Below the pieces are notes generated by a model that was not told where the DNA came from, did not search any database, and saw only the letters and a list, made by a program, of their open reading frames with translations. Positions 1-64,000 of a DNA stretch of 64,000 nucleotides are shown here, piece after piece (the stretch's first letter is position 1; each line of letters opens with the position of its first letter). The translations under genes and the position numbers were made by a program. The stretch covers positions 1 through 64,000 of the forward strand of contig NZ_AP025184.1 in assembly GCF_020886055.1 (NCBI RefSeq), in the 5' to 3' direction. This DNA is from Flavobacterium ammoniigenes (lineage in GTDB: Bacteria > Bacteroidota > Bacteroidia > Flavobacteriales > Flavobacteriaceae).

Positions 1-100
1 AATTTGTTCACATATTTGTTGTCCCAGAAAAATACAAGAATTGCCCCATCTTTTTTTCTACTAATATAGTAACCAAACTTAAATAATTTTAACCGAATAT

Positions 101-1528
101 ATGAACAAAACTGCTCAATCAGTATGGGAAAACTGTTTATCTTTCATAAAAGATAATATTCAAGACCAAGCCTACAAAACTTGGTTTGAACCAATCAAGT
201 CAGTTGAGCTTACCGATAACGCATTATATATTCAAGTACCAAGTAAATTTTTCTACGAATGGTTAGAAGAACATTACGTTAAATTATTAAAAGTTGCGTT
301 GACCAAAGAACTTGGAAAAAACGCAAAGTTACTTTATAAAATTAAAATGGAGAATACTTACGGTAATAAACAACCGTATACGGAACAACTACCTTCTGCC
401 AACAGAGCGCAAATGAAACCGCAAGATGTTGATGCTCCATTAAAAAATTTAAACCCTGAACTTAAAAATCCGTTTGTAATTCCTGGAATTCGTAATTTAA
501 AAATCGAATCCCAGTTGAATGCCAACTATAGCTTTGACAATTTCTTAGAAGGAGATTCTAATCGATTGGCTCGTTCTGCAGGTATGGCAGTTGCAAACAA
601 ACCTGGTGGAACTTCTTTCAATCCATTGTTAATCTTTGGAGGAGTTGGTTTAGGAAAAACACACTTAGCGCACGCTATTGGTGTTGAAATTAAAGACAAA
701 TACCCAGAAAAAACAGTTTTATATATTTCAGCTGAAATTTTCACCCAACAATATATCGATTCTGTAAAGAAAAATACTCGAAATGATTTTATTCATTTCT
801 ACCAATTGATTGATGTATTAATCATTGACGACGTTCAATTCCTTTCTGGAAAATCAGGAACGCAAGATGTATTCTTCCATATTTTCAATTACTTACATCA
901 AAATGGTAAACAAGTGATCTTGACTTCTGACAAGGCACCTGTTGACATGCAAGATATTGAACAACGTTTGTTGTCTCGTTTCAAATGGGGATTGTCTGCT
1001 GAATTGCACCAACCCGATTACGAAACTAGAGTGTCTATTTTGAAAAATATTCTGTATCGTGACGGTGTTGAAATGCCTGAAGAAATCATTGAATATGTGG
1101 CTCGCAATATCAAAACGAATGTTAGAGAATTAGAGGGTGCTATCATTTCTTTAATTGCTCAATCTTCTTTCAACAAAAAAGAAGTGACTATCGAATTAGC
1201 GAAAAGCATCGTAGAGAAATTCGTTAAGAATGTCAAACGCGAAATCTCCATCGACTACATACAAAAAATTGTTTCCGATTACTTCCAATTGGATTTAGAA
1301 ACATTACAATCCAAAACTAGAAAAAGACACGTGGTTCAAGCAAGACAATTAGCGATGTTTTTTGCTAAGAAATTTACCAAAGCTTCTCTAGCCAATATTG
1401 GATCTCAAATTGGAGATCGCGATCACGCTACAGTATTACACGCTTGTAAGACCGTTGATAACCTAGTTTCTACTGACAAACAATTCAAAAAGTTTGTTGA
1501 AGACATCCACAAAAAATTAACTTTATAG
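101..1528 (+). CDS. dnaA: Chromosomal replication initiator protein DnaA
   Basis: DnaA binds DnaA boxes at the origin, oligomerises with ATP and opens the duplex to start replication. The 475-residue protein has all four domains: an N-terminal partner-binding domain (about 1-85), a linker (about 85-130), and the AAA+ core with Walker A GGVGLGKTH near residue 180 and Walker B VLIIDDVQF near 240. The C-terminal DNA-binding domain carries the DnaA signature RDHATVLHACKTV near residue 440. Length is normal for the family. The ATG follows an AT-rich leader without a Shine-Dalgarno, as usual in Bacteroidota. The phosphatase gene begins 7 nt after the stop, so the two are probably cotranscribed. No DnaA-box cluster is visible in the 100 bp upstream, so the origin cannot be placed here. 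Confidence 0.98.
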   Translation: MNKTAQSVWENCLSFIKDNIQDQAYKTWFEPIKSVELTDNALYIQVPSKFFYEWLEEHYVKLLKVALTKELGKNAKLLYKIKMENTYGNKQPYTEQLPSANRAQMKPQDVDAPLKNLNPELKNPFVIPGIRNLKIESQLNANYSFDNFLEGDSNRLARSAGMAVANKPGGTSFNPLLIFGGVGLGKTHLAHAIGVEIKDKYPEKTVLYISAEIFTQQYIDSVKKNTRNDFIHFYQLIDVLIIDDVQFLSGKSGTQDVFFHIFNYLHQNGKQVILTSDKAPVDMQDIEQRLLSRFKWGLSAELHQPDYETRVSILKNILYRDGVEMPEEIIEYVARNIKTNVRELEGAIISLIAQSSFNKKEVTIELAKSIVEKFVKNVKREISIDYIQKIVSDYFQLDLETLQSKTRKRHVVQARQLAMFFAKKFTKASLANIGSQIGDRDHATVLHACKTVDNLVSTDKQFKKFVEDIHKKLTL

Positions 1529-1535
1529 ACAGCAA

Positions 1536-2003
1536 ATGTCCGTAAAAATCCTAATGGTATGTTTGGGTAATATTTGTCGGTCACCTTTGGCCGAAGGAAT
1601 ATTAGCCTCAAAATTATCTCAAAACACATTTCATGTTGATTCTGCAGGAACAGGTTCATGGCATATTGGCCAATCTCCTGACGAACGCTCTATTGCCGTA
1701 GCCCAAAAAAACGGCCTTGATATTTCTAAACAAAAAGGAAGACAATTCAGCAGTGCTGATTTTGATACTTTTGATTACATTTTTGTAATGGACAGATCCA
1801 ATTATGACAATGTTATCGCTTTGGCGGAAACTCACGAACATAAACAAAAAGTAAAACTCATCATGAATGAGTTAACGCCAAATCAAAACCAAGACGTGCC
1901 CGATCCTTATTTTGGAATGCATAACGGTTTTGATATTGTGTATGCCATGCTTGACAAAGCTTGCGAAGTAATTGCTCATAATTTGATTGCTAAACATCAA
2001 TAA
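1536..2003 (+). CDS. Low-molecular-weight protein-tyrosine phosphatase
   Basis: This is a cytoplasmic LMW-PTP that removes phosphate from tyrosine residues, in bacteria often on kinases linked to polysaccharide export or stress. The P-loop CLGNICRS (C-x5-R, nucleophile Cys9) sits at the extreme N-terminus as usual, and the general-acid motif DPYFG is near residue 128. The 155-residue length is typical. It starts 7 nt after dnaA and is followed 34 nt later by a methyltransferase gene on the same strand, suggesting a dnaA-led operon. No tyrosine kinase is encoded nearby, so the substrate is unknown. Confidence 0.93.
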   Translation: MSVKILMVCLGNICRSPLAEGILASKLSQNTFHVDSAGTGSWHIGQSPDERSIAVAQKNGLDISKQKGRQFSSADFDTFDYIFVMDRSNYDNVIALAETHEHKQKVKLIMNELTPNQNQDVPDPYFGMHNGFDIVYAMLDKACEVIAHNLIAKHQ

Positions 2004-2037
2004 ACCCTATTTTTTTTAAATCTAACAACTCAACCCT

Positions 2038-2760
2038 ATGAACACCAACATATCATTAGGAAAACTGTATTTAATTCCAGTTACAATGGGAGAATGCGAC
2101 CCTATGGATGTACTGCCTCAAACGGTAAAAAGAGTTGTTGCATTAATTGATTACTATATTGTAGAAAATGAAAAAACGGCGCGCAAATCAATAAAAGGAG
2201 TACTTCCAGAAAAGAAACAATCTGAACTAGTCCTTTTTGCCCTGAATAAACATACTGATGCAAAAGAACACCTTAGTTTTATTCAGCCTTTATTAGCTGG
2301 TAAAAACATGGGGTTAATGAGCGAAGCTGGTTGCCCTGGCGTAGCAGATCCGGGCGCTGTAATTGTAAAGTTGGCGCATGAAAAAGGAATTCAAGTCATT
2401 CCGTTAGTTGGCCCTTCTTCTATTCTATTAGCCATGATGGCATCAGGCATGAATGGGCAAAGTTTTACTTTTAATGGCTATCTACCCATTGATAAAGGTG
2501 AGAAAAAATCAGCTTTAAAAAATTTCGAAAAATTATCTTTTGATAAAAATCAATCGCAAATTTTTATCGAAACACCCTATCGCAACAACAAATTACTAGA
2601 AGACATTCTGCAAGCTTTACAGCCATCAACACACCTATGTATTGCAACCGATATTACCTTACCTACCGAATACATCAAGACCCTTCGTGTAGCCGATTGG
2701 AAAAAAACAAAAGTAGATTTACACAACCGTCCTACTATTTTCATCATTCATAAAATGTAA
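2038..2760 (+). CDS. SAM-dependent methyltransferase of the RsmI/tetrapyrrole methylase fold
   Basis: The protein has the tetrapyrrole-methylase fold also used by RsmI, the enzyme that 2'-O-methylates C1402 of 16S rRNA. Visible features are the N-terminal strand GKLYLIPVTMGE, the SAM-loop SEAGCPGVADPGA near residue 95, and the VGPSSILLAMMASG segment near residue 130. The match to the RsmI SDAGTPxISDPG motif is clear, but at 240 residues it is shorter than RsmI (about 285) and lacks the usual C-terminal part. Bacteroidota commonly carry such a short paralogue besides true RsmI. An rRNA target is therefore plausible but inferred. A near-perfect AT palindrome follows the stop. Confidence 0.8.
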   Translation: MNTNISLGKLYLIPVTMGECDPMDVLPQTVKRVVALIDYYIVENEKTARKSIKGVLPEKKQSELVLFALNKHTDAKEHLSFIQPLLAGKNMGLMSEAGCPGVADPGAVIVKLAHEKGIQVIPLVGPSSILLAMMASGMNGQSFTFNGYLPIDKGEKKSALKNFEKLSFDKNQSQIFIETPYRNNKLLEDILQALQPSTHLCIATDITLPTEYIKTLRVADWKKTKVDLHNRPTIFIIHKM

Positions 2761-2783
2761 TGATTCCCATTCATTCTTTTTAC

Positions 2784-2811
2784 TTTATTATTATGCATGC
2801 ATAATAATAAA
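2784..2811. promoter_or_regulatory. 28-bp perfect palindrome, probable operator upstream of the SDR gene
   Basis: Both 14-nt halves are exact reverse complements, centred on ATGC|ATGC with AT-rich arms (TTTATTATTATGCA in the left half). It lies 31 bp before the SDR start. It ends 4 bp before TATATTTA (2816-2823), a one-mismatch version of the Bacteroidota -7 element TAnnTTTG, so it would cover the expected -33 region. No T-run follows, which argues against a terminator. The regulator is not encoded next to it. Confidence 0.6.
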
Positions 2812-2842
2812 TACCTATATTTACTTTTCAAAATAGCAGATT

Positions 2843-3724
2843 ATGAGTTATACAGATAAAATGTTGCGCGATGACGCATTGAAAGGAAAAGTGATAGTAG
2901 TTACTGGAGGCGGAAGCGGTTTAGGAAAAGCCATGACCAAATACTTTTTAGAATTAGGCGCCAAAGTTGCCATTACTTCCCGTGATTTAGACAAACTTAA
3001 AAACACCGCAGCAGAACTGGAAACACAAACTGGTGGAACTTGTTTGCCAATTCAATGTGATGTTCGTCATTATGAAGAAGTTGAAAATATGCTTCAAGCA
3101 ACCTTGAAAGCTTTTGGCAAAGTAGACATCCTTTTGAACAATGCAGCAGGAAATTTTATATCACCTACAGAGCGTTTATCTTCGAATGCTTTTGACACCA
3201 TTATCGACATTGTACTAAAAGGAACCAAAAACTGCACATTGGCTTTTGGAAAACATTGGATCGATACTAAACAAACTTCTTCAACTGTTTTAAATATAGT
3301 TACCACTTACGCTTGGACTGGTTCAGCATATGTAGTACCAAGTGCAACTGCCAAAGCAGGAGTTTTAGCAATGACTAAAAGTTTAGCCGTAGAATGGGCC
3401 AAATACGGTATCCGTACCAATGCCATTGCGCCAGGACCTTTCCCAACAAAAGGAGCATGGGATCGTTTACTACCCGGTGATCTAGCCGAAAAATTTGATA
3501 TGGCTAAAAAAGTACCTCTTAAACGTGTTGGAGATCATCAGGAATTAGCCAATTTAGCTGCTTATTTAGTCTCTGACTTTTCGGCCTATATCAATGGTGA
3601 AGTAGTAGTGATTGACGGAGGCGAATGGCTGAAAGGCGCAGGACAATTTAATCTATTAGAAGATATTCCGGCTGAAATGTGGGACATGTTAGAAATGATG
3701 ATCAAAGCCAAAAAAAATAAATAA
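2843..3724 (+). CDS. SDR-family oxidoreductase, 2,4-dienoyl-CoA reductase (DECR) type
   Basis: This NAD(P)-dependent short-chain dehydrogenase has 293 residues. The cofactor motif TGGGSGLG lies near residue 21 and NNAAGN near residue 97. The catalytic region reads VVPSATAKAG rather than the common YxxxK. That arrangement matches the animal mitochondrial 2,4-dienoyl-CoA reductase, where Tyr and Lys are 15 residues apart; here Tyr in TYAWTG is also exactly 15 residues before Lys in TAKAG. The downstream PGPFPTKGAW also fits that family. The likely role is reduction of dienoyl-CoA intermediates during degradation of unsaturated fatty acids. A 28-bp palindrome lies upstream and a terminator follows, so it is probably a monocistronic regulated unit. 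Confidence 0.82.
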   Translation: MSYTDKMLRDDALKGKVIVVTGGGSGLGKAMTKYFLELGAKVAITSRDLDKLKNTAAELETQTGGTCLPIQCDVRHYEEVENMLQATLKAFGKVDILLNNAAGNFISPTERLSSNAFDTIIDIVLKGTKNCTLAFGKHWIDTKQTSSTVLNIVTTYAWTGSAYVVPSATAKAGVLAMTKSLAVEWAKYGIRTNAIAPGPFPTKGAWDRLLPGDLAEKFDMAKKVPLKRVGDHQELANLAAYLVSDFSAYINGEVVVIDGGEWLKGAGQFNLLEDIPAEMWDMLEMMIKAKKNK

Positions 3725-3735
3725 ACCCCAATAAG

Positions 3736-3767
3736 AAAGAGCACTACAAATAGTTGCTCTTTTTTTT
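3736..3767 (+). terminator. Rho-independent terminator after the SDR gene
   Basis: Stem AAAGAGCA / TGCTCTTT, extended by CTA/TAG with a one-base bulge and a short CAAA loop, is followed by a run of T. Confidence 0.85.
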
Positions 3768-3794
3768 ATAAATAAGTCAAAAATAAATATATCA

Positions 3795-3815
3795 ATTTAG
3801 CAAACATTTAGCAAA
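3795..3815. repeat. Tandem direct repeat ATTTAGCAAA with 11-bp period upstream of udk
   Basis: ATTTAGCAAA occurs at 3795-3804 and again at 3806-3815, one helical turn apart. The pair lies about 28 bp before the udk -7 element, where an activator or other DNA-binding protein could sit. Confidence 0.5.
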
Positions 3816-3842
3816 AATGGAATTCACTCTGAATTAAATTCC

Positions 3843-3850
3843 TATTTTTG
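3843..3850 (+). promoter_or_regulatory. Putative udk promoter (-7 element)
   Basis: TATTTTTG fits the Bacteroidota -7 consensus TAnnTTTG and lies 26 bp before the udk ATG. No clear -33 TTG is found at the right distance. Confidence 0.45.
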
Positions 3851-3876
3851 TTAGGTTAACTTAAGAATACTATTTT

Positions 3877-4488
3877 ATGCTCATTATTGGAATTGCAGGC
3901 GGAACAGGAAGTGGAAAAACGACAGTAGTCAATCAAATTGTTAATGAATTACCCGAAACCGAAGTAGGTATTATTTCGCAAGATTCTTACTATAAAGAAA
4001 ACGTAGGAATGACTTATGAAGAAAGAGCCGCCATCAATTTTGACCACCCAAGATCTATCGATTTTGAGTTATTGGTACACCATCTTAAAGAATTAAAAGC
4101 AGGGAATAATATTAATCAGCCGGTATATTCGTTTGTATCTCATAATAGAACCAGCGACACTGTATTTACACATCCCAGAAAAGTAATGATTGTAGAAGGT
4201 ATTTTAATTCTAACTAATCCTGAATTAAGAGATCTTTTTGATGTGAAAATTTATGTTCAAGCCGATCCGGATGAGCGTCTCATTCGCCGACTAAAAAGAG
4301 ATATTGCTGATCGTGGCCGTGATATGGATGAAGTGTTGAACAGATACCAAACTACTCTGAAACCAATGCACCAACAATTTATTGAGCCTACTAAAGCATT
4401 TGCCGATATTATCATTCCGAATGACAAATACAATACCGTAGCCATCGATGTGGTTCGCGCTGTAATTAATCAAAAACTAAACGTTTAA
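3877..4488 (+). CDS. udk: Uridine kinase
   Basis: This kinase phosphorylates uridine (and usually cytidine) to the monophosphate in pyrimidine salvage. The 203-residue length is normal. The N-terminal P-loop IAGGTGSGKTT spans residues 5-15, followed by the substrate-binding segment SQDSYYK near residue 35 and NFDHPRSID near 55. The lid contains RRLKRDIADRGR near residue 138. It stands between two intercistronic hairpins with its own putative promoter, so it may be expressed alone, although the division gene follows on the same strand. Confidence 0.95.
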   Translation: MLIIGIAGGTGSGKTTVVNQIVNELPETEVGIISQDSYYKENVGMTYEERAAINFDHPRSIDFELLVHHLKELKAGNNINQPVYSFVSHNRTSDTVFTHPRKVMIVEGILILTNPELRDLFDVKIYVQADPDERLIRRLKRDIADRGRDMDEVLNRYQTTLKPMHQQFIEPTKAFADIIIPNDKYNTVAIDVVRAVINQKLNV

Positions 4489-4500
4489 TAAATATAAACC

Positions 4501-4537
4501 CTCCAAAATTCTAATGTAAGCAATGTTAATTTTGGAG
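4501..4537 (+). terminator. Hairpin after udk, possible weak terminator
   Basis: CTCCAAAATT (4501-4510) pairs perfectly with AATTTTGGAG (4528-4537) across a 17-nt loop. Only a weak T-rich tail follows, so termination may be partial. Confidence 0.5.
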
Positions 4538-4561
4538 CTATTTCCCGCTTTCCGTTACAAT

Positions 4562-4579
4562 CCATTCTAAAAAGAATGG
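4562..4579 (+). other. Short hairpin in the udk-ftsB spacer
   Basis: CCATTCT and AGAATGG form a 7-bp stem with an AAAA loop, followed by GATTTT. The hairpin overlaps an in-frame ATG at 4576, which argues for the downstream ATG as the real start of the FtsB-like gene. Confidence 0.45.
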
Positions 4580-4614
4580 GATTTTCACTGCAATCGGGGC
4601 TAAAAAAAGGACTC

Positions 4615-4941
4615 ATGACAAATCCACTTAAAAACAAATCTTGGTTCAAGCTATTGAGCAATAAATACATTTTAGTGCTGGTATTTTTTACTGCCTGGAT
4701 GCTTTTTCTAGACAACTATTCGTATTTCGACCATCGTTTCCTAGACAAACAAATTGACGAACTAGAAGATAACAAAACCTACTATCAAGAAGAAATAAAA
4801 AAAGATAAAAGACATATAAAAGAGCTCAAAAATATTGAATATGTTGAGAAGTATGCTCGTGAAAAATACTATATGAAAAAAGACAGCGAAGATATCTATA
4901 TCATCGAATTTGAAGGAGACAGCGCCATCAAAACCAAATAA
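4615..4941 (+). CDS. FtsB/DivIC-family septum formation initiator
   Basis: This is a small bitopic division protein of 108 residues from the chosen ATG at 4615. An in-frame ATG at 4576 would add 13 residues but lies inside a hairpin. After a short cytoplasmic tail comes one membrane segment (YILVLVFFTAWMLFLD). It is followed by a charged, heptad-like periplasmic coiled coil (roughly residues 42-80) and the ending YAREKYYMKK that is typical of the DivIC/FtsB family. The protein should act with FtsL- and FtsQ-like partners in the divisome. It sits directly upstream of the methylmalonyl-CoA mutase genes, 35 nt before mutA. Confidence 0.87.
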   Translation: MTNPLKNKSWFKLLSNKYILVLVFFTAWMLFLDNYSYFDHRFLDKQIDELEDNKTYYQEEIKKDKRHIKELKNIEYVEKYAREKYYMKKDSEDIYIIEFEGDSAIKTK

Positions 4942-4976
4942 CCTCTTTCTTTCTTTAATACGAAACAACCAAGCCA

Positions 4977-6341
4977 ATGAAACCTCTTTTTACAAATTTC
5001 GCTCCCGTTTCTGCCAAAGAATGGAAACAAAAAATTCAGTTTGAACTCAAAGGAGCTGATTATAACGAAACCTTGATTTGGAACTCACCAGAAGATATTA
5101 AGGTCAAACCGTTTTATGACAAAGAAGATATAAAAGAAGTACTATCTGTTGCTACTAAAGCAACTGATTTTAATATCTGCCAAACTATTTTTGTACATGA
5201 TGTTGACAAATCAATTGCACGGGCTTTAGATAGTTTAAACAGAGGGGCAGAAAGTATTGCTTTCACTATAGAAGACGAGTCTACAGATGTAATAAAATTG
5301 TTAGAGAAGTTGCCATTGAACAATACACCTATTTTCTTTGATTTCAATTTCATTTCAATCGATTTTGTACAAAAATTGGCAACCATAGCCAAAACAAAAA
5401 AAGCAATCATCTATTGCAACCTAGATCCTATAGGCCATTTAGCCAAAGAAGGAAATTGGTTTACCACCAATGAAAAAGATAATTTTGAAACTTTAAATCA
5501 ACTCGTACAGAAAGACAATTCGCTTTCATTGTTTAGTGTAAATGGATCGTTATATCAAAATGCCGGCGCTACCATTGTTCAGCAAATTGCTTATACTTTG
5601 GCCCATGCCAATGAATATTTTAACCGCATTGAGGTAACTACACCACACACTATGGTGCTAGAAATTGCGGTAGGAACCAATTACTTTTTTGAAATCGCTA
5701 AACTAAGAGCCATCCGATTATTGTTTGATACGATTACAAGAGAATACAATCAAAATTGGAATTGCCACTTACTGGTTAGACCAACAAAAAGAAATAAAAC
5801 CTTATACGATTACAACGTAAATATGCTTCGCACCACAACCGAATGCATGAGCGCAATTCTTGGAGGTGCTGATACAATTGCCAATTTACCTTATGATGCT
5901 TTGTACCACAAAGACAATGAGTTTGGAGATCGTATTGCTCGAAACCAATTGTTGATTTTGAAAAACGAAAGCTATTTCGACAAGGTCAATAACCCTTCCG
6001 ATGGTAGCTACTACATTGAAAGTTTGACCCATCAATTAGCAGATAAAGCCTTGGTACTATTTAAAGATATCGAAGCCAATGGAGGATTCTTAAAACAACT
6101 GAATGAAGGAATCATCAAAAGAAAAATTCAAGAAAGTGCCGACAAAGAACAAGACTTATTTGATACCGGAAAAGAAATTTTACTAGGTACAAATAAACAT
6201 GCTAATAAAGACGATCGGATGAAACACGACTTGGAACTTTTTCCATTTGTCAAAATAAAACCAAGAAAAACATTGATCACTCCCATTATTGAAAAACGTC
6301 TTGCCGAGAAAATAGAACAAGGACGATTGGAAAAAGAATAA
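4977..6341 (+). CDS. mutA: Methylmalonyl-CoA mutase, small (beta) subunit
   Basis: This is the non-catalytic partner of MutB. The heterodimer interconverts succinyl-CoA and methylmalonyl-CoA using adenosylcobalamin. The protein shows the mutase TIM-barrel pattern (PFYDKEDIKEV, IEVTTPHTMVLEIAVGTNYFFEIAKLRAIR, NPSDGSYYIESLTHQLAD) paralogous to MutB. At 454 residues it stops after the barrel. It lacks the C-terminal cobalamin-like domain present in the small subunit of Propionibacterium (about 620-640 residues). The mutB ATG follows 46 nt later. No MeaB/ArgK chaperone or epimerase is encoded in the window. Confidence 0.92.
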   Translation: MKPLFTNFAPVSAKEWKQKIQFELKGADYNETLIWNSPEDIKVKPFYDKEDIKEVLSVATKATDFNICQTIFVHDVDKSIARALDSLNRGAESIAFTIEDESTDVIKLLEKLPLNNTPIFFDFNFISIDFVQKLATIAKTKKAIIYCNLDPIGHLAKEGNWFTTNEKDNFETLNQLVQKDNSLSLFSVNGSLYQNAGATIVQQIAYTLAHANEYFNRIEVTTPHTMVLEIAVGTNYFFEIAKLRAIRLLFDTITREYNQNWNCHLLVRPTKRNKTLYDYNVNMLRTTTECMSAILGGADTIANLPYDALYHKDNEFGDRIARNQLLILKNESYFDKVNNPSDGSYYIESLTHQLADKALVLFKDIEANGGFLKQLNEGIIKRKIQESADKEQDLFDTGKEILLGTNKHANKDDRMKHDLELFPFVKIKPRKTLITPIIEKRLAEKIEQGRLEKE

Positions 6342-6387
6342 TTGTACTGTTTCAAAAAACACTGTCAAATAGAAATTTGTCACCAAA

Positions 6388-8514
6388 ATGAAAAGAAAAG
6401 ACCTCCAACATATTCAAATCAAGTCTGTAGAAAATGGTCCTGTTGCAATTAAAGCAGAAGCTCATTTTCAAACAGCAGAAGGAATTGGTTTGAAACCAAC
6501 CTATACCCAACAAGATATTCAAAAATTAGAGCATCTGGATTTCGGGGCAGGGTTTGCACCCAACCTACGAGGACCCTATGCGACTATGTATGTACGTCGT
6601 CCTTGGACAGTGCGGCAATATGCAGGGTTTTCTACTGCCGAGGAAAGTAATGCTTTTTACCGACGCAATTTAGCCGCAGGCCAAAAAGGACTTTCCATAG
6701 CTTTTGATTTACCTACCCACCGTGGCTACGATTCGGATCACGAACGCGTGGTGGGCGATGTTGGAAAAGCAGGTGTCGCCATCGATTCTGTAGAAGATAT
6801 GAAAGTCTTGTTTGACCAAATTCCGTTGGATGAAATGTCAGTATCCATGACGATGAATGGGGCTGTACTTCCGATTATGGCTTTTTATATTGTTGCTGCA
6901 GAAGAACAAGGCGTGTCTCCAGAAAAATTATCAGGCACCATTCAGAATGATATTTTGAAAGAGTTTATGGTTCGAAATACCTATATCTATCCTCCCACTC
7001 CTTCGATGAAAATTATTGCTGATATTTTTGAATACACTAGCAAAAACATGCCGAAATTCAATTCTATATCTATTTCGGGCTACCATATGCAAGAAGCTGG
7101 TGCTACCGCTGATATTGAGTTAGCTTATACTTTAGCCGATGGACTAGAATACATTCGTACAGGTTTAGCGGCAGGAATGAAAATTGACGAATTTGCACCT
7201 AGACTTTCCTTCTTTTGGGCCATCGGAATGAACCATTTTATGGAAATTGCCAAAATGCGTGCAGGACGAATGATCTGGGCCAAATTAGTCCAACAATTTG
7301 AACCGAAAGACGGTAAATCATTAGCATTGCGAACACATTGCCAAACATCAGGTTGGAGCTTAACCGAACAAGATCCGTTTAATAATGTGGCAAGAACATG
7401 TATTGAAGCAGCTGCAGCGGCTTTTGGCGGTACGCAATCCTTACATACCAACGCTTTAGATGAAGCTATTGCATTGCCGACCGATTTTTCAGCAAGAATA
7501 GCTCGAAACACACAGTTGTATCTTCAAGACGAAACCAAAATCACTAAAACAGTAGATCCTTGGGCTGGGAGCTATTATGTAGAGAACCTAACCCATGAAA
7601 TTGCTCAAAGCGCTTGGAAGTTAATCGAAGAAGTGGAAGAATTAGGGGGGATGACCAAAGCTATTGAGTCAGGTATACCAAAACTACGAATTGAAGAAGC
7701 CGCAGCTAGAAAGCAAGCACGTATTGATAGTGGACAAGATATTATTGTAGGAGTAAATCAATATCGTTTAGATAAAGAAGATCCGCTACAAATTTTGGAT
7801 GTGGATAATCAAATGGTGCGTAAGCAACAATTAGAACAATTGGATTGTATTAAATCTAGTCGTAATAATGACAAGGTTAAAAAAAGTCTAGATCAATTAA
7901 TTCAATGCGCCAAAACAGCTGAAGGAAATTTATTAGAAATTGCAGTTGAAGCAGCTAGAAACAGAGCAACTTTAGGAGAAATTAGCGATGCTCTAGAGAC
8001 GGTTTTTGGAAGATATAAAGCACAAATTAAATCATTTAGCGGTGTGTATAGTAAAGAAATAAAAAATGACGAAAGTTTCGAAAAAGCAAAACAACTAGCC
8101 AATGTTTTTGCAGATAAAGAAGGTAGAAGACCTAGAATCATGATTGCTAAAATGGGCCAAGATGGACATGATCGTGGTGCCAAGGTAGTTGCTACGGGGT
8201 ATGCCGACGTGGGTTTTGATGTGGATATTGGTCCGCTTTTTCAAACACCTGCTGAAGCAGCTAAACAAGCCGTAGAAAATGATGTGCATATACTTGGCGT
8301 TTCATCATTAGCAGCTGGCCACAAAACCTTAGTGCCTCAAGTGATCGAAGAATTAAAAAAATACGGCAGAGAAGATATTATGGTTGTTGTGGGTGGCGTT
8401 ATACCAGCACAAGATTATCAATTCTTATTTGATGCTGGAGCGGTAGCGGTATTTGGTCCCGGAACCAAAATTAGTGATGCTGCCATCAAAATATTAACTA
8501 TTTTAATTGATTAA
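6388..8514 (+). CDS. mutB: Methylmalonyl-CoA mutase, large (catalytic, B12-binding) subunit
   Basis: This 708-residue catalytic subunit is cytosolic. The N-terminal TIM barrel carries the substrate-channel motif [19 protein letters not shown] near residue 71 and the region [15 protein letters not shown]. The C-terminal cobalamin domain (about 575-708) has the base-off DxHxxG motif [10 protein letters not shown] with the axial His near residue 594, then SSLAAGH and [10 protein letters not shown]. Length is normal. It pairs with mutA upstream and is closed by a strong terminator. In Bacteroidota the enzyme usually makes propionate from succinate or assimilates propionyl-CoA; which direction dominates here cannot be told from sequence. 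Confidence 0.97.
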
Positions 8515-8521
8515 TTCACAT

Positions 8522-8553
8522 AAAAAGGGCGGTCTAAATAGACCGCCCTTTTT
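8522..8553 (+). terminator. Strong terminator after mutB (usable from both strands)
   Basis: A 15-bp perfect stem around GGGCGGTCTA, with a two-base AA gap in the middle, has an A-run before and a T-run after it. The convergent wall-enzyme gene ends 18 bp further on. Confidence 0.92.
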
Positions 8554-8570
8554 ATATATGTTCAAACACA

Positions 8571-9203
8571 TTATATTGAAGCGTGTTTATCTGGCTCTAT
8601 AAATGAAGTATCATAGCCCCCAAAAGCCTTCATATAACTCACAATCGAAGTGCCATAAACATCCCTAAAGTAACGCTCACCGTTGGATCTAAAGAATCGC
8701 TTTACTGTACGAACTCCTCCTAAATGGGCAGCGGCCAAAATTCCAGATTCTGTAATAAGAATTCCATTAATAACAGCCCCTTCATACTTTGAAATTTCTT
8801 TTCTGAGTAGCCATTTGTTTTTTGCTAATAGCGCTATAAATGCTTTTTCTTGCAAATCGGGATTTTTCAAAAAAGCGGAAGTATTGTGAACCCCAATTGT
8901 ACGCAAAGTTCCAGGTCCAAATTGGTATTTTCCTAAATAACCTAAGGAATTGATTTTTTTGTACTTTCCTTGCGACTCTTTGAAAGCAATTGCTTCTTTA
9001 AAACCAATGAAAAAATTTCCAGTATACGGAATATTCAATTTGGCGTAGTCTTCTTGTTTGTGAGATGGAAATAGATAATCGGATTGATTTAATCCGTCTG
9101 TAAGAAACCAAGGATTGGAATCTAAATTGAAAGGTTTAAAACCTAAGCTTAAAAAAGCGATAATCAGTAGTAAAGTGGAATAATAATGCCATTTCTTTAT
9201 CAT
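8571..9203 (-). CDS. Lysozyme-fold (transglycosylase/glucosaminidase-like) exported protein
   Basis: The protein has 210 residues with an N-terminal signal or anchor (YYSTLLLIIAFLSLGF). The core reads AIAFKESQGKYKKINSLGY and then GKYQFGPGTL. The ExSxGxY...N..GYxGxYQFG pattern belongs to lysozyme-like lytic enzymes, with Glu76 the probable catalytic acid. It presumably cleaves peptidoglycan in the periplasm. There is no LysM or other binding domain, so it is a minimal catalytic module. The exact family is uncertain. The gene is monocistronic, with a -7 motif upstream and a shared terminator downstream. Confidence 0.65.
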   Translation of the reverse strand: MIKKWHYYSTLLLIIAFLSLGFKPFNLDSNPWFLTDGLNQSDYLFPSHKQEDYAKLNIPYTGNFFIGFKEAIAFKESQGKYKKINSLGYLGKYQFGPGTLRTIGVHNTSAFLKNPDLQEKAFIALLAKNKWLLRKEISKYEGAVINGILITESGILAAAHLGGVRTVKRFFRSNGERYFRDVYGTSIVSYMKAFGGYDTSFIEPDKHASI

Positions 9204-9251
9204 AAATTGTTTTTCTTCTGAGCCCTGTCACCATCAGAAATTTCTACACGG

Positions 9252-9259
9252 CAAATATA
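9252..9259 (-). promoter_or_regulatory. Putative promoter (-7) of the lysozyme-fold gene
   Basis: The minus strand reads TATATTTG, a perfect TAnnTTTG, 48 bp before the start codon. No -33 TTG lies at 17-23 bp. Confidence 0.4.
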
Positions 9260-9377
9260 CAACAAAAAATATAAGGCTTAAAATCAGACTATTAAAGTTT
9301 TGTTAAACAATTTATTAACAGTAAAGATATGGTATCGAAACACCGAATTCAAAAAATAGAAGCTTTTGCACAAGAAA

Positions 9378-9407
9378 TAAAAAAAAGGCGAAAAATACTT
9401 TTCGCCT
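9378..9407 (-). terminator. Terminator of the dapF-GNAT-mltG operon
   Basis: A 9-bp stem AGGCGAAAA / TTTTCGCCT (9386-9394 and 9399-9407) is followed on the minus strand by eight or more T. Confidence 0.9.
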
Positions 9408-9413
9408 GTTTTA

Positions 9414-10454
9414 TTATCTTTTTACGCCTTGACTGTTAATCCAATTGTAATATTTCTTTGCATTTTGTTCATGTTCCGCTTGAGTTACGGCAAAATCATG
9501 GTAACCAAAACGTGTTACACTAGCGCAGAAATAAATATAGTTGTGTTTTTCTGGATTCAACACTGCCTCGATTGCTGTAATATCCGGCATTGCAATTGGA
9601 CCAGGAGGTAAACCTGCACTATAATAAGTGTTGTATGGCGAGGCTACTTGTAAATCTTTATTTAATACTCGTTTAATTACTTGTTTAAAATCGTTGGATT
9701 TCTTTTTCACAGCATAAATAACCGTAGGATCGGCTTGCAATAAAATACCTTTGTGCAAACGATTCAAATACACCCCCGCAATTCTGGGTCTTTCATCTTT
9801 TTTTACCGATTCTTTATGGACAATCGAAGCTAATATTGTTGCTTCTGTTGGTGTCAAACCTTGTGATTTGGCTTTAGCAACACGCTCTTCATTCCAAAAA
9901 TTGCGGTATTCTTTAATCATTTTATCGCGAAACTTAGTGGCCGTAGTATTCCAATACAATTCATAGGTATTGGGAATAAACATAGTCAACACATTTTCTT
10001 CATTAAAACCATTTTCTTTTAAAAAGGTAGTGTCTTTAAAAGCAGCCAGTAATGAAACACTATCCGCTTCAATTTCAGAACCTATTCGTCCAGCAAAGTC
10101 TTCTAATCGTTCTTGATTATTGAATGATAATTTTACTTCATTATTGATTCGCAATGCATTAATCAATTCGTTGCTATTCATCCCTTTTTTGAATAAAAAC
10201 TTACCTGGCTTAACATTGTTAGGGTACTTCTTTTTATTTGCAACTGCATCAAATCGATCCATATCATTCACATAAGGAGCAACAATTTGTTTTACGGCTT
10301 CATAATCTGAATCGGTTGGGATGTAGACATAAACTTCAGTTGCTTCGAATTTAGTATTGTCGGAAAATATTTGGCGCACCATAATCAATCCGTAAATGAT
10401 TAATGCGGAAATTACAACGATACTTACTGAAGTGATACTTTTTTTGATATTCAA
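9414..10454 (-). CDS. mltG: Endolytic transglycosylase MltG
   Basis: MltG is an inner-membrane enzyme that cuts nascent glycan strands and so sets their length. The 346-residue protein has one N-terminal membrane segment (ITSVSIVVISALIIYGLIMV), then a LysM-like subdomain and the YceG catalytic domain. The signature ILASIVHKES carries the catalytic Glu215, followed by AGVYLNRL and LLQADPTVIYA. Length is normal. The reading frame begins at a TTG codon (10454), 12 nt after the GNAT stop; the next in-frame ATG falls inside the membrane segment, so TTG is probably the true start. It is the last gene of a three-gene operon. Confidence 0.94.
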   Translation of the reverse strand: MNIKKSITSVSIVVISALIIYGLIMVRQIFSDNTKFEATEVYVYIPTDSDYEAVKQIVAPYVNDMDRFDAVANKKKYPNNVKPGKFLFKKGMNSNELINALRINNEVKLSFNNQERLEDFAGRIGSEIEADSVSLLAAFKDTTFLKENGFNEENVLTMFIPNTYELYWNTTATKFRDKMIKEYRNFWNEERVAKAKSQGLTPTEATILASIVHKESVKKDERPRIAGVYLNRLHKGILLQADPTVIYAVKKKSNDFKQVIKRVLNKDLQVASPYNTYYSAGLPPGPIAMPDITAIEAVLNPEKHNYIYFCASVTRFGYHDFAVTQAEHEQNAKKYYNWINSQGVKR

Positions 10455-10466
10455 AACTCTATATTT

Positions 10467-11000
10467 TTAAAATGAATGATTAATTAATTGATAAAGGGCC
10501 TCGTCTTTGTAACTTCCGCTGACTAAGGTCCAATCCTTTTTAACGCCTATTTTTTCAAAGCCAAATTTAGTAAAAAGTGCTATACTAGCCGTGTTTTCAG
10601 TAGCAATATTTGCATACAATTGGTGCAGGTTCAAATTGTGAAAAGCATATTTGATAAGCAATTCTAATGCTTCTGAACCGATGTTTTGTTTTCTATTCTC
10701 AATGGATTGAATTACAATTCCTATTCCGGCGCGTCTATTATGAGGATCAAAATCAAACAAATCAATTAAACCCAAAGCTGGAAAATCTTCGTCTTGACAA
10801 ATGGCCATTCGCAATTGTTTGGCCTCATAAATATCTTGATGGGCGTTTTCTAAATACTGTTTTACCAAAAAACGACTATATGGAGTTTGTGTATTACTTA
10901 CCTCCCAAATGCTCTGGTCGTTTTCCATTGCATAGACAAACTCCAAATCATTAGGTTCCAATGCACGCAAATAAATAGTTTCGCCTTTTAATGTTATCAT
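10467..11000 (-). CDS. GNAT-family N-acetyltransferase (RimJ/RimL type)
   Basis: The 177-residue cytoplasmic acetyltransferase has the RimJ/RimL-type start (LKGETIYLRALEPNDLEFVYAMEND). The acetyl-CoA site lies around residues 90-110 (GIGIVIQSIENRKQNIGSEALELL) and the ending is NIATENTASIALFTKFGFEKIG. Members modify protein N-termini, spermidine or small molecules; the substrate here is unknown. The gene lies between dapF (9 nt gap) and mltG (12 nt gap), so it is cotranscribed with wall-synthesis genes. Confidence 0.85.
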   Translation of the reverse strand: MITLKGETIYLRALEPNDLEFVYAMENDQSIWEVSNTQTPYSRFLVKQYLENAHQDIYEAKQLRMAICQDEDFPALGLIDLFDFDPHNRRAGIGIVIQSIENRKQNIGSEALELLIKYAFHNLNLHQLYANIATENTASIALFTKFGFEKIGVKKDWTLVSGSYKDEALYQLINHSF

Positions 11001-11009
11001 CGGATTGAT

Positions 11010-11792
11010 TTAGATTTCGATTGTTCCTTTAAAAACAAATTCGGCTGGACCTTTTAAAAATACATTGGTATATTTCTCATTTACTTTATCAAATGAAACC
11101 GCTAATTTTCCGCCTTCAACATTCAAATTAATTTCATTTGAATTAGTTTGACCTGTTGCATTCATTGCTATAGCAACCGCAGTAGCCCCTGTTCCACAAG
11201 CCAAAGTTTCATCCTCAACTCCTCTTTCATACGTTCGTAAAGAAAAAGTTGTTTCGTCAATTTTCTTTACAAAATTGATATTACTCCCAGCTTGTCCGTA
11301 CAAGTTTCCGTAACGAATGGCAGCACCATTTTCTTTTACATTAAAATGTTTTAAATCCTCTACAATTTGAACATGATGCGGAGAACCAGTATTTAAAAAA
11401 GAATAGTCTTGTGTATTTTTGATTTCGGCAACATCAATCATCTGCAAAGAAACAATTCCATCCGCTCCCACTGTAGCATGATGCAAACCATCGGTAGCCA
11501 TAAAAGTAGTTTCGTTTTGAATCACATTTAGTTTTTTGGCAAAAGCCACCAAACAACGACCTCCATTACCACACATCGAACTTAGATTTCCATCCGAATT
11601 GTAATACACCATTCTGAAATCAGAAGTGGCATCAGTATCTAATAAAATCAATCCATCCGCACCAATCCCAAAACGACGGTCGCACAAATGAGCTACTAAT
11701 TGCGTATTTTCTTTAGGAAAAGTATTCGAACGATTGTCAATCATGACAAAATCGTTTCCGGTTCCTTGGTATTTATAAAATTCTAATTGCAT
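11010..11792 (-). CDS. dapF: Diaminopimelate epimerase
   Basis: DapF converts LL- to meso-diaminopimelate for lysine and peptidoglycan synthesis. The 260-residue protein has the two active-site cysteines in the expected contexts: Cys74 in SSMCGNGGRC and Cys199 in ETLACGTGATA. The N-terminal KYQGTGNDF motif is also present. Length is normal. It is the first gene of the dapF-GNAT-mltG operon, transcribed divergently from the degP-like gene. Confidence 0.96.
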   Translation of the reverse strand: MQLEFYKYQGTGNDFVMIDNRSNTFPKENTQLVAHLCDRRFGIGADGLILLDTDATSDFRMVYYNSDGNLSSMCGNGGRCLVAFAKKLNVIQNETTFMATDGLHHATVGADGIVSLQMIDVAEIKNTQDYSFLNTGSPHHVQIVEDLKHFNVKENGAAIRYGNLYGQAGSNINFVKKIDETTFSLRTYERGVEDETLACGTGATAVAIAMNATGQTNSNEINLNVEGGKLAVSFDKVNEKYTNVFLKGPAEFVFKGTIEI

Positions 11793-11811
11793 TTTTTTGA
11801 TTTATAAAGGA

Positions 11812-11819
11812 CAAAAGTA
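11812..11819 (-). promoter_or_regulatory. Putative dapF operon promoter (-7)
   Basis: The minus strand reads TACTTTTG (TAnnTTTG), 19 bp before the dapF ATG. No clear -33 element is seen. Confidence 0.4.
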
Positions 11820-11925
11820 CGAACTATTAATGAAATGTTAATCATTGTTAAAGAGCGTTAAACTGTTTTTTACAAAACTATTTCTCCATTAAATTTACGC
11901 TCAGTAATTTAAAAACGAAAACAAT

Positions 11926-13326
11926 ATGAATCGCTTTTCAAATCTATTTTTAGTTTCCCTCATGAGTGGGGCTGTAACCTTAAGTGCGTACAAACTGTTA
12001 TTTGACCAAGATGGTTATTTTTCAAAAAACAACAATGGATTAGTTACTGTTGCCAATGATTTTTATGGCAAACGAATAGGATTCTCACCAGAGAATGTAG
12101 ATTTCACCGAATCGGCAGAGAAAACCATTCATACCGTTGTTCACGTTAAAAATGTTTCTCGAAGAACCATTACCAATCCCATTATGGAATTCTTTTATGG
12201 CTATGGCGGCAGCCAACAACATGAACAAATTGGTACCGGTTCGGGTGTGATTATTTCCGAAGATGGTTATATTGTAACAAATAATCACGTGATCAAAGAC
12301 GCTACCGAAATAGAAATTACGTTAAATAATAAAAAATCGTACAAAGCAAAACTTATTGGTACCGACTCCAAAATGGATATTGCTTTGTTGAAAATCAATG
12401 CCGATGAAAAATTACCCTACACGGCTTTCGCTAATTCCGATTCAGTAAAAATTGGAGAATGGGTTTTGGCTGTTGGAAATCCGTACAACTTAACCTCAAC
12501 AGTAACTGCTGGAATTGTATCTGCCAAAGCACGAAATTTAAACACCAGTGGCATTCAATCTTTTATTCAAACCGATGCTGCGGTGAATCCAGGAAATAGT
12601 GGTGGTGCCTTGGTGAATACCCGTGGCGAATTAATTGGAATTAATACCATGATCAGTTCTCCAACGGGAAGTTACACCGGTTATTCATTTGCTGTCCCTT
12701 CCAATATTGCCCGAAAAATAATCGAAGATATTATGGAATATGGGAACGTTCAAAGAGGAATCCTAGGTGTTGAAGGAGGCGAATTAAATTCAAAATCATC
12801 AAAAGAATTAGGTATTTCACAGACTGAAGGTTTCTATGTCAATAAAGTAACCAAACGATCTGGAGCTGAAAAAGCAGGACTTCAAAAAGGAGACGTTATA
12901 ATTAAATTGGACAATCAATCAATAGCAACTTTTGCTGATTTATCGGGCTACATCAACACCAAACGCCCTAATGATAAGGTGGCTGTGACTATCATACGAG
13001 AAGGAAAAAACAAAGTAGTTCCAGTAATTTTAAGTAAAAACGAATACTTTAATACCGAATTCAAAGGTTTAGAATTGGAAAATATTGACGCTAATGATAA
13101 AAAAAGATTCCGCTTGAATTATGGTGTAAAAATCAAATCGATAACCAATGAAAATTTAAAAGCCTACGAAACCGAACTTTTAGGGAATATCATTCTTAGT
13201 ATTGATAACATAAAGGCAACAGATATTGAAACTGTTTCCAAATTACTCAATAATAAAGAAGAAAATCAGAGCATTCGCATTGAAATGATCAATCAAAATG
13301 GAGAAATTTTTCGAATAATTATTTAA
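11926..13326 (+). CDS. DegP/HtrA-type periplasmic serine protease
   Basis: The 466-residue protease/chaperone handles misfolded envelope proteins. An N-terminal hydrophobic segment (residues 5-24) serves as signal or anchor. The trypsin-like domain has the full triad His121 (TNNHVI), Asp151 (KMDIALL) and Ser225 (NPGNSGGAL). A PDZ domain follows at about 275-370, and a second, more divergent PDZ-like region reaches the C-terminus. Length matches DegP/DegQ. The gene is alone between a divergent dapF operon and a convergent Lrp gene; TAAATTTA 36 bp upstream is a one-mismatch -7 element. Confidence 0.94.
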   Translation: MNRFSNLFLVSLMSGAVTLSAYKLLFDQDGYFSKNNNGLVTVANDFYGKRIGFSPENVDFTESAEKTIHTVVHVKNVSRRTITNPIMEFFYGYGGSQQHEQIGTGSGVIISEDGYIVTNNHVIKDATEIEITLNNKKSYKAKLIGTDSKMDIALLKINADEKLPYTAFANSDSVKIGEWVLAVGNPYNLTSTVTAGIVSAKARNLNTSGIQSFIQTDAAVNPGNSGGALVNTRGELIGINTMISSPTGSYTGYSFAVPSNIARKIIEDIMEYGNVQRGILGVEGGELNSKSSKELGISQTEGFYVNKVTKRSGAEKAGLQKGDVIIKLDNQSIATFADLSGYINTKRPNDKVAVTIIREGKNKVVPVILSKNEYFNTEFKGLELENIDANDKKRFRLNYGVKIKSITNENLKAYETELLGNIILSIDNIKATDIETVSKLLNNKEENQSIRIEMINQNGEIFRIII

Positions 13327-13345
13327 GTTATTCCTTTTAGTTTAC

Positions 13346-13378
13346 AAAAGCCGACTTAAAATAAGTCGGCTTTTTTTT
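13346..13378 (+). terminator. Bidirectional terminator between the protease and lrp genes
   Basis: A stem of about 11 bp, AAGCCGACTTA / TAAGTCGGCTT, with an AAA loop is flanked by an A-run and a T-run. The stop codon of the convergent lrp gene overlaps the T-run. Confidence 0.92.
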
Positions 13379-13841
13379 AATTTATTGGAATAACCGTAGT
13401 GGTCTTTACCTCCGAGATTATAAAGAAACTATTAATCAAAGAAACTTCGGGCAATACCGATAATTTTTGTTGGTGAAAATGATGGTAACTATCCATATCA
13501 GGTAACACTACTTTGAGTAAATAATCAAAATTTCCAGAAACAAAATTACATTCGATTACTTCGGGCATGTTCAAAATTGAAGCATTAAATCCTTCCGACA
13601 CATCATGGGTTTGCTTCACTAAAGTGACCTGACAATAGACCGTTAGATGCATTCCTAGTTTCTTTTTATTCAGAATGGAAACGTATTTTTCTATTATCCC
13701 TTCTTTTTGCAAACGTTTTACTCTATCGTGAACTGGCGTCAACGATAAATTAATCTTATTCGAAATGTCTTTAAGGGTTAAATGAGCATCTTCTTGTAGT
13801 AAACGAAGAATTTTTTTGTCAATAGCATCAATAGTAATCAT
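13377..13841 (-). CDS. Lrp/AsnC-family transcriptional regulator
   Basis: The 154-residue feast/famine regulator has an N-terminal winged helix-turn-helix (IDKKILRLLQEDAHLTLKDIS, then SLTPVHDRVKRLQKEGII) and a C-terminal RAM ligand-binding domain from about residue 65. ATG 13841 is preferred over an upstream TTG. It is divergent from alanine dehydrogenase with about 200 bp between, an arrangement matching AldR-ald of mycobacteria, where an Lrp protein controls ald in response to alanine. The regulatory link here is inferred from position. Confidence 0.9.
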   Translation of the reverse strand: MITIDAIDKKILRLLQEDAHLTLKDISNKINLSLTPVHDRVKRLQKEGIIEKYVSILNKKKLGMHLTVYCQVTLVKQTHDVSEGFNASILNMPEVIECNFVSGNFDYLLKVVLPDMDSYHHFHQQKLSVLPEVSLINSFFIISEVKTTTVIPIN

Positions 13842-13947
13842 AACCAGCAATATATAAGTTGATCAAATAAATGAAACGATTATTTTTCTTCTAGACTTCA
13901 AAAAACAAAACATTAAAAGAATAATAATATACAAATATACAATATAA

Positions 13948-13962
13948 AAGAAAATATTTCTT
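13948..13962. promoter_or_regulatory. Candidate Lrp operator in the lrp-ald intergenic region
   Basis: AAGAAA and TTTCTT form a 6-bp dyad around ATA. It lies about 40 bp before the ald -7 element, within the shared divergent region. AT-richness makes chance dyads common, so confidence is low. Confidence 0.3.
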
Positions 13963-14000
13963 ATTTAAGTGTCTAAATGCCATAATTTTTCCTTTATGCC

Positions 14001-14008
14001 TACATTTG
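14001..14008 (+). promoter_or_regulatory. Putative ald promoter (-7)
   Basis: TACATTTG is a perfect TAnnTTTG, 37 bp before the ald ATG. No -33 TTG lies 17-23 bp upstream, which would fit an activated promoter. Confidence 0.45.
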
Positions 14009-14045
14009 ATATTGTGAAATAATTCTAACTTAATAATTACTACTC

Positions 14046-15158
14046 ATGATAATAGGTGTTCCAAAAGAAATTAAAAACAACGAAAATCGTGTAGCCCTAA
14101 CACCTGCAGGTGTGGCTGAATTCAAAAAGCACGGACATGTGATTTATGTTCAAGCTAGTGCTGGTGAAAATAGTGGTTTTAACGATAGCGCTTACACCAA
14201 TGCGGGGGCAATCATATTACCCACTATCGAAGCGGTATACGAAATTGCAGAAATGATTGTTAAGGTCAAAGAACCTATCGCTTCTGAATACCCTTTAATT
14301 AAAAAAGACCAATTACTATTTACTTATTTCCATTTTGCTTCATCAGAAGCATTAACCAAAGCCATGATCGAACGCGATGCGGTATGTTTGGCTTATGAAA
14401 CTGTTGAAAAATCAGATCGCAGTTTACCTCTTTTGGTACCTATGTCGGAAGTAGCAGGAAGAATGTCGATTCAAGAGGGGGCTAAATATTTAGAAAAACC
14501 TATGCAAGGAAAAGGAATCCTTTTAGGAGGAGTTCCGGGTGTCAACCCTGCTAAAGTAGTCGTTTTAGGAGGAGGAATTGTAGGAACTCAAGCAGCAAAA
14601 ATGGCTGCAGGTTTGGGTGCTAAAGTTACTATAATGGATGTGAGTTTGGCTCGTTTGCGCCAACTATCAGATATCATGCCTGCTAATGTGACTACCTTAA
14701 TGTCGAATCATTATAACATTTGTGAAGCTATAGCTGAAGCCGATCTTGTTATTGGAGCCGTATTAATTCCAGGAGCCAAAGCGCCTCATTTAATTACAAA
14801 AGACATGTTGCAATTAATGAGTCCAGGAACAGTTGTGGTTGACGTAGCTGTAGATCAAGGAGGTTGTATTGCAACTTGTACACCAACTACTCACGAAAAT
14901 CCAACTTTCGTTATCGACGGAATTGTTCATTATTGCGTAGCTAATATGCCAGGAGCAGTACCTTACACTTCAACTTTGGCTTTGACCAATGCTACTTTGC
15001 CCTATGCTTTACAACTGGCTAACAAAGGTTGGAAAAAAGCCTGTAACGAGAACGAAGAGTTGAAAAAAGGATTAAACATTGCCAATGGTAAAATTGTATA
15101 CAAAGGAGTGGCTGACGCTTGGGGTTTACCTTTTGAAGATGTAGCCAGTATTTTATAA
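14046..15158 (+). CDS. ald: Alanine dehydrogenase
   Basis: The enzyme catalyses NAD-dependent oxidative deamination of L-alanine to pyruvate and ammonia, and the reverse. The 370-residue protein begins with the family signature MIIGVPKEIKNNENRVAL. It has the NAD site VVLGGGIVGTQAAKMAAGLGA near residue 170, and the substrate residues in NRVALTP and YFHFASS are present. Length is normal. It is flanked by a divergent Lrp regulator and followed, in the opposite direction, by an amino-acid permease. Confidence 0.96.
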   Translation: MIIGVPKEIKNNENRVALTPAGVAEFKKHGHVIYVQASAGENSGFNDSAYTNAGAIILPTIEAVYEIAEMIVKVKEPIASEYPLIKKDQLLFTYFHFASSEALTKAMIERDAVCLAYETVEKSDRSLPLLVPMSEVAGRMSIQEGAKYLEKPMQGKGILLGGVPGVNPAKVVVLGGGIVGTQAAKMAAGLGAKVTIMDVSLARLRQLSDIMPANVTTLMSNHYNICEAIAEADLVIGAVLIPGAKAPHLITKDMLQLMSPGTVVVDVAVDQGGCIATCTPTTHENPTFVIDGIVHYCVANMPGAVPYTSTLALTNATLPYALQLANKGWKKACNENEELKKGLNIANGKIVYKGVADAWGLPFEDVASIL

Positions 15159-15180
15159 AATCAAATTTTGTCTATCATTA

Positions 15181-15213
15181 AAAAAGCCGTCTTGAAATCA
15201 AGACGGCTTTTTT
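15181..15213 (+). terminator. Bidirectional terminator between ald and the permease
   Basis: A 15-bp perfect stem around GCCGTCTTGA, with a two-base AA gap in the centre, is flanked by an A-run and a T-run. It serves the two convergent genes. Confidence 0.92.
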
Positions 15214-15220
15214 ATTTAAA

Positions 15221-16633
15221 TTATTCTTTAGGTTTAGTCGCATAATATATTGGGATTCCTGTTAACATAATCAATACTCCCCAACCACAAGTGGAAAATT
15301 TAGTAATCAATAAGGAAATACAAACTGCAGAAGCAATTACAATATATACCAAAGGTAAGAATGGATATCCAAACGCTTTATAAGGACGTTCAGCTTCTGG
15401 CATTTTTTTGCGAAGAATGAAAATTCCATAGATCGTTAGAATGTAAAAAATTAACACAATAATGATCACAAAATCTAATAAATCACCATATTTCCCAGTC
15501 AAGCATAAAACGGAAGCCCAGACACATTGTACCCAAAGCGCCCATTCAGGAACACTTGCCGAATTCAGATTAGCTGCTTTTTTCAAAAACAAACCATCTT
15601 TAGCCATGGTATAATACACTCTTGCTCCTGCCATGATCAATCCGTTGTTACAAGCGAAAGTAGAAATCATAATCATTACCGCAATAATAATGGTTCCAAT
15701 ATCACCAAAAGTATATTGAGAGGCAACCACAGCTACTCGATCCGATTTGGCTGTAGCAATTTCATCCAATGGAATTACTGCTAAATACATCAAATTGGTC
15801 AATACATAAATGATCGTAACAATAAAAGTTCCAAGAAACAAACTCAAACCAACATTGCGTTTTGGATTCTTAATTTCGCCTGCTATAAATGTAACGCCAT
15901 TCCAAGCATCACTTGAAAACAAAGATCCCACCATAGCAGCAGAAATACCCGTCAATAAAGCAGTTCCGCCAATTGGTAACCATGAACCAGTTTCCGTATT
16001 GAAGGAACGCGTGTTCCAAGCATCAGACCAGTTGGCATTCCAAACTTCAGCCTTAGCGGCCAATAAAAATCCGAAAATTATCAAACCGAATAAAGACAGA
16101 ATTTTAATTACAGTTAAAACGGTTTGCAATGTTTTGCTGTTTTTAACCCCTCGGCTATTTACATAAGTAAGTAATACAATCGTAACAATAGAAACAATTT
16201 GGGCTGCATTCAATTTAAATGATCCCAAATCCAATAGAATATTCTCATCACTCAAAGAAGGAATTAAATAAGCAGCAAATTTTGAAAAACCTACCCCAAC
16301 AGCAGCAATAGTTCCAGTTTGAATTACAGAAAAGAAACTCCAACCGTATAGAAATGCAATTAATTTATTATAGGCCTCTTTTAAATAGACATATTGACCA
16401 CCTGCTTTTGGAAACATAGCGCTCAACTCTCCATAACTTACAGCTGCAATCATGGTAATTAATCCTGAGATTAACCAAATTAAAGTCAACCATCCAGCCG
16501 ATCCTACTTGCCTAGCAATATCAGCACTTACAATGAAAATTCCAGATCCAATCATTGATCCAACGACCAACATGGTTCCGTCTAACAATCCTAATTCACG
16601 TTTAAAATCTCCTGGTTGGTTATTTTCTGTCAT
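15221..16633 (-). CDS. APC-superfamily amino-acid permease
   Basis: This is a multi-pass inner-membrane amino-acid transporter of 470 residues from ATG 16633; a longer frame would add 15 unlikely residues. It begins with the APC signature ELGLLDGTMLVVGSMIGSGIF in the first membrane helix, has about twelve hydrophobic segments, and carries the conserved GGQYVYLKEAYN after helix 2. It most resembles the LAT branch of the family. The substrate cannot be named; its position next to ald makes alanine or related amino acids an option only. Confidence 0.88.
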   Translation of the reverse strand: MTENNQPGDFKRELGLLDGTMLVVGSMIGSGIFIVSADIARQVGSAGWLTLIWLISGLITMIAAVSYGELSAMFPKAGGQYVYLKEAYNKLIAFLYGWSFFSVIQTGTIAAVGVGFSKFAAYLIPSLSDENILLDLGSFKLNAAQIVSIVTIVLLTYVNSRGVKNSKTLQTVLTVIKILSLFGLIIFGFLLAAKAEVWNANWSDAWNTRSFNTETGSWLPIGGTALLTGISAAMVGSLFSSDAWNGVTFIAGEIKNPKRNVGLSLFLGTFIVTIIYVLTNLMYLAVIPLDEIATAKSDRVAVVASQYTFGDIGTIIIAVMIMISTFACNNGLIMAGARVYYTMAKDGLFLKKAANLNSASVPEWALWVQCVWASVLCLTGKYGDLLDFVIIIVLIFYILTIYGIFILRKKMPEAERPYKAFGYPFLPLVYIVIASAVCISLLITKFSTCGWGVLIMLTGIPIYYATKPKE

Positions 16634-16722
16634 AATTGGTTTTAGTTTTTGGTTGGTTAAAGATATACTTTTTTTCAAAAAATGAGTTTTTGAAAGTAAA
16701 AGAAAAGTGAACCGAGTATATA

Positions 16723-16752
16723 AAATAAAAAACTCCTCATTATGAGGAGTTT
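16723..16752 (-). terminator. Terminator after the LysM-NlpC/P60 gene
   Basis: A 10-bp stem AAACTCCTCA / TGAGGAGTTT (16730-16739 and 16743-16752) with a TTA loop is followed on the minus strand by a T-run. Confidence 0.88.
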
Positions 16753-16763
16753 AAATTATTATT

Positions 16764-18218
16764 CTATTGTTGTAACACCCTGTTAATTTGAGTGAAATTT
16801 TTCTCGTAATATTTTTCTTTTGTAGAGGAAATAATCACACCACCGTGAGTAGCAGAGTGTATGAATCGAATCTCGCCCTCGTTAACTTCGACAACCATTC
16901 CGACATGATTAATCTGATTACCGCCTCTGGTTTTGAAGAAAATCAAATCGCCCTTTTGAGCTTGATTAACATCTATAACTGTTCCAATTGTAGCCATTTC
17001 TTGGGAAGATCTTGGCAATTTAATATCCAAAGAACTAAAAGTAGCATACATTAAGCCCGAACAATCAAAACCATTTTTGTTAGTTCCTCCTGATCGGTAA
17101 CCAATTCCTAAATTATCCGATGCCATACGAATCAATTCATCCGCAAGCTCTTCATTGGTATTCCATTTGGCAAGACTACTTGCAATAGTCAAATTATCCT
17201 TAATTTCTTCGGTATCTGAATTGTCATTATTCACTGCTACAACAACAGCTTCCTGAATCGCTTTAGCGCCCGAAATATTTAATTTTGCACCCACATATAG
17301 ATTTTTAATTATGTTGGGATTTTGAGCTTCTAAATCGGCTACCGAAATACCATACTTTTTAGCGATACCATATTTAGTTTCTTTCGCCAGTACTTCGTGA
17401 GTAACAATTGCAGCATTTTCTTCAACCTTTTCTTTATTTATTACTACTATTGGTTCTTTTGCATTTTCTTTTACCTCTATTTTTATTGGAGACACTACCT
17501 CAGCTTGTTTCACGATTGGCTGACTCACTACGGTTCCTTCTTTTACAGGAATTAGAATTTTTTGCCCTGCTTTAAGCGCTTCGTTTTCCAATATCGGATT
17601 TACTTTATCTAAATCGGCTACTGAAATTCCGTATTGTTTTGCAATTCCAAATTTTGTTTCTGAAGGCAATACTTCGTGAGTTAGAGTTGTTGTTGTAAGC
17701 ACAACAGATTCAGCAACGCTCTTACCATTTTTATCTTTAAGAACTACCTCTTTTTTAGGTTCTAATTTTGGGGTATCTTTCTTGATTAGAGCTGCATTGT
17801 TTTGATTGTCTTTAGTTGGAATCTTAATTTTTTGACCTGCTTTTAATCCTGTTTCTACTAATTCTGGATTGGCAGTATTAAGTTCCTCTAGAGAGATTTC
17901 ATATTGTTTCGCAATCCCAAATAAAGTTTCTTTTGGCTGAACTTCGTGAGTCTTTTCAATAGAAGTAATCTTCGATTCTGTTTTGACTTTCGATCCTTTT
18001 GATGTCGAACGCGGAATTAAAATAATAGATTCTAATTTGAGTACTCGGCTACAATCTGGATTAAGTTCATATATAGCGGATGGTTCCACTTGGTATTTCT
18101 GTGCAATAGCAGAAATGGTTTCGCCTTTTTTTACCGTATGTTTAATCAGTTTTTCTTGAGAAAAAACATTCGAAAAATTGATGAATGCTATTATAAAAAG
18201 TAGTTTGTAGAATTTCAT
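16764..18218 (-). CDS. Secreted four-LysM NlpC/P60 endopeptidase
   Basis: This is a peptidoglycan hydrolase that probably cuts stem peptides in the periplasm. The 484 residues hold a signal peptide (1-20) and four LysM domains at about 27-69, 91-134, 181-224 and 274-316. Low-complexity K/E/V-rich linkers separate them, and the C-terminal NlpC/P60 domain runs from about 355 to 484. Catalytic Cys386 is in GFDCSGLM and His438 in NHVGM. LysM domains 2-4 are strikingly similar (THEVxxxETxxGIAKxY), suggesting recent internal duplication. It is transcribed alone with a terminator downstream. Confidence 0.92.
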   Translation of the reverse strand: MKFYKLLFIIAFINFSNVFSQEKLIKHTVKKGETISAIAQKYQVEPSAIYELNPDCSRVLKLESIILIPRSTSKGSKVKTESKITSIEKTHEVQPKETLFGIAKQYEISLEELNTANPELVETGLKAGQKIKIPTKDNQNNAALIKKDTPKLEPKKEVVLKDKNGKSVAESVVLTTTTLTHEVLPSETKFGIAKQYGISVADLDKVNPILENEALKAGQKILIPVKEGTVVSQPIVKQAEVVSPIKIEVKENAKEPIVVINKEKVEENAAIVTHEVLAKETKYGIAKKYGISVADLEAQNPNIIKNLYVGAKLNISGAKAIQEAVVVAVNNDNSDTEEIKDNLTIASSLAKWNTNEELADELIRMASDNLGIGYRSGGTNKNGFDCSGLMYATFSSLDIKLPRSSQEMATIGTVIDVNQAQKGDLIFFKTRGGNQINHVGMVVEVNEGEIRFIHSATHGGVIISSTKEKYYEKNFTQINRVLQQ

Positions 18219-18304
18219 TAGGTCTTTAATTTTACTCTCAATTTACGTGAAATAATATTTTAATATCCATCATTAATAAAACAGAGAGTTTATTTCAAGG
18301 AGTA

Positions 18305-18312
18305 CAAAGGTA
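18305..18312 (-). promoter_or_regulatory. Putative promoter (-7) of the LysM-NlpC/P60 gene
   Basis: The minus strand reads TACCTTTG, 86 bp before the ATG, giving a fairly long leader. No -33 match is seen. Confidence 0.35.
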
Positions 18313-18420
18313 GCCTTTTTACTCACTAATTAAGTTAAAGCATTTATAAAATTGAAAAGAAGAGTAGTTATTACCTAATAAAAACTACCTTTTTAACAGT
18401 GAATATAAATCAACTATAAA

Positions 18421-18450
18421 CAAAAAAGCCTAAGTTTTTACTTAGGCTTT
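18421..18450 (-). terminator. Terminator after acnB
   Basis: A 10-bp stem AAAGCCTAAG / CTTAGGCTTT with a 6-nt loop is followed on the minus strand by a short T-run. Confidence 0.88.
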
Positions 18451-18474
18451 ATACTATATAATAATATTAGTTTG

Positions 18475-21264
18475 TTATCTAACTAACAATTTATGTGGTG
18501 GAGCAAACTTAGTTAAGTTAATTCCTTCAACCGCTTTTTTGTATTCTTCTATCGAAGGAGTTCTTCCTAAAATAGTAGATAAAACAACTACTGGAGTAGA
18601 AGAAAGTAGTGACTCTCCTTTTTTCTCAGCTGTGTCTTCAACCACTCTTCCTTGGAACAAACGAGTAGATGTTGCCATAACAGTATCTCCTTTAGACGCT
18701 TTTTCTTGGTTACCCATACATAGGTTACAACCAGGACGCTCTAAATACAACATGTTTTCATACTCAGTACGTGCAGCACCTTTAGGGGCATTATCATCAA
18801 ATTCAAAACCAGAATATTTACGTAATACGTCCCAATCTCCTTCTGCTTTCAATTCGTCAACAATATTGTAGGTTGGTGGTGCAACTACTAAAGGTGCCTG
18901 GAACTCTACCTTACCTTCATGTCTTTCGATATTTTTAAGCATTTGTGCCAATATTTTCATATCGCCTTTGTGCACCATACATGATCCAATAAATCCTAAA
19001 TCAACTTTTTTAGTACCTCCGTAGAAAGATAATGGACGGATAGTATCGTGAGTATATCGCTTAGATACATCCTTATTATTCACATCTGGATCAGCAATCA
19101 TTGGTTCATTGATAACATCCAAATCAACTTCTAATTCAGCATAGTATTTTGCATTGGCATCCGGACGTAAAGCAGGCTTATCACCCGTTTTAATTTCCTC
19201 AATTCTTTTATTTGCTTTATTGATAAGACCTTGTAACACTTGTTTAGCATTGTCCATTCCCTTATCGATCATGATTTGGATTCTACCTTTGGCGATTTCC
19301 AATGATTCAATCAAGGTTTCATCTTCCGAAATACAAATAGACGCTTTGGCTTTCATTTCAGCAGACCAGTCAGTAAAAGTAAAGGCTTGGTCAGCAGTTA
19401 AAGTTCCAATATGAACTTCAATAATACGACCTTGGAATACATTTTCTCCTCCAAATTTATGTAACATTTGTGCCTGAGTTGCATGCACCACATCACGGAA
19501 ATCCATGTATTCTTTCATAGTTCCTTTGAACGTTACTTTAACCGATTCAGGAATTGGCATAGAAGCCTCCCCTGTTGCTAAAGCTAATGCTACTGTACCA
19601 GAATCCGCTCCAAAAGCAACTCCTTTTGACATTCTTGTGTGTGAGTCACCACCAATAATGATCGCCCATTCATCAATAGTAATATCGTTTAATACTTTAT
19701 GGATAACGTCTGTCATCGGGTGATACACTCCTTTTGGATCACGTGCAGTGATTAATCCAAAATCGTTCATGAATTGCATCAATTTCGGAATATTAGCTTG
19801 CGCTTTTTTGTCCCAAACCGAAGCAGTGTGACATCCAGATTGGTAAGCTCCGTCAACAATTGGCGAAATTACTTTGGCTGCCATTGATTCTAATTCTTGA
19901 GCAGTCATCAATCCAGTAGTATCTTGCGAACCAACAATGTTTACTTCAACACGAACATCCGAACCAGCGTGTAATACTTTTCCAGGTGTTGTTCCAACCG
20001 CATTTTTGTTGAATATTTTCTCTACTGCAGTTAACCCTTGACCATCATTTGATACTTCTTTCGAAGGAGCAAAAACAGTTGGAATATCGATTCCAAGTAC
20101 TTTACAGGCAAAAGTTTGAATTTTTTTACCAAATACAATGGCATACGAACCACCTGCTTTGATAAATTCGATTTTTTGTGGGGTGAAAGATCTTGATAAG
20201 TCAATCAATTCTTGATCACCGTTATATAATTTTTTAGCTTTCGTATTGATGGTCAAAACTGTTCCTGTAGCAACAGAATATACTTGCTCCAAAATTGGAT
20301 CTCCATTTTCATCACGAACAAGCTCACCATTCGCATCCGTTTTCTTAACCCAGTTTTTCAAATCAATTCCAATACCACCTGTAACGTCTACAGTAGTAAG
20401 GAAAATTGGCGAAATACCATTAGTTCCACCTACAATTGGTGCAATATTGACAAACGGAATATAAGGGCTTGCTTTTTTTCCAGTCCAAAGTGCCACGTTA
20501 TTTACACCAGACATTCTAGAAGAACCTACTCCCATTGTCCCTTTTTCTGCAATTAACATTACACTTTTATCAGGATATTGCGCTTGAAGCGCTTGAATTT
20601 CTTCTTGAGCTTGAGGCGTAATCATACATTTACCATGCAATTCGCGGTCTGAACGAGAGTGTGCTTGGTTTCCAGGAGACAATAAATCGGTTGAGATATC
20701 ACCTTCGCCAGCAATAAAAGTAACCACTTTGATCTCTTCTGGCATTTCAGGCAATTTTGTAAAAAACTCCGCTTTTGCGTAGCTTTCTAAAATGTCTTTT
20801 GCAGTAGCATTGCCATTTGTATAGGCTTCTTTCAAACGAGCTGTATCTGCATCATAAAGATAGACTTGTGTTTTAAGTACATCCGAAGCTTGTTGAGCAA
20901 TTGCCACATCATTCCCTAAAGCCAAGTCAAGAAGTACTTCAATAGAAGTTCCCCCTTTCATGTGCGACAATAATTCAAATGCAAAAGCAACTGTGATTTC
21001 ATTCACCACCTCTTTACCAAGAATAATATCTTTTAAGAAATACGCTTTTTTACCAGCCGCACTCGTAGTTCCTGGAAGTGTATTGTAAATGAAAAAATTA
21101 AGACAATCTTTTCTATTTGGGTTGTTTGTATCTTTGATTTGCGCTATAATTTCACTTAGTAAATCTGCGCTATCAATTGGTTTTGGATGCAATCCTTGAC
21201 CTTTTCTTTCTTCTATTTCTTTGATGTATTCGTTATAAAGATTCATTGCATTATCAATAGCCAT
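18475..21264 (-). CDS. acnB: Aconitate hydratase B (bifunctional 2-methylisocitrate dehydratase type)
   Basis: This TCA-cycle enzyme interconverts citrate and isocitrate through a [4Fe-4S] cluster. The 929-residue protein has the AcnB architecture: an N-terminal HEAT-like domain, then a swivelling domain, then the catalytic domains. The cluster cysteines are in SGCHTASVW and in RPGCNLCMGNQ. The segment GGDSHTRMSKGVAFGADSGT is typical of AcnB. AcnB enzymes often also act on 2-methylisocitrate, which would fit propionate metabolism together with mutAB; that activity is inferred. It is transcribed alone. Confidence 0.96.
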   Translation of the reverse strand: MAIDNAMNLYNEYIKEIEERKGQGLHPKPIDSADLLSEIIAQIKDTNNPNRKDCLNFFIYNTLPGTTSAAGKKAYFLKDIILGKEVVNEITVAFAFELLSHMKGGTSIEVLLDLALGNDVAIAQQASDVLKTQVYLYDADTARLKEAYTNGNATAKDILESYAKAEFFTKLPEMPEEIKVVTFIAGEGDISTDLLSPGNQAHSRSDRELHGKCMITPQAQEEIQALQAQYPDKSVMLIAEKGTMGVGSSRMSGVNNVALWTGKKASPYIPFVNIAPIVGGTNGISPIFLTTVDVTGGIGIDLKNWVKKTDANGELVRDENGDPILEQVYSVATGTVLTINTKAKKLYNGDQELIDLSRSFTPQKIEFIKAGGSYAIVFGKKIQTFACKVLGIDIPTVFAPSKEVSNDGQGLTAVEKIFNKNAVGTTPGKVLHAGSDVRVEVNIVGSQDTTGLMTAQELESMAAKVISPIVDGAYQSGCHTASVWDKKAQANIPKLMQFMNDFGLITARDPKGVYHPMTDVIHKVLNDITIDEWAIIIGGDSHTRMSKGVAFGADSGTVALALATGEASMPIPESVKVTFKGTMKEYMDFRDVVHATQAQMLHKFGGENVFQGRIIEVHIGTLTADQAFTFTDWSAEMKAKASICISEDETLIESLEIAKGRIQIMIDKGMDNAKQVLQGLINKANKRIEEIKTGDKPALRPDANAKYYAELEVDLDVINEPMIADPDVNNKDVSKRYTHDTIRPLSFYGGTKKVDLGFIGSCMVHKGDMKILAQMLKNIERHEGKVEFQAPLVVAPPTYNIVDELKAEGDWDVLRKYSGFEFDDNAPKGAARTEYENMLYLERPGCNLCMGNQEKASKGDTVMATSTRLFQGRVVEDTAEKKGESLLSSTPVVVLSTILGRTPSIEEYKKAVEGINLTKFAPPHKLLVR

Positions 21265-21298
21265 AATATAGAGGGTATTTGTGTTTTTATATGTTAAG

Positions 21299-21306
21299 CA
21301 AATTTA
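21299..21306 (-). promoter_or_regulatory. Putative acnB promoter (-7)
   Basis: The minus strand reads TAAATTTG, a perfect TAnnTTTG, 34 bp before the acnB ATG. The rest of the 298-bp spacer up to the SurA-like gene is AT-rich with no gene that I can see. Confidence 0.45.
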
Positions 21307-21492
21307 GAAATTAAAGCCGAGATTTAAAAATAATTTAATAAAACTAGCCTTGTTGATGATTATTATTATAAAATAACAAATGAGAGTAAAATTATTTACC
21401 AAAACAATAATTTAACCAAGTAAATACTAAATAATTAACAAAATAATTACAGAATTTTACAATCAATAAAATCCAAAATAAAAAAGGATTAA

Positions 21493-21541
21493 AAAACAAA
21501 AAGAGTTAGCAAAATGAATTTGATTTCATAAGGCTAACTCT
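21493..21541 (-). terminator. Terminator after the SurA-like gene
   Basis: A 9-bp stem AGAGTTAGC / GCTAACTCT (21502-21510 and 21533-21541) with a 22-nt loop is followed on the minus strand by T-rich sequence. Confidence 0.75.
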
Positions 21542-21562
21542 CTATTGAATTATTTGAAGCAT

Positions 21563-22960
21563 TTATTTTTTTAACCAATTGTTGGTAAAAACACAATCTC
21601 TATACTCACCCACAATTTTAATATAAGTATCCTTTATTTTCGCATCAAACCATTTTCCAATGGCTTTTATTTGTTTTTCTTTTAATGCCAATTCTTTAAT
21701 CTTTGGATAATCTTTTGCATAATCAGCAGTATGTTCGTTGATACGATTGGTTACTGTAATTAGTTTGTATTGTTTTTTTCCTTCTTGAGGCTCTTCAGCA
21801 AAAGCCGATGAAACTTCATTCTCCTTTAAATTAGATACCTGTGCATATAAAGCTGGGTCCATTTTAGTCAATTCAAAACGAGTATCTTGTGTTTTAGGAT
21901 TGATTAAAGTTCCGCCATTGGTTTTGGTTTCTTTTTCATCAGACAAGGTTCTTGCTGCCTCTGCAAAAGTAATTTCCTTATCCATAATTCGCTTACGAAT
22001 CAAATTGATTTTTTCTTTGGCTTCTTGCAAGGATTCCTCCGTTACTTTGGGTGCCAATAAAATATGACGCAATTCTACTTCTTGTCCTTTGATCTTCTCC
22101 ACATAAATAATGTGGTACCCAAAATCAGTTTCAAATGGTGCTGAAATTTCGCCTTCGGCCAAACTGAATGCCACCTCTTTAAATTCTTTAACAAAAGGTG
22201 TTTTACGATTCATTTTGTAATAACCACCACTCGCTCTTGAACCTGGATCTTGTGAATACAAAACAGCTTTGGTAGCAAAACTAGAGCCTTCTTGAATTTC
22301 TTTTTTGAATCCATTCAAACGATCGATTACCTTTTGTTTATCAGCATCTGAAATTTTGGGTTTAACTACAATTTGAGCTACTTCCATTTCGGCACCAAAA
22401 ACAGGTAATTCTTCTTTTGGAATTTTTTTGAAAAAGTTACGCACTTCCTCAGGTGTAATTTGAACATCGTCAACAATTTTCTTTTGCATTTCCGATGTAA
22501 GCTTGTTTTCTTTTAAAATATCAAAGAAATAAGTTCTGAATTCTTCTTCATTATTCTTTTTATAATATTGCACAATTTTATCCATAGAACCTAATTGTTC
22601 TGTCATATAACCCAAACGCTCATCCATCATTGCTTTTACTTCAGTGTCTGTTACCTTCACACTATCTTGAACAGCTTGGTGGGCATACAATTTATCTTCC
22701 ATTAGTTTTCCTAACATCTGACATCTGGAAATATCCTTTACAGAACCTCCTTGACTTGAAATCTCCAAATAGGCTTTATCAATATCCGAATCTAAAATAA
22801 TGTACTCCCCAATAGTAGCAATTACACCATCTATTTTCATTTTTTTGGACGAATCTGCTTTAGGTAATTCTTTTGCGGGTTGGTCTTTAATTACCTCTTG
22901 GGCAAAGACTGTTACTACAGAAAAAAGAACCAAGAAAAAAGAAAGTACCTTCTTATTCAT
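21563..22960 (-). CDS. SurA-like periplasmic peptidyl-prolyl isomerase
   Basis: This periplasmic chaperone likely escorts outer-membrane proteins. From ATG 22960 the protein has 465 residues and starts with a clean signal peptide (MNKKVLSFFLVLFSVVTVFAQ); the longer frame would bury that signal behind 19 residues. A SurA-type N-terminal helical domain follows, then two parvulin domains. The first is near VAQIVVKP through SQDPGSRASGGYYK and DFGYHIIYVEK. The second, starting ELRHILLAP, is more divergent. A complete divergent-type promoter lies upstream at 23059-23088. Confidence 0.88.
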   Translation of the reverse strand: MNKKVLSFFLVLFSVVTVFAQEVIKDQPAKELPKADSSKKMKIDGVIATIGEYIILDSDIDKAYLEISSQGGSVKDISRCQMLGKLMEDKLYAHQAVQDSVKVTDTEVKAMMDERLGYMTEQLGSMDKIVQYYKKNNEEEFRTYFFDILKENKLTSEMQKKIVDDVQITPEEVRNFFKKIPKEELPVFGAEMEVAQIVVKPKISDADKQKVIDRLNGFKKEIQEGSSFATKAVLYSQDPGSRASGGYYKMNRKTPFVKEFKEVAFSLAEGEISAPFETDFGYHIIYVEKIKGQEVELRHILLAPKVTEESLQEAKEKINLIRKRIMDKEITFAEAARTLSDEKETKTNGGTLINPKTQDTRFELTKMDPALYAQVSNLKENEVSSAFAEEPQEGKKQYKLITVTNRINEHTADYAKDYPKIKELALKEKQIKAIGKWFDAKIKDTYIKIVGEYRDCVFTNNWLKK

Positions 22961-23058
22961 AAAAGTGGTCATGGATGGTAATTGAAATCGCATTGTTTGA
23001 TTTTTATTTATTAGCACTTCTATTACTAATTCAAGAAGCCTAAATTTATTATTGCCAA

Positions 23059-23088
23059 CAAAAATAACAATTCAATTAGAGAATGCAA
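23059..23088 (-). promoter_or_regulatory. Promoter of the SurA-like gene
   Basis: The minus strand shows TTG (23088-23086), a 19-bp spacer and TATTTTTG (23066-23059), a full match to the flavobacterial consensus TTG-N(17-23)-TAnnTTTG. It lies about 98 bp before the ATG. Confidence 0.6.
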
Positions 23089-23173
23089 GTACTATGCGTA
23101 CTATTAACAAAAAATTAGTAGGGCATCTACTTAATCTGTAATACTAAGAAATATTGGAAAATAAGTACAACCC

Positions 23174-23240
23174 TAGCCCTGATGGCAGCGGCATCCTGTG
23201 GTGGCAGGGTTCGCCAGCACAGATAGAGCGCACAGCAGGA
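23174..23240 (+). ncRNA. Structured 67-nt element, copy 1
   Basis: The 5' flank starts TAGCCCTGATGG and the 3' flank ends ACAGCAGGA, both nearly identical to the copy at 55698-55764. Between them is a hairpin of quite different sequence, CTGTGGTGGC / GCCAGCACAG (9 of 10 bp). Flank pairs CCTG/CAGG and GATG/CATC could close a multibranch fold. It lies between the divergent surA-like and prfC promoters, oriented like prfC. It may belong to a known Bacteroidota RNA or repeat family; I cannot name it with certainty. Confidence 0.6.
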
Positions 23241-23290
23241 TTAGCTCTCTAGAAAAGCATTTGGAATTAGTTAATTAATGAAGTAAATAG

Positions 23291-23298
23291 TATTTTTG
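23291..23298 (+). promoter_or_regulatory. Putative prfC promoter (-7)
   Basis: TATTTTTG fits TAnnTTTG and ends 18 bp before the chosen prfC ATG. A TTTG at 23260-23263 lies 27 bp upstream, further than the usual spacing. It overlaps an upstream in-frame TTG codon, which supports the downstream start. Confidence 0.45.
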
Positions 23299-23316
23299 CA
23301 ATCCATTATAGCAATT

Positions 23317-24906
23317 ATGAGTTTTTTAGAAGAAATACAACGTAGAAGAACCTTTGGAATTATTTCGCATCCCGATGCAGGAAAGACAACATTAACTGAA
23401 AAATTACTTCTTTTTGGAGGGGCGATTCAGGAAGCGGGTGCTGTGAAAAATAATAAAATCAAGAAAGGCGCCACGTCTGACTTTATGGAAATTGAGCGTC
23501 AAAGAGGGATTTCGGTTTCGACTTCGGTTTTGGCATTCAATTACAAAGAGAAAAAAATCAACATTTTGGATACGCCTGGGCATAAGGATTTTGCCGAGGA
23601 TACGTTTCGAACGTTGACTGCCGTGGATAGCGTAATTGTAGTGATTGACGTTGCTAAAGGGGTCGAAGAACAAACGGAGAAATTAGTTTCGGTTTGTAGA
23701 ATGCGAAACATTCCGATTATTGTTTTTATCAATAAATTAGACCGAGAAGGAAAAGACGCTTTTGACTTGATGGACGAAGTGGAGCAAAAATTGGGCTTGA
23801 CCGTTACGCCTTTGAGTTTTCCTATCGGAATGGGGTATGACTTCCAAGGAATTTATAATTTATGGGAACAAAACATTAATTTATTTAGCGGAGATAGCCG
23901 TAAAAATATAGAAGAAACCATCGCTTTTTCAGACGTTCAAAGCCCTGAATTAGAAAAAATAATTGGTCAAAAACCAGCAGATAAATTGCGTGAAGAATTG
24001 GAATTGATTGACGAAGTCTATCCGAAATTTGATCGTCAAGATTATTTAGACGGAAAATTACAACCCGTATTTTTTGGTTCGGCTTTGAATAATTTTGGAG
24101 TTCGAGAATTGTTGGATTGCTTTGTTGCCATTGCACCTTCGCCTCGCGCTAAAGATTCAGAGACGCGTTTAGTGGATCCAAAAGAAGAGAAAATGTCTGG
24201 TTTTGTATTTAAGATTCACGCGAATATGGATCCTAAACACCGCGACCGTTTGGCTTTCATCAAAATTGTGTCGGGAACTTTTGAACGTAACAAACCGTAT
24301 TATCATGTGCGTCAAAAAAAGAATTTAAAATTCTCGAGTCCGAATGCCTTTTTTGCTGAGAAAAAAGAAATTGTAGACATCTCCTACCCTGGAGATATTG
24401 TAGGATTGCACGATACGGGTAACTTCAAAATTGGCGATACCTTGACCGAAGGCGAAGTGATGAGCTTTAAAGGAATTCCAAGTTTCTCTCCAGAACATTT
24501 CCGTTACATCAATAATGCCGATCCATTAAAAGCCAAACAACTAGACAAAGGTGTTGACCAGTTAATGGACGAAGGTGTAGCACAGTTGTTTACTTTAGAA
24601 ATGAATAACCGTAAAATTATCGGAACGGTTGGAGCCTTACAATACGAAGTAATTCAATACCGTTTGCAACACGAATACGGCGCTAAATGTACCTATGAAA
24701 ACTTCCCGGTACACAAAGCGTGTTGGGTAAAACCAGACGATGCTAAAAGCGAGGAATTCAAAGAATTCAAACGTATCAAGCAAAAGTTTTTGGCACACGA
24801 TAAATACGGCCAATTGGTATTTTTAGCTGATTCCGATTTTACGATTCAGATGACACAGAGTAAGTATCCAAATGTGAAGTTATTTTTTACTTCGGAATTT
24901 GAATAA
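23317..24906 (+). CDS. prfC: Peptide chain release factor 3
   Basis: RF3 is a translational GTPase that recycles RF1/RF2 after termination. From ATG 23317 it has 529 residues, the normal size; an upstream TTG would add 7 residues but overlaps the promoter. GTPase motifs are G1 SHPDAGKTTL near residue 18, G3 DTPGHKDF near 87 and G4 NKLDRE near 140. The C-terminal part has the RF3-specific EVIQYRLQHEYGA segment. The stop codon directly abuts the stop codon of the convergent decarboxylase gene, with no terminator between them. Confidence 0.95.
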   Translation: MSFLEEIQRRRTFGIISHPDAGKTTLTEKLLLFGGAIQEAGAVKNNKIKKGATSDFMEIERQRGISVSTSVLAFNYKEKKINILDTPGHKDFAEDTFRTLTAVDSVIVVIDVAKGVEEQTEKLVSVCRMRNIPIIVFINKLDREGKDAFDLMDEVEQKLGLTVTPLSFPIGMGYDFQGIYNLWEQNINLFSGDSRKNIEETIAFSDVQSPELEKIIGQKPADKLREELELIDEVYPKFDRQDYLDGKLQPVFFGSALNNFGVRELLDCFVAIAPSPRAKDSETRLVDPKEEKMSGFVFKIHANMDPKHRDRLAFIKIVSGTFERNKPYYHVRQKKNLKFSSPNAFFAEKKEIVDISYPGDIVGLHDTGNFKIGDTLTEGEVMSFKGIPSFSPEHFRYINNADPLKAKQLDKGVDQLMDEGVAQLFTLEMNNRKIIGTVGALQYEVIQYRLQHEYGAKCTYENFPVHKACWVKPDDAKSEEFKEFKRIKQKFLAHDKYGQLVFLADSDFTIQMTQSKYPNVKLFFTSEFE

Positions 24907-26067
24907 TTAAAAACTGAATTCGTATTCGTTTTCAACGACTTCTTCGCAGTTTTGAATATCTAAAATCAAATTGTCAATTTGTTCTTTGGTCACATTGGGC
25001 ATACAAATGATATGAGAAATAGTTTCTTGAGTGGCCAACTGCCATTTGGAAATGATGGAATCGTGTACTTTGGGAAACACAATTGTAATCGCACTCGGAT
25101 TTCTCCAAGCTGGAATCCCAATTTCATTCAATCTTTTTTCGCAATAAGCTGCTACTTCAAGACTGTTTTGGAATCGTTGTCTCAAACCTTCTACTCCCAT
25201 TCTTTTTAACGCATACCACAAAAATAAGGGACTATGACCGTTTCTTGAACCGGTAATCGTAGTGTCAAAGGAACCGATATAAGAAACACCTTTAGCAATT
25301 CTATCGCGATTGGATTTTTTGGTAATAATAACCCCAGAAGGTATTGGAGAACCAATAAACTTGTGACCACTAATCGCCACACTGTCGGCACCATCTTTAA
25401 AGTCAAAAGGGACTCTAGGTTCTACAAAAGCACCATAACTTCCTGCAAGTGCAGCATCACAATGAATGTAAGTATCTTGAATAGCTAAGCTTTTTAGAAT
25501 AGATTTTATTCTAGATACATCATCCTTGGCTTCTTTCATCGTGGTACCGTAATTAGCTAACACAATAGCTGGCTTATCGCGATTGATGCGCAAGGTGTTT
25601 TCTAAATCGGCATAATCAATTTCTCCATTTTCTTGCGAACGAATCACAATACTTGGAATGTTTAACAAATGGATGTTCTTACGAATACTATAATGCGTCG
25701 ATTCTGAATAATACACCATGCCTTTTGGATATAACTCTCTGGCTAAATACAAGCCATACAAATTACTTTCGGAACCACCATTGGTAACATAACCCCAATA
25801 ATCATTTGGGTCAGCTCTAAATAGCTTAGCAAAAAAACCAACTACTTCTCGCTCGAGCTCGTGCGTTTTAACTTTATTAATAGAATTTTCAAACGGATCG
25901 CCTACATTGTTAATTGGGTATTTTAAAAATGGCATGATTTCCGAAAAATCAAAATCTTTAGACACCGGATAACCAATAGAATTCTCATTAGAAATATCAA
26001 TTAGTTGTTCCAAAGTTACTATTCGTTGCTTGTCTGTATCGGTAAGAAAGGCTGAATGTAATTCCAT
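24907..26067 (-). CDS. Histidine-decarboxylase-like PLP-dependent decarboxylase
   Basis: The 386-residue group II PLP decarboxylase starts at ATG 26067. The PLP lysine (about residue 236) lies in SGHKFIGSPIPSGV, very close to the SGHKMIGSP motif of the PLP-type histidine decarboxylase of Morganella. Upstream are NGGSESNLYG, STHYSIRKN and the cofactor-binding HCDAALAGSYG. Length is close to the 378-residue Hdc. Histamine production is therefore likely, but a different amino-acid or serine-type substrate cannot be excluded. It is divergent from an Lrp regulator (146 bp apart) and tail-to-tail with prfC. No histidine/histamine antiporter gene is adjacent. Confidence 0.75.
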   Translation of the reverse strand: MELHSAFLTDTDKQRIVTLEQLIDISNENSIGYPVSKDFDFSEIMPFLKYPINNVGDPFENSINKVKTHELEREVVGFFAKLFRADPNDYWGYVTNGGSESNLYGLYLARELYPKGMVYYSESTHYSIRKNIHLLNIPSIVIRSQENGEIDYADLENTLRINRDKPAIVLANYGTTMKEAKDDVSRIKSILKSLAIQDTYIHCDAALAGSYGAFVEPRVPFDFKDGADSVAISGHKFIGSPIPSGVIITKKSNRDRIAKGVSYIGSFDTTITGSRNGHSPLFLWYALKRMGVEGLRQRFQNSLEVAAYCEKRLNEIGIPAWRNPSAITIVFPKVHDSIISKWQLATQETISHIICMPNVTKEQIDNLILDIQNCEEVVENEYEFSF

Positions 26068-26131
26068 TGTTTTTATTGTAAATGTAGATTTATTTTTAAA
26101 ATTTTCTAAATAATACAAATATTCGATATAA

Positions 26132-26162
26132 TTATTCTAAAATATGTAAATTAGCAGAATAA
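26132..26162. promoter_or_regulatory. Candidate operator between decarboxylase and lrp genes
   Basis: TTATTCT (26132-26138) and AGAATAA (26156-26162) form a 7-bp inverted repeat separated by 17 bp, in the 146-bp divergent region. Local AT-richness keeps this tentative. Confidence 0.3.
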
Positions 26163-26213
26163 AATTATTAAAACCGTCATTTAAAATAATTAAAACAATA
26201 AAAAAATTTCAAA

Positions 26214-26669
26214 ATGGATGCCATTGACAAGCGAATTTTAATGGTCTTGCAGGAAGATGCTAAAGCCAACATCAAAATGATTGCTGAAAAATCAGGTTTA
26301 TCAGTCTCTCCGACATTTGCAAGAATTAAGAAATTGGAACAATTGGGCTATATCAAAAAATATGTAGCATTATTAGATGAAGTAAAAATTGGTAAATCCA
26401 TTCAGGTATTTTGCCAAGTAACCTTATCGATTCATTCCAAGGAAGTAATTGATAATTTCAAAAAGAAAATCGCAAAATTATCTGATGTGATGGGGTGTTA
26501 TCATGTTTCGGGCAACTATGATTTTTTATTAAAAATTGCAGTCAAAGACATGAATGAATACCAACGATTTGCAGTAGAAAAATTGTCTGTCATTGAGGGA
26601 ATATCCAATGTTCAAAGCACTTTTGTTTTAGAAGAAATTAAAAACGAAGTAGCGCATAAACTACAATAA
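26214..26669 (+). CDS. Lrp/AsnC-family transcriptional regulator
   Basis: The 151-residue regulator has an N-terminal helix-turn-helix (IDKRILMVLQEDAKANIKMIA, then SVSPTFARIKKLEQLGYI) and a C-terminal RAM domain ending LSVIEGISNVQSTFVLEEI. It is clearly paralogous to the regulator at 13377-13841. Its divergent position suggests control of the histidine-decarboxylase-like gene, probably with an amino-acid ligand. That link is inferred. A terminator follows directly. Confidence 0.9.
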   Translation: MDAIDKRILMVLQEDAKANIKMIAEKSGLSVSPTFARIKKLEQLGYIKKYVALLDEVKIGKSIQVFCQVTLSIHSKEVIDNFKKKIAKLSDVMGCYHVSGNYDFLLKIAVKDMNEYQRFAVEKLSVIEGISNVQSTFVLEEIKNEVAHKLQ

Positions 26670-26671
26670 AA

Positions 26672-26693
26672 AAGGCTCCATTTCTGGAGCCTT
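26672..26693 (+). terminator. Terminator after the second lrp gene
   Basis: A 9-bp stem AAGGCTCCA / TGGAGCCTT with a TTTC loop starts 3 bp after the stop codon and is preceded by an A-run. It could serve the convergent DUF3467 gene as well. Confidence 0.85.
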
Positions 26694-26700
26694 CTACTTA

Positions 26701-27003
26701 TTAAGCTTGTCCCGCAGGACCAAAATTCAATGGAATCGGAGCTTGTTCAGTGTCTTTGATTTCGCCATGAGCGACTTCAAATCGGTGAATATTTTCTCCA
26801 ATGGCTTTCAACAATCTTTTAGCATGCTGAGGGGTCAAAACAATTCTTGACTTTACTTTTGCTTTAGGAATGCCTGGCATAATGCTTACAAAATCTAAAA
26901 CAAATTCAGAAGAAGAATGATTGATAATCGCCAAATTAGAATAAATTCCTTCGGCTGTTTGCTCATCCAACTCAATGTTAATTTGGTCTTGTTGCTCTGT
27001 CAT
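26701..27003 (-). CDS. DUF3467 protein
   Basis: The 100-residue protein matches the DUF3467 family pattern: IYSNLAIINHSSSEFVLDFVSIMPG, then KVKSRIVLTPQHAKRLLKAI and a short acidic/proline tail. The function is unknown. It has no signal peptide or membrane segment, so it is likely cytosolic. In Bacteroidota it commonly lies just downstream of rpoC as here, 61 nt away with a hairpin terminator in between, so it may be expressed by read-through. Confidence 0.85.
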   Translation of the reverse strand: MTEQQDQINIELDEQTAEGIYSNLAIINHSSSEFVLDFVSIMPGIPKAKVKSRIVLTPQHAKRLLKAIGENIHRFEVAHGEIKDTEQAPIPLNFGPAGQA

Positions 27004-27015
27004 AATAAAAAGATT

Positions 27016-27049
27016 AAAAAATCAAAGTCTGTATTGCTACAGACTTTGA
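27016..27049 (-). terminator. Terminator after rpoC
   Basis: A 12-bp perfect stem (27022-27033 and 27038-27049, TCAAAGTCTGTA) with a TTGC loop is followed on the minus strand by six T. Confidence 0.85.
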
Positions 27050-27064
27050 AACTTGATATTTGAA

Positions 27065-30000
27065 TTAATAAATATACTCTTCTTTGCTAGCCATCATTTC
27101 ATTGTAATCGTCTTTAGATCCTACAATCGTGTGATCGTATTCTCTCATACCTGTACCAGCAGGAATTCTGTGACCTACAATAACATTTTCTTTCAAGCCT
27201 TCTAAGTAATCTACTTTACCTGCAACTGCAGCTTCGTTTAATACTTTAGTAGTCTCTTGGAAAGAGGCTGCCGAAATAAATGATTTCGTTTGAAGAGATG
27301 CTCTCGTAATACCTTGAAGTACTGGAGTAGCAGTTGCTGTAATGACATCACGAGCTACAACTAAGTTTTTATCCGTACGTTTCAACAATGAATTTTCATC
27401 ACGTAATTGACGAGGCGTAATGATTTGTCCTGGTTTCAATGAATCAGAATCACCTGCATCTTCCACCACTTTCATTCCGTACAACTTATCGTTTTCAAGG
27501 ATGAAATCTTTAGTGTGGATCAATTGATCTTCTAAGAATAAAGTATCTCCTGGATCTTGAACTCTTACTTTACGCATCATTTGACGAATCACAACCTCGA
27601 AGTGTTTGTCATTGATTTTTACCCCTTGTAAACGGTATACTTCTTGAATTTCGTTTACCAAGTACTGTTGAACAGCAGCTGGACCTTGAATTCTTAAAAT
27701 ATCGTCTGGAGTAATAGCACCGTCTGACAAAGGAACACCTGCTCTTACAAAGTCATTTTCTTGAACCAAGATTTGACTAGATAATTTCACTAAGTATTTC
27801 TTCACTTCACCAAATTTAGATTCGATGATGATTTCGCGGTTACCACGTTTGATTTTTCCGAAAGAAACAACACCGTCGATTTCTGAAACTACTGCTGGGT
27901 TGGAAGGATTACGAGCTTCTAACAACTCTGTAATTCTTGGTAAACCTCCTGTGATATCTCCTGATTTAGAAGAACGACGTGGGATTTTTACCAATACTTT
28001 ACCAGCTTTAATTTTCTCACCATTGTCAACCATCAAGTGGGCACCTACTGGTAAGTTATACGAACGGATTAATTCATTGTCTTTACCGTAAACCAATAAA
28101 GTAGGAATTAATTTTTTGTTTCTTGCTTCCGAAATTACTTTTTCTTGGAAACCAGTTTGCTCATCGATTTCAACCATGAACGATTGTCCTTGCTCTAAAT
28201 CTTCGTAAGCAATTTTACCAGTAAACTCAGAAACAATAACTCCATTATATGGATCCCATTTACAGATTACTTCTCCTTTTGCAACCGACTGTCCGTCTTT
28301 AACAAAAATACTCGATCCGTAAGGGATGTTATTTGTACTTAATAAAATACCTGTTTTTTCATCGATTAATTTCAATTCAGTAGAACGAGAAACAACAATA
28401 TCAACTGCGTTTCCTTCGCTATCTTCTCCTTTAACTGTTTTTAAATCTTCGATTTCTAATTTTCCTGGGAAACGAGCTACAATGCTTGATTCTTCAGAAA
28501 TACCTCCTGCAACCCCTCCTACGTGGAACGTACGAAGTGTCAACTGTGTACCTGGCTCTCCAATAGATTGCGCAGCGATAACTCCAACTGCTTCTCCTCT
28601 TTGAGTCATTTTTCCAGTAGCTAAGTTTCTACCGTAACATTTAGCACAGATTCCTTTTAATGCCTCACAAGTTAATGGAGAACGAACTTCTACTTTTTCA
28701 ACTGGAGAAGCGTCGATAGCTTTCACAATTGCTTCTGTAATTTGTTGTCCAGACGCCACTAAAACTTCGTTGGTCAAAGGATTGATTACATCTTGTAATG
28801 CAACACGTCCAAGGATTCTTTCGCCTAAAGATTCTACGATTTCTTCGTTTTTCTTCAAAGCTGAAACTTCAACTCCTCTTAAAGTACCACAATCTTCAAT
28901 GTTCACAATAACGTCTTGAGAAACGTCGTGTAATCTTCTTGTTAAGTATCCTGCATCTGCAGTTTTAAGAGCTGTATCCGCAAGACCTTTACGAGCACCG
29001 TGAGTAGAAATAAAGTACTCAAGGATCGAAAGACCTTCTTTAAAGTTAGATAAAATCGGATTTTCAATAATTTCACCACCACCAGCAGTCGATTTTTTAG
29101 GCTTAGCCATCAAACCACGCATACCAGTTAACTGACGAATTTGTTCTTTAGATCCCCTTGCTCCAGAGTCAAGCATCATGTACACAGAATTGAAACCTTG
29201 TTGGTCTTCTCTAATGTTTTTCATTGCTGCTTCTGTCAATTGAGCATTGGTAGAAGTCCATACATCAATAACTTGGTTGTAACGTTCGTTATTAGTGATA
29301 AGACCCATGTTATAGTTAGCAGAAATACCTTCAACTTGCTCTCTAGCATCTGCAATTAATTTTGTTTTTTGTTCTGGAATTCTAATATCACCTAATGAGA
29401 ATGACAATCCACCTTTAAAGGCAAATTTATACCCCATATCTTTCATATTATCCAAGAAAGCAGCTGTGGTAGGTACATCAGTTACACTTAAAATGTGACC
29501 GATAATATCTCTTAAGTTTTTCTTAGTTAATACATCATTGATGTATCCAGCAGCTTCAGGAACTACTTCATTAAACAAGACACGACCTGCAGTAGTTTGG
29601 ATTATTTTGTAAACCAACTCTCCATTTTCGTTAAAATCTTTTGCTCTAATTTTCACACGAGCATTCAATTCTAATTGTCCTTCGTTTAATGCAATGTTTA
29701 CCTCTTCAGCAGAATAGAAAGTCAAATCTTGACCTAAAATTTTATGCTCAGGAGTTGATAAACGCTCTTTGGTCATATAATATAGACCCAAAACCATGTC
29801 CTGAGAAGGTACCGTGATCGGTGCTCCATTAGCAGGGTTCAAAATATTGTGAGAAGCCAACATTAATAATTGTGCTTCCAAAATTGCTTCTGGTCCTAAT
29901 GGCAAGTGAACCGCCATCTGGTCACCATCAAAATCCGCGTTGAACGCCGTACACACTAAAGGGTGCAATTGGATTGCTTTACCTTCAATTAACTTAGGTT

Positions 30001-31375
30001 GGAACGCTTGGATTCCTAAACGGTGCAAAGTAGGAGCACGATTCAGTAATACTGGGTGTCCTTTGATTACATTTTCAAGGATGTCCCAAACTACAGGCTC
30101 TTTTTTGTCAATTATTTTTTTAGCTGATTTTACCGTTTTAACAATACCTCTTTCAATCAATTTACGGATTACAAAAGGTTTGTATAATTCAGATGCCATA
30201 TCTTTTGGGATACCACATTCGAATAATTTCAACTCAGGTCCAACAACAATTACCGAACGAGCAGAATAATCTACACGTTTTCCAAGTAAGTTTTGACGGA
30301 AACGTCCTTGTTTCCCTTTTAATGAATCTGATAATGATTTTAATGGTCTGTTAGATTCTGTTTTTACTGCAGATGCTTTACGAGTATTGTCGAAAAGTGA
30401 ATCAACAGATTCTTGCAACATACGTTTTTCATTTCTCAAGATTACTTCTGGAGCTTTAATCTCCATCAATCTTTTCAAACGGTTGTTACGAATAATTACA
30501 CGACGGTATAAATCATTCAAATCAGAAGTAGCAAAACGACCTCCATCAAGTGGTACCAATGGACGTAATTCTGGTGGAATAACTGGAACTACTTTCATAA
30601 TCATCCATTCCGGACGATTCTCACGGTTCAAGTTAGACTCACGGAAAGACTCCACTACTTGTAATCTTTTTAATGCTTCTGTTTTACGTTGTTTAGACGT
30701 TTCGTTATTCGCACTGTGACGCAAACTGTAAGATAATTCATCTAAGTCGATGCGTGCCAATAAATCCATAATACACTCTGCTCCCATTTTGGCAACAAAT
30801 TTATTTGGATCAAAATCGTCTAAATATTGGTTGTCCGCTGGAAGGGTATCTAAAATATTCAAATACTCTTCTTCTGTCAAGAAATCTAATCTTTGTAATG
30901 GTTCACCCTCAGCATTTTGAGCAATACCAGCTTGGATCACTACGTATCTTTCGTAGTAAATAATCATATCTAATTTCTTAGATGGCAATCCAAGGATGTA
31001 TCCAATTTTGTTTGGAAGTGAACGGAAATACCAGATGTGAGCAATTGGCACAACAAGGTTGATGTGTCCTACTCTATCTCTACGTACTTTTTTCTCAGTA
31101 ACTTCTACACCACAACGGTCACAAATGATTCCTTTATATCGGATTCTTTTGTATTTTCCACAAGCACATTCGAAATCCTTAACAGGTCCAAAAATTCTTT
31201 CGCAGAAAAGTCCGTCACGCTCTGGTTTGTGCGTTCTGTAGTTGATAGTTTCAGGCTTCAATACTTCACCTCTTGATTCCTTTAAAATCGATTCAGGAGA
31301 AGCAAGTCCTATTGAAATTTTATTGAACCTTTTAACCGGGTTCTTATCTTTGTTATTATTTCTATTATTCATCAT
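27065..31375 (-). CDS. rpoC: RNA polymerase subunit beta'
   Basis: This 1436-residue catalytic subunit of RNA polymerase has the active-site motif [14 protein letters not shown] near residue 478. The N-terminal zinc finger (CACGKY ... CDRCGVEV) is near residues 70-92, the second zinc site ([15 protein letters not shown]) lies in the C-terminal half, and the bridge-helix/trigger-loop region is intact. It follows rpoB after an unusually long 266-nt spacer containing several hairpins. It is the last gene of the transcription/translation cluster. Confidence 0.98.
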
Positions 31376-31527
31376 AGTTTTTACTATTGATTTAATTGCA
31401 ATTAAAAAATTGATTTAGATTTATGACTTGTTCCAATTAGTGATTGCACTTTTCAAAACAAACCATTCAGCTAATACCTCGAATTACTTCTCTAAACTTC
31501 AAACTTTCTTTGAAGTGCTAGTTATAA

Positions 31528-31630
31528 AAACCGGTAGGTTTCAATAAAAAATCGGAACGGTTTACGGGTATAAATCCTTAAAAACTTATTATAAATAAGT
31601 ATTCAGTTCCAAAAAATTGGAACTGAATAC
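31528..31630 (-). other. Three successive hairpins in the rpoB-rpoC spacer
   Basis: In transcript order, the first is a 14-bp perfect stem GTATTCAGTTCCAA with a 4-nt loop (31630-31599). Next comes a small hairpin ACTTAT/ATAAGT followed by T (31600-31581), then AAACCG/CGGTTT followed by TTTAT (31563-31528). Together they look like an attenuator, a processing site or a partial terminator between rpoB and rpoC. No perfect TAnnTTTG promoter for rpoC is seen in the spacer. Confidence 0.65.
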
Positions 31631-31641
31631 AGCATTCTTTT

Positions 31642-34600
31642 TTATTCTTCTAATCTGATATCTAAACCAAGACCTTTCAATTCATGCATTAATACATTGA
31701 ATGATTCTGGCAATCCTGGTTCTGGCATTGATTCACCTTTAACGATAGCTTCGTAAGATTTAGCTCTACCAATTACATCATCAGATTTAACAGTCAAGAT
31801 TTCTCTCAAAGTACTTGATGCGCCATACGCTTCAAGTGCCCAAACCTCCATCTCTCCAAAACGTTGTCCTCCAAATTGAGCTTTACCACCCAATGGTTGT
31901 TGTGTAATCAACGAGTATGGTCCAATAGAACGTGCGTGCATTTTATCATCTACCATGTGTCCTAATTTCAACATATAGATTACACCCACTGTAGCTGCTT
32001 GGTGGAAACGTTCTCCAGTACCACCATCATAAAGATGGGTATGTCCAAAACGTGGTACACCTGCTTCATCTGTCAAGGCATTGATTTCGTCTAAAGAAGC
32101 ACCATCAAAAATTGGAGTAGCAAATTTTCTACCCAAGTTCATTCCAGCCCATCCTAAAACGGTTTCATAGATCTGACCAATGTTCATACGAGATGGTACC
32201 CCAAGTGGATTCAATACGATATCTACTGGTGTTCCGTCTTCCAAGAAAGGCATATCTTCATGACGAACGATACGAGCAACAATACCTTTGTTACCGTGAC
32301 GACCCGCCATTTTATCCCCTACTTTCAACTTACGTTTTTTAGCGATATATACTTTCGCTAATTTCAAGATTCCAGCTGGCAATTCATCACCCACAGTAAT
32401 CGTGAATTTTTCTCTACGTAACGCTCCTTGCAAGTCGTTCAATTTAATTTTATAGTTATGAATTAAATCATTCACCATTTTATTAGTCGCTTCATCAGCT
32501 ACCCATTGACCTTTACTTAAGTGAGCAAAATCTTCAACGGCATACAACATTTTTTGAGTGTATTTTTTACCTTTTGGTAATACTTCTTCACCCAAATCGT
32601 TCATTACACCTTGCGATGTTTTACCGTTAACGATTACGAACAATTTCTCTACTAATTTGTCTTTTAATTCGACAAATTTAGTTTCGAATTCCAATTCAAG
32701 AGCTGTTAAAGCATCTTTATCTTGTGTTCTCTTACGTTTATCTTTTACCGCTCTTGCGAATAATTTTTTATCTAAAACCACACCGTGTAAAGATGGAGAT
32801 GCTTTTAATGACGCATCTTTAACATCACCTGCTTTATCCCCGAAGATTGCACGAAGCAATTTCTCTTCTGGAGTAGGATCTGATTCTCCTTTTGGTGTAA
32901 TTTTTCCAATAAGAATGTCACCAGGTTTTACCTCGGCTCCAATTCTAATCATACCGTTTTCGTCCAAGTCTTTAGTAGCTTCTTCAGAAACGTTTGGAAT
33001 ATCATTCGTTAACTCTTCGTTACCTAATTTAGTATCTCTCACTTCCAATGAATAATCATCCACGTGAATAGAGGTAAAGATATCGTCACGAACTACTTTC
33101 TCAGAAATTACAATCGCATCCTCAAAGTTGTACCCTTTCCAAGGCATGAAGGCTACTTTTAGGTTTCTACCCAAAGCCAACTCTCCATTTTGAGTAGCAT
33201 ATCCTTCAGATAAAACTTGACCTGGAACTACTCTATCCCCTTTTCTTACGATTGGTTTCAAGTTAATACTTGTTCCTTGGTTGGTTTTTCTAAATTTAAT
33301 TAAGTTGTATGTTTTCTCATCGGTATCAAAACTTACCATTCTTTCTTCTTCAGAACGGTCGTATTTGATAGTAATGATATTGGCATCAACGTATTCAATT
33401 GTTCCGTGTCCTTCAGCATTTATTAATACTCTAGAATCCGAAGCAACTTGACGCTCTAAACCAGTTCCTACAATTGGAGCTTCTGGGCGAATCAATGGTA
33501 CTGCTTGACGCATCATGTTTGATCCCATCAACGCACGGTTCGCATCATCATGTTCCAAGAAAGGAATCAATGAAGCTGAAATCGATGCAATTTGATTTGG
33601 TGCAACGTCAGTATAATGAACATTAGATGGTTCAATTACAGGGAAATCACCTTCTTGACGTGCAATTACGTTATCGGCAGTAATTTTTCCTGAATTATCC
33701 ATTTGAATGTTAGCTTGCGCTATCATCATTCCTTCTTCTTCTTCAGCGCTTAAGTAAACAGGAGTCGACTCTAAATCAACTACACCATTAGTTACTTTAC
33801 GGTACGGAGTTTCAATGAATCCCATACCATTCACTTTTGCATACACCCCAAGAGATGAAATCAAACCAATGTTTGGTCCCTCAGGAGTTTCAATTGGACA
33901 TAAACGTCCGTAGTGAGTATAGTGAACGTCACGCACCTCAAAACCGGCTCTTTCTCTAGAAAGTCCACCTGGTCCTAGGGCAGATAATCTTCTTTTGTGT
34001 GTGATCTCAGCTAATGGATTCGTTTGATCCATAAATTGAGACAATTGGTTTGTACCAAAGAAAGAGTTGATTACTGATGATAATGTTTTAGCATTAATCA
34101 AATCAATAGGTGTAAACACCTCGTTATCTCTAACGTTCATTCGCTCTCTAATAGTTCTAGCCATACGAGCTAAACCAACACCGAATTGTTGCGACAATTG
34201 TTCTCCAACTGTTCTAACACGACGGTTTGATAAGTGATCAATATCATCAATCTCTGCTTTAGAGTTGATCAATTCGATCAAATATTTAACAATGGTAATG
34301 ATATCTTCTTTGGTAAGCACTTGCTTTTCCATTGGGATATCCAAACCAAGTTTTTTGTTCATTCTGTAACGACCTACTTCACCTAAGTTGTAACGTTGGT
34401 CAGAGAAGAACAATTTATCGATAATGCCTCGAGCAGTTTCTTCATCAGGCGGTTCTGCGTTACGCAATTGTCTGTAAATATGCTCAACAGCTTCTTTTTC
34501 AGAGTTTGTTGGGTCTTTTTGTAACGTATTGTGAATGATAGCATAATCACCTTGATTAGCATCTTCTTTATGTAACAAAATAGATTTAACGTTCGATTCG

Positions 34601-35454
34601 ATGATTTCTTCCACATTATCTTTGTCGATAATGGTATCTCTATCAAGGATGATCTCGTTACGTTCGATAGAAACTACTTCGCCAGTATCTTCATCAACGA
34701 AGTCTTCGTGCCATGTATTCAATACACGAGCGGCTAATTTTCTACCAATATATTTTTTAAGTCCTGTTTTAGAAACTTTAATTTCTTCAGCAAGGTCAAA
34801 TATTTCAAGGATATCTTTATCTCTTTCAAAACCAATAGCTCTAAATAAAGTAGTTACTGGTAATTTTTTCTTTCTATCGATATACGCATACATTACGCTA
34901 TTGATATCGGTAGAAAATTCTATCCAAGAACCTTTAAAAGGAATTACTCTGGCAGAATATAATTTTGTTCCATTAGCATGGAATGATTGTCCAAAGAATA
35001 CACCAGGTGATCTATGTAATTGAGAAACAACTACACGTTCAGCACCATTGATAACAAAAGTACCACTTGGAGTCATGTAAGGAATTGTTCCAAGATATAC
35101 ATCTTGTACAATAGTTTCAAAGTCTTCGTGTTCTGGATCGGTACAGTACAGTTTTAAACGTGCTTTTAAAGGCACACTATATGTTAGACCTCTTTCTATA
35201 CATTCTTGAATTGTATAACGTGGTGGATCTACAAAATAATCGAGAAATTCTAATACAAAGTTATTTCTTGTATCTGTGATTGGGAAGTTTTCCATGAAGG
35301 TGTTGTACAACCCTTCGTCGCCTCTTTCGTCAGATTTGGTTTCCAATTGGAAAAAATCTTTAAACGATTTTACCTGAACATCCAGAAAATCTGGATAAGC
35401 AGGAATATTTTTAGTAGAGGCAAAATTCAATCTTTCAGTCTGATTCGTTATCAT
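31642..35454 (-). CDS. rpoB: RNA polymerase subunit beta
   Basis: This is the large subunit forming the catalytic core with beta'. From ATG 35454 it has 1270 residues and begins [13 protein letters not shown]; a longer frame would add 27 basic residues and is not typical. Conserved elements include [16 protein letters not shown] in the rifampicin region, the [19 protein letters not shown] segment, and [13 protein letters not shown] near the C-terminus. The residues commonly altered in rifampicin resistance (Asp and His within the [20 protein letters not shown] region) look wild-type. A 260-nt spacer with a long hairpin separates it from rplL. Confidence 0.98.
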
Positions 35455-35654
35455 CGATGGACAAAATTTTGATTTAAAAAAAGTAATTTTTTGTGTAAAA
35501 ACACTGTTTAATTTATACTTTCTTTTTGTAACCAATACATCTTTAAAAGCAAACTAAAATAGGCCACTCTTTTTCTTCGTATTGATCAAAAACTTTTTCG
35601 TATTTTAAACTAATTTATAATAAAAATGGGCAACCATTTTATTATACGAAAAAT

Positions 35655-35692
35655 GGTTTAGGTCATTGAGTACAGTACTCAAGACCTAAACC
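35655..35692 (-). terminator. Long hairpin between rplL and rpoB, attenuator-like
   Basis: GGTTTAGGTC pairs with GACCTAAACC, and inside it TTGAGTAC pairs with GTACTCAA, giving 18 bp with a single bulged A and one central A. On the minus strand ATTTTT follows. It starts 22 nt after the rplL stop. E. coli has a partial terminator and an RNase III site at the same place. Confidence 0.75.
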
Positions 35693-35714
35693 TTGTTCTA
35701 AAACTATGTAAAAG

Positions 35715-36086
35715 TTATTTTAACTCAACAACAGCTCCAGCTTCTTCTAAAGATTTTTTAAGCCCTTCAGCTTCTTCTTTAGATACACCTTCTTTCACGT
35801 TGCTTGGAGCACCGTCAACTACATCTTTAGCTTCTTTCAAACCTAAACCTGTAAGTTCTTTTACTAATTTAACAACTGCTAATTTAGAAGCACCTGCATC
35901 TTTCAATACTACTGTAAATTCTGATTGCTCAGAAGCTCCACCAGCATCAGCACCACCAGCAGCAACTACTACAGCTGCAGCAGCAGGCTCGATACCATAC
36001 TCATCTTTTAATATTGTTGCTAATTCGTTAACTTCTTTTACTGTTAGGTTAACTAATTGTTCTGCGAATTGTTTCAAATCTGCCAT
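35715..36086 (-). CDS. rplL: Ribosomal protein bL12 (L7/L12)
   Basis: This stalk protein, present in several copies per ribosome, recruits translation factors. The 123-residue protein has an N-terminal dimerisation domain, an Ala-rich hinge ([16 protein letters not shown]) and the C-terminal domain [36 protein letters not shown]. Length is normal. It follows rplJ by 82 nt, as in the classic rplJL order. Confidence 0.98.
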
Positions 36087-36168
36087 TTTTTCTATCGTTT
36101 TAAAATGATTTGTAAAATATAATTTATTATTGTGCGCGTTATCTACACTTAATATAAGCTGAGCTTAA

Positions 36169-36663
36169 TTAAGCAACCTCTTCGTCTTTGAAGTGGTTTT
36201 GAAGAGCAGAAATAACTCGTTGTGCTGGTGATTGAAGTAATCCAATGATTTCGCCAATAAGTTCTTCTTTCGATTTGATAGTAGCCAAAGCTTCTAATTG
36301 ATCGTCTCCAATGTAAATTTCAGAATTAATGAAAGCTCCTTTTAATACGGGCTTATCCGATTTTTTTCTGAAATCTTTAATTATTTTTCCAGGTGCATTA
36401 GCTATATCTGAAATAAAGATAGCGCTGTTACCAGTTAACACTGATGGCAAGTCACCATAATCATTATCAGAAGCCTCCATTGCTTTTGCAAGCAAAGTGT
36501 TTTTCACAACCTCTAATTTAATGCCTGCTTTAAAACAAGCTCTTCTTAAGTCTGAAGTAGTCTCTGCATTAAGTCCAGAAATATCAGATACATAAATGAT
36601 ATTTGTACCAGCTAACTGTGCAGTTAATTCTTCAATCGCGATTGATTTTTCTTCTCTAGTCAT
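36169..36663 (-). CDS. rplJ: Ribosomal protein uL10
   Basis: This protein anchors the L12 dimers to the large subunit. The 164 residues begin MTREEKSIAIEELTAQL and contain KAGIKLEVVKNTLLAKA near residue 47. In many bacteria the L10-L12 complex represses its own operon through the rplJ leader. Here only 22 nt separate it from rplA, so any such site would have to lie within or near rplA. Confidence 0.97.
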   Translation of the reverse strand: MTREEKSIAIEELTAQLAGTNIIYVSDISGLNAETTSDLRRACFKAGIKLEVVKNTLLAKAMEASDNDYGDLPSVLTGNSAIFISDIANAPGKIIKDFRKKSDKPVLKGAFINSEIYIGDDQLEALATIKSKEELIGEIIGLLQSPAQRVISALQNHFKDEEVA

Positions 36664-36685
36664 ACTAAAAATTATTAACTACCAA

Positions 36686-37375
36686 TTATACTGCTTTTGG
36701 ATCCAATGCAATTGCAGGACTCATTGTGCTTGTAAGGTGAATACCTTTAATATAGGTACCTTTAGCAGCAGTTGGTTTAAGTTTGATTAATGTTTGAATA
36801 ATTTCGTGTGCATTGTCATAGATTTTATCAGCATCAAAAGATACTTTACCTATTCCAGCATGTACGATACCAGTTTTGTCAACTTTGAAATCGATTTTAC
36901 CAGCTTTAACTTCTTGAACTGCTTTAGCAACATCCATAGTTACCGTACCTGTTTTTGGGTTTGGCATTAAACCTCTAGGTCCTAAAACACGACCTAATGG
37001 ACCTAATTTACCCATAACAGCAGGCATAGTGATGATTACATCAATATCAGTCCAACCGTCTTTAATTTTTTGAAGGTAATCATCTAAACCAACGTGGTCT
37101 GCACCAGCCGCTTTAGCTTCAGCTTCTTTATCTGGAGTAACAAGAGCCAAAACTCTTACATCTTTACCAGTTCCATGAGGTAATGTTACCACACCTCTAA
37201 CCATTTGATTCGCTTTTCTAGGATCTACTCCTAAACGTACTGCGATATCAACAGACTCATCAAATTTTGCAGAAGCAATCACTTTAATTAATGCCGCAGC
37301 ATCTTTTAAAGAATACAATTTGTTCTTTTCAATTTTTGAAGCAGCCTCTTTTTGCTTTTTTGTCAATTTTGCCAT
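36686..37375 (-). CDS. rplA: Ribosomal protein uL1
   Basis: This L1-stalk protein binds 23S rRNA and assists release of deacylated tRNA. The 229-residue protein contains [19 protein letters not shown] near residue 128 and [17 protein letters not shown] at the C-terminus, all typical. It starts 13 nt after the rplK stop. L1 commonly represses its own rplKA message. Confidence 0.98.
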
Positions 37376-37388
37376 GTCTTTCTCTTAA

Positions 37389-37826
37389 TTAAAAAGGAGC
37401 GTCTCCTGATACAGTTATACCCATAGATCTAGCTGTTCCAGCAACCATACTCATAGCAGACTCAATTGTGAATGCATTTAAGTCAGGCATTTTGTCTTCA
37501 GCAATAGCTCTAATTTGTTCCCAAGTAACACTAGCTACTTTTTTACGATTAGGCTCACCAGAACCAGATTTTAGCTTTGCAGCTTCCAATAACTGAACTG
37601 CTGCTGGAGGAGTCTTAACGACAAAATCAAATGATTTGTCTTTGTACACAGTGATTTGCACTGGACAAATTTTGCCGGGTTTATCTTGAGTTCTAGCATT
37701 AAATTGCTTACAGAACTCCATGATGTTTACCCCAGCAGCTCCTAAAGCAGGTCCAACCGGTGGCGACGGATTCGCAGCACCTCCCTTAACTTGTAGTTTA
37801 ACTACCTTACTAATTTCTTTAGCCAT
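37389..37826 (-). CDS. rplK: Ribosomal protein uL11
   Basis: This protein forms the base of the L12 stalk and the GTPase-associated centre. The 145-residue protein has the proline-rich start [20 protein letters not shown] and ends [15 protein letters not shown], as usual. It lies 67 nt downstream of nusG in the conserved secE-nusG-rplKAJL order. Confidence 0.98.
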
Positions 37827-37893
37827 TTTTTAAAAAATTTAACATTACACTCAATGGAAGCGAGAGTAATGGTTATTATAGATGTAACAAAAA

Positions 37894-38445
37894 TTATACT
37901 TTTTCAACTTGCATAAAACTCAACTCTAATGGTGTTTTTCTTCCGAAAATTTTCACCATTACTTCAAGCTTACGCTTTTCTTCATTTATTTTTTCAACTG
38001 TACCGTTGAAACCATTGAAAGGTCCATCAATAACCTTAATTGTTTCTCCTAAGTTGAATGGTATCGCTTGAGTATCTGTAGTAACAGCCAACTCATCTAC
38101 TTTACCTAACATTCTATTTACTTCTGCTACTCTCAAAGGAACTGGTTCCCCGTTTTTAGTTTCACCTAAAAAACCAATAACACTAGTGATAGACTTAATA
38201 ATATGAGGAATCTCACCAACTAAGTTAGCTTCAATCATAACGTAACCAGGAAAATATACTTTATCCTTAGCTATCTTCTTACCGTCTTTAACGGTAACAA
38301 TTTTTTCTGTTGGAACTAGTACTTGAGATACATAATCTCCCATACCCAAACGAGCAATCTCAGTCTCGATATAAGCTTTAACCTTATTCTCTTGACCGCT
38401 CACTGCACGAACGACATACCATTTCTTACTATTATTATCTGTCAT
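37894..38445 (-). CDS. nusG: Transcription termination/antitermination factor NusG
   Basis: NusG binds RNA polymerase, suppresses pausing and couples transcription with translation or Rho. ATG 38445 gives 183 residues; a GTG one codon earlier is less likely. The N-terminal NGN domain starts KKWYVVRAVSGQENKVKAYIE and contains VLVPTEK and YFPGYVMIEA. The KOW domain near the C-terminus has VIDGPFNGFNGTVEKINEEKR. It starts 11 nt after secE. Confidence 0.97.
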   Translation of the reverse strand: MTDNNSKKWYVVRAVSGQENKVKAYIETEIARLGMGDYVSQVLVPTEKIVTVKDGKKIAKDKVYFPGYVMIEANLVGEIPHIIKSITSVIGFLGETKNGEPVPLRVAEVNRMLGKVDELAVTTDTQAIPFNLGETIKVIDGPFNGFNGTVEKINEEKRKLEVMVKIFGRKTPLELSFMQVEKV

Positions 38446-38456
38446 CACAAAAAAAA

Positions 38457-38654
38457 TTACGCTTTTAACCAGTTAAAAAATCCGGCTAATGCTTTCGCAA
38501 AAACCTCATCTACTCCCCAAGTTGCCAAGGCGAATACTACTGAAAAAACAGCAACAACAATTGTTAGACGTTGTACTTCAGACCAAGCTGGCCAAGTTAC
38601 ATTTGATTTTAACTCTTCAAATGCTTCCGATATGTAATTAACAACTTTTGTCAT
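38457..38654 (-). CDS. secE: Preprotein translocase subunit SecE
   Basis: This is the small essential subunit of the SecYEG channel. The 65-residue protein has the amphipathic segment ISEAFEELKSNVTWPAWSE and one membrane helix (LTIVVAVFSVVFALATWGVD). The single-helix form is typical outside enterobacteria. Its ATG lies only 13 nt after the 3' end of tRNA-Trp, so it is presumably translated from a processed tRNA-mRNA transcript. Confidence 0.96.
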   Translation of the reverse strand: MTKVVNYISEAFEELKSNVTWPAWSEVQRLTIVVAVFSVVFALATWGVDEVFAKALAGFFNWLKA

Positions 38655-38667
38655 TATGATATATATT

Positions 38668-38741
38668 TGGCACGGGCGGAGGGATTCGAACCCCCATCAA
38701 CGGTTTTGGAGACCGCTATTCTACCCTTGAACTACGCCCGT
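38668..38741 (-). tRNA. tRNA-Trp (anticodon CCA)
   Basis: The minus strand folds into a normal cloverleaf: acceptor ACGGGCG / CGCCCGT, anticodon loop CTCCAAA with CCA, T loop TTCGAAT, discriminator G as required for Trp. The 3' CCA is encoded, unlike in the three other tRNA genes of this cluster. It lies between tuf and secE. Confidence 0.96.
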
Positions 38742-38750
38742 TTGTTAATA

Positions 38751-38780
38751 AAAGCCAGTAATGTTTCCACTACTGGCTTT
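38751..38780 (-). terminator. Terminator after tuf (partly bidirectional)
   Basis: A 10-bp perfect stem AAAGCCAGTA / TACTGGCTTT with a 10-nt loop has a short T-rich tail on the minus strand. It sits 9 nt before tRNA-Trp, so some read-through is needed unless tRNA-Trp has its own promoter, which I do not see. Confidence 0.75.
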
Positions 38781-38802
38781 AAAAATTTATACTTTAAAAG
38801 TA

Positions 38803-39987
38803 CTATAGAATTTCAGTTACCTGACCAGCACCTACAGTTCTACCACCCTCACGGATAGCGAAACGTAGACCTACATTCATAGCGATTTCGCTCAATAATT
38901 TAACTTCAATAGTTAAGTTATCTCCAGGCATCACCATCTCTACACCAGCAGGTAAAGTAATTACACCTGTTACGTCTGTTGTACGAACATAGAATTGTGG
39001 ACGGTAGTTATTGTGGAATGGTGTGTGACGACCACCTTCTTCTTTTTTCAAGATATACACCTCAGCTTTGAAGTGTGCGTGTGGTTTAACAGAACCTGGT
39101 TTTACAATAACCATACCTCTTTTGATATCTTCTTTAGCAACACCTCTTAACAAGATACCTGCGTTATCTCCAGCCTCACCTCTATCAAGGATTTGACGGA
39201 ACATTTCGATACCAGTGATAGTAGATGTCAATTTCTCAGCACCCATACCGATGATTTCAACTGGATCTCCAGTATTACAAACTCCAGTTTCGATACGACC
39301 TGTAGCAACAGTTCCACGACCTGTAATTGTAAATACATCTTCGATTGGCATCAAGAATGGTTTTTCAGTATCACGAACTGGCTCTTCGATCCAAGCATCA
39401 ACAGCTTCCATCAATTCAATGATTTTAGGAACCCAGTTTGGATCATTGTTCAATCCACCTAAAGCAGAACCTTGAACAACAGGACCATTATCTCCATCAT
39501 ATTCGTAGAAAGATAATAAATCTCTAATTTCCATTTCTACTAATTCTAATAATTCCGCGTCATCAACCATATCCACTTTGTTCATGAATACAACGATTCT
39601 TGGAATACCTACCTGACGTCCTAAAAGGATGTGCTCACGTGTTTGTGGCATTGGACCATCTGTAGCAGCAACTACTAAGATAGCACCGTCCATTTGAGCA
39701 GCACCAGTAACCATGTTCTTAACGTAATCCGCGTGACCTGGACAGTCAACGTGAGCGTAGTGACGGTTAGCTGTTTCATACTCTACGTGTGAAGTATTAA
39801 TTGTAATACCTCTTTCTTTTTCTTCTGGAGCATTATCAATTTGATCAAATGATTTTGCTTGACAGTAACCAGCATCAGATAATACTTTCGTGATTGCTGC
39901 TGTTAAAGTTGTTTTACCGTGATCCACGTGTCCGATCGTACCAATATTTAAGTGTGGTTTCGAACGGTTAAAGGTTTCTTTTGCCAT
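38803..39987 (-). CDS. tuf: Translation elongation factor Tu
   Basis: EF-Tu delivers aminoacyl-tRNA to the ribosome. The 394-residue protein has G1 [10 protein letters not shown] at residues 18-27, G3 DCPGHADY near residue 80 and G4 NKVDMVDD near 135, with normal domains II and III. Length matches the family. It is embedded in a tRNA cluster in the order known from E. coli thrU-tyrU-glyT-thrT-tufB, except that the glycine tRNA is not found. Confidence 0.98.
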
Positions 39988-40044
39988 TTTACTTAATTTT
40001 TAATCTTAGTTTATATTTATTAGTGTTCAAATATTCATTTATTG

Positions 40045-40116
40045 AGCCAATGACGGGAATTGAACCCGTGACCTCTTCCTTACCAAGGAAGCACTCTACC
40101 CCTGAGCTACACCGGC
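40045..40116 (-). tRNA. tRNA-Thr (anticodon GGT)
   Basis: The cloverleaf has acceptor GCCGGTG / CATTGGC (two G-U pairs), anticodon stem CTTCC / GGAAG with loop TTGGTAA, T loop TTCAATT and discriminator U. CCA is not encoded (CAA follows). It lies immediately upstream of tuf. Confidence 0.95.
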
Positions 40117-40293
40117 AAGGATTGTAAAGTTTTCACCGGCGTACTTAAATTTAAATCCTATAAAAGATCTAACTTTAAGACATATTAGGATTACAAGCTA
40201 GCTTGTGATCCGTAAGGGTGAACCCTTACTAAATTTTCAAATTTAATTTTTATCTAAGCAAGCTTTATAAAAATTTCATTTCTGAAAATTTTG
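40117..40293 (-). other. 177-nt spacer holding two adjacent hairpins where tRNA-Gly is expected
   Basis: No cloverleaf is found on either strand. Instead there is a 24-bp near-perfect palindrome (40188-40211, core ACAAGCTAGCTTGT) directly followed by a 7-bp hairpin GTAAGGG/CCCTTAC (40212-40229). AATCCTA (40154-40160) could alternatively pair with TAGGATT (40186-40192). CACCGGC at 40134-40140 repeats the tRNA-Thr 5' acceptor sequence (40110-40116). Confidence 0.55.
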
Positions 40294-40374
40294 TGGGGAG
40301 AGCAGGATTCGAACCTGCGAAGTTCACACAGCAGATTTACAGTCTGCCCTCGTTGGCCGCTTGAGTATCTCCCC
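40294..40374 (-). tRNA. tRNA-Tyr (anticodon GTA)
   Basis: A class II tRNA with acceptor GGGGAGA / TCTCCCC, anticodon stem GCAGA / TCTGC with loop CTGTAAA, a long variable arm (TGTGTGAACTTC region), T loop TTCGAAT and discriminator A. CCA is not encoded. Confidence 0.95.
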
Positions 40375-40409
40375 TAACTTTTTTTATTTTTTGAAATCAA
40401 TCGACTTTG

Positions 40410-40483
40410 AGCCGGCGGAGGGACTCGAACCCACGACCTGCTGATTACAAATCAGCTGCTCTAGCCAACTGAGCTACGCTGGC
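40410..40483 (-). tRNA. tRNA-Thr (anticodon TGT)
   Basis: The cloverleaf has anticodon stem GCTGA / TCAGC with loop TTTGTAA, T loop TTCGAGT and discriminator U. The acceptor GCCAGCG / CGCCGGC contains an A4-C69 mismatch, and the T stem GTGGG / CCCTC has a T-T mismatch. CCA is not encoded. It is the first gene of the tRNA-tuf-rpoBC cluster. Confidence 0.92.
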
Positions 40484-40492
40484 AATTTCAAT

Positions 40493-40520
40493 AAAAAAAG
40501 TCCGCTATTTCTAACGGACT
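40493..40520 (-). terminator. Terminator after hpf, directly abutting the tRNA-operon promoter
   Basis: A 6-bp stem AGTCCG / CGGACT (40499-40504 and 40515-40520) with a 10-nt loop is followed on the minus strand by seven T. Its first arm begins 1 bp after the -7 element of the next promoter. Confidence 0.8.
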
Positions 40521-40521
40521 G

Positions 40522-40551
40522 CAAATGTATAGATTTTATCTCTCTTTCAAA
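40522..40551 (-). promoter_or_regulatory. Promoter of the tRNA-tuf-secE-nusG-rpl-rpoBC cluster
   Basis: On the minus strand TTTG (40551-40548), an 18-bp spacer and TACATTTG (40529-40522) give a full consensus match. Transcription would start inside the hpf terminator hairpin, so the new transcript would lack its first arm. Confidence 0.75.
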
Positions 40552-40575
40552 ACATTTTTTGAAAAAAATTTCAAT

Positions 40576-40878
40576 TTAAACCGATGTTCTGATTTTTTCT
40601 TTTCTTTTTACTAATAATCGTTCTAACGATTCTGTTGCTAAATCAACTGCCTCTTCAAAAGATTTACATTGTTTTTTGACTACAAATTCATCTCCAGGCA
40701 CATTGATCTTAATCTCTACCCATTTATTCTCTTTATCACTAGTCTTTTCGACTTTTAAAAAAGCGTCCGACGAAACCACCTTGTCGTAATACTTTTCCAA
40801 TTTATCCATTTTTTCTTGAATGAAATCAACTAGCTTTCTGTCAACTGTAAAGTTAACCGCATGAACACTTACCTTCAT
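40576..40878 (-). CDS. hpf: Ribosome hibernation-promoting factor (HPF/RaiA family)
   Basis: This factor binds the 30S decoding region in stationary phase and inactivates ribosomes. From ATG 40878 the protein has 100 residues, the short form without the dimerising C-terminal domain. Typical segments are MKVSVHAVNFTVDRKLVDFI, KLEKYYDKVVSSDAFLKVEK and VVKKQCKSFEEAVDLATESLERLL. It follows xerC by 32 nt and is the last gene before the tRNA cluster, downstream of rpsU and xerC on the same strand. Confidence 0.93.
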   Translation of the reverse strand: MKVSVHAVNFTVDRKLVDFIQEKMDKLEKYYDKVVSSDAFLKVEKTSDKENKWVEIKINVPGDEFVVKKQCKSFEEAVDLATESLERLLVKRKEKIRTSV

Positions 40879-40910
40879 AATCAAATTAATTAATAATTAA
40901 ACACTTAGAA

Positions 40911-41807
40911 TTATTTTTGATTTCTAGGATGCGACTGTTTGTATACTTTTTTCAGTTCAGTTAAACTATTATGTGTATACACTTGAGTCGACGCTAAACT
41001 AGAATGTCCTAATAATTCTTTGACTGAATTCAAATCGGCTCCGTTATTCAATAAATGTGTCGCAAACGTATGACGTAATATGTGCGGACTCTTTTTTACT
41101 TTTTCGGAAACAGAACTAAAGTACGAATTAATTAATCGGTACACAAAAGATTCATTTATTTTAACGCCTTTTTTAGAAAGAAAAAAATACTCCTCATCTA
41201 TTATATTTTCCAACCCATTGCGTTCTTTAAGATAACTCTCCAATTGACAGTTAATTAGGGGTAGAATTGGAATAATTCGCTCTTTGTTTCTTTTACCTAA
41301 AACTTTTATTGTGCTAGCACCAAAATTAACATTTGCTAATTTCAAATGAATTAACTCTGTTCTTCGCATTCCTGTTGTATACAAAAGATCAACAATCAAC
41401 TTGTCTCGAACCGCTTCAAAACCAACTGGGTTTTGCATAAATAGTAAAACAGCATCTACTTCTTTTTCAGAAAATGGGATTTGGATTTTTTTAGGAGTTT
41501 TTAAGGCCTTATGCTTCAAAAGCGGACTCGCTTCAATTTGTTTCGTTTTCAATAGAAATTTATAATAGGCTTTAAGCGAAGCCATTTTTCTATTAACAGA
41601 CACATTAGACAAATTAGCATCCACCAACGACACAATCCAACTTCTAATTTGGCTATAGTTAGCTTGGTCAATATCGTGTTGATCAAAATGTAAGGAATTG
41701 AACGATTCAAAAGAAACAATATCATTCCAATATGCTAATACCGTATGCGGAGAATAGTTTTTCTCCAACTGCAGGTACTCTCGAAATGCTTCTTTGTTAT
41801 TTTTCAT
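40911..41807 (-). CDS. xerC: Tyrosine recombinase XerC (chromosome dimer resolution)
   Basis: From ATG 41807 the protein has 298 residues, the standard Xer size. The N-terminal SAM-like domain starts FREYLQLEKNYSPHTVLAYWNDI. The catalytic domain has Arg in TTGMRRTELI, the HxxR box HILRHTFATHLLNNG, then LGHSSLASTQVYTH with His and the nucleophile Tyr. These features, its size and its place between ribosomal genes point to the housekeeping Xer enzyme rather than a phage integrase. Bacteroidota often use one or two Xer proteins at dif. Confidence 0.92.
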   Translation of the reverse strand: MKNNKEAFREYLQLEKNYSPHTVLAYWNDIVSFESFNSLHFDQHDIDQANYSQIRSWIVSLVDANLSNVSVNRKMASLKAYYKFLLKTKQIEASPLLKHKALKTPKKIQIPFSEKEVDAVLLFMQNPVGFEAVRDKLIVDLLYTTGMRRTELIHLKLANVNFGASTIKVLGKRNKERIIPILPLINCQLESYLKERNGLENIIDEEYFFLSKKGVKINESFVYRLINSYFSSVSEKVKKSPHILRHTFATHLLNNGADLNSVKELLGHSSLASTQVYTHNSLTELKKVYKQSHPRNQK

Positions 41808-41877
41808 AAAAAAACCGTTAGCATCAAAATTATACAATTTCAATGACTAACGGTTAGTATTTGACTAAATTTAGATA

Positions 41878-42072
41878 TTAACTTTCTAAATTATCTCTCA
41901 TGTTTTGGATGTAAGCCGCTTTCTGGAATTTCATTCTATTCGTTACAGATGGCTTAATGAAAGCTTGACGTGCACGCAGCTGACGAACAGTTCCTGTTTT
42001 ATCAAATTTTCTTTTATAGCGCTTTAATGCTCTATCGATATTTTCTCCGTCTTTAATTGGTATAATTAACAT
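41878..42072 (-). CDS. rpsU: Ribosomal protein bS21
   Basis: This small-subunit protein of 64 residues is rich in Lys and Arg. It begins MLIIPIKDGENIDRALKRYKRK, the typical bS21 start. In Bacteroidota ribosomes bS21 helps cover the anti-Shine-Dalgarno end of 16S rRNA. Fittingly, this gene carries a full-strength Shine-Dalgarno (42081-42088), which is exceptional in this window. It is followed on the same strand by xerC (70 nt) and hpf. Confidence 0.97.
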   Translation of the reverse strand: MLIIPIKDGENIDRALKRYKRKFDKTGTVRQLRARQAFIKPSVTNRMKFQKAAYIQNMRDNLES

Positions 42073-42080
42073 AATATAGA

Positions 42081-42088
42081 CACCTCCT
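42081..42088 (-). promoter_or_regulatory. Strong Shine-Dalgarno of rpsU
   Basis: The minus strand reads AGGAGGTG, eight bases complementary to the 16S 3' end CACCTCCT, with 8 nt between it and the ATG. I noticed no comparably strong site before the other genes I checked. Confidence 0.85.
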
Positions 42089-42101
42089 CTCGTTAAGGCT
42101 G

Positions 42102-42109
42102 CAAATGTA
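42102..42109 (-). promoter_or_regulatory. Putative rpsU-xerC-hpf promoter (-7)
   Basis: The minus strand reads TACATTTG (TAnnTTTG), 29 bp before the rpsU ATG. It would give a leader of about 20 nt made up mainly of the Shine-Dalgarno. No -33 match is seen. Confidence 0.45.
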
Positions 42110-42144
42110 GAAAATAAATACGAATTAAAAACTATAATTTAAAA

Positions 42145-43314
42145 TTATTCTACAGCTGGCTTATAATTTTGTTTATCCAATATCATTTTGGACAAAATTT
42201 CCTTCATGATTTCTGAAGTACCACCACCAATAGGTCCTAAACGACTATCTCTAAATAATCGAGCCAATGGGTATTCTTCCATATATCCATAACCTCCCAA
42301 CATTTGCAAACAACTGTATATAGCTTCATCGGCTACTTTGGTAGATTTTAGTTTAGCCATGGTTGCCTCTTTAACAACATATTCGCCCTTATTTAAACGT
42401 GCCATGGCCGCATAATTGAATACTTTACAGTGTTCCACTTCGGTCGCGTGTTCTACTAAAGTATGACGTAACGCTTGAAATTTATTAATTGTAGTACCAA
42501 AAGCCTGGCGTTGTTCCATATACTCAATAGTATAGTCTATAGCATACTCGGCTCTGGCGTGCGCATTAATTGCCATAATCAAACGTTCTGATGCAAAATG
42601 CTGCATGATGTATGGAAATCCTTTATTGACCTCCCCCATTAAATTGGAAATCGGAATTTCTACATTATCAAAGGCAATTTCAGCCGTATCCGATGCTCTC
42701 CATCCCAATTTATCTAATTTGGTGGCCGAAATCCCTGGCGTATCAGTATCAACTAAAAAAACGCTAATTCCTTTATTCCCTAGTCCAGGTTCTGTTTTAG
42801 CAGCTACAATATAATAATCAGCATAAACTCCATTAGTAATAAAAGTTTTGGATCCGTTAATAATATATTTATCTCCTGACTGAACAGCAGTGGTTCGCAT
42901 TCCAGCTACATCACTTCCTCCAAAAGGTTCTGTAATACACAAGGCTCCAATTTTATCTCCATTAATACTTGCTGTTAAATAGTTTTGTTTAATGGATTCA
43001 CTTCCTTCAGTATTCAAATGCGTCATGGCCAAATAAACGTGTGCCCACATCGCCGCTGCAAATCCAGAAGATTTTATTTTTTGAAGTTCTTCAAGAAAAA
43101 TAACGGTATAGAACAAATCCAAGTTCATTCCTCCATATTGAGTAGGATAATTGATTCCGAAAAATCCCATCTCACCAAATTTTTTCCAAATAAAACGGTC
43201 AATTGTTCCTGACTTTTCCCATTGTTCAATGTAAGGCACAACTTCTTTTTGTAAAAAATCTCGAAAACTTGCTCTAAATAGTTGATGCTCTTCTGTGAAA
43301 TACATTGAATTCAT
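42145..43314 (-). CDS. Acyl-CoA dehydrogenase
   Basis: This FAD enzyme introduces a 2,3 double bond into acyl-CoA. The 389-residue protein has GALCITEPFGGSDVAGMRT (family signature 1 near residue 130) and the C-terminal QMLGGYGYMEEYPLARLFRDSR, where the Glu is the expected catalytic base. Length is normal. Chain-length specificity cannot be read from sequence. No ETF or other beta-oxidation gene is adjacent, although a dienoyl-CoA-reductase-like gene lies elsewhere in the window. ATG 43314 is used; ATG 43305 is equally possible. Confidence 0.92.
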   Translation of the reverse strand: MNSMYFTEEHQLFRASFRDFLQKEVVPYIEQWEKSGTIDRFIWKKFGEMGFFGINYPTQYGGMNLDLFYTVIFLEELQKIKSSGFAAAMWAHVYLAMTHLNTEGSESIKQNYLTASINGDKIGALCITEPFGGSDVAGMRTTAVQSGDKYIINGSKTFITNGVYADYYIVAAKTEPGLGNKGISVFLVDTDTPGISATKLDKLGWRASDTAEIAFDNVEIPISNLMGEVNKGFPYIMQHFASERLIMAINAHARAEYAIDYTIEYMEQRQAFGTTINKFQALRHTLVEHATEVEHCKVFNYAAMARLNKGEYVVKEATMAKLKSTKVADEAIYSCLQMLGGYGYMEEYPLARLFRDSRLGPIGGGTSEIMKEILSKMILDKQNYKPAVE

Positions 43315-43350
43315 TAGTGAAAATTAAAATTGTAAGAATTAATTCTTTTT

Positions 43351-44235
43351 TTAGAAATCCAAATATAGTGCGATTATTTTTATTTTATCGTTAGGCATTC
43401 CCTTAATTTTTGTTAAATCCGTAGTTTCAACAATAGGTTCGTTCATACTTCTATAAATTACTATTTGTTTGGCTAATGCATATTTGAAGTAGGGAAACTG
43501 TGCCAATTCTTTTATCGAAGCGTTATTAATATTCACTTTTTTTATTCCTAACTGTGATTTCACTTTGAACCTTTTGTTCAAATTAACTAAAACCTCTGGC
43601 GACAAACCCCAAACCTCATTTAACTGTTCCATTACAACAAAACTTCCCAAACTTTCTCTATAACTTAAAATACGCTGTGCTATCACTTCGCCTATTCCAT
43701 ATACTTTAACTAAATCTTCCAAACTGGCGGTATTAATATCGAGCACTACTAATTTTTCGCTTGTGGTAAAAACAGGATTCCTGTAACTCGAAATTGAACT
43801 ACTTTTTCTTTTTTCATTTACCCAATCCGGGAATTTAAAATAAGGAGCAATCCTACTTATTAATGAATCGGATACTTTTGTTACTTTTTGAAATTCTTCG
43901 GCCGAATTGACAAACTTGTTTTGTTTTCTATAGGCAAGCAAACGATCAATCTCTTGGACGGACATTCCTAATTTATACCCTTTGTAATCCGAAATGTAAT
44001 TGGGATTAAATGGATATAATCGTGAACCTGAAAACCTAGCTTGCTCTTTTAACGAATCAATTTCTGATTGAACACTCAACCATGTATTTTTTTTAGGATT
44101 ATTCTTTATTGGCAAACTGAAATCAACAAAAAAATAAACCGTTTGTAAAACAACAATTAAAACTAGCAATACTAGCAATCCTGTGCGTTGTGATTTAGAA
44201 AATGAAAAATACGAGGAGAACCATTTGAAATTCAT
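43351..44235 (-). CDS. Membrane-anchored helix-hairpin-helix protein (ComEA-like)
   Basis: The 294-residue protein has one N-terminal membrane segment (GLLVLLVLIVVLQTVYFFVDF) followed by repeated helix-hairpin-helix motifs. Examples are the region of LDINTASLEDLVKVYGIGE and VIAQRILSYRES, then VNINNASIKELAQFPYFKYALA. Such motifs bind DNA non-specifically. ComEA in competence systems shares this design, but Bacteroidota proteins of this type are longer and no competence genes lie nearby. A role in DNA uptake is therefore only a possibility. Confidence 0.78.
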   Translation of the reverse strand: MNFKWFSSYFSFSKSQRTGLLVLLVLIVVLQTVYFFVDFSLPIKNNPKKNTWLSVQSEIDSLKEQARFSGSRLYPFNPNYISDYKGYKLGMSVQEIDRLLAYRKQNKFVNSAEEFQKVTKVSDSLISRIAPYFKFPDWVNEKRKSSSISSYRNPVFTTSEKLVVLDINTASLEDLVKVYGIGEVIAQRILSYRESLGSFVVMEQLNEVWGLSPEVLVNLNKRFKVKSQLGIKKVNINNASIKELAQFPYFKYALAKQIVIYRSMNEPIVETTDLTKIKGMPNDKIKIIALYLDF

Positions 44236-44374
44236 AGATTGGGGACATTTTAAAATTTGGGTAATTAAAAATAACTAAAAATTGAATATTACAAGAAAAA
44301 ATAAAGACAGAATTCTATTGACAATCAATCCTCTTTAATTTATAATTCATGTTTTATCACTTTATATCTAATTA

Positions 44375-44408
44375 TTGTTTTTATTTTTTACAAAAAACTA
44401 TACATTTG
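44375..44408 (+). promoter_or_regulatory. Promoter of the CAT-type permease
   Basis: TTG (44375-44377), a 23-bp spacer and TACATTTG (44401-44408) match the flavobacterial consensus; the ATG follows 28 bp later. Confidence 0.6.
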
Positions 44409-44436
44409 GAATCTAATAACTAAAACTTATATAACC

Positions 44437-45903
44437 ATGTCAATTTGGAGAGTTAAACCTATTTCGGCTTTTGAAGCTGATATGAAAAAAAGTACTTTAA
44501 AGAGGGTTCTAGGAAAATGGAGCCTAACAGCTATTGGTGTTGGAGCCATTATCGGAGGTGGAATTTTCGTTCTTACAGGAACCGGAGCCTACTACCATGC
44601 AGGTCCAGCATTAGCAATATCGTTTATTATTGCAGGTATCGCCTGCGTTTTTGCCGCACTTTGTTATTCTGAATTTGCTTCAATTTTACCGGTTGAAGGA
44701 TCTGCTTATGCTTATGCTTACGGAACTATTGGAGAAATTTTTGCCTGGATCATTGGATGGGGTCTTATTTTAGAATATGCCATGGGATCCATGACGGTCG
44801 CCGTTTCATGGTCTGGTTATTTCAATAAATTATTGTTGAAATTTGGAATTTCATTACCTGATTGGCTTACCACCGATCCGGCTAGTTATACTGGCGAGGG
44901 TTTTTCAATGAATCTTCCTGCATTTTTAATTGTATTATTGGTGATTTCAATATTGATTAAAGGAACACAAAATGCCGCTAAAGCGAACAATATGATTGTA
45001 ATTTTGAAAGTTTCAGCTGTATTATTTGTAATCATAGCTGGAGCGTTTTTCATCAACTTTGACAACTGGTCTCCATTTATTCCAGAAGCTACTCAAATTG
45101 TTGAAAAAGAAACTACTCATAACGCGTATGGTTTAACCGGTATTGTTTCTGGAGCTGCTGCAATTTTCTTTGCTTATGTAGGTTTTGATGCTGTTTCTAC
45201 TCAAGCCGGAGAGGCAATCAATCCTAAAAAAGATGTTCCATTTGCTATTATTGCCTCTTTATTAATTTGTACCACTTTATACATTCTAGTTTCTCTTGTA
45301 TTAACTGGAATGATGAATTATCAAGATTTTAACCCACTAGGGAAATATCCAGATGCAATTAAAGCACCTGTAGCTTATGCGTTTGATATTGCTGGGCAAG
45401 GTTGGGCAGGATTAATTATTACAATAGCAGCTACTATTGGTTTAGTATCGGTATTAATGGTAATGATTATGGGACAATCTAGAATCTTCTTGGGAATGTC
45501 TAAAGACGGATTAATTCCGCAAGTATTCTCTAGAGTAAACCCTATTTCTGGTACACCAAAAACAAACCTAATGATACTTGGTGGTATTATTGCTGTAGTA
45601 GCGGCATTTACTCCTATCAATGAATTAGCTGATATGACAAGTTTCGGAACCTTATTTGCCTTTACAATGGTTTGTATTGCGGTTTGGATTTTGAGAGTTA
45701 AGCAGCCTGAATTAGTTAGAACATTTAAAGTTCCTGCTTTACCTGTAATTGCAGTTTGTGGTATTTTAATCAATACCTACTTAATGGTAAATCTAAGCCT
45801 AAAAGCACAATTGTTTTCTGGTGCTTGGTTATTGATCGGTATATTAGTTTATTTTGGATATAGCAAAAGCCGTTCAAAATTAAATAACGACAAAGCGGAA
45901 TAA
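44437..45903 (+). CDS. APC-superfamily amino-acid permease (cationic amino acid transporter type)
   Basis: The 488-residue inner-membrane transporter has about twelve hydrophobic segments. It has the APC helix-1 signature LTAIGVGAIIGGGIFVLTGTGAY, then FAALCYSEFASILPVEGSAYAYAY and AIFFAYVGFDAVSTQAGEAINPKKD. These last two are characteristic of the cationic-amino-acid-transporter (CAT) branch. Cationic amino acids are the likely but unproven substrate. It is not closely related to the permease at 15221-16633. It has its own promoter and terminator. Confidence 0.9.
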   Translation: MSIWRVKPISAFEADMKKSTLKRVLGKWSLTAIGVGAIIGGGIFVLTGTGAYYHAGPALAISFIIAGIACVFAALCYSEFASILPVEGSAYAYAYGTIGEIFAWIIGWGLILEYAMGSMTVAVSWSGYFNKLLLKFGISLPDWLTTDPASYTGEGFSMNLPAFLIVLLVISILIKGTQNAAKANNMIVILKVSAVLFVIIAGAFFINFDNWSPFIPEATQIVEKETTHNAYGLTGIVSGAAAIFFAYVGFDAVSTQAGEAINPKKDVPFAIIASLLICTTLYILVSLVLTGMMNYQDFNPLGKYPDAIKAPVAYAFDIAGQGWAGLIITIAATIGLVSVLMVMIMGQSRIFLGMSKDGLIPQVFSRVNPISGTPKTNLMILGGIIAVVAAFTPINELADMTSFGTLFAFTMVCIAVWILRVKQPELVRTFKVPALPVIAVCGILINTYLMVNLSLKAQLFSGAWLLIGILVYFGYSKSRSKLNNDKAE

Positions 45904-45922
45904 GACTTCCATATATTTAACT

Positions 45923-45950
45923 AAAAAGCTCTAGTAAACTAGAGCTTTTT
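45923..45950 (+). terminator. Bidirectional terminator after the CAT-type permease
   Basis: A 13-bp perfect stem around GCTCTAGT / ACTAGAGC with a two-base AA gap is flanked by an A-run and a T-run. The convergent PspC gene ends 6 bp further on. Confidence 0.9.
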
Positions 45951-45956
45951 TTATGT

Positions 45957-46178
45957 TTATATATCAAATACCGAACTTCGTTTGGCACGAATCAGATCTT
46001 TCAGACGCATCCAAAAAGCTAATATTAAATACACTGCAAACCACAAACCGGCCGTGACAAAGGATAAATAAATAAAAAACAATCGCACGCTACTGGCTCG
46101 CATCCCTAAAGCGTCTGCTAATCTAGAGGAAACATGAAACCCATGTTTTTCAAAAAAAAATTTTAGCCGGTTCAACAT
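45957..46178 (-). CDS. PspC-domain membrane protein
   Basis: The small protein has 73 residues from ATG 46178 (an upstream ATG would add 7). It shows the PspC pattern: SSRLADALGMRASSVRLFFIYLSF followed by a hydrophobic stretch TAGLWFAVYLILAFWMRLKDLI. In proteobacteria PspC senses envelope stress with PspB; in Bacteroidota many short PspC-domain proteins have no known role. It ends RAKRSSVFDI. It is 42 nt downstream of the DUF2851 gene and probably cotranscribed with it. Confidence 0.82.
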   Translation of the reverse strand: MLNRLKFFFEKHGFHVSSRLADALGMRASSVRLFFIYLSFVTAGLWFAVYLILAFWMRLKDLIRAKRSSVFDI

Positions 46179-46220
46179 CATTAATGAATTTGAATCCAAA
46201 ATTACATAATTATTTCTGAG

Positions 46221-47492
46221 TTATATATTCTTTATCACTTCAATTCCGATAGCACACGACAAGCATTTACTTTTATTGCAATATTCCTTTTTTAATTGCA
46301 ATAAAGACTGGGTTTCAAATGCATTAGTTGTAGCAATACCAAAATAGTTGAATTTATCGATAGTCCCATTTTTTTCTGGGGATAAATACTGTAACAAATC
46401 TACTAAATCTTGACTATTATCTTTTCCATGACTTTGAGCATACGTAAATCGTATAGGCACTATTGTATTTACAATTAACAAATCCATGAAAGGTTTGGAG
46501 AGTTGCTTATTTTTCTTTGGACTCAATTTATCAAAATGATAATGGTCCAGCCAATAAGGCGAGGCGGTAACTTGTAATAGTTGGTACATCGAGTCAAGAG
46601 AATTGGTTGCACAAATTTTGGAAAATAAATTACTGTGGGTATGCCATAATACAGCCAATTGAGATAGTCGAATCGTTGGAAAATTATCGGGGCGGTGTTT
46701 AAAGAATTGGACCGGAGCTAGAATAGGTTTAGTCAATTGGTATTTTTGAAGCAAATAGGTATAGCGAAATTTCAAATCAGTAAAGTAGTGATCTTCTTTT
46801 TCAGTATCTAACAAACCTGCATTGCCAAAAAGTAAGGCTTCTATATTAGCCAAGTTGGATGCTTCTTTACGAATTATAGAAAAAGGGATCGAAGAAACGA
46901 TAGCGAAAAATTGGTCTCCATTAGTATTCAAACCGAAATTTTGAGATAACATCCAGAAAAACACAGCTTCCCAATCTGAACTTGTTTGTGTGAGCCAATT
47001 TGAAATGGGTTTTGTTTTTTGCTCTAGACGCTCAACAAACAATCGTTCTTGCCAATGTCTTAGTAGAAATTGATCCAAACCTGCCAATTGATTTTCGCAA
47101 TATAACCAGGATTTTACAGATCGTAACACATTGTAATTTATCACTGTTTTGGGAGCAACATAATACTTTAATTCCAATACAGGAATAATTGAATTATCAC
47201 TACGGTAAATTGCAACATCATGTTCCCAAACTACATGCAAAATCACATTTTCATAGGCAGGGTCATTCTCATGATGATGTATATACCAATCGGAAGATTT
47301 TAAATGCATTTCTACATTTCCGGCCCATTTTTGATTATCGATTCGAATTTGAGCATTGAAAAAATCAGGTCCAGCTTGTTCTAAATACTGACCCACGTTT
47401 ACGATAGTAATAGATTCTCCAGAAGTAGTTTTGAGATCTAAAGTGTTGAAATATTCAAATTTCCATAAATAATGTAAAAAATCTTCTTTCAT
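46221..47492 (-). CDS. DUF2851 protein
   Basis: The 423-residue protein matches the Bacteroidota-specific DUF2851 family: it begins MKEDFLHYLWKFEYFNT and contains GPDFFNAQIRI, WAGNVEMHLKSSDWYIH and NVILHVVWEHD in the first third. The C-terminus ends with a Cys pattern, YCNKSKCLSCAIGIE, which could bind a metal. No signal peptide is present. The nuclease-like look of the N-terminal histidine/aspartate pattern is only an impression; the function is unknown. Confidence 0.88.
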   Translation of the reverse strand: MKEDFLHYLWKFEYFNTLDLKTTSGESITIVNVGQYLEQAGPDFFNAQIRIDNQKWAGNVEMHLKSSDWYIHHHENDPAYENVILHVVWEHDVAIYRSDNSIIPVLELKYYVAPKTVINYNVLRSVKSWLYCENQLAGLDQFLLRHWQERLFVERLEQKTKPISNWLTQTSSDWEAVFFWMLSQNFGLNTNGDQFFAIVSSIPFSIIRKEASNLANIEALLFGNAGLLDTEKEDHYFTDLKFRYTYLLQKYQLTKPILAPVQFFKHRPDNFPTIRLSQLAVLWHTHSNLFSKICATNSLDSMYQLLQVTASPYWLDHYHFDKLSPKKNKQLSKPFMDLLIVNTIVPIRFTYAQSHGKDNSQDLVDLLQYLSPEKNGTIDKFNYFGIATTNAFETQSLLQLKKEYCNKSKCLSCAIGIEVIKNI

Positions 47493-47572
47493 TCAGGGGG
47501 CTTTTAAATGAAAATCTAAGATACAAAAAAGATCTACTTATCTCATTTTCAACCCAAACGAAAATACAATCA

Positions 47573-49531
47573 TTATTCAAAGAAATTCCAAGTCAATCCG
47601 AAACGGATGGTCATGTCCCTATAAGGATTGTTAGGAGCTGAATAAAAGGTATTACCCGTCAAAGAAGAATTAAAATGTTCTACTTTAAAAAAGATACGTG
47701 TACGTTGGATTTTTGCATTTACAAAAAAGTCAAGGTTCGGGAAATTTCCAATTTGCTTGTCTCTTTGTACAAAAAATTCACCGATCACTGGATTGTAATC
47801 ATTTGCATAATAGTTTGTGAAATAATTAAAAACGATACCCGTTTGTAAATACAATGCTTTTTTGAAGAAGAAATCTGTAAAATAAATCGAATTTCTAGTT
47901 ACTATTTCAGGCACATTCAATACCGATTGATTTTGATCTACTTTTTGAAACAATACGGTATTATCCAAAGCAAATTTTCCAAACTGAAACTCTTTATTCA
48001 TCTTCAAAGAGAGGTATTTGATAGTTCCAGCATATTGGGAAGGAGTTACGATTTGGGTTTGTGCCAATTTTTCCGCTTGAGAAGAAATATAATTAAAATA
48101 CAAATGATCTTGAATGGTAGCGAGTTGCAAGGAAGCACTAATCCATGGTGTGATTGCATTCGCCGAAAGTGAATTTATTTTTTCGTTATTAAAATTATTG
48201 GACCAATTGTAAGCTACATAACTACTTTGGTGAAGATTGTAGTTGTTGTTGGGTAATTTATTTGTGTTTTGATATTGAAAGGTAAATTGATTATCCTCAT
48301 CCAAATCAAATTGCATTGTGGCATCTAAATTAGACAGCGATTGATTGGTAATTGATCTAGCATATAATAACCTACCATTCCATTTTCCTTTTCGATATTC
48401 GTATTGACCACCTGCTGAATTAATTGTCATAGAAAGCGAATTGGGAACCGTTCGATTATCAAAAATAAGAATCTGATTATAATAATAATTCGATCTAAAG
48501 TCGTCTACAAAAAATTGAAATTTGCCTAAAAAAGTATTTTCATATTGTAAACCCACTTTGTTGTACATTTTATTGTAACGTGTTTGATCATTGATTTCAG
48601 TTGATCTAAAAGAGTCGCCAAAACGATTAATAATATTGCCGTTAGCATTAGATGAAACTGTAAGTTGGTTATATTCAAAAAACTTATTTTCGTAATTGAA
48701 TTGATGTTTTAAATACAGATTATTAGTGCCTTGTTTAGAGTTAATTCTAAAGCCATGATCGATAAAAAAACGTTTTCCCTTCAAAAAAGATTTAGCATCC
48801 GTAAGATAAACTTCTAATCGTTGTCTGTTTTTATAATCACTATTTTCACTTTCAAAATCATCAATAGTAGTTATTCCACCATTTTCTTCATTAAGAATAT
48901 CTTGTTGGGTAAAATGAAAGTCAAACCAATACCGTTTGGATTGAGTGCTATAACTTGTAGTAAAACGAAAATTACCGGTGCTTGCTAATTGATTGATATA
49001 TTTTCCTTGAGAACGCAAACCTCTATACGCCAAAGAAAAATTGAGATTGGGTGAGGTATTAATGGCAATATAGGAATCGACCGACTGCCCTTTCAATTGA
49101 GTTGATTTAAAATACAACTCCGTTAAAGGCGTTGCTACAGAGGCATAACGAATCTGATTGGCTTCAATAAAATTAAAATGTTTGGCTTTAAAACCAAATT
49201 CCGGATAAGGGTTAACAGCCGTTAAACTGTATTGTAAGGTATTGTACGTTTGTCCATCATTTGCAAAAGGCAACAAGCCAAAAGTATCTCTTCGAAGATA
49301 ATTATGACTGTACTCTTTTTTTATCGTTAAGGAAGTATCTATGTAGGTAGTATCTCTATCTAAAGTAATGATTCGATAAAGATCTAGGGTAGCTACTTTT
49401 TTGGGTTGACGCGATTTAGTAGAATCTGATGCACTTTGGTATTGGGTATTAAAATCTAGTTTCTTTGATTTGTTTTGTGAAAACAAAAAAGAAGTAATAA
49501 ACAGCAATACAATACAACAAAACATTCTCAT
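47573..49531 (-). CDS. Putative outer-membrane porin (Porin_10 family)
   Basis: The 652-residue protein has a signal peptide (MRMFCCIVLLFITSFLFSQ). Many alternating aromatic/polar beta-strand segments follow, ending in an aromatic residue (RFGLTWNFFE), as expected for an outer-membrane barrel. The N-terminal part with TLDLYRIITLDRDTTYIDTS resembles the Bacteroidota putative-porin family. The substrate is unknown. It has its own -7 element upstream and lies after the SusD terminator, so it is separate from the SusC/SusD unit. Confidence 0.78.
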   Translation of the reverse strand: MRMFCCIVLLFITSFLFSQNKSKKLDFNTQYQSASDSTKSRQPKKVATLDLYRIITLDRDTTYIDTSLTIKKEYSHNYLRRDTFGLLPFANDGQTYNTLQYSLTAVNPYPEFGFKAKHFNFIEANQIRYASVATPLTELYFKSTQLKGQSVDSYIAINTSPNLNFSLAYRGLRSQGKYINQLASTGNFRFTTSYSTQSKRYWFDFHFTQQDILNEENGGITTIDDFESENSDYKNRQRLEVYLTDAKSFLKGKRFFIDHGFRINSKQGTNNLYLKHQFNYENKFFEYNQLTVSSNANGNIINRFGDSFRSTEINDQTRYNKMYNKVGLQYENTFLGKFQFFVDDFRSNYYYNQILIFDNRTVPNSLSMTINSAGGQYEYRKGKWNGRLLYARSITNQSLSNLDATMQFDLDEDNQFTFQYQNTNKLPNNNYNLHQSSYVAYNWSNNFNNEKINSLSANAITPWISASLQLATIQDHLYFNYISSQAEKLAQTQIVTPSQYAGTIKYLSLKMNKEFQFGKFALDNTVLFQKVDQNQSVLNVPEIVTRNSIYFTDFFFKKALYLQTGIVFNYFTNYYANDYNPVIGEFFVQRDKQIGNFPNLDFFVNAKIQRTRIFFKVEHFNSSLTGNTFYSAPNNPYRDMTIRFGLTWNFFE

Positions 49532-49560
49532 GAAACAATACTTTTAATTCTATAGAACGA

Positions 49561-49568
49561 CAAAGGTA
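49561..49568 (-). promoter_or_regulatory. Putative promoter (-7) of the porin gene
   Basis: The minus strand reads TACCTTTG, 29 bp before the porin ATG, just downstream of the SusD terminator. No -33 match. Confidence 0.4.
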
Positions 49569-49583
49569 ATTGATCTATTGGGA

Positions 49584-49620
49584 TAAAAAAAACAGCAGTA
49601 AACATATGCTTACTGCTGTT
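49584..49620 (-). terminator. Terminator after the SusC/SusD pair
   Basis: An 11-bp stem AACAGCAGTAA / TTACTGCTGTT (49591-49601 and 49610-49620) with an 8-nt loop is followed on the minus strand by a run of eight T. Confidence 0.9.
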
Positions 49621-49642
49621 TAATTAAATCAGATATTATAAT

Positions 49643-51010
49643 CTAGTAATTATAATTTTGTTTCATTGCAGCATTACCATTGATTTCTGATTGAGGAATT
49701 GGGAATGCCATTCTGTAATCGCCATAAGCAAAAGCAGTAGTTGCTTTTGGACTTGTAGGAGTACCTAAACCATTTCTAACTCTATCATCAAAACGGAAAC
49801 CTTCAAATGCTAGCTCTCTTCTTCTCTCTAGCAATACATTCGCTTTATTTGCAACAGTATAAGCAGTAGCTCCTCTTTGTGCAGTAATTCTATTAATTTG
49901 AGTTAAAGCACCTGCAGCATCACCAGTTTCTAACAATGCCTCGGCATAATTCAATACAATTTCTTCGTATCGAATTACTTTAGTATTGGTAGCTAATTTG
50001 GTATACTTACCAATATTTCTCTGGAATCCGGCAATAGTACCAATCATGAAGGCTGATTTTCTTACATCTGCAGTCTCATAAATAGCTTGGAAATTTTGAG
50101 TATCGTTAATCACAACATCACCATAATTTGTAGCTCCATAAATTTGGTACAAACCATTAATACCGTTGTTGTCGTTTGACAATTGAACTAATTCAAAAAC
50201 AGAATTCACTTGCTTTCCATCAGCTGCAAATGAAGATACAAAACCAGATTGAGGAACAATTGTAGCAGTTCCTAACCCTAGTGCAGTAGCAGCAGCATCT
50301 TTAGCTATAGACCAATCACCAAAATAAATTCCAACTCTAGACTTAATTGCATAAGCAGATTGTTTATTAATTTTAGTATAATCTAAAGTGGAACCAAATA
50401 ATGGCAAAGCAGCATCTAAGTCAGCATAAATAAATTGTTTTACTTCTGAAACTTTGTTTCTAGCTGGTGCTAATTGATTCAAATCTCTATATGTTTTCAC
50501 ATAAGGCACACCTAAAGCCTCAAGACCACCTTGACCAGTAACATGATGTTGACCATATAATTTTAACAAATCGAAATGAGCTAATGCTCTAGCTACTAAA
50601 GCTTGCGCTTTTAAATCATCAGCTGCAGCTCCAGTAATAGAAGAGTTAATAATCAAATTAGCATTTGCGATTACTCTATAAATTTGTGTCCACGTATCCG
50701 TTGGAAAAGCCGCAGAAGCTGTTAATGTCCCAGTCCCAACATTTAGAAAACGACCTGAAGCATTATTTGAATAGGCATTATCAGTCCTAACCTCATTATA
50801 GATAATTAAATCTCTTCCATAGTAAGGAACAGCAACCATACGCTTGTACATACCATTAGCCAATAAGTTCAAATCTTGAACAGTACTTGGTGGGTTTAAG
50901 GTAAAATCTCTACTTTGAACCAAACTAGGCTCTAAAGAATCTGAGGAACATGATGTAATCAATACTGACAATGCAGTAATTGATAAAATTTTCGAAAATA
51001 TTTTTTTCAT
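49643..51010 (-). CDS. SusD/RagB-family outer-membrane lipoprotein
   Basis: This is a surface lipoprotein that covers the SusC transporter as a substrate-binding lid. The 455-residue protein has a lipobox (SVLITSCSS, Cys21), followed by acidic/serine-rich residues, and TPR-like helical segments. The C-terminal LLERRRELAFEGFRFDDRVRNG is a hallmark of the SusD/RagB family. It is shorter than typical glycan-binding SusD proteins (about 500-600). It begins 5 nt after the susC-like gene. The bound nutrient is unknown. Confidence 0.92.
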   Translation of the reverse strand: MKKIFSKILSITALSVLITSCSSDSLEPSLVQSRDFTLNPPSTVQDLNLLANGMYKRMVAVPYYGRDLIIYNEVRTDNAYSNNASGRFLNVGTGTLTASAAFPTDTWTQIYRVIANANLIINSSITGAAADDLKAQALVARALAHFDLLKLYGQHHVTGQGGLEALGVPYVKTYRDLNQLAPARNKVSEVKQFIYADLDAALPLFGSTLDYTKINKQSAYAIKSRVGIYFGDWSIAKDAAATALGLGTATIVPQSGFVSSFAADGKQVNSVFELVQLSNDNNGINGLYQIYGATNYGDVVINDTQNFQAIYETADVRKSAFMIGTIAGFQRNIGKYTKLATNTKVIRYEEIVLNYAEALLETGDAAGALTQINRITAQRGATAYTVANKANVLLERRRELAFEGFRFDDRVRNGLGTPTSPKATTAFAYGDYRMAFPIPQSEINGNAAMKQNYNY

Positions 51011-51015
51011 AATTC

Positions 51016-54000
51016 TTAGAATTTAACATTAATTGAAAATACTACTGATTTCACTGGAGGAGATGTTAATCTTGTAAAACCATCAGCACGAACTTCAGGA
51101 TCATATTTCAAGTCTTTATCTTTAACCCAAGTCATAAGATTTGTTCCTCTTAAAGAGAAAGACAAACCGTCTAAATTGAATTGTGATAAAATTGAAGATT
51201 TAAAGTTATAACCAATAGTTACATCTCTTAATCTCATAAAATCACCATCATGTAAAAAACGTGTAGAAGTACTAGTAGCTTGAGCATTTCCAGCTGTTGG
51301 AGAATATTCTACTTTAGGAACATTAGTGATATCCCCAGCTTTTTGCCATCTGTTTAACAATGGTTCAGAACCATTGTAAGAAACTAAGGTAGTTGTACCT
51401 TGACCTTGGGTATATGCTGCCCAGTCTTCGTAAACTTTATGACCTCCAGCTACATATAAAGTAGCATCAAAATAAAAATTGTTTAAATCAACATGAGTAT
51501 TGAAACCACCTGAATATTTAGGTAAAGCACTATCACCTTGCCAAGTTTGAGTGGCAGTATTATAGTTCGTAGTTGTAGCTCCATCAACGCCATTAACATA
51601 CCATAAAGCATTACCGTTAGCAGGATCTACACCAGCGTATTTTCTCATAAACCAGCCTGAAACTGGGTATCCAACTTGAGTTTTTGTTGTACTACCAGTA
51701 ATAGTAATTTGAGTACCATTAACAACTGGCATATCGGTAACTTCATTATTTACTGTAGAAAAGTTTCCACCAACACTCCAATTAAAATTGTCTGAACGAA
51801 TTAAATCTAAATCCAATTCAAATTCCAATCCGTTGTTATTTAATTTTCCTAAGTTTTTAGTTTGAGATGTATGACCTGTTGTCAACGACATTGGCAAACT
51901 CAATAACAAATCTTTTGTATTATTATCAAAATAGGCAACCGAACCAGTTATTCTATTATCAAATAATCCAAACTCTACTCCAGCATCTAATTTATTCTGA
52001 ACTTCCCAAGTTAATCCAGTTGTTCCAAATTGAGATGGGAACATACCTCCTTGGTTGTTATAACTTGATGTACCTAGTAATGTTTGGTATTCGTTTAGAC
52101 CAATAGAATTATTTCCAGTAGATCCATAAGAACCACGTAAACGCAATAAATCAACAAAAGATACATTCTTCATGAAACTTTCTTTATCAACATTCCAAGC
52201 GGCTCCCGCAGAGTAAAAGCTACCCCATCTTGTTGCTTCACTGAAACGTGACGAACCTTCTCTTCTAATTGTTAAGTCTAATAAGAAACGATCTTGGAAT
52301 TTGTAATTTGCAATTCCTAAATAACTTAAGTTAGACCAATCATCAAAACTTGAACTAGCATCTTTGTTAGCTGCAGCATTGGCAACATTAGTAAATCCTA
52401 AAGGTAAAACCTCACCATAAGCACTTATAAAGTTTAATTTGTTTTGTTGAAATTCAATTAATCCTTTGAAATCCAATTTATGGTTTTCACCTAAAGATAA
52501 GCGATAGTCAATCGAATTTTGAGCCACATAGTTAAAATTTCTTGAAACTGATGCTGACGATGTACCTCCATAGGCAACACCATCACCATGAATAGCATCA
52601 TTAAAGCCTTTATAAGAATTCATTGTGTAATCCAAAGATATAGACCCATTATAAACTAAATCTTTTGAAATTTTATAAGAAACTGAATTGTTTGACATCA
52701 AACGAGTCAACTCATTATTTCTAATATTATTAGCGGCAGTATACAAAGAGTTATGCAATCCAGTAGCTGGTAAAAAATAAGTACCATCTGCATTATATGG
52801 AGCATTCCATGGACTCATAAAATATCTTGTCAGGTTTGGATTCGAAAAGAAAGCACCTTGCTCTAATACACCAGATTGTTTTACATTTGAAACATTAACT
52901 CCTGTTTTTAAATCCCATTTATCAGTTAATTTTCTAGTGTAATTTAAATTAGCAGTTACACGTTTGAAATCTGAACCAATAACAGTAGCCTCTGTTTTGT
53001 TATACCCTACAGAAGCATATAAAGTAGATTTATCATCACCAGCAGAAACTGAGAAATCTAAATTGTTCATCAATGCATCTTCATTTTTCATCAATTTAGT
53101 CCAATCGTATTCTGTTGATCCACGAGCAATCCATGCTCTCATAGCACTAGTACCTGAAGCTAAATTTGTTGTAGCCCAAGTTAAAGCATTAGCTTCTGTA
53201 AAATTGTAAGCTGTACCATAAGTATTATAAATTGCTTCAAGCAATAATTCTTTTTTCTCTGCACCTGTAAATGGTCTTAATCCATCTACCGCATTGTTTT
53301 GGAAACCTACACTTGAGCTTAAGCTAAATTGTGCATCTCCTTTTTTACCTTTTTTTGTAGTAATCAAAATTACACCATTAGACCCTCGTGCTCCATATAC
53401 AGAAGTTGCACCTGCATCTTTCAATACAGTCATAGATTCAATATTATCTGCTGCAATAGAAGATAAGGTAGACAATGAACTAATATTAGACGAACCAGAG
53501 AAGTTACCATTAATCATTGGAACACCATCGATAACAAATAATGGATCATTTCCAGCATTAATCGAATTTCTACCTCTAATACGAATATCTTGAGTAGATC
53601 CTGGTGTACCAGATGAAGTTGACATTTGTAAACCAGCTACATTTCCTTGTAGAGCTTGATCTACAGATACCATCGGAGCTGCTTTAATTTTATCAGCACC
53701 TACTGTTGAAACATTACCTGTAACTTCGTTTCTCTTTTTTACTTGACCGTAACCAACTACAACAACTTCATTAAGAGAGTTACCCGCTTGTAATTTAAAA
53801 TTGATTGTGTTCGAAGCACCTACTTTTGAAGAGGCATCTAGCATTCCTACAAAAGAAACAACCAAAACATCTCCTACTTTCGTTTTGATAGCAAATTTAC
53901 CATCAAAATCGGTTTGAACACCATTTTTAGTTCCTTTAACTATTACGTTAGCACCTGGAACCGGACCTGTCCCGTCTGAAACAACTCCTGAAACTGTTTT

Positions 54001-54072
54001 CTCTTGAGCAAAAGAAAACTGCATAGACAACGCTAATAAAAGCGTATAAATCCACTTGAATTTTAATCTCAT
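51016..54072 (-). CDS. SusC/RagA-family TonB-linked outer-membrane transporter
   Basis: This is a TonB-dependent active importer of 1018 residues. A signal peptide (1-22) leads into a carboxypeptidase-D-like domain (VSGVVSDGTGPVPGANVIVKG), a TonB-box/plug region (LNEVVVVGYGQVKKRNEVTG ... IRIRGRNSINAGNDPLFVIDG), then the barrel. It ends in SVVFSINVKF with the terminal Phe. It pairs with the SusD-like protein downstream. There are no glycoside hydrolases, sulfatases, peptidases or ECF-sigma/anti-sigma genes next to it, so it is an orphan pair that may take up peptides or another small nutrient. Confidence 0.95.
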   Translation of the reverse strand: MRLKFKWIYTLLLALSMQFSFAQEKTVSGVVSDGTGPVPGANVIVKGTKNGVQTDFDGKFAIKTKVGDVLVVSFVGMLDASSKVGASNTINFKLQAGNSLNEVVVVGYGQVKKRNEVTGNVSTVGADKIKAAPMVSVDQALQGNVAGLQMSTSSGTPGSTQDIRIRGRNSINAGNDPLFVIDGVPMINGNFSGSSNISSLSTLSSIAADNIESMTVLKDAGATSVYGARGSNGVILITTKKGKKGDAQFSLSSSVGFQNNAVDGLRPFTGAEKKELLLEAIYNTYGTAYNFTEANALTWATTNLASGTSAMRAWIARGSTEYDWTKLMKNEDALMNNLDFSVSAGDDKSTLYASVGYNKTEATVIGSDFKRVTANLNYTRKLTDKWDLKTGVNVSNVKQSGVLEQGAFFSNPNLTRYFMSPWNAPYNADGTYFLPATGLHNSLYTAANNIRNNELTRLMSNNSVSYKISKDLVYNGSISLDYTMNSYKGFNDAIHGDGVAYGGTSSASVSRNFNYVAQNSIDYRLSLGENHKLDFKGLIEFQQNKLNFISAYGEVLPLGFTNVANAAANKDASSSFDDWSNLSYLGIANYKFQDRFLLDLTIRREGSSRFSEATRWGSFYSAGAAWNVDKESFMKNVSFVDLLRLRGSYGSTGNNSIGLNEYQTLLGTSSYNNQGGMFPSQFGTTGLTWEVQNKLDAGVEFGLFDNRITGSVAYFDNNTKDLLLSLPMSLTTGHTSQTKNLGKLNNNGLEFELDLDLIRSDNFNWSVGGNFSTVNNEVTDMPVVNGTQITITGSTTKTQVGYPVSGWFMRKYAGVDPANGNALWYVNGVDGATTTNYNTATQTWQGDSALPKYSGGFNTHVDLNNFYFDATLYVAGGHKVYEDWAAYTQGQGTTTLVSYNGSEPLLNRWQKAGDITNVPKVEYSPTAGNAQATSTSTRFLHDGDFMRLRDVTIGYNFKSSILSQFNLDGLSFSLRGTNLMTWVKDKDLKYDPEVRADGFTRLTSPPVKSVVFSINVKF

Positions 54073-54128
54073 AGTAAAATTAATTTTGAATTAGTTAATC
54101 ACAAAAGTCTTAATTATTTCTTAATAAA

Positions 54129-54136
54129 CAAACATA
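54129..54136 (-). promoter_or_regulatory. Putative promoter (-7) of the SusC/SusD pair
   Basis: The minus strand reads TATGTTTG (TAnnTTTG), 56 bp before the SusC ATG. No -33 TTG at the right distance. Confidence 0.4.
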
Positions 54137-54276
54137 TAATGAAATATTTGTTATTTTAACATTTGTTAAAGGTTAATTAATTATTTTTTTTTGTGAATAG
54201 CATTAAATTTAATAGTTCGTTATAATTTGATTGTAGAATAAAATATACTAATTTTATTTTTTTTGAAACTACAAAA

Positions 54277-54876
54277 ATGCTCTCTCTTAATTTCTCATCA
54301 TTTCTTTTGGAAGTTGGAACCGACGAAGCAGGTCGCGGCTGTATCGCAGGCCCTGTTACTGCTGCCGCTGTAATTTTACCTGCTCATTTTGAAAATTCAA
54401 TTTTGAATGACAGTAAACAATTGACAGAAAAAGCGAGAGAAAAATTACGCCCCATTATAGAAGAACAAGCCGTTTCATTTGCCGTTACACATTTAGAACC
54501 AATCATTATTGATGAAATCAATATTTTAAATGCTTCAATCAAAGCCATGCAGGAGAGCATTTTGAAATTGAATCCAAAACCAGAATACATTATAGTTGAT
54601 GGGAATCGGTTTAAACCTGTTTTAGATATTCCGTACAGTTGTATTATCAAAGGAGATGCTAAATTTATGTGTATTGCTGCGGCTTCTGTTTTAGCAAAAA
54701 CCTACCGAGACGAGTACATGAACAAAATTCACGAAGAATTTCCCATGTACAATTGGAAACAAAACAAAGGCTACCCTACTCAAGAACACCGAGAGGCTAT
54801 TCGTAAATATGGGGTAACCAAATACCACCGTATGAGTTTTAGATTGTTGCCTGAGCAATTAAAATTAGATATTTAA
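54277..54876 (+). CDS. rnhB: Ribonuclease HII
   Basis: RNase HII removes misincorporated ribonucleotides and RNA primers from DNA-RNA hybrids. The 199-residue protein has the N-terminal [20 protein letters not shown] with the catalytic Asp-Glu, then [15 protein letters not shown], the metal-binding Asp in YIIVDGN, and [21 protein letters not shown]. It ends [12 protein letters not shown]. Length is normal. It is convergent with lipB, with 19 nt between the stops and no obvious terminator. Confidence 0.95.
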
Positions 54877-54895
54877 TCCGATCAGCAATTTCGAA

Positions 54896-55606
54896 TTACA
54901 AATCGCCGTTCACGAATTCCGATTCAAACAATGAAGCAAAATGATGCAGAATTTTAGCTTTCACTTCGTTTTCATCCAATTTTTCAACTCCCAATTCTAC
55001 ATGTAAAGAAGTCACTGCTTTGCCACGAATTCCACAAGGAATGATATTGTCAAAATAACCCAAATCGGCATTGACGTTTAAGGCAAAACCATGCATGGTA
55101 ACCCAACGCGAAGCACGCACTCCCATGGCGCAAATTTTTCGAGCAAAAGGGGTTCCAACGCCCAACCAAACTCCCGTTTCTCCATCACTTCGACCACAAG
55201 TCAAACCGTATTCGGCTAGCGTTAGTATAATGGCTTCTTCCAATAATCGCAAATATTTATGAATATCGGTAAAAAAATTTTCTAAGTCTAAGATAGGATA
55301 ACCCACAATTTGTCCAGGACCGTGATAGGTAATATCTCCTCCTCGATTGATTTTATAAAAGGTGGCGCCTTTGGCCTCCAATTGTTTTTCAGAAAGCAAC
55401 AAATTACTCAAATCGCCACTTTTTCCTAAAGTATACACATGCGGATGTTCTACAAAAAGGAAATAATTGGGTGTAGGTAAACAAGTTTCGTCTTTTCTAT
55501 TTTGGATTTTCAAATCGACAATTCCTTTGAACAATTCTTCTTGGTATTCCCAAGTAGCTTTGTAATCCTTGTTGCCTAAATCGTATAATTGGATTTGTTT
55601 GTTCAT
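54896..55606 (-). CDS. lipB: Octanoyl-[ACP]:protein octanoyltransferase (LipB)
   Basis: LipB transfers octanoate from acyl carrier protein to lipoyl domains, the first step of lipoate synthesis. The 236-residue protein has NRGGDITYHGPGQIVGYPILDL near residue 85, the Lys in FARKICAMGVRASRWVTMHG and the acyl-binding Cys in DNIIPCGIRGKAVTS, all as in LipB. Length is slightly above the E. coli enzyme (213) because of a longer N-terminus. A -7 element lies upstream. LipA is not in the window. Confidence 0.95.
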   Translation of the reverse strand: MNKQIQLYDLGNKDYKATWEYQEELFKGIVDLKIQNRKDETCLPTPNYFLFVEHPHVYTLGKSGDLSNLLLSEKQLEAKGATFYKINRGGDITYHGPGQIVGYPILDLENFFTDIHKYLRLLEEAIILTLAEYGLTCGRSDGETGVWLGVGTPFARKICAMGVRASRWVTMHGFALNVNADLGYFDNIIPCGIRGKAVTSLHVELGVEKLDENEVKAKILHHFASLFESEFVNGDL

Positions 55607-55660
55607 TTGTCATTGCGAGGAACGAACTCATTTTAAATCGTTCCTTTTTATATTGCGAGC

Positions 55661-55668
55661 CAAAGGTA
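55661..55668 (-). promoter_or_regulatory. Putative lipB promoter (-7)
   Basis: The minus strand reads TACCTTTG, 54 bp before the lipB ATG. A TTTG at 55686-55683 is only 14 bp upstream, shorter than usual. Confidence 0.4.
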
Positions 55669-55697
55669 CAAAGTTTTGAAAACAAATTCGTCATTTC

Positions 55698-55764
55698 TAG
55701 CCCTGATGGAAGCGACATCCTTTTAACGCTTCCCAAGCGTTAAAAGATACAGCGTACAGCAGGA
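55698..55764 (+). ncRNA. Structured 67-nt element, copy 2
   Basis: It has the same length and nearly the same flanks as copy 1 (23174-23240): TAGCCCTGATGG at the start and ACAGCAGGA at the end. The internal hairpin is a 12-bp perfect stem, CTTTTAACGCTT / AAGCGTTAAAAG with a CCC loop, unrelated in sequence to that of copy 1. It lies between the lipB and lysS promoters, oriented like lysS and outside both leaders. Confidence 0.62.
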
Positions 55765-55830
55765 CCCAACGAGATAAAAAACAAAAAGTGCTGCTTCTGA
55801 AAAAACTGAGATGTTTTTCAAATTTTGAAA

Positions 55831-55860
55831 TTGCTACGTTTTCAAATTTAACTATCTTTG
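55831..55860 (+). promoter_or_regulatory. Promoter of lysS
   Basis: TTG (55831-55833), a 19-bp spacer and TATCTTTG (55853-55860) match the consensus fully; the ATG follows 21 bp later. Confidence 0.7.
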
Positions 55861-55881
55861 CGCTCTTAAAATCCGAATACA

Positions 55882-57591
55882 ATGGCATTATCCGAACAAG
55901 AAATTTTACGTAGAGAAGCACTTACCGAATTACGCAATTTAGGTATTGAGCCGTATCCAGCAGCCGAGTTTACCACCACCGCTTATTCGAGCGAAATCCT
56001 AGCTAACTTCGAGAAATACGAAGGTAAGGAAGTGATTTTAGCGGGTCGATTGATGGGAAAACGCATCATGGGAAAGGCGTCGTTTGCCGAATTGAAGGAT
56101 TCTGAAGGACGTATTCAAGTTTATGTTTCGAGAGATGACATTTCGGATGATGAAGAAAAAACCATGTACAATGTGGTTTTCAAAAAACTATTGGACATTG
56201 GTGATTTCATTGGGATTCGCGGAACGGTTTTTAAAACACAGGTGGGCGAAATCTCGGTTCATGTATACGGTTTAACGGTTTTGGCGAAAGCCTTAAAACC
56301 ACTTCCTGTAGTGAAAATGGATGCCGATGGAAAAATCCACGATGCCTTTGCCGATCCAGAACAAAGATACCGTCGTCGTTATGTAGATTTAACGGTGAAC
56401 GACCATGTGAAAGATACGTTTATCAAAAGAACTAAATTGTTCAACGCCATGCGTTCGTTTTTTAACGACAAAGGATATTTGGAGGTAGAAACACCCGTTT
56501 TACAACCGATTCCGGGTGGAGCTGCAGCGCGACCATTTATCACGCACCACAACTCGCTTGACATTCCGCTATACATGCGTATTGCCAATGAGTTGTACTT
56601 AAAAAGATTGATTGTAGGTGGATTTGAAGGAGTGTATGAGTTCTCTAAAAACTTCCGTAACGAAGGAATGGACAGAACCCACAACCCAGAATTTACCGCT
56701 ATGGAAATATATGTAGCCTACAAAGACTACAACTGGATGATGAACTTTACCGAAAACTTGTTAGAGCATTGCGCTATTGGAGTGAACGGTACTAGTGAAG
56801 TGACTTTTGGCGAACATAAAATCAATTTCAAAGCGCCCTATGCCAGAGTCACCATGACCGATGCGATCAAACAGTTTACAGGTTTTGATATTTCGGGAAA
56901 ATCAGAATCGGAATTGTTTGCTGCTGCTAAAGGCATGGGAATTGACGTAGACGAAACCATGGGGAAAGGAAAATTGATTGACGAAATTTTTGGCGCTAAA
57001 TGCGAAGGAAATTACATTCAGCCAACTTTTATCACCGATTATCCAAAAGAAATGAGTCCACTTTGTAAACAACACCGTGACAATCCAGAACTGACAGAAC
57101 GTTTTGAATTGATGGTGTGCGGAAAAGAGGTGGCCAATGCCTACTCGGAATTGAATGACCCAATAGATCAAAGAGAGCGTTTTGAAGACCAAATGCGTTT
57201 GGCCGAAAAAGGTGATGATGAAGCCAATGGGGTGATCGATGAGGATTTTTTACGAGCTTTGGAATACGGAATGCCACCCACTTCTGGATTGGGAATTGGA
57301 ATGGACCGATTGATGATGTTCTTGACAAATAATGCCTCTATTCAAGAAGTGTTGTTCTTCCCGCAAATGCGTCCGGAGAAAAAACAAGTTCAAATTGAAT
57401 TAACAGAAGAAGAAAAATTAATCGTTGATTTATTGAAAGCAAACAACAACCAAATGGATTTGGCTGCATTGAAAGCCAAATCGGAATTGAGCGGTAAAAA
57501 ATGGGATGCTGCCACCAAAGGCTTGTCTCAAAACAAACTTATCAAAGTAAGTGTGGCTGGCGAGAGTAAAATAATGGAATTGATTGGATAA
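55882..57591 (+). CDS. lysS: Lysine--tRNA ligase (class II)
   Basis: This enzyme charges tRNA-Lys. The 569-residue protein has the N-terminal OB-fold anticodon domain (VILAGRLMGKRIMGKASFAE), motif 2 FRNEGMDRTHNPEFT near residue 255 and motif 3 GLGIGMDRLMMF near 470, and the normal class II end FFPQMRPE near 497. About 65 further residues follow, beginning LTEEEKLIVDLLKAN, absent from the 505-residue E. coli enzyme. This extension looks like a small helical or winged-helix unit. It is monocistronic with a strong promoter and terminator. Confidence 0.96.
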   Translation: MALSEQEILRREALTELRNLGIEPYPAAEFTTTAYSSEILANFEKYEGKEVILAGRLMGKRIMGKASFAELKDSEGRIQVYVSRDDISDDEEKTMYNVVFKKLLDIGDFIGIRGTVFKTQVGEISVHVYGLTVLAKALKPLPVVKMDADGKIHDAFADPEQRYRRRYVDLTVNDHVKDTFIKRTKLFNAMRSFFNDKGYLEVETPVLQPIPGGAAARPFITHHNSLDIPLYMRIANELYLKRLIVGGFEGVYEFSKNFRNEGMDRTHNPEFTAMEIYVAYKDYNWMMNFTENLLEHCAIGVNGTSEVTFGEHKINFKAPYARVTMTDAIKQFTGFDISGKSESELFAAAKGMGIDVDETMGKGKLIDEIFGAKCEGNYIQPTFITDYPKEMSPLCKQHRDNPELTERFELMVCGKEVANAYSELNDPIDQRERFEDQMRLAEKGDDEANGVIDEDFLRALEYGMPPTSGLGIGMDRLMMFLTNNASIQEVLFFPQMRPEKKQVQIELTEEEKLIVDLLKANNNQMDLAALKAKSELSGKKWDAATKGLSQNKLIKVSVAGESKIMELIG

Positions 57592-57610
57592 ATTAATTTC
57601 GAAATGATAA

Positions 57611-57640
57611 AAAAAGGAGCTTCAATTGAGGCTCCTTTTT
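57611..57640 (+). terminator. Bidirectional terminator between lysS and the barrel gene
   Basis: A 10-bp stem AAAAAGGAGC / GCTCCTTTTT (57611-57620 and 57631-57640) has a self-complementary TCAATTGA core in the loop. Confidence 0.9.
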
Positions 57641-57645
57641 TGGTT

Positions 57646-58599
57646 TTACAACGAATAATTCAGATTAAAGCTCCAACGACAATTGGCTTCTACATTACCT
57701 CCAGTTAAATTTTGCTTAATAGGCAACATGACATTGGCTCCAAAAGAAAAAGCATTACGCCCCACTTCAAAACCTACTTTACCAAATAATGCATTGCCTG
57801 ACGTTTTATTCAATTGGATTCCGTATTGGTAATTGCTTTCGTAATTTTCTCCTGCAATTCCAATTTGAGGAGCAAAGGAGTACGCATCCTTTTCATTCAA
57901 ATAGAAGAAAGTAGCAGCATAATTCAATTGATTTCCAAAACGGTAATTTTTCTGATTTTCGGTTTTAATCACGTAATTCAATAGCGTGTTGAGTCCGAAT
58001 TGTTTTCTTCTAATTATATATTCGGTTGCCAAAAGATAATCCCAACTCCCCGTTCCTACTTGAAAACTCGGATTGACATTCCCAGAATTAGCTTGGTTGA
58101 ATTTGCCTGATGGCATTTTTACACCACCGCCCATTTGTAAGGTATGTACCAAAAAAGTACTGTCTTTATGTGTTTGATACAATCGATACATCGCTAAAAG
58201 TGTAATATCTCCAACACCATTAATCGCTTGATCTCCTGTAGCCGTGGCTCTGTTGTGCGAATGATATGGAAATAAAACCGAAAGCTGCACATTTTCCTTT
58301 ACGGGAATTCGAGCCCAAACTTGAGTAGTATTGAAATTTTCTTTGTACCAAAGTGAATTACTATACAAGCCATCTGTCGATTGGTATTGCTGATTAAAAT
58401 AGCGAATGCCGACGAAGTTAGAATTCAACATCGATGCAAATCCCATACTTCCACCACTAGCCGAGCAACCGCAAGCATCACAATCATCTTCCAAAAAATG
58501 ATGAAATTGAGTAAACGGATTTTTGAATTGTAAACTGTCTTTTTCGGTGGCATTAGCTAATTGAAAAACTAATACTAGTACTAATGTTATTTTCTTCAT
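57646..58599 (-). CDS. Predicted outer-membrane beta-barrel with N-terminal Cys cluster
   Basis: The 317-residue protein has a signal peptide (MKKITLVLVLVFQLANA). A mature N-terminus follows with an acidic Cys cluster, EDDCDACGCSASGGS (Cys40, Cys43, Cys45). Amphipathic beta-strand repeats follow, ending CRWSFNLNYSL, as expected for an outer-membrane barrel. It resembles the transporter-like barrels related to the phenol-degradation MetA family, but I am not sure of the family. It starts 11 nt after the di-heme peroxidase gene, so it is the last gene of the putative copper operon. The CxxCxC cluster could bind a metal such as copper. Function unknown. Confidence 0.7.
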   Translation of the reverse strand: MKKITLVLVLVFQLANATEKDSLQFKNPFTQFHHFLEDDCDACGCSASGGSMGFASMLNSNFVGIRYFNQQYQSTDGLYSNSLWYKENFNTTQVWARIPVKENVQLSVLFPYHSHNRATATGDQAINGVGDITLLAMYRLYQTHKDSTFLVHTLQMGGGVKMPSGKFNQANSGNVNPSFQVGTGSWDYLLATEYIIRRKQFGLNTLLNYVIKTENQKNYRFGNQLNYAATFFYLNEKDAYSFAPQIGIAGENYESNYQYGIQLNKTSGNALFGKVGFEVGRNAFSFGANVMLPIKQNLTGGNVEANCRWSFNLNYSL

Positions 58600-58610
58600 T
58601 TTACAATAAT

Positions 58611-59651
58611 TTAATATTCAGAAAAACGTTTATCGGTTAAATACTGCGTATCCGTTAGGGTTTTCAAAAAAGCTATTAATTGTGATTTCTCTGATGCAGT
58701 TAATGCAATTCCTAACATTCCATTTCTTTTTAAAATAGGATCCAATGTCGCAGAATTTTCGACCCCTGAACTGTAATGATCTAAAACTGCTTCTAAAGTA
58801 TACAAACGACCATCATGCATGTACGGAGCAGTTTTTTCCACATTACGCAAACTTGGCACTTTAAATTTATGCAAGTCCTGAGCTAATTGACTAACACGAA
58901 AACGTCCGACATCATTAATTAAAGGATTAACAGGTAACCCATTATTTCGAAACGAATTGTCGGTAAATAAATCGGTTGCGTGACAGCTGGCACATTTTTT
59001 ATTAAAAACAGTATATCCATCTAATTCTTGTTGAGATAAAGTTCCACCTGCTTCATTGCGTCGGTATTTATCAAAACGAGAATTGGACGAAGTCACCATC
59101 AACATGAATTGACCTAGGGCTTTCAGCATATTTTCCGAATTGATTTGACCATCTGTAAACGCCAATTGAAACATTTTTTGATATTCGGCATCTCCTTTCA
59201 TCATAGCAATTGCTTTGCTAAAATCACCGTTCATTTCTATTGGGCTTGTAAACGGAATAATCGGTTGTAAATCCAAATGTGTCGTTGCTCCGTCATACAT
59301 AAAACTCGTTTGATAGCCTAAGTTCTGGATCGAAGGTGTATTTCTGGTTCCAATAGCATCATTTACCCCATGACTAAGTGAATGTCCGTGATGTGTAAAA
59401 GCATCCTCTTGTATGTGACAAAACCCACACGAAACTATTCCATCAGATGCCAAACGTCCTTCATAAAATAGTTTTTTGCCTAGTTCAAATCCTTTTTGCG
59501 TAGGAGGATTATTTGCTAAATCATACGCTAATGGAGGAAAATTAGAAGGTAACTTGAATTCCAATGGAATGTTTTGGTACACATCATCTTGATCATTGGA
59601 ACAACTCCACAACAATGGTAAAATGAGTAACAATAAAAAATTTGTTTTCAT
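58611..59651 (-). CDS. Di-heme cytochrome c peroxidase/MauG-family lipoprotein, MbnH-like
   Basis: The 346-residue protein has a lipoprotein signal (LPLLWSCSN, Cys17). Two c-type heme sites are visible, CGFCH (75-79) and CASCH (220-224), and the C-terminal TAPYMHDGRLYTLEAV carries the Met/His region usual in bacterial peroxidases. Family members either reduce peroxide or, like MauG and MbnH, oxidise a tryptophan of a partner. The gene lies directly after an MbnP-like gene (53 nt), matching the MbnH-MbnP pairing in which MbnH converts a Trp of MbnP to kynurenine. That specific activity is inferred from context. Confidence 0.88.
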   Translation of the reverse strand: MKTNFLLLLILPLLWSCSNDQDDVYQNIPLEFKLPSNFPPLAYDLANNPPTQKGFELGKKLFYEGRLASDGIVSCGFCHIQEDAFTHHGHSLSHGVNDAIGTRNTPSIQNLGYQTSFMYDGATTHLDLQPIIPFTSPIEMNGDFSKAIAMMKGDAEYQKMFQLAFTDGQINSENMLKALGQFMLMVTSSNSRFDKYRRNEAGGTLSQQELDGYTVFNKKCASCHATDLFTDNSFRNNGLPVNPLINDVGRFRVSQLAQDLHKFKVPSLRNVEKTAPYMHDGRLYTLEAVLDHYSSGVENSATLDPILKRNGMLGIALTASEKSQLIAFLKTLTDTQYLTDKRFSEY

Positions 59652-59704
59652 TTTCTAAGATTTTTAAAGCGGTCAGCTAGACACCAACCGCTTTGAGATT
59701 AAAT

Positions 59705-60499
59705 TTAGTCGTTATGTACGTGTTCTACACTAAACATAGTAGGAAGATTTGAAGTAATTAAAGGTAATTTATCACCACTCATAATCATTGCTCCCATTCC
59801 CATTCCATTACTTGCTGTTAAACTAATTTTATTAGTTCCATTTAGCACTTTTGAAATATCAGCCATAATATGGACTTGTGGAGTAATAGTAGTTCTTACC
59901 AATGCATTTGTTGGCAAATTCAATGTAACAGTGGTGTAGTTGTAATCTGTTCCTGTTTGTCCTGTATGTACCATAAAACTAGTCGCCGTAGTTACTGTTG
60001 ACGAAGTAAAAGTTCCTTCGAAAGCTAAAAACTTATATCCTGCCGACCATGACCACATCATACCAGCAGTTTGTGCTAATGCTAAAAAATCACCTTGACC
60101 CGTGGCTCCTATATTAAATTGGGCTTGATCCACTCCAATTCCAAAACTTACTTTAGTATAATTTGCTGCAGGAATATTTGGAAGATTTAATAAAGCACTT
60201 GCTGCAGTAGCCTCATCCACAATAAAATAACTCTGAGATTTTGGCAATGTAAATGTTGTTCCATCTGCTTTTGTCAATACAATATTGCTTACAATATATT
60301 TTAGCTTATTTATCTTGACTACTTCACCATTAGAATTAGTATATGGTGTATTAAAAGCTAAATTATTAGCATTGTACACATTGTCAAATTCTAATTTTAA
60401 GTTTCCATTTCCTGAAATAACTTCATCATCATTAGAACAAGAGAATAAACTGATTGCGATTACAACAACCGCTGCGATTTTTTTTAATTGAAATTTCAT
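59705..60499 (-). CDS. MbnP-like copper-binding lipoprotein
   Basis: The 264-residue protein has a lipobox (ISLFSCSND, Cys21) and an all-beta body: LKLEFDNVYN, KLKYIVSNIVL, NYTKVSFGIGVDQ and KFLAFEG. This is the pattern of the MbnP family. Its only two tryptophans, Trp149 and Trp151 in GMMWSWSAGYK, fall in the family's conserved WxW region. In methanotroph MbnP a kynurenine made from Trp contributes to copper binding. Met- and His-rich segments near the C-terminus (NGMGMGAMIMS, VEHVHND) would also suit copper. A TonB-independent periplasmic or surface copper role is inferred. Confidence 0.85.
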   Translation of the reverse strand: MKFQLKKIAAVVVIAISLFSCSNDDEVISGNGNLKLEFDNVYNANNLAFNTPYTNSNGEVVKINKLKYIVSNIVLTKADGTTFTLPKSQSYFIVDEATAASALLNLPNIPAANYTKVSFGIGVDQAQFNIGATGQGDFLALAQTAGMMWSWSAGYKFLAFEGTFTSSTVTTATSFMVHTGQTGTDYNYTTVTLNLPTNALVRTTITPQVHIMADISKVLNGTNKISLTASNGMGMGAMIMSGDKLPLITSNLPTMFSVEHVHND

Positions 60500-60581
60500 T
60501 TCTTAAATTTTATGTAAATAATAAATAGTATCAGTCTGCTTTTCATTTAGATAATTCTAAAAAAAAAGCACACCAATTTTA

Positions 60582-60602
60582 TATTCGTTTGTATAACGAA
60601 TA
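60582..60602. promoter_or_regulatory. Dyad upstream of the MbnP-like gene
   Basis: TATTCGTT (60582-60589) and AACGAATA (60595-60602) form a perfect 8-bp inverted repeat around a 5-bp centre, about 83 bp before the MbnP ATG and inside the 130-bp gap after the Cys-rich gene. It is an operator candidate; it could also be a weak hairpin in a polycistronic mRNA. Confidence 0.4.
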
Positions 60603-60629
60603 CAGGGCAAACACATTGCCAACTATAAT

Positions 60630-61004
60630 TTAAGAAAGGATTGTGGGGGGATGAAAAACCGAATTGGTTATCAAATAGGAATAAAAATCCAAATAAGTAG
60701 ATCGATTTTTGGGTTGTTTAGAACATCCGCATGACACCAGTTTATAAGAGCCAACTTCATTAAAAAACAACACTTCTTGTATTGGTGAAAAAGATTTTTT
60801 GTCGGAAGATTTTGGATTTTCTGTCTCAGCCGCTTTAGCTAATTCTTTCATCAAATGACATTTTCCGTTACATTGTAGTTTGGGTTTGTCTTTGTTTTCA
60901 CAAAGCACTTTGCTAATGTATTCATAGTTAATAACATAATCTACAACCGGAAGAATTGGCTTTAGAAACAAGGCGATAACTAGTATGAATAGGATGTTTT
61001 TCAC
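60630..61004 (-). CDS. Small Cys-rich membrane-anchored protein of the MbnP/MbnH operon
   Basis: This unrecognised 124-residue protein has an N-terminal hydrophobic segment (ILFILVIALFLKPILPVV), either signal or anchor. A first metal-site-like motif follows: Cys35, then CNGKCHLM (Cys45, Cys49, His50, Met52). The middle is Lys/Ser-rich and a second motif is SCGCS (Cys92, Cys94). The CxxxCH with nearby Met recalls copper chaperones of the SCO type but without that fold. It heads the operon with MbnP-, MbnH- and barrel genes. The start is GTG 61004, with TACTTTTG ending only 5 bp upstream. A copper-delivery role is inferred. Confidence 0.65.
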   Translation of the reverse strand: MKNILFILVIALFLKPILPVVDYVINYEYISKVLCENKDKPKLQCNGKCHLMKELAKAAETENPKSSDKKSFSPIQEVLFFNEVGSYKLVSCGCSKQPKNRSTYLDFYSYLITNSVFHPPTILS

Positions 61005-61008
61005 CTTG

Positions 61009-61016
61009 CAAAAGTA
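61009..61016 (-). promoter_or_regulatory. -7-like element abutting the Cys-rich gene
   Basis: The minus strand reads TACTTTTG, a perfect TAnnTTTG, but it ends only 4 bp before the GTG start codon. If used, the mRNA would be nearly leaderless. No -33 element is found. Confidence 0.35.
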
Positions 61017-61144
61017 AGTAATACTTGTGTTTTTAAAAAATTATAACTTTAAAAATAGTAATTCTAAATACTAAACTTATGTTAAGAATTAAACCTTATC
61101 AATAGCCTTAGGTCTTACCCTGCAGTAACTTAAAAATTAAAATC

Positions 61145-61576
61145 ATGAAAAAAGTATGTATTGTTGCCCTATTAGTAATTGGACTAAGTAGTTTTGCCCA
61201 GGAAAGAAAAGAAAGACACCCCAAAGGAGAAATCGAACAAATGACTCTGGAACAACGCAATCAATTGCACCTTAAAAAAATGACCTTGGATTTGGATCTC
61301 AATGCCAAACAACAAGAACAAGTTGGCAAATTAATGACGGAGCAAATGGCTAAAATAGAGAAAATGAAAGCCGAACACAAAGCCAAAATGGAAGAAGCAA
61401 AAGCGCTTCGTTTTGAGATGAAAAATAAAATGCTCGACGAGCAAATTGAATTGAAAAACAAAATGAAAAGCATTTTATCCGCTGACCAATTTGCCAAATG
61501 GGAATTGAGAAAAGACAGAAACAACAAGCGAATGGGCGAAAAAAGAAAATTACACAAAGAACATCAAAGGGATTAA
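61145..61576 (+). CDS. Spy/CpxP-like periplasmic helical protein
   Basis: The 143-residue protein has a signal peptide (MKKVCIVALLVIGLSSFAQ). Its mature part is highly charged and all-helical, rich in Lys, Glu, Met and Gln (LNAKQQEQVGKLMTEQMAKIEKM, ILSADQFAKWELRKD). The LTxxQ-like elements TLEQRNQLHLKKM and LSADQFAKW resemble the Spy/CpxP/CnrX group of periplasmic chaperones and metal sensors. Its position beside the putative copper operon, on the opposite strand, makes a metal- or envelope-stress role plausible, not proven. A terminator follows the stop. Confidence 0.62.
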   Translation: MKKVCIVALLVIGLSSFAQERKERHPKGEIEQMTLEQRNQLHLKKMTLDLDLNAKQQEQVGKLMTEQMAKIEKMKAEHKAKMEEAKALRFEMKNKMLDEQIELKNKMKSILSADQFAKWELRKDRNNKRMGEKRKLHKEHQRD

Positions 61577-61584
61577 TTCAAACA

Positions 61585-61611
61585 AAAACTTCCGGTTATA
61601 CCGGAAGTTTT
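61585..61611 (+). terminator. Bidirectional terminator between the Spy-like and hemL genes
   Basis: A 12-bp perfect stem AAAACTTCCGGT / ACCGGAAGTTTT with a TAT loop is followed by T. hemL, convergent, ends 11 bp further on. Confidence 0.9.
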
Positions 61612-61621
61612 TTATTTTAAT

Positions 61622-62908
61622 TTAAAATGTTTTAGACACTTTGTCAATTGCCTGAATGGTAACATCCAAATCTTCATAAGTCAACGCATCCGTAATAAAC
61701 CAGGTTTCGTAGGCTGATGGCGCAATATAAATTCCTTCTTGCAATAAGCCGTGAAAGAATTTCTTGAAAGTAGCATTATCGCCTTTGGCAGCCGATTGAA
61801 AATCAACCACCGGATCGGCGTCAAAATGAACCGAAATCATAGAACCTACTCTATTAATTGTAAATACTACATTGTTGGCTTTTAAAACACGGTCAATTCC
61901 TGCTGCTAAATAAGCTGTTTTTTCTTCCAATCGCTGAAAAATAGCAGCATCATTATTCAAGGCTTGTAACATAGCCAAACCAGCAGCCATAGCCAATGGA
62001 TTTCCTGATAAAGTTCCCGCTTGGTATACTGGTCCAAGTGGAGCCAAATGATTCATAATTTCTGATCGAGCTGCAAAAGCACCAACAGGCAAACCACCTC
62101 CAATTACTTTTCCAAAACAAACAATATCCGCTTGAATGCCATATAATTCTTGTACACCGCCTTTGGCTAAACGGAAACCCGTCATCACCTCGTCAAAAAT
62201 TAACAAGATTCCATTATCTGAACACAATTGGCGCAAGCCTTCTAAAAATCCGTTTTGAGGCGGAATACAACCCATATTTCCTGCAACAGGTTCTACAATA
62301 ATCGCGGCAATTTCATTTTTATTGGCTGCAATTAAGGTCTCCACATTATCCAAATCATTGTAACGGGCTAACAAAGTATCTTTAGCGGTTCCTTCTGTTA
62401 CACCAGGACTGTTAGGTGAACCAAAAGTAATGGCTCCACTCCCCGCTTGAATCAAAAACGAATCGGAATGTCCGTGGTAGCATCCTGCAAATTTGATGAT
62501 TTTGTCTCTTTTAGTATAACCACGCGCTAATCGAATGGCGCTCATACAGGCCTCAGTCCCTGAATTCACAAAACGGATTTTATCAATATTCGGCACCATC
62601 GAAACCGCTAAAGCCGCAATTTGCGTTTCTAATTCGGTGGGCATTCCAAAAGAAGTTCCCAATTGCGCTTTCGCCACCACCGCATCCACCACTGGTGCAT
62701 AGGCATGGCCTAAAACCATCGGTCCCCAAGAGTTGATGTAATCAATTAAACGGTTACCGTCTTCATCATACAAATAAGCGCCTTTCGCACTTTTGACAAA
62801 AATAGGAGTTCCTCCAACCGCTTTAAATGCTCTAACTGGTGAATTCACACCTCCTGGAATTACTTTTTCAGCTTCAGCAAAGAGCTGACTACTTCTTTGG
62901 TATATCAT
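61622..62908 (-). CDS. hemL: Glutamate-1-semialdehyde 2,1-aminomutase
   Basis: HemL makes 5-aminolevulinate from glutamate-1-semialdehyde in the C5 heme pathway. The 428-residue protein has the PLP lysine Lys267 in [17 protein letters not shown] and the family features [21 protein letters not shown] and [10 protein letters not shown]. Length is normal. It is 19 nt after the glucosaminidase gene on the same strand. Heme supply would also serve the nearby di-heme peroxidase, but no regulatory link is visible. Confidence 0.97.
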
Positions 62909-62927
62909 TGTTATTGTGTTTTTACTG

Positions 62928-63731
62928 TTACTTTAAGCGAAGTTTTTGCCCCACATAAAGTGCATTATCCAACATATTATTTTTTTGTTTGATGTCTTCT
63001 AAACTCAAATTGAATTTTTTGGCAATTGAAAATAGTGTGTCTCCTTTTTGCACTTCGTATTCGCCTAGAGTTGAACTATCCGCGATGGCTGTTGCTTCCA
63101 TTTTCTTTTTGTTCAATGTAAATTTCTTGTCTAAAACCTGGCTGTCGTATTGGTACAACTCATAACGCTCTATGTACGAAATTAATTTTTCTGGGTAATT
63201 AGGATCCGTAGCGTAACCCGCTAATCGCAATCCTTTTGCCCAAGCTTCGTAATCGTCTTTGGGCAATTCGAACAAGCTCGCATAACGGTTTCTTCCTGTT
63301 AAAAAAGTCGCATGATCTTTAAAGGATTCTGCTGGATCATTGTATTTTCTAAAACATTCTTGTGCCGCATCATCATCTTTCAAAACTGTTTCTCCAGTCC
63401 AATCGTTATGACATTTAATACCAAAATGATTATTGGCAGTAGCTGCTAAAGACCCTTTTCCTGCACCCGATTCTAAAATTCCTTGTGCCAAAATAATACT
63501 AGCCGGAATACCGTAATTTTTCATATTACTCATCGCTACGTCTTTGTAATTAGCAATATAATCATTCACTGTTCCATTGACAGCTATTGATTTTGTAGGC
63601 GTCGAACTTGTATTTCTTTTGTATTTACTGGAATTATATCTACTGTCTTTTTGAGTCACAATCACCGATTTCTTGGCGTGACATCCAACTAGCAGTAACA
63701 ACACAAAAACGACTAGACTCTTTTTAATCAT
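62928..63731 (-). CDS. Glucosaminidase-LysM lipoprotein
   Basis: This is a peptidoglycan hydrolase of 267 residues. A lipobox (LLLVGCHAK, Cys17) is followed by a glucosaminidase domain of the FlgJ type (residues about 55-190). It has [21 protein letters not shown] with catalytic Glu87 and [14 protein letters not shown]-terminal LysM domain ([20 protein letters not shown] ... [10 protein letters not shown]) completes it. It should be anchored in a membrane and trim septal or lateral peptidoglycan. Its ATG overlaps the end of the upstream gene by 8 bp, indicating translational coupling. Confidence 0.93.
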
Positions 63732-64000
63732 GTGTATGAAGTATTGGTAAACCTTTATTTTTTAGTTTTAAATTCATGCCTTGAATACCTTGCAATCCAC
63801 CAGTATGAATTAATAAAATTTTGGCGTTTTCAGGAAAGTAATTTTTTGCAATCAAATCTACTATTCCAAAAACCATTTTTCCAGTATAAACTGGATCTAA
63901 CGGAATTTGGGTTTGATCATAAAATTGATTGATCCAATCAATTAAATCATTAGTTACTTTTCCATAACCTCCAAAATGATAATCGGTAATTAACTTCCAA
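63724..64000 (-). CDS. D-cysteine desulfhydrase / ACC-deaminase-like PLP enzyme, 3' part only
   Basis: Only the last 91 codons lie in the window; the gene continues beyond 64000. Reading the minus strand from 63999 gives FGGYGKVTNDLIDWINQFYD, then IPLDPVYTGKMVFGIVDLI and ILLIHTGGLQGIQG. DPVYTGKM followed by the glycine-rich HTGGLQG loop is typical of the PLP-dependent ACC deaminase/D-cysteine desulfhydrase family. The N-terminal PLP-lysine region is not available, so which of the two activities applies is undecided. Its stop overlaps the glucosaminidase start. Confidence 0.8.
   Translation of the reverse strand, partial: WKLITDYHFGGYGKVTNDLIDWINQFYDQTQIPLDPVYTGKMVFGIVDLIAKNYFPENAKILLIHTGGLQGIQGMNLKLKNKGLPILHTHD

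Follow-up and report, generated by a model that had tools for sequence, protein, structure and literature searches.

A fixed four-gene outer-membrane unit of Flavobacterium in which an MbnH-type di-haem protein probably converts Trp149 of MbnP into part of a copper site

Gene content of the locus

ORF calls on the window, a stretch of 64,000 nucleotides from Flavobacterium ammoniigenes (NZ_AP025184.1, positions 1 to 64,000), place four minus-strand genes between 57646 and 61004, in the order and at the place that a preliminary description of this DNA had given: a small Cys-rich protein we call cysS, an MbnP-family lipoprotein, an MbnH-type di-haem lipoprotein and an outer-membrane barrel (Table 1).

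Table 1. Genes, motifs and key residues of the four-gene unit and its upstream region
Feature	Position	Strand	Description	Basis
Promoter element TACTTTTG	61009..61016	-	fits Bacteroidota -7 promoter element, 4 bases before GTG	motif fit
cysS	60630..61004	-	membrane-anchored, 124 aa, GTG start, first operon gene	ORF
MbnP	59705..60499	-	MbnP-family lipoprotein, 264 aa	PF20243
W149 codon	60053..60055	-	first Trp of WxW, predicted Kyn site	130/130 with MbnH, lost in 6/9 without
W151 codon	60047..60049	-	second Trp of WxW	130/130 with MbnH, 9/9 without
H178 codon	59966..59968	-	predicted copper ligand	130/130 with MbnH, lost in 6/9 without
H260-V261-H262 codons	59714..59722	-	C-terminal, possible second metal site	conservation of both His
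MbnH	58611..59651	-	MbnH-type di-haem c lipoprotein, 346 aa	TIGR04039, PDB 6e1c matches
First haem motif CGFCH	59415..59429	-	residues 75-79	CXXCH
Second haem motif CASCH	58980..58994	-	residues 220-224	CXXCH
Y293 codon	58773..58775	-		aligned with a Tyr of 6e1c
Barrel	57646..58599	-	outer-membrane beta-barrel, 317 aa, COG4313-channel-like fold	structure model
CDACGC codons	58465..58482	-	residues 40-45, barrel N-terminal segment	motif CDxCGC

The second gene product has the MbnP fold and scores 162.4 bits against Pfam PF20243 (gathering cut-off 27), which confirms the MbnP identity proposed from the letters alone. Its sole cysteine is lipobox Cys21, and the WSW of residues 149-151 is followed by H178, which aligns with a His of PDB 7l6g (E 0.17). 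The protein stays below the TIGR04052 (MbnP_like_WxW) equivalog cut-off, at 49.5 bits versus 140, and the four-Cys motif of the older TIGR04052 name is absent from it.

The adjoining di-haem protein, with lipobox Cys17, matches Pfam CCP_MauG (161 bits) and finds its closest NCBIfam family in TIGR04039, the MbnH family, at 217.8 bits, though under a cut-off of 362.85 that was reached in none of 35 related MbnP genomes; the MauG family TIGR03791, of the same di-haem superfamily, follows at 171.1 bits. The best structure match is PDB 6e1c ('Di-heme enzyme', E 1.9e-45), which we take to be the MbnH of Methylosinus trichosporium. Both CXXCH haem motifs are present, with C75, C78 and H79 each found in 136 of 137 aligned MbnH rows and C220, C223 and H224 in all 137. 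The Y293 column is Tyr in 130 of these rows and presumably corresponds to the haem-ligand Tyr of MbnH and MauG; MbnH has Tyr as the distal ligand of one haem, and ordinary peroxidases have Met at this position. An ordinary CcpA-type peroxidase, which the preliminary description had named as the finding that would overturn its MbnH assignment, is not what these best matches indicate.

No Pfam (at E 0.5) or NCBIfam family was matched by the fourth gene product. Its structure model (pLDDT 75) is a predicted beta-barrel of 13 strand segments, whose top PDB matches are the COG4313 channel 4rl8 (E 1.5e-9; TM 0.58-0.69) and FapF (E 2.4e-9). The N-terminal CDxCGC motif occurs in 90 of 91 distinct barrels, the exception being in L112. 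The profile PF13557, to which the window protein gave no match, is precomputed for 8 of the 120 barrel homologues listed. At least 12 weaker matches (36-54 bits, ~340 aa) lie directly behind cysS and away from MbnP by their coordinates; the four read (L167-L170) have no CDxCGC in their first 90 residues. The one weak match that was scanned is PF13557. These weak matches represent a separate cysS-barrel pair.

For cysS likewise no Pfam or NCBIfam family was matched. C35, C45, G47 and C49 together with a C-terminal PP are present in all 27 aligned rows (window and paralogues included). Of the cysteines of this small protein these three are conserved, and the later CGC of the window protein is not.

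Conservation of the four-gene unit

We examined gene neighbourhoods in two samples. The first consists of 80 loci from named genomes, the best 80 of 277 relatives found by scanning with an MbnP alignment. Here cysS lies upstream of MbnP in 79 of 80 (in L074 the record ends there), MbnH lies downstream in 78 (exceptions L107, L122) and the barrel is present in 78 (absent from L068 and L093, where the records end; in L134 the end of the record leaves 100 aa of it). The second sample comprises 249 Flavobacteriaceae genomes, in which MbnP occurs in 128, cysS in at least 167, MbnH at E 1e-55 in at least 169 and barrel matches in 56, 40 of these at 170 bits or more; only the best few candidates per genome were scored, and homologues may have been missed. 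All 40 strong barrels are directly behind an MbnP-MbnH pair (coordinates compared by eye), which in G290 is doubled. Among the matches listed, cysS is just upstream in 37 of the 40 loci, its place in G187, G200 and G238 falling outside them. The linkage of the four genes is not due to chance and the unit is fixed. The suggestion of an envelope system in a Flavobacterium is supported, and so is that of the barrel as a partner, indeed a constant one, of the MbnP-MbnH pair.

Residues that go with MbnH

For comparison we assembled 139 distinct MbnPs of the window's group (at least 150 bits to the group profile) from fetched loci, counting as MbnH-linked those followed within 5 kb by an MbnH match on the same strand. 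There are 130 of these, and every one keeps W149, W151 and H178. The nine MbnH-less proteins (G011, which is Flavobacterium sp. SM15; G026; G257; G308, the locus L107; G340; G360; G485; G556; G641) were mostly picked on purpose, and 9 in 139 is not a frequency. They were sought in a genus sample of 398 genomes, with group-1 MbnP in at least 201 and MbnH at E 1e-112 in at least 241; among the matches listed, MbnP stands without such an MbnH in G011, G340, G393, G420, G485 and G510 (by eye) and with a weaker MbnH only in G026, G360, G556 and G641. G257 comes from the 249-genome family sample and L107 from the 80 named loci; the broken MbnP of G510, below the 150-bit limit, was left out.

Most of these relatives without MbnH have lost exactly W149 (replaced by G, S, M, L, M and P) and H178 (by Y, Y, Q, Q, M and Q). 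G257 keeps two Trp with one extra residue between them (WDSW), and WxW is thus broken in seven of the nine. Seventeen columns are conserved in 97% or more of the MbnH-linked proteins, and losses are most frequent at W149 and H178 (six of nine each); F157 is lost in three of nine, N72 in two, five columns in one each and eight in none. General decay of MbnP after loss of MbnH is disfavoured by this pattern, 15 of the 17 columns being lost in 0 to 3 of the nine. The preliminary description had left open whether Trp149 or Trp151 is oxidised: W149 goes with MbnH, whereas W151 is kept in all nine MbnH-less proteins and is replaced by Val in 14 of 23 distant MbnPs, and we rejected it as the target.

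Fisher tests on the eight uncut MbnH-less loci against the 130, uncorrected for kinship, give p values of 3e-9 for WxW and 1.4e-7 for H178; L107 was excluded because of its record end, though the barrel directly follows its MbnP. The MbnP tree implies seven changes of MbnH state, four of them forced by well-supported branches, and a joined tree of MbnP, barrel and cysS (91 loci, eight of the nine MbnH-less) implies five, all forced. Over five independent pairs, WxW follows MbnH in 4.2 on average and H178 in 3.2, neither ever in the opposite direction. The paired sign tests (p 0.06-0.25 for WxW, 0.125-0.5 for H178) are not significant because independent losses of MbnH number only 5 to 7.

The association must also be tempered by counter-cases. 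G026 and G641 keep W149 and H178 with no MbnH beside MbnP, and have another MbnH elsewhere in the genome; G308, G360 and G556 have one elsewhere yet lost the site, as did G340, where that other MbnH is cut at a contig end. SM15 has lost W149 and retains H178. In G393 and G420, counted here as MbnH-linked, the MbnH gene is fragmented and the site is retained; should their MbnH be dead, WxW would be kept by 4 of 11 MbnH-less proteins rather than by 2 of 9. With all candidates scored, no true MbnH was found in SM15 (sole match a 599-aa peroxidase) or G257 (one 185-bit match), nor in G485 among at most five candidates scored.

Most MbnH-less loci keep the rest of the unit. The barrel ORF begins 5 to 149 bases past the last MbnP codon in six of the nine loci; G340 has a YHS-domain ORF in place of MbnH, and the barrel is absent from G257 and G360. 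MbnP, cysS and the CDxCGC barrel occur together, cysteines intact, in seven of the nine, which suggests that MbnP also serves the barrel in some other way, perhaps through its C-terminal HVH; both His of this motif are kept in 116 of the 130 MbnH-linked and eight of the nine MbnH-less proteins.

Distant MbnPs and other partners

We also compared 23 MbnPs of another, distant group, 22 of them with MbnH adjoining. Trp fills the W149 position in 22 of the 23; at the W151 position 9 have Trp and 14 have Val. All 23 have H178, and 22 have the His of a GGGYH motif. The sole member without MbnH nearby (L166) has lost the GGGYH His and keeps the Trp at the W149 position, and L228, with MbnH present, has Phe there. 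Over the two groups, then, the first Trp tracks MbnH with few exceptions, and the second Trp does not track it.

Some barrel-less MbnPs have another outer-membrane partner. In seven loci a cysS gene and MbnP flank the gene of a 661-675-aa protein, which lies upstream of MbnP beside that of a YtkA-like lipoprotein; the three lipoproteins scanned score 20.6-26.8 bits in Pfam against a cut-off of 25.9. The representative in L048 is a TonB-dependent receptor barrel by Pfam; scans of three others gave no Pfam match, but each of the other six shares 70-75% identity with the L048 protein. Behind a more distantly related MbnP-MbnH pair (L194-L196) comes a YHYH protein that bears a type IX secretion tail. 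Such a swap of partners would fit the barrel being a working part of the system.

Proposed function

Closest to the window pair is that of M. trichosporium (7l6g, 6e1c), an adjacent pair with the same MbnP fold and an aligned WxW and following His. There the first Trp of WxW is reportedly modified; the Kyn site of MbnP binds Cu(I), and MauG acts on another substrate. The window pair differs in falling under both the TIGR04052 and TIGR04039 cut-offs, in having the lipobox Cys alone where the name of 7l6g cites a 'four-Cys motif', and in having cysS and the CDxCGC barrel as fixed partners. The barrel resembles 4rl8 and FapF (5o65, 5o67, 5o68) in predicted fold, at 10-13% identity, and differs in its CDxCGC segment and operon context.

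CorA/CorB and MopE/SACCP of methanotrophs also combine a Kyn-site copper protein with an adjoining di-haem peroxidase-like gene, Cu(I) in CorA being held by two His and a nearby Kyn (PMC3912023). MbnP sequences are described as not markedly similar to CorA or MopE (PMC3621798), and neither is among the three PDB matches of the window MbnP. Occurrence of MbnP/MbnH outside methanobactin producers, which the preliminary description assumed, is not new: a 2013 survey found the pair conserved far beyond the producers analysed (PMC3621798). PMC9426467 mentions MbnPH-like genes in copper operons. Among the papers listed by literature searches, which covered those outside subscription, none is on a Bacteroidota MbnP/MbnH operon.

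These observations are most simply explained by MauG-like chemistry on W149 that yields a Kyn Cu(I) site with H178, in agreement with what is reported of the M. trichosporium work and with the CorA site. MbnH would oxidise W149, most likely to kynurenine; the oxidised residue and H178 would form a copper(I) site in MbnP, with W151 predicted to be structural; MbnP would act beside the COG4313-like channel bearing the CDxCGC cluster; and the membrane-anchored cysS may serve the same metal as thiol relay or regulator. We favour such a copper(I)-handling module, associated with the outer membrane, as somewhat the better bet. What we infer is the kynurenine product, the metal, which way it is transported and what the barrel and cysS do; for copper the grounds are homology and the genes of SCO1, a P-type ATPase and a YHS protein that sibling loci contain. 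Copper and the Trp-to-Kyn conversion thus emerge weaker than first stated, as readings of homology and covariation.

Alternative explanations

MbnP might instead basically partner the Cys-cluster barrel, in a structural or metal-passing role, with the MbnH-made copper site an add-on dropped by some lineages. The seven MbnH-less loci that keep the other three genes together, and the near-constant C-terminal His, speak for this. The site is nevertheless kept in every MbnP with MbnH downstream, and the MbnH-less L191 and L039 have long terminal branches (0.54 and 0.43 against a median of 0.12) and may be nearing loss; we think this account doubtful, if worth keeping in mind. Rather tentatively, the two ideas might be joined: MbnP of Flavobacteriaceae could be a two-site protein, with an optional MbnH-dependent Kyn copper site and a permanent role involving the CDxCGC channel and the HVH site, the MbnH-less forms being Kyn-free partners. 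Lineages that lost MbnH would then be natural mutants for studying post-translational cofactor formation.

The same design could serve another metal (zinc, nickel, iron) or envelope redox stress, which we consider unlikely. Various metals can be bound by Cys clusters and HVH, the L046 locus contains a superoxide dismutase gene, and a weak Spy/Metal_resist-like protein (Pfam, below cut-off) is encoded divergently from the window operon; against these stand the SCO1, P-type ATPase and YHS genes of sibling loci and the Cu(I) bound at the known Kyn sites of CorA and MopE (PMC3912023). Least probable, in our judgement, is an ordinary H2O2-reducing peroxidase with MbnP as an unrelated neighbour, W149 and H178 decaying by general relaxation as use of the operon falls. 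The TIGR04039 cut-off was missed and the ordinary di-haem peroxidase 4aal matches well too (E 1.8e-32); the best matches are nonetheless MbnH-type, Y293 aligns with the Tyr of 6e1c, and high loss is limited to two of the 17 invariant columns.

A pair known from a methanotroph recurs here in a fixed four-gene outer-membrane unit of a common genus, two of whose families (cysS and the barrel) have no family model. Comparison among the genomes tests for residues that need the modifying enzyme, with SM15 and other MbnH-less strains as natural controls.

Upstream region

A search for k-mers in the cysS upstream regions of 75 loci yielded the start region and a palindrome, GTTTAN4TTAAC. The latter was not assigned to this operon as a regulatory site, being confined to loci where the divergent Spy-like gene is present (in 22 of 34 such loci, against 0 of 41 others). 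At the start region, TAnnTTTGC N2-4 GTGAA occurs in 36 of the 75 loci, against a mean of 0.0 in 30 shuffles. We take TAnnTTTG to be the Bacteroidota -7 promoter consensus; at 4 bases from the GTG, such a promoter would possibly give cysS a leaderless transcript.

Sequences bounding the operon

The intergenic stretch that the operon has in common with a divergent Spy/LTXXQ-like gene contains a palindrome, GTTTAN4TTAAC, that occurs once within the 64-kb window and that goes only with that neighbour: among the 75 related loci whose stretches upstream of cysS were searched, it is present in 22 of the 34 with a Spy/LTXXQ-like neighbour but in none of the 41 without one. A TAnnTTTG element followed by GTG, the arrangement at the start of cysS, recurs in 36/75 of these loci; this first gene of the operon may have a leaderless start at the GTG. 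At the other end, a hairpin with A/T runs is likely to be a terminator common to the convergent lysS and barrel genes.

Features at the operon boundaries
Feature	Position	Strand	Remarks
TAnnTTTG element and GTG start of cysS	61004-61016	-	element 4 bases ahead of GTG
Hairpin with A/T runs	57605-57645		between lysS and barrel gene; spotted by eye
Spy/LTXXQ-like gene	61145-61576	+	divergent from operon; Metal_resist 19 bits, below cut-off
Palindrome GTTTAN4TTAAC	61081-61094		intergenic, operon/Spy/LTXXQ-like gene

Variant gene neighbourhoods

Flavobacterium has a second MbnP-MbnH pair, followed by a T9SS-secreted YHYH protein (loci L194-L196); in genome G026 (L183) MbnH adjoins a YHYH gene, MbnP being absent from that locus. 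Because the YHYH gene adjoins both the pair and the lone MbnH, its product may be a partner or substrate. YtkA-like lipoproteins encoded upstream of MbnP (L045, L048, L171) have a common segment, DPRMPEPSMGNHSSP, that looks metal-binding.

In genome G340 a YHS-domain protein (L186:4344-4622) fills the exact place of MbnH, with MbnP on one side and the barrel on the other. The barrel gene of genome G245 (L184) survives as broken remains, and the MbnP search of 249 Flavobacteriaceae genomes gave no match in G245. At L167-L170, where neither MbnP nor MbnH is present, cysS lies immediately 5' of a different barrel of ~340 aa, with an N-terminal segment rich in His and Met; the one scanned belongs to PF13557.
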